Assembly (NCBI RefSeq): GCF_019578655.1
Contig: NC_063264.1
Span: 992,001 to 1,056,000, forward strand
Direction of reading: 5' to 3'
Source of the DNA: Ricinus communis
Lineage: Eukaryota; Streptophyta; Magnoliopsida; Malpighiales; Euphorbiaceae
Length of the DNA stretch: 64,000 nucleotides
Of the stretch, positions 1 to 64,000 are shown piece after piece. The stretch's first letter is position 1, and every line of letters starts with the position of its first letter. Made by a program: the position numbers and the translations under genes. Under the pieces are notes generated by a model. That model worked only from the letters and a program-made list of their open reading frames with translations. It was not told where the DNA came from and made no database searches.

Positions 1-729
1 TTCATGATATTTATTTATATTGTCCAATTAAGGTAAGTCGTTCACATAAAAATTGGGATAAATAAATTAAAATTACTGTTTATCTTTTAATTACGAAAGG
101 TGAAAGCCGCACAAGACTAATAAAACAGTGGATCAAGAAGCTATTAGCTCGATTACTTTCTTTTTTTGTTTGTTAGTTTGGATCAAGAAAAGAATCAATG
201 CATGAAATTCACAAAATCTCCCGATGACTTGAGTTCACGACTCTACCAGTTGAACTTTAGGAACAGAGAATCGTAATGAGAAGCGCACCATTTTGAGCAA
301 ACAGGCAATACTATGAAGAGGGTCTGAATATCATTTTGAGGAAAAGAGAAAAGGAAAGAAAAGAAAAGGGAGACATATAATTAATAGAAAAGACTGTAAA
401 AGATACGAAATCCCAACAGGAAACGAAAAGTTAATTAGTGGGTACAAAGTTTTTGATTTTGAATGAACAACAACAATCTACCCAACAAACACAATTCTAA
501 ATTGATTTTGCACTTTTCTTTCTTTAAACACACCAGAGGGTTCCAATTTTCCATTCTTTCCACTTTCCAACAAAGTGATGCTTTAAGGCAAAAAACTCTT
601 TCTTTCCCCTCATTTATATTACAAAAGAATATTCACTCTGCAGCTATATATCATGCTCAATTATTTCTCAAGAATATATTTATATTTATATATTTATATC
701 TTTTTCAATTATCAAATGATTCTCCTTCT

Positions 730-787
730 CCTTCTTCTTCTTCTTCTTCTTCTTCTTCTTCTTCTTCTTCTTCTTCTTCTTCTTCTT
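730..787. repeat. (CTT)n microsatellite
   Basis: About 19 uninterrupted CTT/TTC units. It creates long poly-serine and poly-leucine open frames on the plus strand that are not genes. Confidence 0.95.
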
Positions 788-963
788 TATTTGTTACTTT
801 TAGTCTTTATTTTTTTAAGCATACCAAGCTATATATACGTTCATATGGATCTAGATGTTCCGTTTCACACCATGTAAATATAGCTAATTAAGCTATCTCC
901 ACTTTGGAACCTGATCATGGAAACTTTCTATGTGTGAATAGATGCATAAATTCTAGATGCTTC

Positions 964-966
<3 letters not shown>

Positions 967-996
<30 letters not shown>

Positions 997-1010
997 TATA
1001 TATTATATAT
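967..1010. repeat. TATC/TA microsatellite
   Basis: A compound repeat that begins as TATATC units and passes into a pure TA run. No other signal is attached to it. Confidence 0.9.
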
Positions 1011-2460
1011 GCTTTAATTATTGAAAATTTGAATTTTGTTTTTGAAAAGAAATTAATCTTCCACCCATGAAGCTTAAGCAGGAAATGGGAAATTAGAGAT
1101 ATTGAATAGACATTTTGGAAAAATAATCATTCTTCCAGATCACCTTATCATTACTTTTGCAAGTTGTCAACATAAATCTTGCACCACAATTCCAAGAAGT
1201 AACCTCTCCAGCTAGAAAATAAGACTTCAGTCTCTTCAAACCATCATATATTAAGTACTACTTGTTTTCACAATTTGATCTACAAGAAAATTCATACGTG
1301 TTTCACAGGTATTTTCTATGACCATAAGTAAATCATATCTTTTAACACTCATCCTTACATGATAAAGAATTCCATCCCATCTCATATTGGGAAAGTAAAG
1401 TGAGCACCGAACATTTTAGACATGTATTTATGTGTGTTAATTAGTTATCTGTTAATATAAGTGGGTTTTAATTTGTGTAGGATCTGCAAGATTGGAAAGT
1501 TAAAGTGCAGTAATTCAATTGTTGTTTTATTAATAGAGTGGTGTCTCACTCGAGAAATCTTGCTATAGACTAGATATAAACAACTGGTTATCTACGAATC
1601 ATGTATGGCTGTAAGTAGCAAACGAGGACGAGTCATGAGAAATGAACTAAACAGTAGTCCTAAGAACGATAGTGCAACATATGGACAAGGACTTAACAAG
1701 TTGATCAAAAGGCAAAGAAAGACAAGATAACTATCTTCAAAAAGACCCCAAAATCTTTCACAATCCTTTCAATCAAGATCAAGAATTGCACTCCATTTCT
1801 TTACCAAAATGTTCACGTCATCATTCAATGCCTCAAAATCCCATCTGTATATTTAGCTTAAATTGGAAGAGAAACCCATGATTCGTAAAGGCTATATAGA
1901 CTATAGTGTTGGTCAATTGTATTGTTACGATGTCTATCCCAATTTTGCAGACACATCCAGGCTTTAGGGTTTTCCTACATTTGTTAAAGAATCTGAGTTT
2001 CAAGATTTATCATTCTCTCGGTAAATGCATATATATTCTTGATGATAAAGAAAACCCTAACCCTAAAAATGCTGACCCCTTTGTTGTCATCAATGAACAG
2101 GCATATCCGTCCAAGTGTCCAAATAAAGAAGAAGAAGAATTAATTAAGACAGCAAAAGAATTTAAAGAAATGGAATAATAACTACTAGAGTGGGGGAAAA
2201 GGATGATACAAAACTCAATTATCTTCATAAAAAGATAATCTCTGGATACAAAGAATTAATAACAGAAAAGAACCAAAGAAGAAAAAGAAAAAGAAAACTA
2301 GCTAGGCCTGCATAAGCTAAAAGGCTATAGCCATCATCATCATTTCCAACAATAAGGTTCTGTGTCATGAAATGGGTGCTGCTGATGATGATGATCCATA
2401 TAAGTCAGTTAGAGAATTACATACCAGTAACTAACACGAAACCTTAATAACGTCCTTCAT

Positions 2461-3989
2461 TTACTCCTCTGTAGCATCCTTTCTCATCTGGGATGGCACT
2501 ATGTCCTGAAGAAGACCATGATCTCTAACCAAAGAAGCTGGTGAAGGACTAAACCGTCTCTCATGATGAAGAAAACTTGGAGAGAATGGAGGATTAATAG
2601 AACTACTTGTACTGGTGGTAATGTTGAGAGAAGGTGATGAACTATACATATAGGCATGTTGTTGTTGTTGCTGCTGCTGGTATGGACGAGGTTGTGGAAT
2701 AACAAAAGAAGAATTTGCAGCACCAAAAGCACTTGAATCTGGCAAAAATCCGATGCTTCCTCTTGGTGTTACTGGGCTTGGATGCGTGTGTTGCCCTTCA
2801 TAAGTCGTAACAACAATAGTGTTATCTTCAGATGATCTCTCTACTCTCTTCTTCACTCCACATCCTGCACTAGTGCAACGATAATAGCTCCTGCGAAAAA
2901 AATAAAAAATAAATTAACAATCTTTTTTTAGCACAAGACCAAACCTAAAAAAGGGTTGCATATTCTTGCAATACAAGTAAAATTTGATTAATATACATAA
3001 AACCGTATCAGAGCCATTAACATTAACATATATATATATATATATATATATATAGGAGACAAGATGAAAGATAATATTTTCATGATACCTTGGATAAGGG
3101 CTGTTTTTCACTGCTTTTTGGCCGTACTTTCTCCATCTATACCCATCATCTAGATGATCAACTTCACTCTTTGTCATGAAAGCAAATCTTGGTTCTCTTT
3201 GCCTTTTTTGGTTCTTCTTTTTCGGTTTCAACCTAAACCCATAAAACATTACACTTTCAGTAATTTCTAAAGAAACCCCATAAAATTGCAGAAAACATAA
3301 AAGAGAAACAGAACCCATCACTGGACTTATCACTTTTCAACTTCATGTTTCATCCAAAACTAGCTCACTTAACTAAGTAAACAATAACAAACACAACAAA
3401 GAAAGCAACAAAATCTATCAAGAAAAAGAAAAAAAGAAAACACCCATAACACGCTTAATAAAATAAAATAAAAAACTCACTGTTTCTTATTCTTGTCTTG
3501 ATCCTGTTCATCTTCATCTCCAGCCTTAACTTGTGAAGAAGAATCAATTCCAGCTTCGTTAGATGATGAAGAGATCGATGAAGAGTTAGGAGTCGCCGGA
3601 GTATTTAACACCTCCGACGTTTCAGGCACTGTAGATGCCGGTGATGGTAGTGGTTGTTGCTGCTGCTGATGATGATCGGGTAAAATTGGAGTCTGAAACT
3701 GAAACCAATCAAACAAAGAAGAAGTAGCACCAAAATCTTGGTTATTCCCATCAAGCAAGTCCAAGAAACCTAAAGAATAACCTTTTTCACCCATATAATC
3801 ACATGGCATCATCATGTCAAAGATGCTTGTTGTTGTTATTGATGATGCAGCGGATGATAATGGTAAAGAAACATTAATACTAGGCATCTCTTCTTGTAGC
3901 TCACTAATGAATGTCGTTGAATTTGCAGCAACTGCAGCCGATGAATTCTCAATCTTTATCATTTTTTTCTCTTCTCTAACTTTCTCCAT
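2461..3989 (-). CDS. WRKY48: WRKY transcription factor, group IIc, WRKY48-like
   Basis: Three exons on the minus strand: 3481-3989, 3089-3232 and 2461-2890, giving 360 residues. Junctions are CA|GTGAGT, then CCAAG|GTATCA, with acceptors TTTAG|GTTG and CGCAG|GAGC. The WRKYGQK heptad is at about residues 203-209, followed by a C-X4-C-X23-H-X-H zinc ligand set (C223, C228, H252, H254), the group IIc spacing. The second intron falls right after PYPR, the conserved WRKY-domain intron position. A basic stretch ([12 protein letters not shown], about 172-183) is a likely nuclear localisation signal. The N terminus is acidic with Gln and Ser runs, and the C terminus contains [17 protein letters not shown], which I recall from Arabidopsis WRKY48 in similar form. 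Members bind W-boxes; WRKY48 is stress- and pathogen-induced in Arabidopsis. The symbol rests on remembered similarity, with WRKY23 and WRKY57 relatives as alternatives. Confidence 0.93.
3028..3054. repeat. (TA)n microsatellite in WRKY intron 2
   Basis: A pure TA run inside the 198-base second intron (2891-3088) of the WRKY gene, a likely length polymorphism. Confidence 0.9.
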
Positions 3990-4104
3990 AGAACCCTTTA
4001 AATTGTCAAGTACATATAATAAAAATCAACAGCACATATTCCCCTTCTTCATTTGAGCGTATCACTTTTCTTTTTCAAAGAAATTAAGAGATTGATTTTT
4101 ATGT

Positions 4105-4380
4105 TTAGTAGGGTTTTTATTATATATATTTTAACTTAGTGTGAATGGCCTTTTTGGGTTGGGATTTTGGACAACAGCTTAGACCAAGGAGGTTTCCCAT
4201 TTAATGTTTGACCGCCACTTGCCGGTTTAATAAGGTACGGAAGTGGTGGATTTGGGCCGGTGTTCTGCATTAATTGCTAAAGACTAGAGTTGGGGCCACG
4301 CCTTCTTTACGCGGATATTTTAACCGGTTTAACCGGTTACCTGCACGCTAACATAGCCTCTTTTTTGGTTACACGTGGAT
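4105..4380 (-). promoter_or_regulatory. Putative WRKY48-like promoter with TATA, W-box, G-box and AACCGG repeats
   Basis: Reading towards the gene on the minus strand, a TATATATAAT-type TATA box lies at about 4119-4129, roughly 130 bases before the start codon. A W-box core TTGACC is at 4208-4213 (plus strand), which would allow WRKY self- or cross-regulation. A perfect G-box CACGTG is at 4372-4377. Between them, 4319-4339 holds two direct copies of TTTAACCGG. These are motif matches only; function is inferred. Confidence 0.45.
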
Positions 4381-6363
4381 TGGTAAATAAAAGGGGTGTC
4401 GCTAGTTCGTGTGCATGTGATTGCTGCCTTTTCTCCGTTTTTTGAGTTCTTCTCGCGGGCGGCTCTCTCTGTCTTTCTCATTTTTAACGGCAAAATATTT
4501 AGTTGAAGTTACTAAAATGTCCTCTGGTGTGTCTAATAATTTTGTACGTCCCTATAATAATTTAAACAAGGTTTAATTTAAAACGCTAGGAGATTAGGAG
4601 GTCCAATGTTATTATTATTATTATTATTTTAAATGTGCAAATTGTTTTGTGATATTCGTTATATTTTTGTTGCATTTCCCTCCTAATCATTTAAAAAACC
4701 ATTCCATGGCTGTCCAATCAAATTTGGCTAATTCATGAAATAAGATTCCAACCACAAAATTCTAATCTCCACGTTATTGGATCACACATCTAAAATAGTA
4801 CATATTACATGCTTCATCTTATTTATATAAGGATGCCATTTATTAAATGCATATTTCATGTCTTGTAATTTAATTACTTATAAGAAAATTATATATTTAT
4901 GAATTTATTTTGCTTGAATCAATTTCATAAATTAATTAGAAAAATGAGTTGATTGGTATTATTATTTATGGAAATTGACTGATATTGCAAAAAACCCTTG
5001 AGAATTGGTGAACTAGAATATGAAGAACACTTTCAAAGGCCATTAATAATGTATCATACAATTACTCCCATCCAGACAAAACATTTTCTACGAACAGAAA
5101 AGACACTAGCTTACAAAAGATATCAAGAAAAGCTTATGAAAAAAGAAAAATTAATTAAAAAACAACCGTGTTTGGATCGTGCGAGAGAAGTTTCCGGCAC
5201 GTGTGATGCAGCGTTCTCACGTAAAATTGAATATGCTGACACAATCTCCGCATCACCAAAACTTAATTGCTTTTGGGGTTCTCTCTCCTTTCCCGACAAT
5301 CCACACCGTTTTGATCAAACCGTTTATGAAAGTTTCTGTCTAATTTATAGTTAATTAATTTTAATTTGTTTCGTGGCCTTTCATCTGTACACAAAGAATG
5401 TCTTATTTTTATAATTGTTTTCGCACCGGTGGTTTCTCTCTTTTGACTACAATCATATGTCAATGGAGTGGCTTATTTTGCACAAATTGATTGACGAGAA
5501 TAGGTCAGTGACAATCAAGTCCACCATAAATATTATTTATCATTTAATTTGGTTAGGAATCCTTCAAAAAGAGATGTCCGGTATTAATTGGACCAACTTG
5601 AATTAAATTATTAATAATCTATATAATAAAAAATAATTTTTTTCTTTTTTAAATTTCAAATTTAATTGACACATCCATTTTAATTAAACTTATTGCATGG
5701 GAAAGTACAGTGCAACCTTTTCTATAAAAAAATCATAAAGGTAAGATACTTAAATTATAAGTTATTAAGATAAGGATTTGGTTTGCTAAATTTGAATGAT
5801 GGAGGGAGCCACCTTCGAGTCATACAAATCTTTTCTTCTAGATTATGATTGCACATAAAAAAAGCCATAATGGTCATTTCAAGGTACAACCTGGATATTA
5901 CGGAATATAATTCCAATACCTTCTTCATCAATACACGATAATATTTCATATATTTCTCCTTATTCATAATTATTATTGTTCCAAAATTAAAACTCTTTTC
6001 TTATTTTAATAATTAGTTATTAAATGAGTGTGATATAAATATTATCAAATAATTATTTTGAATACACGTGTTGTCCATCTAACGATTATAAAGTGTAATA
6101 AGCACCCGAAACGATCAATAGAAAGTCTTTAAGAAAAATGAAAAAGGTTGGGGAAAGACAGAAAATAATAATTGTATGCTTTTAAGGGAAATCAACTGTG
6201 GCATTTTGGTCACCATCCAAATATCAAAGCTGTAAAAAACTATAGCTCCACGTGTAAGATATCTGTTGCTTCTCTTGGATCCACACAAATTTATATTTAT
6301 TCTTTTTTTTTCTTTTGATGCAAAAATAAATCCGATGGAGACATTACTTTCTTCTTCTTTTCC

Positions 6364-6387
6364 TTTTTTTTTTTTTTTTTTTTTTTT
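6364..6387. repeat. Poly(T) tract
   Basis: An unbroken run of about 24 T next to CTT-rich sequence. It could be the end of an old retroposed insertion on the minus strand, but no element body is recognisable beside it. Confidence 0.9.
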
Positions 6388-7649
6388 AGAGAAAAGGAAA
6401 AAAAATAGATTTCAGATTGCGATCTCTGTTTGAAAGCACATGCACTTTTACGCGGTTTTAGTATATTCTTTAGGGTTTGCTTCCCAAACACGCCCCTATC
6501 TATGCCTCTATCTCTACACGTCCATCTTTTCTTTTATATATTTATATGATTCTTCTTTATAATAAAATTACATTTCTTCTCTCTCAATCCAGTGTTTGTC
6601 GTGAATATTTATTCTCTGATCATTTGATTGTGTGAAGATGAGGAAATTTTGTTGGAAGTTTCTCGTACTTGAAAAACGAAAGACATTACTGTTTCATATA
6701 TATAAGTAAGCAAGTTAGTATTAATTTTAGATCATCAGGTTTTGGAAGATGTCAAATTTTGTGTAATCAGTTACCAAATTGTCTATCGAATAGTCATATA
6801 TCTTTAGTCACAGCTACTGAAACTTCCAAATTAAACTACTTTTCATTTGCTTCCCTTGGCCCCCTTGGCCCCCTTCGCTCCAATACACCCCACCTTTTGA
6901 AACTTCTTTTTTGTTCCTAAAGAAAGAAATAGATGAGTTTTTGTTTGGATTTATGTGTAGGGTTTGCCTGGTATGTTTCCAATATCTATCTAACAAGAAA
7001 ATTTTGATGTCACAAGTGCATTTCAAATGATTTCAGTCATAAAACACAATATTTTGGAAAAAAAGAAAATTCAACTGCTAAGAAATATTCTTACTGCATA
7101 CATTAGCTTTTTTAATCAGTATGAGTCGTTTATGTCTTAATCACTATGAATACATGCATAACCATAAATTAATGATTACACTACCTACTCCTGCAAGTGT
7201 TTAATTAATTCATGTACCCTTCTGACTTTATTAGTTAGTGATTAATTAATTTACAGAATTAGGTAAATATTTAACGTACAGTCCATTGATCTGTATATGT
7301 GTATATATGTATAATGCTGGCTCCTATAGATAAAAGTGACATTTTTATTTTTCATCCATTTGATAAGAAAAGAAAAAAAGGACAAGTTGAGGGTATGTTG
7401 CTTAGGGAGAAAGTATCGGATCCAAAAGAAACAGAGAGACAAACACTAAACACAGTAAATTCGACAGAAAAAGAAAGATGAGTTGCACTTTCTTTTCGTT
7501 TCACATGCTAATAATTTGAACACGCCAACTTAGCTTAGCAGCGTAATTAAACTAAGCAAGTGAAATGCACGGCACACAGAAACGCGTAATCTGAAGAAAT
7601 CGACGATCGGGCACCGACTTTTCGGGGGGTAGGGTCCTAATACATATAA

Positions 7650-7677
7650 AAGAAGAAGAAGAAGAAGAAGAAGAAGA
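7650..7677. repeat. (GAA)n microsatellite
   Basis: Nine consecutive AGA/GAA units; nothing else is attached. Confidence 0.9.
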
Positions 7678-10600
7678 TATAACTGTAACTGTACTGATTG
7701 ATATGTTTTTGTTTGGGAATCTAAAAGGGCAATATGGTCAAAAGCTTAATATATAGGTCAAAAGCTTACAAGAAACTAAACTGTTGCTAATGTCTGTGTT
7801 TGGCATAGATGTGTTCCTTCTCTGTCCAAAGCCACACAATTTAGGTAGGGATGTACGTTATATGAAACTTACTTGGTAATAAACCATGTGTTTGACCATA
7901 GTAAGAGAATGAGGAGACTGCAATTGTTATCATAAAAGAACACATGCATCAGTTTTCTTTCCCTTCTTTTCGTGAAAAATGTCGTTTTTTCAAAGCACAT
8001 GCTAATGGCCTACTGCACAGAGCCAAACAAGAAACATATCCAACTCTTTAATCTTTGAATGCGTTTAGGTTCTCTCTTTCTAAATCATTTCCACCCTTGG
8101 ATGGCATCATTATCAATTAATGCATCATACACTCAGTAAAGCCTGTTAATAAGTTAATTAGTATCAAGAAAGTTGATAAACTGCATGAAACAAAAAGGGT
8201 TTAGTTAAGATTCTTTCTTATATATTTTCATTATATTATATATCTTTAGTGAAGTTTAAAAGGAAGGCTCATAATAATTAGCCTTTAGAGGCTACTTTGT
8301 TACTGTGTTGTCTTATGAGCTTAGTCTTGAATTATATAATAACTCCCAACTGCCTCATCTCATCACCTTGAGCTTTTGTAGCCGAATCTTCATGCCCTTA
8401 TTCAATCACCGACCTATTCATCACTTCAGACCATAATTATATTCTTGTCTTGCTATTAAGAGAACTTTTGGAAAGTATGTATAGTTGCAAATTTTCTTCT
8501 TATTTTATTAAAGGAAGAGACTTACTTAATTAACTCCCTTAAACATCATTATTATATATAACAAATAATACAAGAGATGTGCATAAAATTTCATATCGAA
8601 AAAGTGTAAGCATTAAAAGATATTAAATCATAGTATAAATTAACTGATTTTACTCAAGTATTCAACTTTATATATAATTATAGAATTTATATATCCTATT
8701 TGAAGACCTATACATAGCAAAGCTAGACCAACTAATCTTGACAAACATGATCAACAATACTATACTATATCTATGTGTAGAATATTATTCCTTTTGTTTT
8801 ATTTATTTTGGTCAAGCTAGAAGCACATTACTTTGGTTATTAGGGCCATTTTTATTTTATTTTGGTTAGCCCCATGATACAATACTCATTTTAGTTTAAT
8901 AGTATATCAGATGATTCTCTCAATAAGATTTATATGTTAAAAAAGAAAACATAAATAAATTGTTTGGCCCCTTTAAGTATATATCAAGAGTTTAATATTT
9001 ATAATTTCAGAAAAGAAAAAAGATTTCAATATTTTTACCATTAAAAAAGGGTTTTTGATATTTAGCCAATTGTATTGGTATTGAGACACTTGTTGCCTAA
9101 AAATGACCTATACCATCTCCAAAACATCACTCGCATATGATTAGTATTTAATTTATTGTTAATGATTCTGTTTCTAGATTAAGGTTCACATCATTCACTA
9201 GCAGTGGTTGTGAACTAAACTTTCAACTTCTTATTATAGTTATGAAATTAAAGGGCCTCAGGTTCTAGAGAACGACCAATTATTCCTTACCATAATATTT
9301 TTATTGAAGCATGATCCTGGCTAGATTTTCCCATTATTTTATGGGATTAAGTATTAAATTTATAATAGTTTTCATTGTAGACCTGAACTTATCCTATAGT
9401 CACAGGTTTAATATCTTATTAGTAACCTACATATCTCTTTCCTCGAGACTACAGTCTTGATGGTCAACCCAATCACACTTATTAGTAAATATGCATCCTT
9501 AATCTTTTGTTGCTAATTTTTTAGACTCAGTCAATCACTTAATTAATTAAGTAGGCCAAATTAAGTTGGCAGTCTTATTCTTTCCATGACTATGATATCA
9601 TATTACTTAAAAGTTTTGAACACCACACCACACCTGTAGTAATTTTCAAACATAAAGTTTGGTGGGAAATAGTTTTGCTTTCTCAAAACCAACAACTCCC
9701 AACTTTTTTCTTTGACATTTACAAGAACATTATAGCAGTATTAGTTGTTTAATTAATTTCATAATATATCTTTAATGTTATGTCAAGCTTCCACTATCAA
9801 CTAAACCTTTCGTTTATTTTTAGGCATCCATCGATGGATGGATCACGCTAATAACTAATTAAGAGTAATTAATTTATATAATCTTCATATTGTCTAATTC
9901 CACAATGTCGTCCCCTTTAGACATTTGCAGTAATGTTAAAACTTAATTTACATTGTTCTAGAACGGCAAATTGAAGAGTAATATATAAATATATATATAT
10001 ATATATATAAAGTAACGGAAAAGAAAAAAGAAAAGAAAGAAACTGAAAACTCAAACCCGTTGACCCATTCACATATGGAAATAAAAAGGTTAGATGAATG
10101 AAAACACCAAAAAGCGGTGATTGCGGCAATTGGAAGTTACTGTAATCTCCTCAGAAGAATTAGATATGAATATTTTTGAGACCCTAAAAGAGCAAATGAA
10201 TTTCTATTCTGATTTTGGGTGATAATATAATATTTGGACCGATGATGAGTTAATTAAATAAATTTGTATTATATTATTATACAGTTGATAGAGGCAGCAC
10301 ATGGGGGAGTCAAAGTCAACAGATATGAGCATTATTATTAATAAATATTAAATTAAATAGAAGATGTAAATTAAACGCGTAAAATTTACACAAAATGACA
10401 AACCAACTTTAAGATCAAAACGCAGGCAGCTTGCTTATGACAAATCATCTCCCTCGTTTTGCGTGTACGTCTCTCTCTCTCTCTCCTCTGCGCATATTTT
10501 ATGTAAATTTTCTTATTTTATTCTGATTCCCTTCTGCCTTTTCTGGTTGCATGTGCCAAACCTCTGCTTGCTCCTTTGCTCCCAAATTCACCCTTCAATT

Positions 10601-12340
10601 TAGGGGCCTCTGATTATATCCAACTTACACTCACAGCCACTGCTTCTCTGAGCACTTTAATTTTTCATCAGCTACAATTTGTAACAGGAGAAATTCAAAT
10701 TATTTCTCTTATTTTGATCCTATAATGTAAAGTTTCAGAACACGAAACGACCATTTTTACTAATTAAATCATAATAAACCCTTTCTTTGTACTTATTATT
10801 TGAAAGTAAATTCAATTATGAAGATAGGTGTGTTTAAGATAATAAATTAATTAAGACGTGGACATAAAATTGTCTAATATAATGTAAAAAGCAACTTCAA
10901 AAATCCCACTTGCAAGAAGCAAATCTTAACCCGTGACTATAATGCAGATTTTATGGAAGTGAAATCTGAGAATGAAATTAACAAGGAGCACTTAAATTTC
11001 AAATTTAAATTGACTTTCAAATAAAATAAAATTAATTAATCAGTATGGAGGTTGAATAAAAAAGAAAAACTAGCATGGAACAGAATGTCAGCAGAGGAAG
11101 AGGAAAGAAAAGGAGATGTGTGCTATTGCTGACTTTGGAATGGTGTCAAAGCCACATGTTAATGGATTTGAACAGTCATCTGGTTTTATGTGGGACGGGA
11201 CCCATGTTTTCTCCTTTCGCAAAAGGTCAACTGACTGTGAATTTGACAGTTGTTTTGCTTCAATTTAATAAAAATTTCACCTTGACTGCCATTCTTAGTT
11301 AATTTGTAGTATATTTCTGCCTTTTCTCGGGCTCCAGTCTGCTTCTGCGTTGAACAACACCCCCTCACCACCCAGAAGAAAGAAGAAGCTTTTGTGGGTC
11401 ACTGCCTTTAGTTTCTTTTTGTTTTTTTCCTCCTTTCTTTGTCTATTTCTGTCACTGTCTCATTGTGGTTTTCTTTTTCTATCAATGGATTATTGGGTTG
11501 AAAACTACAAGGAAATATGAGACAGATAATCCACCATTTCAGGATAATGGGAAGGGACATGCTCATGTGAGAGCGTGATGAAGAATACAGGATTAGGTGA
11601 GAGTTAAATTTGCAAATCCAAACAATTTGCACAATAAAACCGACATTTCGGACAAGGATTTACCGACATATAAATGAGGCAGCCTTAAGCCGACAAATAA
11701 ATGGGAAAGCACGAAGACCCACAACCTCTTCATTTATGGGCTGACGAAACGGGCTGCTACCCAAATCAGTTGTCCACTTGCCCTTTGACAACTTCAAAGA
11801 AGAAACACCTCAGCAGTTAAGAAGCACCTTAGCAATGGCTACTGTCCTGTACTTACTATGTAAATGTTATATAGTAGTTAGCAACCCAATTGCCAGAATT
11901 GCTATGGTCTGAAAACATGGGCAGACCAAAAAGGATTCCTTATATATATATAGAAACATACACCCATACAGAAAAATGGGTAAGCTTGGAAGTTTGCAAG
12001 CACTCTAAATAGAGTTGCCAAAGATCTTGAGGTTCATGTGTGAAAACTCTAGCCGTAATGAGCAGCAAAGCTGCCAACCTGCTATTTGACATTATAAGAT
12101 TCAACTTCATGCGGAGCAGGTTTTATAACTTATAAAAAAAATGCTTATCATGAACAAAAAGCATAATAATCTAGCAGAGCAGTTTGGGAAACAAAAAAGA
12201 TAATCAAAAGATTTATAATACAAAAACCCTTGATATTTCAACAAGGGTATGAATTGCATTGCTGGTCATTCCTTTACGATACAGCAAACGTTTCATTTGT
12301 TTTGACTTGATCAAACAACAAGGTTAATAAGAATCGCAAT

Positions 12341-12904
12341 TTTATAATAAAAAGCATTTAGAAATAAGACCCTTTTGAGGAAGGATAAGATGCTTACATA
12401 AGCAGAGAGACGTACTGATCGTGACTTTTTGACTCGTCATTCTGTTAAATTTTGCTAATACATCTCTTTCACAAAATGAACCTTCCACAGGCCCCATCAT
12501 TTCCACTACTAAACCCATACTTTCAATTTTAAACCACAGGTTACCACCATTTGCTTGACAGAAAAATAGGTTCAACATGACACTTAATTGGAAACTTTAT
12601 CAAACATCAATAGCTCACACAAAATGAAACATGTCAATAGGCTAATAGCTTGGGTGTATAAAGACATTACTGCTCAATCCGAGAAGTCTCATCATGTATG
12701 AATTGGTCTGGACAATATAAAAAGGCATCTTTGACAACAACGGTCCTATAATGACCCATAATTTCAACAAGCGGTGCAGGAAGCCCATGAACCAAAATTT
12801 GCATTACCAAGAATACAAAGACAATCCATCCACCAAAATCAGATAATGAGAATTTGGGACCATACACTCGTCATCTCTGAATCGGTGCTGCAGTAGACTT
12901 TTTT
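12341..12904 (-). other. Probable 3' UTR of prefoldin 3 and flank
   Basis: This stretch follows the PFD3 stop codon. It contains minus-strand open frames of 66-78 codons, one with a hydrophobic segment near 12800, but no start context, splice sites or family motif support them. I read it as 3' UTR and intergenic DNA. Confidence 0.4.
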
Positions 12905-15682
12905 TCATGCCTCTGAGGAAGTTTCAGCAGCTTGTCGCATTCGGCGCTGGTGAACATCCCAATTATACACCCGAGCAATGGTGACCTGACATATAGCAAT
13001 TTAAAACAATTTGCTCTAGGTCAATAAGATTTATGAATCTATATATCTGGAGGCTTTGGACTACATTCTGCTCCATATTCCAATGCCTCTTAATGTTCAC
13101 ATTGGTATTAATTACTAGGCCAATCAGTGCAAGATGCATATCATGTTTGAAGACACTTGTTCAAGCTTAGACTCGTTTAATCCTCATTTAACAAGTGGCT
13201 TCAAATATCTTGCTCCATGTAACATTTGCCGTACCTGTGTTATTGTGACTTGATCCCTCAAGAATTGCAAATCAGCAACAAGAACTTCTAAACTAGCTTT
13301 AGCATTGTCCAAGTTCTTTTGCAGAAGAGCAGTAGCCTGCACCATAAAGTTGCAAATGATCGTATCATTCATTCATAATGGAGATCTTCTTTCAGCACTT
13401 AAAAGAAAGGTGCTTACCTCTTCACATGAATATTCCAACATGACATTTGCTCCTAGCCATAAACACACCGAGTCAGTATCCTCAATGCATGCCCGTGAAT
13501 ATATGCCTTCGGAGACTTCAAAATCAGCAAGAAGTGCCTGTAAGAAAAATTCAGAGCCAAAGACGAGATCTTATAATTAGCTTTATCATCAAACATGATA
13601 AAAGCAATATCCTAGGAATATCTATTTCAGTCACCCATACGTAATTGTAGCCAAGACTCAACCGACTGCAATTTTTGGACTCATAAGCTGGTCAATATTA
13701 TTTTTATCACAAACTGAAGATGAATCTGATTTCGAGCTAACAAAATACTGTGATATAAAAATAGCTTCGGTGCTACTTTTACCAGTTCAAACATTTTATC
13801 AGGGTTTACTGCTTTACTAGCAAAATCATAGGTACGTGCACATGTGTGTGTGGAAGAGAGAGACAGAGAGAGTTCAAAGAGAAAAATATCTCAAAACAAA
13901 ACTTAGAAAAAAAAATTAAAAAGAAAATAAAATGAGACGTCAAAAATTGTCAATATTTATGCATAGCAAGAAAATGATTGCATCACATAGATAGTTAAAG
14001 GCATTTAAGAGACTTGTTAACTCTTTTTGGTCTAGTTAGGATTATGACTCTTAAAAAAAATTTCAAATTCCCACAATAATAGTTAAACCATAAATTTTCC
14101 TAAATAGAGACCTCAAATAAGAAATTATGCCATAGCTTCTCTTCCTTGAATGCATAAAGACATTCATAATCTTGGCTTGCACTTTACGAGTAGGATAGGG
14201 TTAGAGAGGAGATTGCAGATTGTTCCATATTGGTATGCAAGCATTTTCAGAACATTAAGTAGTGGAAGAATTTTCTCTAACCAAGCACTTAATATGATTA
14301 TAGATAGCTTATATCTGGCCAATGAGAAGACTCCAAAAGCCTAGATGAACACAATGGGTTTCTTCTTTTATTTTTTATCCCCTAACACGAAGAATTGGCT
14401 GGAGAATCACTCTCAAAGATTCTGCAAGCAACCTAATCAACTAATCAAGCAATAATATGTGAAAAACACTGATGTTGGATAAAATGCAACTAAATTCATC
14501 AGAACATAATTGTTAATATTATCTTATTGTGCAATCCTAAACAGTATACAAAAAGCTTCAAACTCATCAAGAGCTTTTAGTTAAGAATAATGTTTGGGTA
14601 TTGCAAGCATCTATCAATTCATCAGGAAAATTAATTTAGAATTTCTTTTAAAGGCTTAGATTTACTGAAATAATCATACATGACTGCACCCATGCAAATG
14701 AGAGGACGCTGCAAGATCAGGTACTGTAGTATGAATTTTCTAGTCTCTTTGCCTTTCAAAAATCAGCTAGCTTAATGGAAAAGTGTCTTACCTACATGGG
14801 CATGCTTTAACATAGAAAGATATAGTTAGCTTATATGGGAACATGGGCATAACAAATTCATAAACAAAGCTACATAACATAATATGATTGATACACTAGA
14901 CGAACCTCACCAGTACCCTTCTTAGCCTGTAAAGTAGCGACAACATCTAAGCACTTCTCAATATCAGGGATCTTTGCCTGACACCCAAAATAAGAAAAGA
15001 ATGATATAAAAAACCATTGAGACTGAGAAAGTGAAACAGTATGAAAACCAAAATTTCATGTCAGTGCAATGACCCAGTTTACAATTTGCTCATTCACATA
15101 CAATCTTGAGAACAGAGAAATTCAACCAGCTAAACTCAAGTTCAGCTACTTTCTATAGTCTAGAGATTTGTGGTGTTTGACACCTCTAATATCAAAGCTT
15201 ATTAGTTAGCTGTTTCTCTCAGCAAGCCTTATAAAATAACCAGCTAAAAAATTACCGTTAGACTTTATTTAATTGCACATTGCTTTAGCCAAAAACAATT
15301 CATAAAGTAACACGAAAACAAAGAAAAAAAGAAGCAAGTACCTGAAGATCTCTCTGTTGGGCAAGAAGTTTCATCTCAACCAGCTTATATTGCTGAAGCC
15401 TGCAAGAGATAGCACAAGACACGCACATCAACATCATAACCCAAAAATTAATTGAAAAGAGGGGGGGGGGGGGAAGAAACAAGAACAATAGTAAAGGTAC
15501 AATTTTTTAATAAATGAGCTATAAGAAGAATTAAGGTAGATTGGGAAAAGGAAAGACCTTTCTTGGAGAAAAGAAAGGCCAGAGTTGACATCAAGACCAG
15601 ATTGACTAAGATATGTTTCTACATCTTCTACAAATTGAGCTCCTGGTATTCCTCTTCTTTCTGTTGCTGATACAGATGCCAT
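12905..15682 (-). CDS. PFD3: Prefoldin subunit 3 (VBP1-type alpha subunit)
   Basis: Six minus-strand exons (15558-15682, 15342-15399, 14906-14977, 13418-13537, 13235-13336, 12905-12985) join in frame to 185 residues. All junctions are GT-AG. The product is an almost wholly helical, coiled-coil protein beginning [20 protein letters not shown] and containing [49 protein letters not shown] and [14 protein letters not shown], all matching plant prefoldin 3 as I remember it. The family length is about 190-195. Prefoldin is a cytosolic and nuclear hexameric co-chaperone that hands nascent tubulin and actin to the CCT chaperonin; subunit 3 is one of its two alpha-type subunits. The ATG at 15682 was chosen because it matches the family start; the frame upstream has no other in-frame ATG. 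Intron 3 is about 1.4 kb. Confidence 0.95.
15461..15473. repeat. G13 homopolymer in PFD3 intron 1
   Basis: A run of 13 G on the plus strand, so C on the transcribed strand, within the first intron of PFD3. Such long G tracts are rare in this AT-rich DNA and prone to length error in sequencing. Confidence 0.9.
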
Positions 15683-15880
15683 TTTCTCCAAGAAAAAAAA
15701 AAATTACACTAAGCAATGCAAAAACAGAGCAATGGTATTCAGTGCTTCCGCAAGTAAAAAAAAAAAAAGGACGATCAAAAAAAGATACAGCAAAGGAGGA
15801 GCTAGAAGAGGGCGACTCTTTCGCGAGAAGGGAAGGCGGTCCAAGAACCAACGACGTCGTTTCTTCAGTCTAAGATCAAT

Positions 15881-15904
15881 TGGGCCTTTATTATATGTTG
15901 GGCT
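15881..15904 (-). promoter_or_regulatory. Site II elements upstream of PFD3
   Basis: TGGGCC at 15881-15886 and TGGGCT at 15899-15904 lie about 200 bases upstream of the PFD3 start codon. Paired site II motifs of this form bind TCP factors and mark promoters of growth-linked housekeeping genes in plants. The pairing and spacing are seen; the function is inferred. Confidence 0.5.
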
Positions 15905-15949
15905 TCGACTGGACCCCCAGGTTTTCATCAAAGACTGAACAAAAGTTAT

Positions 15950-18900
15950 TAGATCATGAGCCCAAAAAAGTAGAGTCCAAAAGAGTTAATGGGACAGCCA
16001 CATTCACTAATCTATGAATCAGAGCTTGAGAGTAAATTGACCATAATTTGCACAAGCTACACTTTCATTTGTCAACCTATGAACAGTCTGTTTGTAAAGG
16101 CCGTTCAGGCCCATAAACCTTCCATTTGGGACTAGACGTTTCAGGCTTGCAGTTTTCCTCCGGATTGTATCAGCGGCCTTCCCGAAACCTCTTGTTATCA
16201 CCTCTTCTTCTTCTTCTATTTTCCCATTCTCGCTTCAGCACTTCCCTTGTTTCTTCTATTATATGAGCCCATACCCGTCAAGAGTTAAGAAGAAGGTGGT
16301 GTTCTAATCGTAAATAAGCCTCCGAGAAACAAAGAGTTGCGATCAAAATTGCTTCACAAGTGAAGTGCCCAAGAGGCAAGCTAGCACACGTTGTCAGCAA
16401 CAACTGATCACTAAGGATTAAACGGGATAAGAAATCCACGTTTTTTCTTTTGAAAAATATAATGAAGATTAATGATGTATCCGTAGCTAGGTTTTGTTGC
16501 TTCATGCATGTTATCGACATACTCTAAGCACTCGACTTCACTTGCTTTCTTTCATAATTGTTTTCCATGTTTATTCAATGAAAATTAATGAGAAACTTGG
16601 TAGTCAAATAATGTGTGATATCCTAATAATTAGGAAAAGAAAAATGTTGGATTGTTCCAAGAAAGTCATGAATGAAAAACCCGATGTATGAATATAATAA
16701 TTTGGGAAGTGCAAGTATGGTTCTCACAGAATGTTGCTTCATAGAACAAATCAAGTTGCTGCCTAAAATATGGGACATATGATATGATGAAATCACTGGC
16801 GGCTTATATGTCAGAATCTCTTTGCTGCGTTTGCCTAACAACGACTGCATGTTTTCTTAAGGTGCACCATACTTGGTTTGATTATAGTCTTATTTTGTCA
16901 TGCCATTAAATCTTATCCTGCGCATATATTTTGGTGATTTTCACATAAAAATACTATAATTGAAATTACACAAAATAATTATGCTACAGTTCTAATTATT
17001 TTATAAAATAATTAAATTGAACCAATCTATATATCTATCTAATCAGCTAATGGTCAGTAGAAGGGCAAGTATAGATTTACTCTGCAGAGTTGCTTGGAGA
17101 TAAGACTGCTAAAAACCAATTATTTGGATAAAGGAATTACATAAATTTTTATGGGTAGTTCTTCTTGGAAACTCACTTTATAAATCCCTTCACCTTCAGA
17201 TTCAATGTACCTATTGAAGGACAATTATTCCTTTTAATTTGACAATTAGTGGTTCCAAAAGTCAATTTAAATGAGTAGGTTTCAAATTATCAGAGGCTTC
17301 AAATAATTTTCTTTTCTATTTCTTTATATTTTTGTTATTATTAAAATTATTTTGCAATAACAGCAACACAAATTTCAATTTCATTTTATAAAAAAACAAA
17401 TAATAGAATTATAATCCGTGCAATTATAAGTTTTATCGCAATGACGAGAATCTCATTGGACGACTATGATCTATCATGTAATCGTTTTATTACCGGTAAT
17501 ATAGATGGTAACTAGCCCTATTATTATTTTTTTCTCTTTATCTGTTTTAATAAAACATACTTTTCTAAATTTATATTTATTGCTTCTTTCAAGTATTTTA
17601 GATAAAAACCTATCAATCTTTCTCTATGAAGATTGTATAAATCCTCACTATGCATGTGGGATTTTCTTTCTTTTTATTGTTGATGTTTCTATAATTAATA
17701 AAACTCATTCAAAGTTTAAGTAGTTGATTTTCGAACGAAATGGTCTTTAATAGATAATTTAGGAGTAATTTATCAACACATTAAAGATAATCTTTTATTT
17801 TTAGACAAACAAATTTTTTTTTCTTAGTAAATTTTCAATGTAATTTTCTTATTTTTGCTTGGAGATGTAATGTTAATATTTTATTAATGGAAGATAACAA
17901 AATATGTTTGTCTTGGAGTTGCTTCAAGCCCAATAGAGGCGGAAAGACCTCAGTGAAGTTAGGGTTGCAGGCTGGATTTTCCCTACCAAGGTGTTGAAGC
18001 AGTCAAGTTAAGTACTTCGCAAATAATTGAAAGCAATCAAGTACTTTTCAAATCATATAAGCTGCTGCCACAACAACGAATGATAGTAAAAGGCAATTCA
18101 GCTGCTACAAATAGCTTAATAATAGAATCCAATACCAGAACAGGAGGCCACAATCACCGTATGTAAGGACAAAAGGGTAGTAGAAGGACAAAAGCAAAGC
18201 ACAACCCACCATCTCATTAGGTAAAGATGATGAGATTTAACCCAATATTATGGAACAAGTTGCCAATTAGCTATCCAATCCTAAGATTATTAGGCTTACC
18301 TAGCTAGTAATTGATTAGAAGCATGTGCTAAAGCTCACATAGTTAATTTGGCAAAAGAAATTTCACAAATAAAAAACATTGAGATGAAATTGAACAAAAC
18401 CCTTTCAGTAAATGATATTTAATAATTTGACATGCATTTGTTCACACTGTCAAGAGTAATTTCAAAATGTACAATTATGGGTTTTGGAGTTTTCTCTCTT
18501 TTCGAACATTAAAAAAGAATTAGTTTAGTACTCTTTCTTTGAATTACAAATAAATAAATAATTCGAATTTAAAAATTTTATTCAATTTGAGATATAGACT
18601 TATATTTATACTAAACTGGGTGCAAGATTGGATAATCGTTTTAACATCTTCATGGGTCAGTATTTAGCCCCAATTATGCAAGTAACTTTCAAGTTTTTTC
18701 TTTTTGTTGGAATATTTTTCATTCAAGACTCAGCGAAGATACTTTTAAGCTTTGATAGAGATGGGTTTGGCAGTTTGGGAATGCATAAAAACGAAGAACG
18801 GTGGGCATGCTAGAAAAGTCCCCATCTCAAAAACTCTTAAAAGGATTGGTTATGATAATACACATAAAACCGGATTGGGATTTGTGCTATGAATATGAAA

Positions 18901-21900
18901 ATCCACCGAGTGTTAAAATTAAATTACATTATATAAATATATATTGAAGTGGGTAAGAAAAGCAAGTTCATGTTCATTGTTTTCATACATATTCATTGAA
19001 TGCCAAACCTTAGAAAAGCATGAATGACATGTAAATCTAGGACCCAAAATTACAAAAGCAACTAATTTGGTCCTTATCAGCAATAGGCAGATGCATTGGC
19101 CCTTAACTTACATTGACATATTCAGTTTTTTGAAAGAAAAAAAGAAAAGAAAAGATGGAAATTCAACATTATCTGTTGGCCCCCCAAATGATTCATGAGT
19201 TGGTATGTTAACCCTATTTCAGAAAATAAAGAGCCCTCATCTTTAAATGAAAATGACAAGCTCTCTTCTAGGACACATAAATACATTGCACATCGACAAG
19301 GGTGGGAATAGCCGAATAATTGTGTGCTCTTCACTTTGCTTCTAATGTAATTATAACAGATATTATAATATTGAAGATATTATATATTGAATGCAATGTT
19401 ATTATTATTTTTTTTTTGAAAATGGAATGGAATGTATAATTATACTATAAAGTTTAGTAAATAAATATATTTATATAAAAAATCAGTTAACTTCTGAAAA
19501 TCTTTACATTTATATGTATTAATAAACTCATATCCAAAATGGATAATAAGAATTCATTACTTAATGAAAACGACTGTAAAGAAACAAAATAAGATAAAAA
19601 GAATCCTTATTAAACTTAAAATAAAAACTAATGCCCATAATTAGGTTAACTCATGTTTATAAATTGTTATACACTGAAAAGATTTCAAGTAGATATAACT
19701 AAGAATAAGAATAAAAAATATGAGAATTTCATCATAAGGAATTGCTAGTAATGTAAAATCGTAAGGAATATACTTTGATGATTTGTTTATTGGGGAACTT
19801 GATTGATTAATAAGAGGTTAACCCTTCTTTTTCTAAAAAAATAAAAATAAAATTGAGCAGATAATAAAAGGTTATGAGAGCAGAATGTGTGAAAAATGGT
19901 AGTAATGCCAAAGGTCCCTGCACTGAAGAGCTCGGTCCCCATCCCACAACATGCCATTTTACATCATCTCTTAATGGGTTATTATATATATTATTTATGT
20001 TAAAGCTAACAAGAATTTGGCATATATATATATTGCGTCTGTATGGAGCTATTTATTTGGGAAAACGAGGAGTCCACCCAATGAAACTTCCCTTTCAGAA
20101 TGTGTTCCATTTTGCCTTGTACCTGAAACTTCTTTCAGATGTGCTTGCTGCCTCTTACAGACTCATCCTTTTATCTTTTAATTATTTCATTTTGGTATGT
20201 GTTAGAGTAATTATTGTTATGTAAAAATGAGTTTTAAATGGAGTTTGAGTCGTGAAGAAACTCGATGTAACAGCTAGCGTTAGGGTTATGGAGATTAATT
20301 AGACTCCACGTAAAACTTTGAATTCTTTTTGTTGAGGCTGATTGTTGTATATGTAATGATAAATATAATATATAATTATACAGTGATAATTTGATAATTC
20401 TTTTTTTAAATTAAATTGTTACTTCAGTTATTTATTTTTATCAACATTTGCGCAGTCATCATAATACTGTTTGTGTAATAATTCATCAGACTAATTAATC
20501 ATCATTTCTGTAGTTCTATCACATATATGTTGAGATACTTAATTAGGTTTAGAAAGAAACAGACTGATTATTTGCGCATCGTCTAACTCTTTACTTTGCA
20601 GAGTAATTTAGAGTATATAAGAGATAGAATTCAAACCTCAGAGAGCTTCTGGGGAACAGTATTATAAAAATGACAACAGGAAATTAATGAGCACCTCCTC
20701 AGAAGAAAGTACAAATATATTAGCCTGCCTACATAGGATGACAAAACTTAACCTAATTTTACGGCCTTTGAAATTGTTATCTTCTACAATTATTGGAGCT
20801 CTTTTGTCTTCAAATGTCTTCGCAGATGGATCAAAAGCTTGGGAACTATGCAGGCAACGCAAGTACCAAATGAAGCAATGTCACAGCCGAAACTGAAAAT
20901 GAAACAGAAATGTTTTATTGATTAAATTTTAATCCGACTCTTAACTAAAATATAATCTCGTAATTAGACATCTGATATATAGTTTAATTAGACGACTCTA
21001 TGAAGACCATCAAATCAAAAAGAAAAAATTAATGATTTTCTTTTTTCATACAATTAATTTAATAAGTTAACAAAATTAAGAAAAACCCTAAATATCCCGA
21101 AAGCAGTCAACTGCTTATTTTGTTCCCATGTAAGAAGACGAGAGGAAATGTGCCATGTCAAAGAATAATCAGCTATTACACAGAACTATCAATAGAACTT
21201 CTCGAGTCCTCTATCTATCCCTATAAAGTGGTGCGAGGTGTCCAAATGGAGTAGCTCTCTCCCCATCTTCATGCACAACCTTTCCTTTTCTTCTTTTCTT
21301 TTCTTTTCTCCTGCCCTTTACTTTTTATTTCTTGGAGTTTAATGGACAAAGCCATGACCCCTCCATGTGGGTCTTCAACACTTTAGGTGAAATTCTTAAC
21401 ATTTCTTTAAAATTGATGTCCTTATCATTTCTTTATTTTCTTTGGTTTTCACATGCTTCATGCTAATTTAATAAAATTCAATAAATAGAAAAGCTATCAA
21501 AGATCATTATATAGGTAAATAGAGAGAGAGAGAGTTGCTTACTTTGGCTTGAAAAGTTTTGTTGCAATATCTATGGATGTTGGACTATATCATGACATCC
21601 CACATGTGACTAATGATTTTCTTCATGTGTTTGTGTCATAATAATCTTAAAATAGAATCTTTACCATTGTACTTCTCTCTTTTTCTTCCAGTAAAGTAAT
21701 TTTCAGACTATATTTAGGCAACTTGATGATTAAATATTTTAGTAGAATATCTCACTACTATACGAATTAGAACTCATTGTTCAAAACCAAAAGAATTCTT
21801 TCAAGAAAATTACATATAGTGTATACTTATACTAATCAAAATATTCTTAATTAATATATGCTATTGCTAGCTTGCTAATTTGAATCCCTAATCAATTACA

Positions 21901-24900
21901 ACTTCTTCCTTATAAAAATTGTTGCTTTTAGCTTAATCCTTCAGCAAATTCTCCCTTACATTTAGGGGAGAGATTTCTCTTTTCTTCACCTAATTAAGTT
22001 AGATAGATATACAGAAGACCAAAACCCAGTTTTCTTCTTCATATCAAAGAAATGTTTAATTTACTAAATTAACAGTTTATCTAACTTAATTTAAGGATTC
22101 ACTAAATTCATAGATGTAATTTAAATTTTTGGATGCAAATATAGATAATGATATTTTCCTGAACTTTTAATTAAGCCCTAAATATTGGCGAGTGATGGGA
22201 AATAGCAGCAGAAATACTGCATGCCACATGCATGCAAAATTCAATATATTCGAGATGCTAATCCAAATTAAGCCAAACCGACACATTTCTTTTTATGCAT
22301 TTCGTGGAGTTTGGGCCAACCAGACATGGACACTTTATCGAAAGTTTCAAGCATATTTTGGGTTTACTTAATTATATATTACCTTAATTTAAATTAAATA
22401 TTTGAATGGAATAGTTAATTTAAACAATGGGTTTGATGGGATATTTATTTCATATATCCTTTCTTTTCTTTTGGTTTTTGGGGTTGACATCAATTATTGA
22501 GGACATGATTAATTTGTATAATTTGTGAATTGCTAGTGTTTATCATAGCAATATCAATAATAATGGCCGGCGGTGGCTTTTTTTTACTTTTTTTCAGAAT
22601 ATAATTTTTACCTTTCAAGGTTTTGAATTCTAAAATCAATTTCTCAAAAAGAAAATATTAAAATAAAATCTCAAGTTATATGTAGGGCTAAACTTTTAGA
22701 TAATACAGTAGGGCATCGTCCTTAATAGATAAACAATTAAAATCAAATCCCTTAATGAGATCTATAAAGCACGCAAGGCCACAACAATTGGTGAGGATTG
22801 AAGACAAACCAGAGGGAATCATATCCTTTTTTTTTTCTTCTTCTTCTTCTTTTTCATATTTTAATTATATACTATTGATGTGAAATTCTTGTAAAATAAT
22901 TTTGAAAATGAAAAGTTCCTTCCTATATATGATTGCAACATGTGCGTTTGAAGGTGGTGACACGAGTGGCATTAAGCAAATGCCTGAATTTCTTTCTTTT
23001 TCTTTCTTTTTAGAACTGTTATACTTTTGGGTCAATTTGACACCCATTAACTAGTGGTGGATGTTGACACCTTACAAAAAATAAAATAAATAAATAAAAA
23101 ATGCTCCTATTTGTTTTGTACCCAATAAAATTCCTACTATTTATCACTCACAACTCAACAAGATTTATGTAGTTACATCAATTATGGTAAATAAATGATG
23201 CTTCCAGTCAAATTTGGTAGGTTATTTATTTTAACTACGAGGATTGGAAATTTCAAGTGGGCATTGGAGTTTTATAGATTCTGAACAGCGCCACCGATGA
23301 AAAAGAAAAAGTGAGAGACAGAAAGAAATAGAAGACGGGAGGCTTAAATAAGGCACATGGGTGCATGTGTATTCTGGTTGTTTTATGCCTGAACAAAATT
23401 GAATGCAAACCATGTGCTCTCAAAAATTTGATCATCACTTTTAAGACTCTATGTGACCCCAAAACCAGAAAGAAAAAAGAAAATAAAAATATATATATAC
23501 TGTGGGGGAGTGGTGGGTGGTCCTTGAGAATTCAATCATCAAAGTGTCTTCACTCACTTGCTCACTCCAAAATCCAACCCAAACTGATAGTGATGAAACA
23601 CAGGCACTCGTGTGGCTCGATAAGGTCTGCCAACGAAAGTGATAGCTAGGTGTCTCTCCTTCAATTAGGACAGGGAACACATGTACCTCCCTTTGGGCTT
23701 CTCTAGATGACCCCTTAAGAGAGACCTTTGTCTCCTATATATAAATGGGACTTGGTAATATTAAGTAATTTGGTAGCAGAGAGTGCAAAGACAGATTATA
23801 GGGGATGAATGAATGCAGCCACTTTGCAAAAATATTTTCAGTTTCTATGACATCGTGGGGACAATTCCCATTTTCCCCACATGATATCTTGCCAGTTGTC
23901 TCATCCATTCATGCCTTTGCGGACTTCAGAGGGTAGTAATAGTAGCAGCAGCAGCGGCAGTAGTGGAGTTGAATATTAAAGAAACCCACTAATGTTTCAA
24001 ATACCACCAAGGAAAAAAAAAAACCCATTTTGTACTCATTACCATCCATTAATTAGGATAAGAACTCTACACTAATCCTCAATCTGAATTTGGAACCAAA
24101 TTTGTTTATGTAATATAAAGTAAATGATTTTTAGAGCTAACCAATTGCCATCCCAAACTTTCATATCCTGAACTCTTGAGATATGCCCAAACCAGATAGA
24201 ACCCCACCCGCACCCTCCAATAATATGCATTGGAGTGTCATTTTCTCTCATTTTCCAGATGTCCTATGCGACTCCTGGATGAACCGTGGAGAAGATGCTC
24301 TCATATAAATACCAAAAGAATAAATATTTTATACAGTTGATACACTGTTGGTAAAAACTGTTCAACATATCAATTGACAGATTTACTAACTACAGCAGAA
24401 ACTCCAAAAAGAAATTATGAAACAAAAAAAGTACTCCAAAGTAATGTTTTCAGGTATACGTTTCCATGTATGCATACACCAAATCATATATACTCTTACT
24501 TGGGATCGATAAGTGAGTAATATATATTTCCTTACTGTATAAGTATGGAGTCAACAACTATTTTTTTGAGAAAAAGAATTTAAAAACAATTCACAGGCTG
24601 CATAATAATCTGATATATAATCCATTAAGCAAGCATGTACACCATATACAAAGCAATTCAACAACACAATCTCTAGTCATATACACAAGAAATCACAGAT
24701 TGAAAGAAGATTTTGCGTCTTTTTTTTTGCCATAGTTATTTGCAGAATTATATAGTATGTCGCAGCTTGTGAGATATATCAATTATTCCTTTCCTTCTAA
24801 ATTGACTCCCAAAAGAAAGAAAAACTTGAAAAATTTTAAAAGAGCAATGTGAGATAGAACTTACTGAAAGGGAGAAAAAGAAAAGAAAAAGAGGTTAAAG

Positions 24901-25060
24901 AAAAGGAGAAAAAAAAAAACCAGTATTTAACATGAGATTACTGAGAGAAAGTGGAAGATCGTAGAAAATTAAGGAAAAATATTATAATAGTAATAATAAT
25001 GAAAATTAAATAACCAGAAATTCACATCTGGCTATCATAATAAGCGGAGATATATAAAGC
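15950..25060. other. Nine-kilobase gene-poor region
   Basis: I found no supported gene here. A few frames look less random (minus strand near 16019-16201 and plus strand 19874-20224), but neither has a proper start, intron structure or recognisable family. Base composition is strongly AT-rich with scattered short runs. A small palindrome around CATGCCACATGCATG is at about 22220-22236, and a short hairpin (CTCCAAT/ATTGGAG) is near 24217-24237. The last 200-300 bases are likely 3' UTR of the bHLH gene. Confidence 0.55.
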
Positions 25061-25062
25061 CA

Positions 25063-25737
25063 TCAACTCGTCGGCGACGGCGCAGAACTAGCGGCGGAGC
25101 TTGAGGTTGAGGTTGAACCAGAGAGCAATTCAGCTAAAGCGCTCATGGCTCTAACTTGCATCTCAAGAGCAGCAATATAATCAGTAGCTTCTTCTAAAAT
25201 AACAGGCAAAGGTTGTTTCCGGCAACCGGGAACCAACCGTCCTAAAACACGAACTTTTCTTTGAACAGTCGGTAAACTCTTCTTTTTCAACCTGAAAACA
25301 CCAACTCTCGGCTTCTTCAATGACCGGTTACTCCCAGTCACAGCAACAGAACCAGTAGGAGCCGATACTTTCTGCCTCTTGTGCTGTTTCCTAAACTTGA
25401 GCTTGATCCGGCTAGTTAAAATCGCTCGGCTCCATCTGGTTCTCCCTTTAGCTGCAAAGGCTAAGGCTCGATCAGCAGCTTCTCGAACAGCTCGGCCTTG
25501 ACGAGGAGCTGAAGGAGAAGGAGGAGTAAGCCGAACTTGAGACAAGGCTTGAATGAGTTTTGAAGAGTAGATTTGTTGTTGCGCTTCTGTTTTCCATTTA
25601 GCATGGCCTTGCTTTTGATTGTCTTTAACCTGCTGCTGGTTTTGTGATGATCTCTTCTTTTTTTTCCTTTTCGAGCGATCGCTGTTTGTGTTTGTCGTTA
25701 GAGGATTATTATGATTCGAGATCAGAGTTGACGCCAT
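25063..25737 (-). CDS. Atypical bHLH transcription regulator, bHLH147/148 (AIF/IBH1-related) type
   Basis: Single coding exon of 224 residues. An N-terminal Lys/Arg-rich tract (22-29) is followed by a conserved block at about 45-120 ([57 protein letters not shown]). The C terminus carries a helix-loop-helix at about 158-206 ([38 protein letters not shown]). The basic region lacks the Glu and Arg residues that contact an E-box, so it should act mainly by dimerisation. Relatives bHLH147-150 (AIF group) restrain growth in brassinosteroid signalling, and bHLH148 is linked to jasmonate and drought responses; these roles are from family knowledge. The start at 25737 gives the family-typical MASTLIS; the frame stays open upstream through a purine/CA-repeat 5' UTR but contains no conserved sequence. 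Confidence 0.9.
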
Positions 25738-25767
25738 CAAAAAATCGATGAATCGATCGATCGATTC

Positions 25768-25786
25768 CACACACACACACACACAC
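25768..25786. repeat. (CA)n microsatellite in the bHLH 5' UTR
   Basis: On the transcribed strand this is a GT run just upstream of the start codon, next to repeated ATCGATCGATCG sequence (25744-25765). It would be in the leader of the mRNA. Confidence 0.85.
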
Positions 25787-25870
25787 TCTCTCTCCCTTTC
25801 AATACGAATAATTTGATTTTTGATGCAATAAATGTCCAAATTCTTTTGTCCTTGTATCTTCAGCAAAGTA

Positions 25871-26000
25871 CTGAACCAAAAAAAGAACAATTAGATTCAA
25901 ACACAAAGAAAAGATTCAACCAAAACGCTAATAATTTGATTAACAAGTGATTAGGTGTTAAATGGAGAAACCAATGGAGGATAAAAATGATTTAATTTAC
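25871..26000 (-). other. Probable intron in the bHLH 5' UTR
   Basis: A donor GAAG|GTAAAT at 26001/26000 and an acceptor TTTGGTTCAG|TACT at 25871/25870 bracket a 130-base AT-rich segment upstream of the coding exon. Both sites fit plant consensus, so a leader intron is likely. Transcript reads would be needed to prove it. Confidence 0.5.
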
Positions 26001-26357
26001 CTTCTCTAAGGAGAGGAAAAAGAAATTTAAAAAAAAAAAAAAAAGAAGAAGGAGAGGAAGCTCTCTATTTTTCCCTTTTTTCTCTTCACATATAAACAAG
26101 AAAGATAAGAGGAGCTACCGATTCACGCGAGGGAGAGAGAAGAAGAAATGAAAATTTGTTTTTGAGAAAGAAAAATAAACGGGACGGAGTTGGTGAGATG
26201 TCGTTTCTTTCTTGGGTGGAGAAGAAAGGAAGTGAGAGAGAAACGGTGGTGAAAGCTTATAAAGGAATCAGAAGTTAGCACGCGTCATTTTTCCTTAAAA
26301 TTTTTTTGTTTAATTTCCTTTTGTGCTGTGCTTACTAACTGCCTGGGCTTCGGCTTT

Positions 26358-26380
26358 GGGTGGGTGGGTGGGTGGGTGGG
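26358..26380 (+). repeat. (GGGT)6 G-quadruplex motif upstream of the bHLH gene
   Basis: Six GGG runs separated by single T bases. Four G3 runs with one-base loops is the most favourable intramolecular G-quadruplex arrangement known. It lies about 620 bases upstream of the bHLH start codon, on the non-template strand relative to plus-strand reading and on the template strand of the bHLH gene. Confidence 0.85.
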
Positions 26381-26389
26381 TGCTCCTTT

Positions 26390-29300
26390 CGGTTGTGAAT
26401 GGTCCAGACTTGACTCAGCCCTCTTTTTTTTAATGGTCTCATGAGTTGATGCTTGTGAAGCCTTAGTTGCCAAGAAAAATACTTTGCTTTATGTTTCTGA
26501 AATTATGTCATAATTTTGCCCCTGCTACCAATGCTATCATCCTTAGTCACATGTTTAATAATTTTAACGAATTTTTATGCTACCCTTTTATTGGAGTATA
26601 TGTATATCACTAGTAATATAAGGTACTATTTTAAGAACTTGCTAGTTGAGAGAGGTTCACGAGTCAGATTTCTCTTCAATTTAGCAACCCATCTTGTAGA
26701 TCTCGTATATATCAAGAAACACATTGTAATTTTATTAGCTAATGCTAATTTTCAAGATTGAGAACAGAACAGTTAATTTTTGGTTTATAAAAGGATTAAA
26801 ATGTAAATTTTTATAAAGTTTAATGATCGTGGTGTTTGATTGAAATGATCCTATTAATCAATTATGTATATGGTTGGTAAAAAGAAAAAGAATAAAAGGG
26901 ATTCATTATATTATTGCCAGGGTTAGTTCACCATGTGCCACAGTATATAAAGTGCAGCAAAAGTTTTTGTTGTCTCCGAAGTTGTAAATTGCGAAAGCAA
27001 AACTTATCCAATTTGTATTTATTCGGTTGCAACATAAATTTCATATAAAGTTCACAAATTTGATGGCGGACGTGCCGTATCAAATTTTTAACCATCAATA
27101 ATTTAATACTATGAAACTGATTTTTTTAATAAATTCTTCATTGAGAAAAATATATATCAATGATAATTTAGAACAATTCCCTACTGGCCAATTAGTATAA
27201 AATCGAAAGAAAATAATATTTTAATTAATAATATTATCTAAAATTTGTATTCAATACTTCAAAACCATTTATGAATCAAAAATAAAATCTATATCCCTTC
27301 GTGCTTCTAATATTTAGAATATTTATAAATTTTCAAAAGATAAAAGAAATAATTTTGAAAGAAAAAAGAAAAGACATTATAGACGTAAAAGAACACCAGA
27401 GCTGACAAGGAAAGACTAAAACCTCCAAATTGGAAAGGAGACCTGACAGAAAACCTAGGTAGAAACTGAAGCCATGTTAACAAAAAAAATGAATTGACAA
27501 TTTCTTTTAGAGAAAAAAGAAGAAGAATGAATTGACTTTGTTTATTATTTGCCATTATGATGTTCCTTCTATTTTTCTCAAATAACCCTCAATTTTATGG
27601 ATGACCAAGAGTATTTTAAAAGAAAATTAGTTTTGTATGGTTTTGATGTGTTAGTAACATAAACAACAAAAGATTAACAATAATAAATGACAATGCCAAA
27701 CAAACGCCAACTAATATGTAAACTGAAGATTGATGGAAAGGAAAATAAAATAAGAAAAAAGGAAACATTTGTAAAACCAAATGGATGAAGTTGACTATTT
27801 GAAAATTTCAACCCAAGAATTGGCAAAGGGGGAAGGTTTTTTCAGAATCCAGACAAGCAAGTTACGGAACCAAAAAAACAAACAAGCCTGAATAAAAGCG
27901 TATGGGGGGATGACGTGGCAGAAAATGATTGGCAGAATATGTGGCGTTGGCTTCCACTAATAGAGTAGGGGGTGACGTGGGGGTGGTGGGTATGGGTCCA
28001 GTATAGTATTTTGTTATCATTCCGTGCAATGATTAATGGCGGGTGATGATCCAGAAAAGAAGCGATAAACAAAAATGAAAATGCATGTGCAATGTAGGCT
28101 GTTCTTCTGGCATTTTCCTATATTCATCGGCTATGTTATATTTTTTGCATTTGTTGGCGGATTTTTTGGAATTTTGTTTCTTAGTGAGCTCTGTACGCTT
28201 ATGCTCCACATTTCCAGCAACGGGTCCTTTTTCTTTTACCCTCCCCACAACAGATTTTTAATAATTCTATATCATATGTGCTTGTCAAGACAGATACTGC
28301 TAACCTCAACATTTGTATATTCTGCAGATCCATCCAACGAATTCACTGGACACATTTAACTTAAATCTTTTTACGGCCAAATAAACCTGCAGAAAGATGA
28401 TGATGCCTTTTTCTGTTTTTAATTTACTTTAGTCTCCTAAGGTTATAGATCATTCATGAAAAATAACAGAAACATTTCAGGCCAAATAATGACTCGTGAA
28501 TGTCACTAACTTCTTGAAAGCAGCCTGCAAAGGTAATCTTTGACCAAGCAATAATGAAAAGTAAATCACCAATGTGACCTCCACTCCATTGTAGTTGATT
28601 TAGTGGAAATGTTCATGATTTTCCACTGTAGATTTTCTAGTAATGGCCAAAAGATAAACCGGTAGGTAGTTTAAGATACAAAATGCGAACAACAAAATGC
28701 TAACCTGACTTTAAGAATAAACAAAAACAATATCATTATGAGATGTTTTAATAATGCTTAGTAGTAATCACGAACCTAATCCTCATTCTCACCAAAATCA
28801 TGGTACCATGTGTCTGTCAATTTACTATTAGACAATGGATAAAGAAACCTCAAAAGTATGTTTTTGAAAATCTAAAAGACTACTGGGCATTATGGCATGC
28901 CAGAGAGATTGCCTCCCTTGAGCGAGACACAATAAAACAGAGAGCATTACAAAGGGCGAGAAAAATAAAAAGAATCAGAAAAAATCAGTAATTAGTGCAA
29001 GCATATGATGAAGACTGATTGAGATTCAATCCTTAAATCTAAGTGAATTTGTACTATAGCAGTTAAGTAAGACCTTAAGTTCGGACCCAAGAGCATCAAG
29101 CAAATGCAAACGGTCATTGGTAAATAGAGTTTGTCCTTTTTGACACCCTACATCCGCCGATGACAAGTGAAAGGGCCGACAGTTAAAAGGGTGTCATCCA
29201 CATGTCCTGGATCTCATGGCTCATTGGACCACAACCTTGGCCACGTATAGCTCGAGCCCCTCCAAACACCGGAAGCTAAATAAAAGTGTAAACAGCTACA

Positions 29301-32300
29301 CTTGGCCAAAGGCTTAGTGGCTTTTGAATATAATCTAAGAATATCTGATACATGTCTACAAATTTTGGTCCAATGGAATTCTAATCAGTGATTAGTTCCA
29401 TCGTCTCAATTAAACTAACATTATTAGCGGTGGAAAGAGAGTTCGCGCGGCGATAGAGTTCAAGGAACAAAAAACTTTAACAGTAGCGTTGAGGTTTTCA
29501 ATTTCAACGCCAATTTGATTTATATCTAAGTTTCAAGCGTATCAAGGGTCAAACCTTAAGGTATTCGTGTACATACTGAATAAAACTTGGAGGTACGACT
29601 TCATCTGGTTCCACTCTGCATCAGCCCAATTTTATGGTTTATTTGCCTTTGTCTTCATAGGTGAATTTGTTTTCTTTTAATACCTGCCAATTGAAATATG
29701 AGCTGGCTTCACCATGTTTAAGCGCACAGTATATGTAGAACAAGAAGTCAGACATTTGAAATGAAAAAGGAAAAAAATATATATATATATGTATGCAACT
29801 GTAGTCCCATGCTAAGATGATTAAAAAACTCCTCCAATAAGTATGGAATAGAAGCACAAAATGTTCATAATATGCTTGACAGTTAGCAATTTGCTGGCAG
29901 GATTAGCGCAATTCAATGTCATATGAGGTCGGTAATGACGATGTTGCACCCTTCACAGCAAGTAAATCCGTCATAAAAAGGATATAAAAAATCTGGCAGT
30001 AACAGCAACAGTATCTAAAAACTCATACTTTGAGCACTTTAAAGGACTAAAACGGCAGGTCAACATTGCATTAGCACACCCTGCAGCGCGAAATAAAGCA
30101 CTTCTGGCAGTTAGTAAGAAAGTCCAAATTTCTTCAGTCGTTAAGATGTTACCAATAACAGTATGTTTTCAATACTCAAAGTTCTAAGGTTTCACATGCA
30201 CTCTTAAAAAGTATTTTATATATATAGATATATACCATTTTAACTATCGTTATCTTCACTTCACTGGAATAAGGGAGATACTGGTGAATCATAAATACTG
30301 TTAAAATCTCAAGACTCCCATTGGATTGACGAAAAACGGGAGGACTTTCACAAATCTGCATATCAGAAAAGGGTGTGGTATTTCGGTTACCCAGGTACAA
30401 AAACTTACAATCTTTTTTTTTTTTTCTCTTTCTATAAGACAGTCCCAAAATGCCCTTGCTCAATAATTGAACTAGATACCAGCATCAGATGCCTATTGAT
30501 AGAAAGCACACATCAAATGATTGTCATAAAGCTTACTAATAACCTATACTTATCTTTTGGTTATAATAAACCATGCTTTAAAGCACAACTTGCTCTCTCA
30601 CCTATTAAGAAATTATTTTCGCTCTTATTAAACAAGCTTAAAAAAAGTATTGGTGTTTTACAATAAATCTTTGCCTTTAAATACAGCTAGATAAGCTTCA
30701 CTATGTCATTTATAAACTAATAAAACTATCATGCACTACACCAAATCATGCCTACACGCTGGAACCTATTTACAATCCACCCCGTCAGAAGAGGGGCACC
30801 CACGTCGTTTCTATTGGGTCCAAGAGAAATAGGATGCTTGGAATAAAATCACCACTCGAAAGAAGAAAAAAAATTACTTGAAGTGACGACATCATTAATT
30901 CTGAAAAACAACAAATTACTGGAGAGTTTCAGAGTTCTCTTATTGACCCATTATGATCTGTCTAACTGTCAAATTAAATGCTTTATTGTCTCTTCATAAA
31001 AACATTTCTAAAGAAAGAGCCCATAAAATTGTGTCCACAAACCAGTGTCATTAGCTCAGATTCTTTCTCATCCATTCTTGTATGTTTTAACTACTTCCAC
31101 TAAAGAGCCTATAAGGTTTTGTTAGGCCGTCCTTTTATCATAATAAAGAAACATCAATTTGAGAATGCAGCTATAATACTTTTAAAGGCTTGTCATTATC
31201 CACTTGAAAAATCAGCTTAATGTTGTCTTGATCCAAGATTTAACTTGCGCACCACATTTTTAATTAGCAATTCACCAATATGCATTATCTTATATTAGGT
31301 CAATTTTTTTGACTCGTTGAATTTGACTGCTTTCACTTATGTTTTGTCCTATTCATTATAAGGAATCACCTACCACTGAGATTTCTTCGGCATAAATTAC
31401 TAAGTCCCTTCTTTTCAATAAATTACCTCGTGTCTGACCTACTGGTTCACTGGCTCCTGGTATTAGAATTTACATTGGTCATAACTTTTAAAACCACTAC
31501 TACCCTGGTCTAATCGGAGCTCCAGTAGCCCCTTCCCACTTCGCTTTCGATGACGAGATCAACTCTTAAGCATCCATGGATCTAGTTACAAAATTATGCT
31601 CTACAGACATATTAGACACATACCTATGATGATAAATGCGCATATACATAATAGGACTAATCAGCAGTCACATTGATACTAACAATGCAATCAGATATAT
31701 AGAATTAATGCATTCACATTGATACTAATACTATATTTAGTTAAAACCTGTAAATTCATTTTTTTTGAACAAAAGATATGAAATAAAATGTAAAATAAAA
31801 GTAATAAAGTTAAAAATAATATTTTAATGTTATGGTGCATATAGACTTACTAATATAAAATTTATTTAAAAATCCTATTTATTTTGTTAAAATTTAATTT
31901 AACTATAATCAATTATGTATAAAATTAATTTTATAAAGTCCTAAATTAATTTTTAATTCATTCAAAATGTATAAATTTTAAATTCATAAATAAATTTTAT
32001 AAATTTTATAAATTTCATAAATTTTATAAATTTTAATTAAAATATACACCGTCCTTAAATAGAGCTTACAAGAAAGGCAGTTAAACAACTAACACCCAAG
32101 AATTAAATTAAGAATTTGTTGAATACGGAATAATTAATAACTAGGCTTGACGTCTAGGTTCACGTAATAGCAATCATAGGACGTCATGTTAGGATTAGGC
32201 ATATCAAAATCTGAAACTAAATAAAAGCATGCTGAATAGCTGTTAACTAAGCTACTCGTTTGACTGAAATAAGAAAACAATGCCGGCAAAGTTATATTAA

Positions 32301-33850
32301 GACTGGAAAAGAAGTGTACCAAACAAAACCATGGCAGCTTAATGTATATGTTTTTCCCAGTTTGTATAACTTAACTACAAGAATATTCAGAGACTTGATG
32401 GATAGTTTATGGTCTTTTAATTTTTGCTACATCAGTTGTGCTCCACAAACATGGGTATCATTCTTTACTATCACACCTCCCTGCCCTCAATTCCTGATTC
32501 TAATTTGAGACCTCCCAATGAAATTTCAAACCTTTATCATCTGTAATTATATGTAGAATATACTGAATAAAATCAGTATTTAAAAGAGAAACATTCCTCC
32601 GCATGACTAATTTGAATATTATATAAGAACATGTAAATAATAATGCAGAACACTTGCATGTGGATAGACTTAGTTCTATAATGAGTAGATGATAAGATTT
32701 TATTAGCTCACTACCAAAGGATCAAATGATTACGCAATCTAGTTGGATAAGCTTCCTTCTTTTAATGGATCTGAAGATTCTACTATTGTTTGGCATCTGG
32801 GGGCACAAAGCTTTCCTCGACAGTTAACAACATCAATCATGGCAATTATTGAGAAGTGGATCAGTTAAGGACAATGAATAAAGGATGGATGTAAGAATGT
32901 TATTTGTTAGCTGTGAGCGTCCATGACTAGAAATAAGCACTGGATAGACTCTCTAAATTTCAGCAATCTATGCCTCTAGTTAGGACCAAACCAGTCAAAA
33001 CTCAAAAAGATGGACATTAGCATGGGGAGCTAAAAGAAATGGAGTCGAAATACAAGAAAGAAAACCACTATCTAAAATCTAACTAAAATTGTTGGAGAGG
33101 ATCGAACAGTAGAAGAAAACCGGGTGATAGAAGGTACGATCATTTCAGATTAAATGTGGGGTTTTAGAATACTCTGCCAACGTAAACTATGTGTGGGGCA
33201 GCTAATGTGTCAAGGAGTTGAGCTACTTTCGGAAGGATGACATGTAAGGAGCAGAAAGAAGATAGAGAAATCAAGTATCAAAGTTGAGACAAAATCGAGC
33301 TTCTTATCGCCATAGAAAGCTCCAAGTTTGGCCCATAGAGTAAGAAAAATAGATGAGAAAATACTCGAGAAATATCAAGTCCTATAAACCCATGCGCAAG
33401 CCAAATAACTTTATCTCACAAAAGCTTTGTCAATAGGGGGAAACATGGACCACCAAATTTCCAAATATATGTTATATAACATATACCTAACAAGTAGTAT
33501 TACTATTGCTTCACAAATCACATAATACTTTAATATCTCTGCTAATCAAGTACTTTGTCACAATTCCCGGAGATTTATTAAGTAAAAGAAAAAACACATT
33601 AGGGATACAGATTAACCCCTATTTGGAACGGAACAGGAAAATTTGGCACTATCGTGACATTCACAAACATTATGCATTGAGCCAGATCTTAGAAATGTCA
33701 CAAAAAGGAAGCTTAATATATATATAATCGGGAAAGGGCTGGATAAAACAACACAGTGTAAAACTCAAAAATCAAAATAGGGAAACAAATATATAAGACA
33801 CTGTCTCACACAAGAACAATACAAACCTGAAATGATTAAAGAAATCATAC
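26390..33850. other. Long intergenic region, possibly holding non-coding exons of the 34-kb gene
   Basis: I see no convincing coding gene. Near 27910-27985, two copies of TGACGTGG (bZIP/ABRE-like) occur. A more GC-rich island at about 29090-29290 has no recognisable element ends. Around 30250-30355, minus strand, a good acceptor (ATGCAG|ATTTG at 30356/30355) precedes about 100 bases of less AT-biased sequence, which could be an exon of the gene starting at 35079. From 31750 to 32050 there is strongly AT-rich sequence with repeated ATAAATTTT units. Confidence 0.5.
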
Positions 33851-33867
33851 CTCTTCCTTGTGGCAAT

Positions 33868-35079
33868 TCAAGTTGGCGGCAATCCACTATAAGAGCTACC
33901 CGATCGCAAACTAAAGAATATCAGAGATGCAAAGCTCCAAATGAAGAAGCAGAGAAATACAATACGAAGTTTTGCAGAAACAAGTTCATCGTAGCAGTCT
34001 CTCTCTTCAGGCAAAGAATAGCATTCATCTAGAACAACCTTAAGTAATCCATCTAAAAGCTTCTTAGACTGCCGATCCACATCATTCGAGTTTAACACCC
34101 GATTTCCAGCTTGTTTGAGAAAATCTGACACGATATCCACCTCAACCGAATGGTCTAGTTTGTGAAATTTACAATGCTCCGAAGACGCATTGGCATGATG
34201 ATCATAGTTAGTTGCAATCTTAGAAGTTGGAGTAATATCACAGAGAGAAAATGCTTCTGAGGAAGCTGAATCCAACTCAGAGCTCTGAAACCGAAATTTT
34301 TCACAAAAATAAAACACGTGATTGCTTAAAATTAATTAAAATAGGTAACGAACACCATTACGATTTCTTTTCGTGAATTTCTCAACGATAAAATTGAATT
34401 GAAGTAGATTAAACAATCAGCGCATATCGTAGTACTTTTTTTAATTTTTAAATCTTAAAACTGAAATCCAATATCAAACAGAAAATCTGACCAGAAAGGA
34501 ATTGATACTTAAAACTAATACAAATAGCTTAACAAACATTATTACTATTTTTTTAAAAAGTTTAACTCAGACAAAACAATACATAGATCAATTAAAACGG
34601 CCATAACCGAAATAACCTAAACAATCAGCTTCAGAATTTTTTTTGGTCTTAAGAATCTAAATATTATTTCAAATGTTATAGCACGTTTTTTTTAATTATT
34701 TCACATAAAATTAGAAAAATTAAATTCCATAATTAGAATGAGAATGAAATGTAAAAGAAACTGAAAGGTTGCAGCAAATAAACAAATACCTGAGCGATTT
34801 GAGTGCTACAATTAGCGTCAGAGATCTCAGAAATTGAAGAGAAATCAGTCAAGTCTTTAGTTGTATCGGTCGAAACATCTTCAGAAACCGGAGGATACGC
34901 AGCGTTCAAACTTCTCTTAACAATCTGCAAAATGATAAACAGAAACTATAAAATAAGTGAGAGATCGAATACGAAGAGAAATGAGAGGTTAAGACCTTCT
35001 GGGACTTCGTTAAACGAGACTCCTTGGTTCTGCGATTCGCTATGTCTTCCTTTTTTGGAGTTTGATTATTATCTTTCAT
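33868..35079 (-). CDS. Unrecognised plant protein with a hydrophobic C-terminal segment
   Basis: Three minus-strand exons (34996-35079, 34790-34924, 33868-34284) join in phase 0 to 211 residues, with clean junctions (CAGAAG|GTCTTA, TTTGCAG|ATTG, GCTCAG|GTATTT, TTTCAG|AGCTCT). I do not recognise the family. The N terminus is basic (KKED, RRTKES, RLTKSQK), the middle is Ser/Asp/Glu-rich, and about 125-185 looks like an amphipathic helical region (VDIVSDFLKQAGNRV, SKKLLDGLLKVVLDE). A hydrophobic stretch of about 20 residues (IVFLCFFIWSFASLIFFSL) lies near the end, followed by SGSSYSGLPPT, as in tail-anchored membrane proteins. The regular exon structure makes it a real gene. A strong donor AG|GTATGA lies 18 bases past the stop (33851/33850), so a 3' UTR intron or an alternative C terminus is possible. 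Confidence 0.7.
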
Positions 35080-35270
35080 TTTCGCTTTTCTTTTTGGCGG
35101 GAGATTTTTAAAAAAATTCACTGGACCTTGCTGTGTCCTGAGCAGTGAACTGGGAGATGGAATTTGAATTGGATTATATACAGCGTACTAGTACGGTTAA
35201 TTACAGTTTTTAATAGTAACTGCTATAATCATGATCAATCACGTTATATTAAATATATGACCTGAATATT

Positions 35271-35312
35271 TGGGCCGAAGTTGCAGACCTTAAATGACTC
35301 AGTTATTGGGCC
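35271..35312 (-). promoter_or_regulatory. Two TGGGCC site II elements upstream of the 34-kb gene
   Basis: TGGGCC occurs at 35271-35276 and 35307-35312, about 190-230 bases upstream of the start codon at 35079. The pair suggests a housekeeping-type, cell-proliferation-linked promoter for the unrecognised gene. This is inference from motif content. Confidence 0.45.
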
Positions 35313-35599
35313 GACTCTGCAGTATCACTTCCCAAATTCAGCTCAGTCTGGTCCGTGTCTCCAGATGTATAGTTTCGTTTCCTTCCCTTTTGAGAGAAGT
35401 TATTAACAACTGATAACGAACACAAAGTGATATCAGTTAACTTTTAACTATTACCCATGTAATTCATTAATTTAGTGGTCAAGTCTCAAAGTTCTGATAA
35501 TTCATTATGACACACTGTGATCTAAACAATTATTGCAGGTGAGAAAGAATTTTCACTTCTTTTTTTTCTCCAATCTTTTCACCGTTGAAGAACATTTAA

Positions 35600-35890
35600 C
35601 ACGCCAGCATAATCCGTTGTTAATTATTACAAGATTGAACATTTACAATGCAAATGGGGTTTAATAATCATCAATTCTTATCATAATGGTTTCCTTGTTG
35701 GTGGCCATGGTGCTCGGATTGGTGCCACCACCACTGCCTGCTTCTTGATTTTTTTTTAGCAGTCACAGTTTCATATCTTCTAGATATATTTCAAGCCTCC
35801 AACAGTGGCAAAGTTCTGTCTATAAATTGCAACCCTAAATATCCATTTCCATTGCCAAATTAAATCTTCAGATATCAAGTTAATTAATTG
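35600..35890 (+). repeat. Promoter segment duplicated 3 kb downstream (copy A)
   Basis: This segment aligns by eye to 38680-38945. Shared blocks include AATTACAAGAT.GAACATTTA, GGATTGGTGCCACCACC, CTCCAA...TGGCA..., CTATAAATT.CAACC, and CCATTTCCATT. Copy A drives the intact peptide gene at 36009; its TATA box TATAAATT is at 35821-35828. Confidence 0.8.
35821..35828 (+). promoter_or_regulatory. TATA box of the secreted peptide gene
   Basis: TATAAATT, conserved in both copies of the duplicated promoter (second copy at 38882-38889). It is 188 bases before the ATG at 36009. A donor-like site at 35879 and an acceptor TTGACAG at 35974-35980 could define a leader intron, which would bring the start closer to the TATA box in the mRNA. 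Confidence 0.6.
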
Positions 35891-36008
35891 TGCGTGGATT
35901 ATATATATATAATTAAGCCCTCTTGTTTTTTTTAATCTTAATTGTCTTTTTCCTTATTGATTTTAATTTCTTGTTGACAGGTTATTTAGCTGAAAGTTTT
36001 AATGATCA

Positions 36009-36284
36009 ATGAAGATCTTACGAGCTGTCTTAGTTGCTTTCTTGTTGATCTTGGCAACGCTGCGAGCTGATGCTTTCATGACGGAGAATAAGATGATGAT
36101 CAACCGCCGTCTCTTGAGCGAGCCTACATATCCTGGACCTAGCAACACAGAGACTAGTGGCGGTGGGGATGGTGAACTCAACACTGGCTATAACAACCAT
36201 GGAAGTCCTTCGGGAACTGAGAACCACCACTGTTATGACACAGACCATCGAACAAGCAATATGAGATGTAACAGAAATAAATGA
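36009..36284 (+). CDS. Small secreted peptide precursor of unknown family
   Basis: A 91-residue open frame. The first 22 residues (MKILRAVLVAFLLILATLRA, then DA) form a textbook signal peptide with a predicted cut after ADA. The mature part starts with a basic motif (INRRLLSE, about 31-38), continues as a low-complexity Gly/Ser/Asn/Thr segment (GGGDGELNTGYNNHGSPSG) and ends in a His/Cys-containing tail (ENHHCYDTD, MRCNRNK) with only two Cys. This layout resembles plant signalling-peptide precursors, in which a short C-terminal region is released, but I cannot match it to RALF, CEP, CLE, PSK, RGF or CIF motifs. The ATG at 36009 gives the signal peptide; an overlapping out-of-frame ATG occurs at 36002. 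It has its own TATA-containing promoter, and a promoter duplicate exists downstream. Confidence 0.7.
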   Translation: MKILRAVLVAFLLILATLRADAFMTENKMMINRRLLSEPTYPGPSNTETSGGGDGELNTGYNNHGSPSGTENHHCYDTDHRTSNMRCNRNK

Positions 36285-36840
36285 AGGGAAAAACAAAGAC
36301 TAAGACATAAAATTTAAAGTCAGAACATGTAATAATGAAAAGCCTGTGTAAGAAATAGTGAGCTTAGCTTGTAATAAAGCAGGAGTTACATGTAACTCCC
36401 TGCCAAATGTATTGTTCCACGTGAACATGTATCATATTATGATGCAAGTCTCCGGCTTCTATGCCAAAAAAATTGTGGTAGACTTTGCGTAGAATAATAA
36501 GAGAACATAATGACCTTACTGCTTGGCATGGTTTTGCTTTGTTTATATCCCTTTTGAGGAACCAGTCACATACATATTGGGTTAAAGATATTTGTCCTAA
36601 TTATCAGTCAATTTTTTGCCATCTATCCCAAAATCATATATATACTTTTGGTTCAGTAACTTCGTCAACACAGTGCTTTGGGCGATTGACATATGATTTA
36701 AAGATCAGAAGAGGTGCAAGTACTACGTGAATTGTAGAGTAAAAAGAAAACCCTAGGTATAAATACATGATTAACCAAATGCAAGGTGATACCTAAGGCC
36801 AGCTCTATATGTATCCCAGCTGCCTGGGATCTTTCCTAAT

Positions 36841-38146
36841 TTAAGGTTTTTTTTTTTAAAAAGAATTTCATTTTAGGATGAAATATTTTACATAATTCCA
36901 TTTTCGGGATAATTTTTATAGTTAAAATGGGTGAGTTTAAAAAAGAAAAGTTGTCCGTCGGTCAGGCGAATAGAAATTTTGCAAGCTTTGTACGCTACTT
37001 TTTCTAAGCCGACAGAGAATTGTTTTTATTGTTGTATTTATTTTAGATTTTTTTATAATTGTATCAAATAGAAACATTAATTTGATTGCATAATAATTTT
37101 TTTTTGTAGGTAGATTTGATTATTTATTTTAAAATTTTTTGATAAATAATTTATTAATAATTGAAAAAATGTTATGAATTGACTACTATTAAAATATATT
37201 TTAAATTTAAAAAAATTATTATAAAATTTAATATTTAACTAGTTACTTATTCGTACGTTATACAACTATTGTAATTATTTTTTTAATCATAAATAATAAT
37301 GTAAATGGAATCTATAGATAAAAATTAATAAATTTGTTAATATTTTATAATTACTTGTAATATTGAAAAAGTAATAATAATTAAATATTTTGAATATCTT
37401 TCCTAAAGTTCTTTTAATATTTTAATATTTCATCAGTTTCCGACAAATCCTTTATTATAACTATTTTAAAAAATTTATTAATTAATTTTTAGTATTGTAT
37501 AAATTAATACTATAAATATAATTAATATTACTATTTTCTATTTTTTAGAATTAGAAGTTACTATATAAGTAGAAAACTAACTTATTGGTAAATAAAAATA
37601 TTAAAAATATAATCTAAAATATTATATTTTTGAAATTAAAATTATTATTTAATTAGAAAACTAATTCGTTATCTAATATAATATTAAAAATATAATTAAA
37701 ATACTATTTTCTAGGACTAGAGTTATTATTTAAGTATAAATATAATTAATTAATTAATTAATTAATAAAGAATAATAAATTCTATGTAAACTTGAATTCT
37801 ATGTATAAAAATAAATATATTCGTCAAAATAAAAAATTTACGTGTCAAAATATAATCACACATATTAAAAAAAATTATGTCTCAAAATTTAATATATATG
37901 TATATATAATCATGTTAGTTTCGTTTTTAAATAAAAATTGATTTTTTCATAAATTTGAGAGGTTGTGCGCCAGTTGAATTAGAGGACAGCTTCTTTTCGC
38001 TAGTCTAACCGGCGGACGAATCTCTATGCCTCTCTACGTCATCAAAAATCATCCTAAAGAGGGAAGTTGTTCTGAAAGTATCCCAAAGATAGAATTTCAT
38101 AAATCTTTTAGCCTAAAATGATAAATATTTATTTTCTAAAATCCTA
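36841..38146. mobile_element. AT-rich element with long imperfect terminal inverted repeats (MITE-like)
   Basis: The left end (36841 to about 37000) matches the reverse complement of the right end (about 37985-38146): TTTCATTTTAGGATGAAA... at 36867 against TATCATTTTAGGCTAAAA on the opposite strand, then TTTTCGGGATA against CTTTGGGATA, then GTCCGTCGGTCAGGCGAA against GTCCGCCGGTTAGACTAG. Identity by eye is roughly 65-75%. The interior of about 1 kb is extremely AT-rich and has no open frame, as expected of a non-autonomous DNA transposon. I could not define a clean target-site duplication, so the superfamily is open. Confidence 0.55.
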
Positions 38147-38679
38147 ACTAGTGAAACACCCCCAACTGCCGTATCTCATTGGGTAATTAATTATAGCACC
38201 CACGACCTACTTAGGCTATATATATCAGAATTATTTCACGAAATGTACGTAGCCAGAAGTCAATTGTTGATTTTATTGTTTAATTAGAGAACAAGGAGAA
38301 TATAAATAAGACAATAAGATCTTATGGAGTGTCATTGTGTTCTTGACTTATTTTTAGGTCCTGTGAATTATACAAAATCGTTGGATCAGCAACGAATAAA
38401 ATCCATTGATTAGAAGTTGTTTTTGGTACGTTAGTAAATAATTTTCTGGAAGTTCGTTACTAAAATTGTTGTATTTCAGCATTGTAATTATCTGTAAGTC
38501 TTATGTTTGAAGATTAATCTTAATCCAATTCTAACTACCATCGTATAATTGTTTATTGATCAACTCTCAAAATTTATACACTTATACATCATAGAATATC
38601 GTGATCTTAAATATATTTCATTTGCTGATAGAAATATTTTGCAAATTTTACTGTGTTTTTTCACCATTAATGTTGAACA

Positions 38680-39000
38680 CTAAGTAGTATAATTAACTAT
38701 TGATAATTACAAGATAGAACATTTAAGTATCGATTCTGATCATGAATAAAATAATTATGTTTGTTTGTGAGAATGAATTGTCAGTCATTGTTATCTCATT
38801 GGATTGGTGCCACCACCCCTGCCTGGTTACAGTTCTATCTCTAGCTATAGCTTCAACCTCCAATATTGGCAGTATTCTGCCTATAAATTTCAACCTTAGG
38901 AACCCATTTCCATTTGCCAGATTACATCTTCATATAGTACGTGGAGTATACATGTTGGCTTGTAACAAAGCGGGGAACTACACGTTCCTAACCATAAGCC
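38680..39000 (+). pseudogene. Promoter and 3' flank copy of the secreted peptide gene, coding region missing
   Basis: The segment repeats the promoter of the 36009 gene, including GGATTGGTGCCACCACC and the TATA box TATAAATT at 38882-38889. It then passes within about 50 bases into sequence matching the 3' flank of that gene: GGCTTGTAACAAAGCGGGG at 38955 against AGCTTGTAATAAAGCAGGAG at 36366. The approximately 480 bases in between, which contain the leader and the open frame, are absent. A weak echo of the gene's end (ATGAAGGGAGAAAGA near 39109) suggests further rearrangement. It is best read as a relic of a tandem duplicate. Confidence 0.65.
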
Positions 39001-39129
39001 TAGAAAATGTACGTCAACATGCATGTAAATTAAAGATTCTGACACTCAGACTGTAGACAGACGTCGAAATCGCAGATTTCAGAGAGACACACAGATCACC
39101 ATTAATACATGAAGGGAGAAAGATAATGA

Positions 39130-40670
39130 CTTCTATTTTTCTTACCTATAACTCACGGTCGAGCAGTCATTAATCAGTGGCCAAACTATGTCTAATAAGT
39201 TATAGCATGAAATAACCAACCTAATAAATTTAGCTGCTACCAATCAAACGATAGAAGAGCGTGTTGCACATCTGAGCAGTTTGAGGTAATTAAAAAGAAT
39301 TTTGGCATTACGACTGCTTCCCTTTCCGGCAGTGCCATTTTCAAGAGAATAACAAAACCTCGTCACCTTTAATTCGGCAGTCTAGTTAGTGTTATATAAC
39401 AAATCAATGATCATCTTTCTGAATAATCCCAAAAGTTTATATATATTATTATTTTTTGAAATATCAAAGGAATATAAAACTATAATGTATCAAGAATGTT
39501 GATATTAATAATTTATTACAATACCTAATTTGGAAATGGGATGAATCATTGTAAGGCGCATTATTATTGACTTTATGGTATGATAGATTAATAGGTGATA
39601 ATACAACACTTTTCATATAGATATATATGGCAAGCCAAAAGATCAATTCAAGATTTGTTTTGGTGCCAATAGCCTGCTTGATTACGTAGACAGGTGTGTG
39701 TATCTCTATTTGACCAAAATCTAAAATATAGTTATTATCACCTCATTTGTATTTTAAAAGCTGGGGATAGGTATGCATATCACCATGGCTATATCCCGAT
39801 TAGGCCAACTTGAACTAGCCCGATTAAAATTAGAACTAATCCAATCCTAATTTATAAAGAGAGTTACTCCAGATTTGGTTCCCTCCTTGGGTAATCTAAA
39901 CAAAAATCATTTTAACATTTTATATTCCGAACTGAATAAAATTAAAATCAAATTGAAATTGTTCAATTTTTAACCAAAATGAAAACCATATTTACCAATG
40001 TATTTAGTTCCAACTCCATCATAAAATGAAATTAAACCGACTAATTCGGTTTTGAATTGCGGTATTATCTATTTTTCTTTTTTGACAATATATAAATATT
40101 TATTTATTATGAATAAGATTGGATTCAAGTGTTACCCTCCACTTCAATTGGATTTTATTTTCTGCCGGTCGGATTATCTTTTGCCAATTGGATATCATAA
40201 TTTTGATTGTCGATTTCATTTTACAAATTTTTCCAATTCTATCTGTATCATTATTTCACACATATCAATCCAAAAGAATTCTTTCATATATCATTTCATC
40301 ATTTAATTTCATATTGATTAATTTAAATTATCAAAGTTATACTTTTTTTTCATCGAAATTATAAAGTTGTAATTAACGTCATACATATTTCAATTCAATC
40401 AAAATATTACCAACCCAAATCAAAACCACTTTAATTCTATTTGCTTTTGTATCACCAAAAAGTCTTAAACTTGAAGAAATAATGGCCACTGCGAATAACA
40501 ACTCATTATACACATAGAACAAGAGGGATTAGCCACGCTTATTATTTAAGAAAAAATACCCATTTTCTACCATAATTAAACTTGGAAGCCACAACTTTGC
40601 TCACATTTCACATGATAGCGGTGGACGGGTCCAGTCCACAGAATTGGTATCGGATTCTAGTTATAAACGG
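39130..40670. other. Intergenic region
   Basis: No gene seen. From about 39780 to 40440 the sequence is rich in degenerate AATTGAAAT/CCGATTAAAATT motifs that look like decayed repetitive DNA, but I could not define ends or a coding domain. Confidence 0.5.
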
Positions 40671-40676
40671 AGCCCA

Positions 40677-40709
40677 TCTCTCTCTCTCTCTCTCTCTCTG
40701 CCTATAAAA
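40677..40709 (+). promoter_or_regulatory. Pyrimidine patch and TATA box of MIR403
   Basis: A (TC)n run at 40677-40699 is followed immediately by TATAAAA at 40703-40709. A start of transcription would be expected about 30 bases on, near 40735, ahead of the miR403 hairpin at 40783. CT patches beside a TATA box are typical of plant Pol II promoters, including MIR genes. It is about 310 bases from the SLD5 ATG, so the same promoter could also produce SLD5 mRNA with the hairpin in its leader. Confidence 0.6.
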
Positions 40710-40780
40710 GGGCATAACTAAATCTAGGCACCTGCTCTGCGAATCTAGTCCAATTTTAATATTTTTCCCCAAATAGAAAG

Positions 40781-40900
40781 ATGAGACGTATCTCTAGTTT
40801 GTGCGTGAATCGAGCCCCATCATCAAGGCCGTTCATTTTGAGGCCCCACGAATCCAATGGTGTTAGATTCACGCACAAACTCGTGATCTGTCTCCTCTAA
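40781..40900 (+). other. 39-codon open frame running through the miR403 hairpin
   Basis: An ATG at 40781 opens a frame of 39 codons (MRRISSLCVNRAPSS...) that passes through both hairpin arms and stops with TAA at 40898-40900. If the SLD5 mRNA starts at the TATA box at 40703 it would be an upstream open frame; if the pri-miRNA is translated it could be a miPEP-like peptide. There is no evidence for translation and chance is a fair explanation. Confidence 0.2.
40783..40894 (+). ncRNA. MIR403: MIR403 precursor hairpin
   Basis: Bases 40863-40883 equal the conserved plant miR403-3p as I recall it (21 nt, beginning TTAGATTCACGC). The opposite arm, 40796-40811, pairs perfectly with 40866-40881 over 16 bases. 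The helix continues outward with small loops to GAGAC (40783-40787) paired to GTCTC (40890-40894), with a loop of 54 bases between the arms. The expected star strand is 40796-40816, leaving 2-nt 3' overhangs. In eudicots miR403 directs cleavage of AGO2 (and AGO3) mRNA and is held in check by AGO1, linking it to antiviral silencing. The hairpin ends 126 bases before the SLD5 start codon on the same strand. Confidence 0.93.
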
Positions 40901-41020
40901 ACACACATTACACTTCATTTTGCCGCCACTCCTATTTCTAATTCTACGATTTTCCCTCTCAAATTAGTGATAAGAAATAATAAAGATCGAGATAGAGCAA
41001 GCGAGTAGTAATCAGATCAG

Positions 41021-43915
41021 ATGGCTAATACTGGATCTGGAGAGGGATCAATGAGTGCGACCTTGATGGATGATTACGAAACGCTGATTTCTACGACTGA
41101 TGTTGAGCTCTTGAAAAGAGCGTGGCGTAATGAGAAAGCTGCACCAGAGATTCTTCAGTACGAAGCTTCTTTAGTTCAGAGAATTAAAGAGCAGATTGAA
41201 TTGGCGGTATTGTTTTTTTCTCTAAACCCTAACTTTCTGTCTGTTTACCGAAGAAGAAAATAAAATTATAGTAGGAGAAGAAATTACACTTTAACCGTAT
41301 CCTCTCTGCTCTGTTTCACTGTTTTGTTACTTTCGAGCAATTTAATGGCCAATTGTTTTATTGAAGCAATATGCTAGTTTTTGTTCTTTTCTTTTCTGCT
41401 GATGAAATTAATTAATATAGGTTGGTGTCTGTTAGGATTAAGGAGTGTGAAAATAACTGGTGTTCAATTAAATATGCCTTTTCTTTTAATTTATCTGGTA
41501 TAATACTTTATGCTTAAATTTTAATACCAAATTGATGTATGTTTTCTGAAGGAACAAAATGTGGAGATATTTGAAACGGATGGTATAGATCCCCTGACTG
41601 TGTCGCTTTACCAAATGGACCTAGACAGGGCTCAGTTCTTATTGAGATCGTATCTCCGGGTTCGCCTCCAAAAGGTTGCTACAAATTTTAACAATTTTTT
41701 TGGGTTAAAAAATTACATTAAAATTTCATGGAGCTACTTGTTAATGATGTAAATTTATTGCAGATTGAGGAGTACTTATTCCACATTTTAGGAAATGATG
41801 CCCATCGAAACCGGCTTTCTGACCAGGAGCAAATCTTTGCAGAAAGGTGAAGGTGTTATTTTATTTACCTCATTTGTACGATGTAGTAGAATTTGCTTGC
41901 AGGTTATTGATTAAGATTACTGATTGTGAAATTCACTGCCTGATTATAGGTGTGAGAATGATCTCAGAAACCATCTTGATGAAACTGTTCTTGCAAAATT
42001 GCCTGATAATTACCAGTCTACACTCAGACAATCCATAACAAGTGAAGAGGATGACATGGGTAATTTTTAAACTTTTGGTATTATGTGTTTGGTTGCCAAA
42101 GCTATTAGTTCTTTTTACTACTTATATTGTGGAGTTGATTGTATATTGAACAGAAGAAATATGTTGAATCCTTTTTAAATTATATAGTTGAGTGCAAGGT
42201 AACTTCATTTAAGAAATAACTAGTTTCTGCAGTAATGAAACGTTGGTGCGTGTTAGGTGTTGGTTCAAGAATTGGCACGTACATGTTTTTTTTTTTGAAG
42301 ATTTTGTTATAGATTGTGCATAGAATATTTAAAGGCGTGCAGAGATGCTTTCCTTTCCTTACTGTGCTTATAGTATGATACTGCGCTTTAGATACTGCTC
42401 TGTTGAGCTTTATGTTGAAATTTAGTACTGTGACCTTTTCTGCTCTTAGCATGATATGGGGGATGCAGAACATACTGCTCAACCTCTAAATATCTAATGC
42501 TTGCTTAGAGTTGACAGTTGCACTAAGTTATGGAAATGTGTGATGATGATCCAGTCAGATTATGCTTGAAATGAACTTGTTAAGCCGATCCTAGGAGCCT
42601 TACTTCTGTGTACAATGATGGTTCTTGAGATGTGTCTTGTACATTATTATCATCCAAGACAATCGCGTTGTGGACTATGATTAACCGTTTGGGATTTTCA
42701 GGCAGGAATGTTTTTGTGTTCTGCTGAGCATTTTGAATACTTTGGAGAACATTGTGCTTTAGTGCCTGTCATTTTGAGTAGATTATGATCTCCAAGTAAT
42801 TTGTGAGGTCTTATTTATTTATTATTATACGTCATCTTTAGGAGAATCTCTTTGTGGACCAATTTATTTCAATTGGAACTTTCAATTGTTTATGACAAAA
42901 GAAGGAATCCAAGCATATCCTACCTTTATACTCACCACCCAATAATTTTGTTGTGAGCTTATCCTGTGATGATGATTCCAATTTAGTCAGAGTGAAATCT
43001 TGAACCATACTTGTTAATTAGCTGCGGAACCTTGCAGTTGCACTTTGTTCAGTGGAAATGTGGAATAGCTAAGCAACTTGAGGCATTTCTTTTTTGTTGA
43101 AGTTGTCATCACTCAAGAAGTGCATATGCTGCGAGATCTTAAGTCTCACACATAGTGGAAAGGCATCTAGAATATTTGATTTTCTATGTTGAAGGCATTT
43201 CTGTTTCATTTAATTCTTGTAAGTAGATTTTTGATAAGCTGCATCTAAATTATCTTGTATTATCCGATAGCTTTTGCATTAAATTTCACCTTGGTCATTG
43301 GGTTATTAGGTTAATACCATTTTGTTTCTAAAATGAGTTTGGAACTGTATTTATTGCTACACATTATCAGTAGCGCTTTTGGAGTTTCTTTCTTTGTGCT
43401 CTATTGATCTTGTTGAAATGGCATCTTAATCAACATAGCAAAGTTTTTCTAGCTTATAGAAAAGGATGTCTGTTAGACCGCCACAAGGTTCAAGAATTGG
43501 CCCATCCCTCCTTTTACTTGGTTTATTAGCCATGTATGAGTTCTTATGGGAAATACTATGCCATATTATTTTTAAGTGAACTTTGCACCAGAAAAATTAT
43601 ATGTTTATAATTTCTCTAATACGTTCTACAGTGCCAGCACCACGGCTAGACACATTTGTTATTTGCAAAGCCAGGCAGTATCTCTCCGGCATGGACTTTG
43701 AACCTGAGTACAGGTAAATGTCTGATTGGAGGCCAATCGTTTCATTCCTCCATTCACTGTATTATCTTGAGATGAGAAGTAAAGAGAATGACTCTGTTGA
43801 ATGTATCTATTGTGGCAGTATGGAAATCACAGAGATGGAACGTGATCTACTTACATTTGTATGTTACAAGTTCATAAAGAAGCCATTGGAGAAGGGGAAA
43901 ATAGATTTGGTGTAA
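41021..43915 (+). CDS. SLD5: GINS complex subunit SLD5
   Basis: Six exons (41021-41206, 41552-41674, 41764-41846, 41950-42059, 43632-43713, 43819-43915) join in frame to 226 residues, close to the family's usual length of about 220. All introns are GT-AG; intron 4 is about 1.6 kb. The sequence carries the SLD5 hallmarks: an acidic N terminus (LMDDYETLISTTDVELLKRA), a helical A-domain (IDPLTVSLYQMDLDRAQFLL, RSYLRVRLQKIEEYLFHIL, ENDLRNHLDETVLAKLPDNY) and a small C-terminal B-domain ending DLLTFVCYKFIKKPLEKGKI. SLD5, with PSF1-3, forms the GINS tetramer, which joins CDC45 and MCM2-7 in the nuclear CMG replicative helicase. It should be expressed in dividing cells. MIR403 lies just upstream on the same strand. 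Confidence 0.95.
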
Positions 43916-44675
43916 AGCGAAGTTACAAATGGCATTAGGTCTCTCCTTGAAAAGATCGTATCACGTTAGTTAGGAGTGTAAATGGAGCTGTTAAGCACGC
44001 ACTTCAAATTGTATGGCTTCTATCATGTAAACGCTTTTTGAAAGTCTAATGGTTTGTGAGGGCTCAGGCGATCTTTTCTTTTTTTTGGTTGGCAATAGTT
44101 CAAGATTGGGGATTAGACCTGATTCTGTGCTAATGTTAGTTTCGAGCCGGTTCATGAAAATCATAACTTTTTAGTTTTATTGATGTTCATATATTCGTAA
44201 TATTATATTTTTTTTGAACAAAAAAGTCAGGCTGATATTTGCTATTGGCTTGTTTTCACCAGAAAGGTTGCGTGTTGGAGAACTTTCGCTTGGTATTCAT
44301 ACCCGATGAATTACCAAAAGCAGTGATCAATGTTGCATACTACCCCAAAGAAATAAGAGCCTGTATTAAAAGAGGGATTGCAGACCACAAAATTATCCAA
44401 TATTTTTGGACCAACACAAAAAGACGAATACAAAAGTACAGGCGAATAAAGCTGGCAAAATCTTAATTAGAAATAGGACAAATCATTTTAAGTCGTCCAG
44501 TACCATAAAACAATCTTCAATTTAATTCTTCATTCAAAAGAACATAATACTGTTCATCTTAATAAATAGCATCCGTCCATTATTGACTAAATAAAAAGAG
44601 AATAAAAACAAGAAGTAGACGGAGCAAATTACAGAAAGACCAAAGACTTGTTGCAAATAAATCGACCATACAAAA

Positions 44676-45188
44676 TTAAAGATCAAAACACAAAATCTTA
44701 ATCAAATCATCAAAAGATACACAATCTTTTTTATTGCCGCCACTACTAGAACCTAACTTAATCATAGCCTTAATATCTTCGTCATTAGCATCAAAACCAG
44801 CTAATTGCATATAACTTTTCAAATCATCATGACTTAATTTCCCATCCCCATCTTTATCCATAACCTTAAAAACATCTTCCAAAACTCCATTGCAGCAACT
44901 CCTTTTCTTTTTATTGACATCATTACCGTCCAAAACACGCTCAAATTCATCGTACTCCACGAAACCATCCTTGTTAAAGTCAGCTACGGACATCATGGAC
45001 CCTATAACATCATCATCGCCATCATCTCCGACGCCGCCGTTCTGTATTCCAGCGTAAAACATTCGAAGATCTTCTTTGCTAATCTTGCCATCGCGGTCTG
45101 CATCAAGAACATCGAATGCTGTCCTGAAATGTAGCCCCGACGACGCCGTTTTTGTGTTTGATGCTATACTTCTGCCAGACGGACACAT
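44676..45188 (-). CDS. CP1: EF-hand calcium-binding protein, CP1-like
   Basis: Intronless, 170 residues, with the family start MCPSGR. Three canonical EF-hand loops are visible: residues 29-40 (DADRDGKISKED), 70-81 (DFNKDGFVEYDE) and 111-122 (DKDGDGKLSHDD). The fourth site near 150-160 (GGNKKDCVSFDD) lacks the acidic loop start and probably does not bind calcium. Overall order and the blocks MMSVAD.NKDGFVE and VFKVMDKDGDG.LS match Arabidopsis CP1, reported there as a salt-induced calcium-binding protein (from memory). It should act as a cytosolic calcium sensor of the calmodulin-like type, with unknown targets. Upstream TATA and ABRE-like motifs suit stress induction. The alternative name would simply be a CML protein. 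Confidence 0.92.
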   Translation of the reverse strand: MCPSGRSIASNTKTASSGLHFRTAFDVLDADRDGKISKEDLRMFYAGIQNGGVGDDGDDDVIGSMMSVADFNKDGFVEYDEFERVLDGNDVNKKKRSCCNGVLEDVFKVMDKDGDGKLSHDDLKSYMQLAGFDANDEDIKAMIKLGSSSGGNKKDCVSFDDLIKILCFDL

Positions 45189-45264
45189 CTTTCTTTCTTT
45201 TCTAATTTTCCTTCCTTTCCAAATTACTAGGAAGTGTTACACAGCGAAAAGAGGTTTCGTTTGG

Positions 45265-45333
45265 TATATATAGTCGGGGGGGAGAGAACAGGGTCCGAGC
45301 GAATATAGGGGTCCACTGCAATACGAACACGTG
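45265..45333 (-). promoter_or_regulatory. CP1-like promoter: TATA box and CACGTG
   Basis: TATATATA at 45265-45272 lies 77 bases before the start codon, and a perfect G-box/ABRE core CACGTG is at 45328-45333. Further ACGT cores follow at about 45370 (CCACGTAG), 45390 and 45410 (TGACGTAAG). Several ACGT motifs close to a TATA box suggest ABA or stress control through bZIP factors; this is inferred. Confidence 0.55.
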
Positions 45334-45419
45334 ATTCGGTTGACAAGCTCAACGAGTCTAAGGTAATGCCACGTAGGATAAAAGTGTTACGTATGTGGTG
45401 ACGTAAGGTAATTTTGTAT

Positions 45420-46640
45420 GAAACTGGCTGTTTGGTTGTGGAAGTAGTCCGGTCCCCACTTCTGTTGACCGGTAGATTTGTTAATATTTTGCTGAGAAAT
45501 CCTTAGAATTTTCGAGAATTATGGCACCGACTTCCTTTCTATTTGCTATAGGAAAATGATTATTGTGTTTGTTTGTTGTAGGCTATAATTAGCGATTTTT
45601 CTGACTTACTCCTGGTATCATTAACTTATCAAATAATTGCTTTCAAAAGAAAACCTATAAAATTAAATTATTAAATCATTATAAATATAAACATAAACAT
45701 AAAACCCCTTATAAAATACACTAATTATTGTAGACATGGTGTTTTTCTTTTTCCTATCAAACATGGAATTCAATGTCTTGCTGCTCAATCTATTTTCAGT
45801 GCGGTTGGTTATATTATTGTCAATTAATTAATTATTATTATCAATGGATTAGTTACATTTTTGTAATAAAAGGACCACTACTTTTTATTTTTCCTTCACA
45901 GCAGTAACATTTTTAGCAATGAAGTATTTTAATTATTCTATGGAGTAAAAAAATAAAAGAAAAAAGAAGAGCGCGATCTTCAATTCTCATTGGGCTGTCC
46001 TTTCTTTTTCTAAATTCTAAGTCCAAATGAATTGGAGTGGAAAATTAATGTGAAAACACAGTTGAGGGTAGTTTTCAAGCTGCCGAGTTGATGGGAGAGT
46101 ATTGACACGGATATGCAAGTCAGCCTCATAAGACAACTCAATAATATTAACCATTAGAATAATTTGACTCTTTTATGATAGACTGCAAAAATTCTAGGGA
46201 CCATTTATTTATATTCACAGAACTATTTACTTAATCCAGTAATATAGGAATATCAAAACACATGGTTTAGAAAGAAGAAAGAAAAGAAGAAATATTAAAA
46301 CACCTTTTATCATTGTTAGAAAATTAGATAACACAGTGAGTATCTTATTGTCCATTTCCTCACCCATTAACTTATTCTCTCTATCACAGAATTAATTCCT
46401 TTTGTACAGTATGACACCTATAGCAGTAATTCCCTTTTCAACCTCATAAGATTCTCAGAGCCACTTGTATAAAATATTATATATTTTTATGATAGCTTTT
46501 ATTTACTTATTTATTTATTTTACTAACTGTGATCTATAAGTTATATTACTTCGATTTCTTGGCTGATTAAGTTTGTCTTAGTTGATAGTAAAACACAACT
46601 TAAGCCAAGCTGCTAAAGCTTGGCTCTAGTTTGCAGGATT
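45420..46640. other. Intergenic region
   Basis: AT-rich sequence between the CP1-like promoter and the snoRNA promoter. I see no gene or defined repeat. Confidence 0.6.
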
Positions 46641-46647
46641 ACCTTAT

Positions 46648-46840
46648 TGGGCCAACTTGTTTATACGAATGAACTTTGTTGTGGGCTGACTTATTGGGCT
46701 CATCTGCACCAAATTTGGACTCGACTTAAAGCAATATACCTGTAAAATGCAATGGGAGTTTCGAAGACCGAGGTGTTTTTAGTAATTTAATACCACAATT
46801 GGGCAAAACCCTACTTAAACCTAAATTCCACTATATATAA
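46648..46840 (+). promoter_or_regulatory. Site II / telo-box / TATA promoter of the snoRNA locus
   Basis: TGGGCC at 46648-46653, TGGGCT at 46682-46687 and 46695-46700, a telo-box AAACCCTA at 46806-46813 and a TATA box (CTATATATAA) at 46831-46840 follow each other in this order. Site II plus telo-box is the combination described for plant snoRNA and ribosomal protein gene promoters. No ribosomal protein frame follows, whereas a box C/D snoRNA does, so I assign the promoter to the RNA locus. Confidence 0.7.
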
Positions 46841-47254
46841 GCTCCTCCTCCTCACCTAAAAGCTGATCAAATCATATTACAGTTGCTTCTCTTTGCATCT
46901 CGTTCTCCCTTCTCTTTTCTTTTACGCTGCTGTTTTTATTTAATCTTTTTTTATCTATTTGGTTTTCATAAAATCAGATATAGATTCAGTTTAGAGACGC
47001 CTCTCCATAAAACCCTTGAATCAGGTTTTTTGCGATGCGTCTGTTTTTGGGGTTTTATGAAATCAGTTTTATCTAAAGAGGCTAAGATTGTTATGCAGGA
47101 GTTGAGTCACTTCGCCTTCGTAGTCCACAGGCTCAGTGAATTATATACTGCAATATTCTTCCAAATCCATTTTGTTCTTAACATTTTGGCTTTTTTGTTG
47201 TTATTGTGTTTGTTTACATATCGATTTTATATTATTTTTTGAATATTGGAGAAT

Positions 47255-47337
47255 GGGCTCCGATGATGGCATGGAATCTTTGAGACCTGACGTTATCTAA
47301 TTTGATGACAAATATAAGCATAATTTCTGAGGACCCC
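47255..47337 (+). ncRNA. Box C/D snoRNA predicted to guide 18S rRNA C38 methylation
   Basis: The terminal stem GGGCTCC (47255-47261) / GGACCCC (47331-47337) has one mismatch. Boxes follow in order: C (GATGATG, 47262-47268, first T of the consensus replaced), D' CTGA (47287-47290), C' TGATGAC (47303-47309) and D CTGA (47327-47330). The 12 bases before D' (47275-47286, AATCTTTGAGAC) are perfectly complementary to GTCTCAAAGATT near the 5' end of plant 18S rRNA. The base paired five nucleotides upstream of D' is C38 in Arabidopsis numbering, counted from remembered sequence. I see no good target for the guide before box D. It lies about 400 bases downstream of a snoRNA-type promoter. Cm38 is a known plant 18S site as I recall. 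Confidence 0.82.
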
Positions 47338-47425
47338 ATAGATTATAAATCAAAGTTTTGTTTTGTTTTGTATTAAGAAATAATACTGTTTTGTGGGAGA
47401 GAATTGCATAAATTTGAAGTTTCTT

Positions 47426-47530
47426 TGAAGATGATGAAAATGCACTGGGCTCTGAGCAGGCTGTTGACAGCAGCTATAGCTTATTTGATGCACAATTGCA
47501 GCCTAGAAAGCTATGTCTGATCACATTTAT
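47426..47530 (+). ncRNA. Possible second snoRNA in the same transcript
   Basis: About 90 bases after the first snoRNA, a consensus box C (ATGATGA, 47431-47437), CTGA at 47452-47455, TGATG at 47486-47490 and CTGA at 47517-47520 are in C/D order, but no convincing terminal stem or rRNA guide is apparent. The same stretch could instead be the end of an H/ACA RNA: ACAGCA (47467-47472) as H box, a hairpin with ATAGCTT (47476-47482) paired to AAGCTAT (47508-47514), then ACA at 47523-47525. Either reading is tentative. Confidence 0.3.
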
Positions 47531-47580
47531 TTAACCTTTTTGTTTTCTTTTTTCTAAATTTGGGTTTCGTAAAGACCCAA

Positions 47581-48131
47581 TTATTGAACTTCGAATGAAA
47601 ATCTTTCTTTTAAAATATTCTTCCAACCATAAGCTGCCGAGAACATAGCTGCTTTCAGGCGATGAGACGAACCGATCCATTTGCTGGCGGGCATGTAACC
47701 TGAATCTTGACCGTACATCCTAACGATGATAATTAATGAATGAAAAGAAAAAGAAAATCTAACGATCAAGATTTTAATCTCATTTTTAAACATAAATTTA
47801 CGTTATAGTCAATACTTGCATAGAATACCCCATAATCAGTGTGAATTGGTTATATAACGGATGCATTCATGTTTTGGGATTAGGTTTAGCAAAAATTAGC
47901 CAAATTACGTTCATAAGCAAATCCAATATCATGGTTTTCGCAAGAGAAGAAAAAGGAGTACTAAAATTTGGTTTCTGGTAAAATCTCTAATCTATGTTAC
48001 TGTACTAATTATTACAAAGGAAAGTCAAAATTCCCTCTCTAACATTTTATTTTCCTGTATAGGCTAGTTTTTCCACTCCATTCGAAAAGCCAAAATTAGC
48101 CTGAGTGCAGTTAATGGATTGGTCAGCCCCA
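47581..48131. other. Spacer and probable 3' UTR of the 808-residue membrane protein gene
   Basis: No gene of its own. The part next to 48131 is likely 3' UTR of the minus-strand gene, converging on the snoRNA locus. Confidence 0.5.
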
Positions 48132-51100
48132 TCAACGGACAGGATTGGAAAAGAAAATGACAACAAAATATACAATAAACCCAGCAAGAAGAATCCCCCC
48201 ATAGATATAAGTTTGTGAAGAGTGCACAGGGTACTTGTATTCGATTTCACAGCACCTCATTTTCTCTCTCTCATTCGCCAAAACATGATCTACATACCTG
48301 CATTATTTACGGCATTAAATGAATATCAGCCTAGAGAATTCATCGCACTTTCAAATGGAATAATTGGAGGATAACTTACTGCTGGGTAAACATAGAGCTC
48401 TGAAGAATTTCTGAACTATTCATGTGTGCATCTTGTAACCGGTGATCGTATAACAAAGACGACAGATCTACTAGCTGTTCCTCGAGGCCCTGTTATTTAA
48501 ATGTGTGGGAAATATGCTCTATAAGCATCCACATATTTGAACAACTGGAGCAGTTATCTAATCAAGAATGACTTACATCGAGATATTTCTCCAATCTGTC
48601 AACTAATTCATGTGGAAAAGGTTCAGGCAAGTTAGTCGTTTTCCTGTAGAACTTCTCTATCCACAGTTCTGTTGCCGTCTTGTTTTTCTTGCCTTTGACA
48701 TGTTCGCCCAGAGGGGTTTTCAGATATTCTGCAGCAAATGCTTGGACAGCCTGCAAAAACAAAGCATTTCTTAAACATTAAATTGTAACTTTGATTTATA
48801 TGTAAGACTAAAGCATCAATACCAATTGATCTATAATGAAACTAATTCATTCATAAAACAAAAAATCAAGAGCCTCGACCCAAGCCATTTGAATATTTAA
48901 ATATAAGTTGAAACCTACTTACCTCTGATGTATCACGAATTCTATGAAGTGCAGAATCTACACGCGCATATATTGTGTTCCTCTGCCCAAAAAGTATGTA
49001 AATGATTCAGGAGACAAGTTACATAATGGAATCTAGTTAAATCCAAATACAACTGCTGCAAAATGCTCAATTAAGAAGAATTTTCTCGCTTATGTATGGT
49101 GGATAAACATATCTGGCAGATTTTGACAATGAATTTCCCCTTACCAAGGCAACATCCTGTAGCAATCTACTGAGTTTAGAAGTATTAGAAAATGGTCCAA
49201 ATGGGTGACAGCCAGCTGCCCAAAGCCAATTTACTATTGGCCTCTCATGTACATGAGATGCTTTCTCATATGGCGCACTGACTCCACCAACAGCAGAAGC
49301 AAGCCCTGCCAATATATGTCGCTGTGCTAGTGATGGAAATGCATGCCTTCTCTCTGTTTCTGAGACATAGCTGTTATAACAAGCAATTGAAAAACTTATA
49401 CACCATCAAAACTGTATGGTGAAAACGTAAAAGAAATTATGGAATCTTTCCATCTCTTTACAGAGAGCCTAGCTATTAAATCTAAAACAAGCTAATGCAT
49501 AATTAAACTGCGCAACAAAAATAAAGCTGCAACTGTTTCTCTAGGAACTACTACAATTGATGCAATAAAGGAAATGGTGAAAACCAGCTGCATATAGACA
49601 TGCATGCCAAAGAAAACTAGACATACATGGGTGATTTGTCCGGAATGAAGTTGATTCATCATACATGTGACAAAGACAAACAGTCACCAGTATGAAGAGA
49701 AGACCAGCTACACTGCTACGTAGAGAACATTTTCACTTACCTCAGAGGTATCTTTTCATGTTGATGTTGAAGTACAATGACAACATCATTGCTTGTCCAT
49801 ACAAGGCTTTCATCCTCCATCATAAGGTGTGGATCCACGTCGACCAAAGATAGCACAAAGCTGCAGTAGAAGACCAAACCTTAAGAACACATTGATAAAT
49901 CAACTGAATGACAAATATTTAATGATGATTATGTTCTCTACTTTCTCTATGAGATTAACCTTAAGACAAGGGAAGGAAACAAAATTTATCAACTGAAACA
50001 TGATTGAAAACATGGATTTAGATGTCATTAGGAAGTATATTATGATACAAAGAATTAGTTAAAAGCAGTTGTAAGGACATGAGCTTTTACTTCCATTAAT
50101 GGGAAAAAAGAAAAACAGGAAAAAAAATGATATACCAACGTGTGCTCTTATTTTACCAATGAGCTTTAACCCTTGCCAAAGCTAATTGGTAAAATAGAAA
50201 GTTATGAATTTGAATCCAGCCTTAGCTCAATTAACCCAAAAAGGCGGTGCTCCTATATTAAGTTGGAAGAGCATTCGAACTGTTTCAAGGTTTAAGGACC
50301 ATATGATGCAACTTGTGGAAGATAATAGTTGTAGGACCAGGTGCATGCTCACACTGGAATAACTCTTGTTCCATAAGTGCGGTATAAATCCCCTTGCTTC
50401 TTCTGTTCTTTCTTCTTCCTCTCCCTGCCGTGCCTTGAATCATAACTAGCCCATAAAGGTTTATGCTTAAGAATTGAGTCTCCTGAACCATCTGGTTCAT
50501 CCATCCAGTGCTGTGGGGGCACATAATTCATTTAGAAATCTCAGGAAATAAAGGGAGAAACTGTTTGTTACCATATGAAGTAAATTTCAAATGAAAATAA
50601 TTCAATGAAAACTTTTCGATTATGAAACCCCCATCCATCCCATCATATAAAATAAGAGCACAACAATCATAAACAGACCTGGCGGAGAAAAAATTTACTT
50701 GAAAGAGATGGATCAGCCAGCTCAACTAAACCAGCAGCTAGCATATCAGCAGACCGTTCCATCTCCTGAAATCAGCCATTCCAAGAACAGTAAATTAGGA
50801 GCCATAAAGCACACAAATCTTTGTTGAAAGTTCAAGTCTTCAAGCTAAAACATTTTTCTGTTTTGCCATCAATACAATCACAAAAAGGAAGATGACAAGG
50901 AAATGTGAGCAAGTGAAAACAGCAATATGGCTCAACAATGTTGGAATTAAAGGAATTTGAGAGCATGTCAGTCTGATTATTATGAAAGAAAGTGAAATCA
51001 GTTCCTTTGGCCATCAATACTATTTGCTCCCATTAGAGACCAGTGCTGGCCATGGGAAAGCCAAGGAAAGCCAAGGGTATCTAATAGTTGGTAGTGTGGT

Positions 51101-54100
51101 CTCCAATGATTAAAGACTAAATTGCAAATAGTTGTGTTCTCGTCAATGATAAAGGCACCATAGATAATACATGGAATCGAATGACTAGACGATAATAAGT
51201 AGTGAAAAAAAAAAAACTGAACCCCACTTCTTTAAGTATAGCGCCATCTAGATATGTCTTGGTACGGACATGGAAACGTCCATCCTTTTTAGTTTCTTGC
51301 AAGGAATGTCCTCGCATTGCTTTCGAAACAGCAATAGCCAACTTCTCATGCCGATGCAATGCATGTGAACCACCTACTATTACAACTTCTTGCCCATCAT
51401 GGACCATCTTTTTAACCTGAAAAGATAACATAAATTTGTAAGGTGTCTTTGGTGAGAGGATAACGAGGGACCCATGGATAATGAAAAGAGGCGCAGCACA
51501 CGATGTCATGCAACCTTAAGATTCTGCATAACAAAGTAATATCAGTGCTCCTTTTGCTTTGTTGATTCACTCATTAATTTCAGCTAGCATTTCTCAAGTT
51601 CAACTAGCAGACATGTTATTATAAAATTGACCAAGATATATCCTTAGGAGATCTAGCAGAAGTTGAAAGTCAAAGTACTACAATATAAGATGTAAGAACA
51701 TTTAAAGAAAATCCTATTTACGACACCTCACCTCTGATTCAATTTCTTCAATATTAATGCTGTAGTAATGACCCTTCTCCATAATATTATATCTATTATG
51801 GTTCTGAAGCACGATTATTGGTATCAGCAACCTTGTTGCCAGGTCAACAGTCTCAAACCTAATCAAGGAAATAGTGAAAATTAGCTGCAAAAGATTAAGA
51901 ATTTAGGGAAAAAAATTTCTAACAAGATTCTTGACATGCTTACTCAGCAAATAAATTGGACTTCACAGAAGTACCTGACGTCTGGAGCTATAACATGCTC
52001 GACTGTTGTGGCTACCAAAGCAGCAAGTTGTCCAACAAAAATATCAGGAGATAGATGATCACTAAGTGCACCTACACCTTTTGGAAACATCATGTTTCGT
52101 ATCCGTGGTAATGTTCTAGAACTGACACTTCCCTCTTCAGTTTCAATCTTCCCATATGTGCACGGGCCTGCTGACAGGTCGATCACAACAAATCTGAATG
52201 TTATAGGAAAATGTTAGATACAAAATGCGAATGAGAATGCATTTCCAACAACCAAGTTACTATTTTCCACGGAAAGGACTTGGAAATTAGTCTAAGTACA
52301 AATTGTTTGTATAGTTCAGTTGGAAGAAGAAATTCTCACAACTCTAGCACAGTTCCATTGAATATCCAAATTATAAAGATAACTTATCTCTGTGATTAAC
52401 AGCATAGTCTAACTTTGAGAAAGCTTGTTAAATTTTTGATAATATGAATCATCTCTAGACTTTTCAACTGACCATTGAAGAAATTAGCATTTACAATTCT
52501 TATAAAGTATTGGAGGTTAAGAGGAACGGAATGTGTTTACAATTGCACAGTAATACTATTACAAATACTTCACAGTAACACTGTCACTCATGATAGCAGG
52601 TAGCAGAAATGCCTCTATGGATAAACAACTTCCATACACCCAATAACAGAACATTAAAGGCCAATTCACCTACTTAATAAGGATTGCATACTGAGTTTTG
52701 TGATGGAAAAGAATATCATTTAAGTAATAAAACAGCAGGCATAAATATCAATCATATTCATAAAGATACCTGTCTGAGCTCAGCCAAGCTTGAGTTGCTC
52801 CTCCTCCATTATATCGATAACGATAAATGTAGTCTCCCTCTTGTTTACTCATGTCCTCATCAGTCAACTGGGGAATTTTTCCATACATTAAGCTGTCAAG
52901 GTCAATTTCTTTATTTCTAGGATCCATTCTTACCTGTAAAAGAAAAAATAATGGACATGGATTTGGGAAAAACATCAGAGAGCATATAACTCCCACCAAA
53001 ATAAACGGAAGCAAAGCAGAACAAGTAATGTCTACTATTTCTTCAAAGACCAGGTAGGTTGGTTAAGTACTAGATTGTAAACCATACCTTATCAAAATTA
53101 ACAATAAAGATTGCATTAGGAACAGGTCTATCATTCTCCCTGGCAGCATAAGAACTGTCCATGTCAAATATATAAGAATAAAATTTGCGAAATACAGGCT
53201 CCACAACAGTTGCCTCCACCTCAAACAAAGGCACTTCCCTTCCAAAATCAGTCTACAAAACAATATAAAATAAATAAATAAAGATTCATCTAGCTACTTG
53301 ACAACAAACAATAAAACATTTCATTTAATACACAGCAAAGTGCTGATCACCTCTCTCGCTTTCCCAGCAGGAACCATAGCCTCCTTCAACGCCTTCTCAA
53401 GTGCAATCAATTCAGGCTGCCCAGCCTATTCACATAACATAGTATGAGCACTTGAAGGACTAACACCTGGTTTGGGTGGTCTAATAAATGCAAGAGTTCA
53501 ATCTCATTTTTGGCAAGCTTGCAAGACATTTTGAAAGAAAAGAATGCCATAAATGACATGATTTTGCGAGAATTGAACTGATTTGGTCCAAACAAGGCCT
53601 ACTAGAATTGTTTTAATAAATTGAACAAACGGAGAACTTACAGGAAAAGCGTTAAAGACAACGTGATGCTCAATATCAAGAGGCTCGCCGGTCTCTAAAC
53701 AAGAAGGTCTATGATTAGGAAAGCTAGTCCTTAAAAATTCTTCCAATTTGTGTGTATCTAAGCTATACCTATATCCTCCATCTCCATTAAATCCAATTAC
53801 CACTACATTCACCTCTAACGGAACCTGAAATGGAACCTGTACATACCAAAAAAAAAAAATCAAAACTATTAATAATAGCTGTAGCAAAAAAGATACTAAA
53901 TCTAAAAGATACTTTCAGAGAAGAAGCGCCACCTCAGCACGAGTATGGAGCATGCGGCGGACATCTGATCGGACGCTATCTCCAACATCGTGAAAAGCGC
54001 CGTGGTGCCACTGAGGATGCCCTGGGTCTCTCCTGAAGGCTTGTGGTGCTGACTCGGGTTGAATAAAGAGTTGACTCAGTGCCAGTGCGATAATAATGGT

Positions 54101-54124
54101 TACTAAGTTTGATTTGGTAGACAT
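48132..54124 (-). CDS. Plant type I membrane protein, At5g58100-like family of poorly known function
   Basis: Sixteen exons join in frame to 808 residues: 53933-54124, 53642-53836, 53351-53425, 53088-53252, 52770-52933, 51975-52193, 51732-51858, 51228-51416, 50679-50765, 50353-50510, 49741-49860, 49145-49370, 48923-48982, 48577-48750, 48380-48489, 48132-48297. Residues 1-28 form a signal peptide (NLVTIIIALALSQLF). A hydrophobic stretch near the C terminus (GGILLAGFIVYFVVIFF) is followed by only SNPVR, so the bulk should lie in the secretory lumen or outside the cell. N-glycosylation sequons (NTS, NKT, NSS) fit that. Conserved-looking blocks include VPLEVNVVVIGFNGDGGYRY, LDIEHHVVFNAFPAGQPELI and FVVIDLSAGPCTYGKIETEE. 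I recall similar proteins in Arabidopsis (At5g58100, At3g28720), one linked to pollen wall formation in a genetic screen. No catalytic motif is evident. The ATG at 54124 is the first in frame. Confidence 0.85.
50170..50225 (+). repeat. tRNA-derived SINE-like fragment in intron 10
   Basis: AAAGCTAATTGGTAAAA (box A-like) is followed about 25 bases later by GAATTTGAATCC (box B-like, degenerate from GGTTCGAATCC). This internal Pol III promoter layout is typical of plant SINEs. No tail or target duplication is clear, so it is at best a worn fragment. Confidence 0.3.
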
Positions 54125-54199
54125 AGTTAGAAAAGTTAGAAATGCATTAATCAAAGAAAATGATGATTCATCTGTTATCTTTGATCGGACAGCAGAAGT

Positions 54200-55053
54200 G
54201 TGCGTGTGAGAATCTCTGCTAGGTCACCGCGAAAGAACTCAATTGGATTGCACTGATGTGGTTAATGAGTTCATAATTCCTTAATTGCCCCTCCATTTCT
54301 TTAATAATTTACTATTCGTGCCCCGCTTTTGAGCCTCTTCGACGTCGTTCATAACGAAACGCAAATTAAACGACATGTCGCCTCGATTCCTGTACATCAA
54401 GCCAGGCCAATGATAGTTGTTCTTGGCTTAATGAGGGCCAGACTAGTTATCAGCCTATAGCAGCATTACGCAGGGAACGACGTGTCGTCCGAAAGTAGAA
54501 AATGCCAAACCAAACTCGTCATGCATATTTATATTTGGTTGGTCAATTGACCTGCTTGTTGAATTAGTTTTATTTATATTTCTTTCTCTGAACTGAGACG
54601 GCCTTTATTCATGGATTTACCTTGATAGGCATGAAACTGTCAAGCTTGTTATTTCATGACGTATTGACACTAAAGATTCATGACCTGACAGCATCAAGCT
54701 TGCAAACTTTGCATAAGCTCTTGCCACTTTTTCTTAAAAAAATGAAACGCAGAAGTGATAAATGGACAAAGTGAGATAGAATGATGAATCGAAGTAGATT
54801 ATATCGGGGTATTAAAACCAAAGTGAATTTCTAACAAACATCATTTTACAAATATAAAACCCCTCATCAATAAGTAGGTCTCAGTAATAGTGTCCGAGTA
54901 GTCCAACACAATGCAACCGCTTTGTCAGTGCAGCTCTATATGTAAATATTCATGATACACATTTTCCCTTGAAGTATGTTATTGCGCACCCGGGCTGGTC
55001 ATATAATCAGAGGAAGGAGAAATGTCTGAATTGAGTTCGGGATATATATATTA
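54200..55053. other. Spacer between the membrane protein and PP2C genes
   Basis: Includes the promoter of the minus-strand membrane protein gene (about 54130-54400) and the probable 3' UTR of PP2C (up to 55053). No extra gene is seen. Confidence 0.55.
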
Positions 55054-58000
55054 TCAGTGTTCTAGAGCACTTCTGATGGAGACTGGAGGGATTTGCAGTG
55101 TGCCTCTTGATATAAGATCATGATTTAAGAACAAAACAATAACAGTTATATCATCATGAAAGTGGCGGCGCACCTTCCTGTCAATCTTTTTTAGATCCGA
55201 ATATCTCATCTCTCGTTTTCTTGCTGCTTCTTGGAGGGCAGCCTTGACAAGCCTTTTGGCACTTCCCTGTGTTCAGAAGTTCATGAGTTCAGCTCGAGAT
55301 ACTAACAATTACCACAAGTATTAGATATGAGCTCTAATCCATGAAAAAGAATATAAAATTTCTCAATTTTTAAAAGTTGAGTTGAGCAATAAACAAGCAA
55401 CAGAGAGAAGAAGCAAGAGGAAATGGGGAACTGGATCATGTACGGAAATGAAAAATGATGCCGCAGGTAAGAGTTTAATAATTATCAGAAGACATTTTCA
55501 CTAATGTTTTGGAGACTGTTTATTCAACGACATTGAGAGAGAGAATAAGACATTTTTTCATGAATCTGGTAAAATCTTTGGTATACTACTGCCAGAAATA
55601 GCTGACCAAGTCAGTTCTGCATTTTATGTCTAGAAGAAACACTGTGAACTATGCAGCTTGTATTATTTATGAACTAGCATGTTCCAAATCTAAATATGTG
55701 GACAATAATATCCCCCAGCTATAGACGGTAGATGTTGTGGAAGATAAGTTAAACAAGAACACCACTATAAAACTAGGGATCATGGCTAATAGAAATCTTA
55801 GTCAAGATTCGATGCTCCATATGTTTTGAGCATGGAGAATACCAATATATGCAGAGAAAACACGAGCAACAAACATAAACACATTACACAAGTCCAAAAA
55901 TACGTAGTATTTGATGTCATTGAATGATTCTTTGGAAATTTCAAGATGATATCTACAATCAATCCATATGAATGAAATTCAAATAAGGACAAGACTAATA
56001 GCAAACATAAAAAAGAATAAAGGACAAGATCTTACTGCATGTGGATGGCTGTGGACAATATCTACAGCTTTTTCATTACTCAAGTGGTCCCAAAGACCAT
56101 CAGATGCAAATATAAGGAAGGAATCATTTGGTTGGAGAGGATGGGAAATGATTGTTGGATTCGCACTCAAGATAGGCATGTTCATTGGCTCCGGGAGTCT
56201 GAATTTTCCATTAATTGGTTCCCTGTTAAACCGTGCATGTTTCATATAAACGTCGCCTATAGATCTAGAAACCTGCATCAAAGACAATGGAGTCTGACGT
56301 AATATATCTATTGTAGTGGAAGAAGACCGTGAAAACTGATGAACTAGATCTTGATATCCCAATGTAAACTATGATGTGGTGCAATCCATGACTTGGACAT
56401 AGGGTCACAAAATCAGGGCAAGGGAGAAAGGAGATCCAAATTTTTATGATCAATATGCTTACTGTCACAAGTATACCGACAATGTAATGACAAAACCTGC
56501 TGTGCAATTCTTCCATTAGCACAAAACTTGTGCGCCTAGGTGGCTGTGAAACTCTCAAGTTACTGCAATGGAAAAAGAGACCTTATTCTGTCAAAGAAAG
56601 AAAAAAGAACTTCTTGGCCTTCATAATTTCCTAAAAGAAATCCTCATGTCCTCAAATGCATTAACTAACACATGCTTTACCAACTAAACAACCATACAGA
56701 TCTTCCTGAACAATGTAAATTCAGTAGTATCCTTGCCCGGATATATGCATGACCTGGTTTCTGTTAGAGCATGCATTACTCTGCTCTGTGGATTTTGCTT
56801 TTACTACACTCTTTCTAATCCTTTATCCAGATTATGAAACTCTGTCGTCCAGATATTACATATTTATAGCAGAGGACATAACAGGGCGAGAAATTATTGT
56901 TAATTAACAACTAGGAAAAATGATTAATGTGTTCCCACTCATAATGATCATATGGTTGAGAATATAAGAAGGCACAAGAGAACTCAAAAGTGTACATTAC
57001 ATTTACTTCTGACATAGCCTAAAGGATAAAACTGGGTATTTGAAATAACCTGAATAATCCCTTTAACTCTCCAAACTCCATGCTTAAGGACAACAATCTG
57101 GGGATCATGTGGATGTAATTCCTTAAGTTCCTGCCTGATAGCCTCAAGATTTGCATTATGTTCAGTTGATAATTGTATAGCAGCAATTGCTCCAGTATTG
57201 CCAACTTTCTTTCCCAGCACGACACGAGAATCTCCCAGGTTTGCCACAAAGAGCGTCTGCTGATATATCACTCCAACTAGACAGCAAGTCCCAGCGGTTG
57301 CAATTTGGGGATAAGTAGTCCATGACTCGGAAACAAGAGAAGTAAACCCTTCTTCTGTTGCACGGAAAGCTCTTTGAATAGTCTCTGCAGATACAACTCC
57401 CTGTCTCTCAGCTGATAGTGCTGCATAACCACAAACCCTAAGAATGCCAACATAAGAAGAGCTCCTTCTTGAAATTAACAAGAAGAACCATTTCTTTACT
57501 AAGGCCAAATACCCAAAATTTTCAAAACATAAAACTGACGATGAGGTAGGGGTAAGGATTTTAGAAACATTTCCTTAGCTTTCAAATGGGGAAAAAATTA
57601 CAGTTTCAAAGTGCATTAAAGCAGAAAATGAAGAACAAATGTACACTGACTAACCCATCGATACTGAAAATTTTGGCAACTTTTAGAACCAAAAATTGAA
57701 TTGGTTCTAACCTCTAAAACAATGAGTTACCTCCTAAATTCTAGCCAAAAAGAAATTTACACTTAACCACCTTGTCCAAGTTTCAACTGTAACTGATGCT
57801 CCCATAAAAGCCCAATGAAAGGCAGTAACCTTTCAAAAGCTTCCAGAAAAAGACAAAATGGAAATGCAGTGCATAAAATTGACGAGCATAAAGAAGATAA
57901 TAACAAATGAGGAAACTCCAAAAACTGCATTCTTCTTAAATGTCAAAAGCAAGAAAGCTACTGCTAACAGTTGCCAACCATGGAAAGAAACACATGCAAT

Positions 58001-58718
58001 AGTGTCTACCTTTTGAAATCCAATGGAACAAAACAAGCAATGGCCTTAATTTTTAAATCAAGAAAGCTACTTACCTTTTTTTTTTCCTTAACATCTAATT
58101 TAACTGGATATACTATACCGTCTAAAATGACTGAAAAAACAAAAGCTCGACCAAAAGAAGGAACTTTCGTTATTTTAGGAACAGAAAGAGAAGTAACTAG
58201 AACAAGAATGATTGAGAATCACTACTAGCATATCCCATTCCATGAACTAGAAAAAAAGAAAAAGAAAAAGAAAAAAGAAGGAAAGCTCAACGAGACGTGA
58301 CTGATTCAGGACCATATAAGAATCAACTGAAAAGGGGAATCAACGAAGATATGAAGATGATTTATCAAATTTCAAAAAGATAAAAAAAGAACGAACCTTG
58401 AAAGTGCCTAAACAAATGATCACAGACATAACGAGAGGCTTCTGGGCCACCATGACCATCATAAACTCCAACAAAAGTCCCAAAAGAACCAGACTCGATC
58501 TGGGTTTGGTCTTCAAGAACTTGATTAGCTTGAACAACAGCCATTGAAAATTCACCAGACCCGTATCTGCCAATATCTCTATACCAAAGTAATCCATCTT
58601 TACCTTCTCTACTAACAGACTCAAACTTACTACTGGCACTGTTACTATTACAATTATCTTGCTGATGCCCAAATGGCCTAAAACATAAAGAAAGCAGATT
58701 CATCAATGCCTGAAGCAT
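55054..58718 (-). CDS. Protein phosphatase 2C, clade D
   Basis: Four exons (58397-58718, 57050-57411, 56036-56272, 55054-55266) join in frame to 377 residues, normal for clade D. PP2C motifs appear in order: [12 protein letters not shown] (metal-binding Asp), [53 protein letters not shown] (metal Asp) and [14 protein letters not shown] (metal Asp). All acidic residues needed for the two-metal centre are present. The N terminus [16 protein letters not shown] and the block [19 protein letters not shown], then VQAN..LEDQ, are clade D signatures. In Arabidopsis these Ser/Thr phosphatases dephosphorylate plasma-membrane H+-ATPases and are inhibited by SAUR proteins, limiting acid growth. The ATG at 58718 fits the family; the upstream in-frame extension has no ATG. 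Which clade D member it corresponds to is not resolved. Confidence 0.94.
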
Positions 58719-58759
58719 CCCACATCTCTCAATTTCCTCCACTCCCAATCCCAATGTTT

Positions 58760-61700
58760 CCCAATCTGGGTGTTTGATATAATTTTCTAATTTCTTAATC
58801 TTTATTTAATGGGTTGACAAAGGTTAAAGAAGGGAAGTGATGGAGGGATGTGCCCGGTTGTAGAGGAACAAGGAAAGAGTCACTTCCTCTGTTTGGGAGG
58901 GGAAAGGAGAAGATGGTGTAGGGAAGAGTTTTGTTGGGTGTTGTTTTCAATGTCTTTTGTTTGTATTGCTGTTTGTGTTGTTTGTGTATATAACATTAAA
59001 GAAGTGTTCTTGAGATGGGCTGTGCTTATTCTTTCATTGCTGTTGTTTTCAACCTTTTCTTTTTTCTTTTGGGGTGAAACGTAAAAACTTTGAAAAGATT
59101 AGCACTTTAAAAATGTAAAACCAAAACCAAGACAAAAATAAATTTTCTTGAAATGGGTTGTTTTAGTTCTTGATGTTGTTTTGGACGAAAGTTAAAATCT
59201 TTGACAAATTTGGTGCTTTCTGTGACGTTGAAGTCTCATACTTTTATTAGGTACAGCTTAGATGAGTAGTTATATTATATCAGTCATAACTAGTTCAGAG
59301 TTTCTACTATTTACTTTCTACTGCTGCTGCTAAGTTAATAATGGAAGAAGATAACTTGATTTGATCTCACACCAATTACCCAAATCTTGTGCCAACATGA
59401 ACTTAGCTTGGACTTTGTAGAAAATCGGGAGTAGCTCTTCTTTTCTTTTTTCAGGAATTTCTTTTTATACTCAGTTTTAAGATTTATTGGTAAATTTTTT
59501 TAAAGTGGGACGGAGAGCACATTTTGCTCTCTCCATACCTTTCCCACTCTCATTAAAAAGAAAAAAAGGGATGAAGAGAAGTGGGTGACTCCTCTAATGG
59601 TCTTATAAATATTAAAGATTATAATGAAATAATAAAGTAAATATCTTAAGAAACATATGGCCTAATAATTATTTGTGGGATAGAGACATTGCCATCTTGT
59701 ATGTTTGTTTGTTTTGTTAAATTTAGGATGGAAGAAAAAAAGAATATAGAAAATGGTGAGGAGTAGAGGACATAAGCTAAGTATAGGCTCTCACTTAGGG
59801 GACAACAAAATGTTGGTGGATGAATTTCACCACTTGAGCAATGGGGTAGAGATTTGATCCATATTACCACATCAAGCCAATATTGAATTGAAATGAGCTC
59901 TTCATCATTAAGCAACCACAACATTGGTTTTGAGTTTGTGAGATCTTTCTCCATTGAAAAAAGTCAAAAAAACCCACATTTTACAGGCAACTTCTTAGCA
60001 GTTTGTGGATACAAAAAGCTTCAGTTGTAACAAATTCTAATTTGACAATTTTATTTTTCTTGATTGAATACCAATTTGAACCGTGTGGAATGTTGTTTGA
60101 GGGCATGCCACTCTTATTGGCAGTTAATAAAAGAATTCTTCTTTTCTTTTTTTCTTTTTTCATTAATGTTTATTGTTGAAAATTTTGTGGAGACAATTGA
60201 CGTACAAAGATTGTGACATCCACTTGACTGCTTTAGTTGCTTAAAGAAAAGCACAATGAAAGAGCTTCCGTTGGTGGTTGTTTTCACTTCTTAACAGCAT
60301 TTTGGGCCAAATGATAGCAACTTGACAAAGAAAAGTCCCACTCAGATTAAACACAGGCAGAAAGCAGTCCACATTTTCTGATTCTCTGTTGTTTCAGGGA
60401 GAGAAACTAATATAAAATAAAAATAGAAATCCTGTTTAGATACTAAAACTTATGGTATGGTTGAATATGTGACCTGGTAGTCAAGTCTTAATTGAAAAAT
60501 TAGTTATACTTCAGATGGCTTTTTGAAGAAGAAGAAGAAGAATTTTTAAAATATCAGAGAAAAAAGCAACATCAAAATTTATTGTGATTTGTTTATAATC
60601 TATATACCTGAGGCGATACCCTTGCCAGCAAGAACTTGACATGAATTAATGCTCCATTTGCTAGTGTAATCCTGTCACATAAGCAAGAACTTGACATAAA
60701 ATTGACCTGGAAAATAGTATCTTGCTGATCATATGTGGTATAGATGCCTTGTGTCCCCTCTGATTACGTTAAGCAACAGCAAATTGTCACAAGGTTTTCG
60801 GTCTCTAACTGTGAAATATTGGCAAATTAGGGAACACTGCATCCAGAATTGTCCTCTCTTCCAAGATCTCTAGAGCTGGGTCCCTGCATTTCTCGAAAGC
60901 ACCGAGATGGGCAGGCATGAAATGGGTCCTATGTGGTGGCAATTTTTGGAGCAAAATTTCAAAGAGATTCAAAAATCTGGGGACCGTGAACTTGGACTGT
61001 ATTTATAATTAATCTATCCACGGCATGAAAAGTTTTCATCTTCTTGTTTGGTCGGTGGTCTCGTCTCTTGGTTTATAAGAGTAACATGGTCTTGAATTTG
61101 AATCTTGACTTTTTTCTATAGCCTATAACATTTTGGTGACAACTTCTAACCATGTGAGTCAATAAAGGCAAAGATCACGAGTTAGAATTTCAACTGAGTT
61201 TGAACCATATTCAACTGGAATTCTAATATAAATAATATTTTGCTCTTAATCTAGTTAATTACCCTTGCGGCCTTCAAACCAGCATCATATAATCGAAAAC
61301 CAACTAATTTATTAATGTATATCAATTGTTATAATTCGATTTTTAAAAATAATAAGATATTGACTCCCAGCCCAAGCAGCGTAAAGTAACCTGTGAAGCT
61401 CGAGTCCTGATGTGGCAGTTTGCTTCTGTTGTTTCATTCAAAAGAATGGGCTTACTGTTGGTTTCCCTAAGCAGGCGGGCCGTGACACATGGAATTGGTT
61501 GATCCAAAGTCGTCAACCAGAATCTTCCTGAGGGCCTCTTACATATATAACAAAAATGACCTTCTTTTTATCTCCTGATAATAGCAATAGCAATCCATTT
61601 TCCTATGATTTTGGCCTAAAAGAAAAGGCTTATTTTATATTTTTTGTAACTCTTTAGAATTGAGAAATAATACTTTTTCTGATGATGACTCTTAACATTG

Positions 61701-62287
61701 AAACTGGATTTCTTTCCTGTATGCTTCATAACTTGATTTTAACAAGGAGCATTGTCCCTCAGCAATCAATCCCCTTTTGCATTTGATTTAATTCGATGAA
61801 ACGAAGAAGATATAAATGCCAAACAAAATAAGGTATCTTAGTTAGGAAGAATAAATTATCTTTTTAGTTACAGGCTTGTATTCTTATAAATATTATACAT
61901 AATACCCAAATTTTTTAGTAAGGCTCCTAAAATTTATATATGTAATTTTATTGAAATTTTGAAAATAGTATTTTGTCATGTAATACAATTTATATTAATT
62001 TTAGATGTATATTTGTTTTTAGAAAAAGAAATAAATAGCTAATTATTATTTTCATATGTGTGGGCTGATTTCTGGTTAAAAGACCCAAATGGAAAGATCC
62101 CGTGGGAGTACTTTACCGGCTACATGGAGTACACAAGTGATCCACTGCAGCCACAACAGCTTGCTTGTGGGGCAAGGCGGTTATAACGTCTTTTTAAACT
62201 ACAATTAACAGTTTTAGGGATGGCAACGGTAGGTATTTTTAGGTAACCCAAGTACGGAATTGGAATATGGAATAGGATTTGATCGAG

Positions 62288-62318
<31 letters not shown>

Positions 62319-62990
62319 CTTATAACAGGTTTGGATTAATATTAATTTAACATTAATTTTATATTATTTATACTTATAATATTTATTTATTTGATATAGA
62401 TCATTTTTTTAAGATATATTTATTATTTACATTTATTTAAATGAGTTTTAGTGGGTATGCTACTTGTTACCCAAATTTGTAAAATATATTTATAAATATA
62501 GAATACAATCAAATTTAAGTGAATTTGAGTAGGACGATTGCTAACTAAATTTTGAATGAATACAAACAGTTAAATTAAACTTTTAAATGAATTTAAAATG
62601 ACTTCAAATAATTAATGGATTATAACGCTTATTAAGTGAATACCTTATTGTTAATTTTTAAAACACTTGATTGAAAGAAAAAGAAAAGGGCAAAGTAAAA
62701 TTTCGAAACAAACAGAAACATACTTCTGGTAAAAGAAAATCCTTTAGTTACATAATTAATGACTTTATATTCTTTTAATTTATAAAAAAAAAGGCATCAT
62801 ATCAACCAAATTATATACCTTCCAAGTCATATAATCATTCCAAACGAAGAAAAAGAAAAAACTCTATTCAATAAATCAAACTCTACTCTTGACTTTACTT
62901 TGTCTAAAGTCTCCTAAAATTCCAATTGGGTCCCTCCTTGCCTACTTCTTTAATTTTCCCTTTCACATCCTTCAATGAGTATTCTTTTGT
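58760..62990. other. Intergenic region between PP2C and the E2 gene
   Basis: No supported gene. The first few hundred bases are PP2C promoter and leader. A 15-base direct repeat, GCAAGAACTTGACAT, occurs near 60638 and 60682. At 61070-61110 a weak box B-like motif (GAATTTGAATCTTGA) hints at a decayed SINE. At 62215-62226, TAGGGATGGCAA resembles hAT terminal repeats, followed by AT-rich sequence and a T25 run; the other end was not found. Confidence 0.55.
62288..62312. repeat. Poly(T) tract
   Basis: An unbroken run of about 25 T in the AT-rich stretch that follows the hAT-like motif. Confidence 0.9.
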
Positions 62991-62994
62991 GACA

Positions 62995-64000
62995 CTATTG
63001 TTTTTTCTTCAATCCCAAAACCTTCTTTAATTTGCTTAAAACCCTTGCAGCAACCCCACTGTTCTTATTATTGCTATTCATATTCTTCTTCTTAATCACC
63101 ACCTGCTTCCTAAACGACGGCGTTTTCCTCTCCAACTTCAATTGCTCGCTCAAATTCTCCAAGGCAGCACCAATCCTAGTAAAACCCGCCACCAGCTCCG
63201 GATATAATTGTAAAATCATAGCCTTGAATTTTTGCGACACTTCAGTACCCAAACTCCTTGAGGTCGAAGATAATGATCCGTCACTCGTATCATAATTATA
63301 GTACCCGATTCCAACTCGGCCATTTACATACGCATTACAAGCCAGTAATATCATGGGGGCACGCTCTTTAAAATGCCTAACGACAAACCCTTCGAAATTC
63401 TTAGGTGGCCTACGCAAATTAAACAGCACTGTCTTGCATGATAATACGAACACATCCTCGCTGTAAGAATTTGACTTCTTTTCCCAGATTGCCCGACCCG
63501 GCCATATCCCGATACCCGGTTCATTAAAATACGGCTTTTCATTTAAAACAAGAGCTTGAATTGAGACCAAAACCTGAAGCACCGTTGACTCATTAGGGTT
63601 CCATTTCTCACTCTTTTTGCCATGCCATGTGTTCACAAGGCTTAAACAGACACGCCCGTTCGCGTAGAGATTCGGGTTAATACGTAACCCGAATGATTTG
63701 TAGTAAACAAGAGGCGGTCTTGATGGATAATCAGACGGAAAAGCAATGTCGAAGAAGTAGAGTCCATCGTGGTACGGTGTACCTGCGGCGCCTATGATAA
63801 CTGCTCGCAGTAAATCGATACGATTTTCGTAAACACGCACGTAGATTGTATCAGGAAGATGTTTTTCAAGAATCCTCCACTCTTTTATGATCTTTTTGTG
63901 GACTTTACTCGAGATATTGCTGAAGCAATCTCCACCGTTCATTTTGGCTGCCTTGTTGTTGACGTAATAGTGGTCGGATGAGTCCGAAACCACGTCGAAT
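62995..64000 (-). CDS. Ubiquitin-conjugating enzyme E2, UBC24/PHO2-UBC25 type, 3' part only
   Basis: The last exon is open from the right edge of the window to the TAG at 62995-62997, about 335 residues, with the N-terminal part outside. A UBC fold begins at VHKKIIKEWRILEKHLPDTI. The catalytic Cys lies in NPNLYANGRVCLSLVNTW (codon about 63646-63648), followed by NPNESTVLQVLVSIQALVLN and EKPYFNEPG. The long region after the core (FVLSCKTVLFNLRRPPKNFE, then ERAPMILLACNAY) is shared by large plant E2s such as UBC23-26 and by animal UBE2O. The C terminus is Lys-rich. These enzymes can act as combined E2/E3; PHO2 targets phosphate transporters for degradation, but this member's substrates cannot be told. 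The visible part starts with FDVVSDSSDHYY, with no in-frame ATG before the conserved core apart from one at KMNGG. Confidence 0.9.
   Translation of the reverse strand, partial: FDVVSDSSDHYYVNNKAAKMNGGDCFSNISSKVHKKIIKEWRILEKHLPDTIYVRVYENRIDLLRAVIIGAAGTPYHDGLYFFDIAFPSDYPSRPPLVYYKSFGLRINPNLYANGRVCLSLVNTWHGKKSEKWNPNESTVLQVLVSIQALVLNEKPYFNEPGIGIWPGRAIWEKKSNSYSEDVFVLSCKTVLFNLRRPPKNFEGFVVRHFKERAPMILLACNAYVNGRVGIGYYNYDTSDGSLSSTSRSLGTEVSQKFKAMILQLYPELVAGFTRIGAALENLSEQLKLERKTPSFRKQVVIKKKNMNSNNKNSGVAARVLSKLKKVLGLKKKQ

Follow-up and report, generated by a model that had tools for sequence, protein, structure and literature searches.

The castor bean (Ricinus communis) genome carries a MIR403 hairpin directly ahead of the SLD5 gene, on the same strand and with 126 bases between the end of the hairpin and the SLD5 ATG. 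The sequence bears this arrangement out, and it is somewhat unusual. It lies in a window of 64,000 nucleotides (NCBI RefSeq assembly GCF_019578655.1, contig NC_063264.1, forward-strand positions 992,001 to 1,056,000), whose numbering is used throughout (Table 1). The start sites of the two genes are probably separate and packed into about 300 bases. We hold, with moderate confidence, that MIR403 and SLD5 are tandem genes with separate promoters, and that some MIR403 transcripts read through into SLD5 and are cut as pri-miRNA.

Table 1. Features of the MIR403-SLD5 region, in window coordinates.
Feature	Position	Strand	Details and basis
TATAAAAG, presumed MIR403 TATA box	40703-40710	+	Pattern only
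Short ORF, 39 aa	40781-40900	+	Runs from upstream ATG 40781 through the hairpin and 6 bases of the gap
MIR403 precursor hairpin (castor rco-MIR403b)	40786-40893	+	Rfam, fold, exact castor 5'-arm read
rco-miR403b star sequence	40791-40811	+	Exact match to castor small-RNA table (PMC3722108)
Mature miR403, 3' arm	40863-40883	+	Exact 21-mer; sequence match
Gap, presumed SLD5 core promoter and leader	40895-41020	+	126 bases; willow-model alignment
E2F-type site TTTTGCCGCC	40918-40927	+	Motif match inside the 126-base gap
SLD5 (GINS subunit)	41021-43915	+	Six exons, GT-AG introns, 226-aa protein
SLD5 exons	41021-41206, 41552-41674, 41764-41846, 41950-42059, 43632-43713, 43819-43915	+	
Telo-box-like AAACCCTAA	41224-41232	+	Near 5' end of SLD5 intron 1

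The MIR403 hairpin and its small RNAs

The hairpin is a true MIR403 precursor. It matches the Rfam MIR403 family (RF00842) at 96.8 bits against a gathering score of 70 (E 6.5e-21), and this match, together with the SLD5 gene model, confirms the spacing and shared strand claimed in an earlier note on this DNA. The predicted fold of 40760-40920 has an energy of -51.6 kcal/mol (z -6.64), which none of 200 shuffles reached, and that of the hairpin alone has -47.8 kcal/mol. Mature miR403 pairs opposite 40794-40814, with two 5'-side positions unpaired. RF00842 also passes on the minus strand at 40784-40891, with a margin of 1.3 bits (71.3 versus 70), as expected because the hairpin is a near-palindrome; an antisense MIR403 transcript of that segment could fold likewise.

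A castor small-RNA study (PMC3722108) lists an identical mature sequence for rco-miR403a and rco-miR403b, and this sequence is the one found here on the 3' arm. For the guide, loci a and b share one set of read counts (761, 309, 368, 2293 and 1061), and the rco-miR403b star has 5, 3, 0, 5 and 1 reads in five castor libraries. Both arms are listed among the castor small RNAs. The listed star, at 0-5 reads per library, differs from the expected MIR403 duplex in lying 5 bases upstream of the register that the hairpin pairing predicts for a 2-nt 3' overhang. Since these reads are few and their register is shifted, they speak for expression of the arm rather more than for precise processing. The castor locus agrees with the Rfam family and rco-MIR403b in its hairpin, its mature sequence and a listed castor 5'-arm read. 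Against that family the hairpin itself has nothing marked about it; what is unusual is its place ahead of SLD5.

The miR403 family restrains the antiviral protein AGO2. A further study (PMC8145795) gives miR403 target sites in the AGO2 3' UTRs of four plants other than castor. The exact miR403 21-mer had no match in IMG/VR, which was scanned for plant contaminant contigs. The 39-codon reading frame over the hairpin was considered as a gene and judged probably a chance ORF. A second upstream ATG stands at 40857, before SLD5.

The SLD5 gene

The coding gene that begins at 41021 encodes the GINS subunit SLD5. Its protein scores 38.9 bits against the Pfam Sld5 model (cut-off 22.3) and 48 bits against SLD5_C (cut-off 27), and it matches a solved chain of GINS subunit 4/SLD5 (2e9x_D) at 7.3e-21. 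A search for relatives found 442 proteins, the best 120 of which were listed for comparison. Among those 120 the best-scoring relative is that of Mercurialis annua (87% identity over the whole query). A shorter entry, from Ricinus communis, has 100% identity across 86% of the query, in keeping with DNA from castor bean or a plant very close to it.

The telo-box-like AAACCCTAA near the start of intron 1 is one of four copies on the plus strand of the window and is weak evidence alone. A calmodulin-like EF-hand gene lies tail to tail with SLD5 at 44676-45188 on the minus strand.

TATA box and E2F-type site

The earlier note held the TATA box at 40703 to be the only clear one. This was borne out: it is the sole plus-strand match to TATA[AT]A[AT] in 40200-41020, with none on the minus strand there. 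The same pattern occurs 182 times on the plus strand of this AT-rich window, and TATAAAAG itself three times, so the TATA box at 40703 is by itself weak evidence. Pyrimidine-purine start candidates follow it at 40726, 40730, 40734, 40739 and 40741.

The gap between hairpin and ATG contains an E2F-type site, which is absent from the earlier note. TTTSSCGC, a plant E2F consensus, occurs only twice in the 64 kb on both strands. It is contained in 238 of the 63874 placements of a 126-base segment and, when the gap is shuffled 5000 times with its dinucleotides kept, in 13 of the shuffled sequences; these frequencies are post hoc, the site having been spotted before the statistics were made. The rarity depends on the strict consensus, because the looser WTTSSCSS is found 22 times in the window. 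With this motif match near its presumed start, SLD5 is a candidate E2F-regulated gene. Arabidopsis SLD5 (At5g49010) is among the predicted E2F targets that overlap with earlier studies, according to PMC2982689. Like the E2F-controlled plant replication genes described in that paper, castor SLD5 is a replication factor with TTTSSCGC about 100 bases before its ATG, but its promoter would be squeezed in behind a microRNA hairpin.

Directly before the SLD5 ATG, at 41012-41020 on the plus strand, stands TCAGATCAG, one base off TCAGATCTG. The latter is described in PMC2664809 as a motif just downstream of MIR168 hairpins that is enriched in an Arabidopsis group with MIR403. The likeness is likely to be chance.

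An extended SLD5 model in willow

The SLD5 model of Salix brachista (273 aa) has 53 extra residues before the normal start. An anchor pattern placed 110 of the best 120 of the 442 relatives, and within these a long N-terminal extension is seen in the Salix brachista model only; the remaining 10 start normally, judged by eye from their first 50 residues. When castor 40784-41020 was translated in three frames, 26 residues of the extension aligned without gaps to 40888-40965, in one frame, with a score of 45. None of 2000 shuffles did as well in the three frames (best 44), a margin of one point over shuffles that keep base composition only, for an alignment that rests on one gene model among the best 120 of 442.

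Castor carries a stop codon in the aligned frame, so the likeness is one of leader DNA and not of protein, and the extra N-terminus of the willow model looks like translated leader. The willow residues F-W-R-H align with castor TTT TGC CGC CAC and fit TTY TGG CGN CAY. The E2F core (TTTSSCG) is thus likely, rather than proven, to be kept in willow, and is not certain because the R codon could be AGR. The alignment begins 6 bases inside the end of the castor hairpin, which hints that willow keeps MIR403 at the same place.

A region search with the Salix extension found only the extension itself, and a search in which the hairpin ORF was fused to SLD5 yielded no candidate. Nine short hairpin-coded peptides, sought in the first 120 residues of the best 120 of the 442 relatives, gave one match, SRTN in the Nelumbo protein, which was judged to be chance.

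A predicted miR403 target in raspberry

Among the predicted targets of miR403-y in a raspberry study (PMC9810812) is 'DNA replication complex GINS protein SLD5'. In that study reads were mapped to the raspberry transcriptome and some targets carry Unigene numbers (to at least 62736). On psRNATarget-like scoring, where lower is better, no miR403 site in the castor SLD5 coding sequence does better than 10.75; 200 shuffled coding sequences gave a median best score of 10.25 and a lowest of 6.75. With a score of 3.0, the 5' arm of the MIR403 hairpin is the best miR403 site on the plus strand of the window. Because castor SLD5 has no good site and the hairpin arm is a good one, the raspberry transcript is most simply read as holding the hairpin. 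The published 'target' would then probably be a match of the hairpin to the transcript that contains it, and MIR403 and SLD5 would be adjacent, and joined on at least some transcripts, in another rosid order. No published description of the MIR403-SLD5 adjacency was found in a search with supplements and most subscription journals outside its range.

The raspberry listing also bears on the strongest competing account, according to which the two castor transcripts are fully separate, pri-miR403 ends right after the hairpin, the adjacency is chance and the raspberry prediction is false. The prediction was lax, with an expectation below 5 and 24,112 target genes for 361 known miRNAs. At about 67 targets per known miRNA, in a set whose Unigene numbers go that high, however, the chance naming of SLD5 would be rare, and such a listing is what a joined transcript predicts. 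In addition, termination would have to take place within 126 bases. We regard full separation as rather unlikely.

Transcription of the tandem genes

In the reading we prefer, MIR403 would start from its own TATA promoter, with the box at 40703 and a start near 40730, and SLD5 from a TATA-less promoter with the E2F-type site inside the 126-base gap. Normal SLD5 mRNA would then be made without the hairpin and so would escape cutting by DCL1. There is little room for termination after the hairpin, and some MIR403 transcripts may therefore continue into SLD5. In plant miRNA processing, DCL1 cutting removes the cap from the host transcript. Read-through RNA would accordingly behave as a pri-miRNA, from which DCL1 would excise the hairpin and leave an uncapped SLD5 fragment to be degraded. 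Even uncut, a joined transcript would be a poor SLD5 mRNA, because the ATGs at 40781 and 40857 and the hairpin itself precede the coding sequence.

The earlier note had left the choice between a TATA-less promoter of SLD5's own and one transcript shared with the pri-miRNA. The E2F-type site and the willow alignment favour the separate promoter, and the shared transcript survives only in a weaker form, some read-through into SLD5, which is plausible. The cap loss that the note proposed for SLD5 mRNA would likewise hold for read-through RNA, as general knowledge of miRNA processing suggests, and not for mRNAs started in the gap.

The strong form, in which SLD5 has no separate start, is unlikely. 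As an explanation of the locus it would have the TATA box at 40703 make a single transcript on which DCL1 processing competes with SLD5 mRNA output. It draws on the single TATA box in 40200-41020, on the raspberry listing (PMC9810812), which suggests a transcript with both hairpin and SLD5, and on the precedent of an exonic miRNA in rice, miR3981 in a glyoxalase gene (PMC3464803), for which such competition has been proposed. Against it stand the E2F-type site in the gap, which is possibly conserved, and the upstream ATGs and hairpin, which would hinder SLD5 translation. Arabidopsis SLD5, which by locus code is on a different chromosome from MIR403, needs no such promoter. Together these points make a single promoter distinctly improbable.

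The rice gene is nevertheless the nearest known kind. As described in PMC3464803, exonic miRNAs of this type likewise have a sense-strand hairpin on a transcript that may hold coding sequence, and the competition between DCL1 and mRNA output proposed for the rice case is shared with the read-through proposed for castor. They differ in that in castor a promoter belonging to SLD5 apparently follows the hairpin, and only read-through RNA would then be affected. The rice glyoxalase is also a putative target of its miRNA, whereas the castor SLD5 coding sequence lacks a good miR403 site.

Removal of the hairpin by splicing, as an intron in the SLD5 5' leader, would let one transcript give both products, but is very improbable. 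An AG at 40966 does lie behind a pyrimidine-rich stretch. The stretch from 40730 to the 5' arm, however, has GTs only at 40748 and 40788; both stand in donor contexts that look poor on inspection, and the second is inside the stem.

Linkage in other plants and its meaning

The earlier note raised the linkage of MIR403 and SLD5 in other eudicots. It is absent in Arabidopsis, where MIR403 (AT2G47275) and SLD5 (At5g49010) are on different chromosomes by the locus codes given in PMC3264603 and PMC2982689. Neither gene therefore depends on the linkage.

In a wider scenario, many rosids would share MIR403-SLD5 as an ancient tandem unit: pri-miR403 would normally run through SLD5 and lower SLD5 output while MIR403 is active, by promoter occlusion and DCL1 decapping, and an E2F-driven inner promoter would override this in S phase, tying antiviral AGO2 control to the cell cycle. 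This is a speculation to which we give little credence.

Returning to tandem genes with separate promoters, frequent read-through would mean that miRNA processing destroys the transcript of a replication factor and that SLD5 output is tied to MIR403 activity. Without frequent read-through, the locus still warns that the miR403-SLD5 'target' published for raspberry may be a self-match of the hairpin. The castor case also suggests a way for SLD5 to be expressed from a gap of so few bases.

A snoRNA pair in the window

Two C/D snoRNAs, snoR66 (47259-47334) and snoR118 (47427-47523), lie 92 bases apart on the plus strand. Upstream of them are three TGGGCY elements (46648-46695), a AAACCCTA box (46806) and a TATA-like stretch near 46831, and the two snoRNAs look like parts of one gene that has a promoter to itself.
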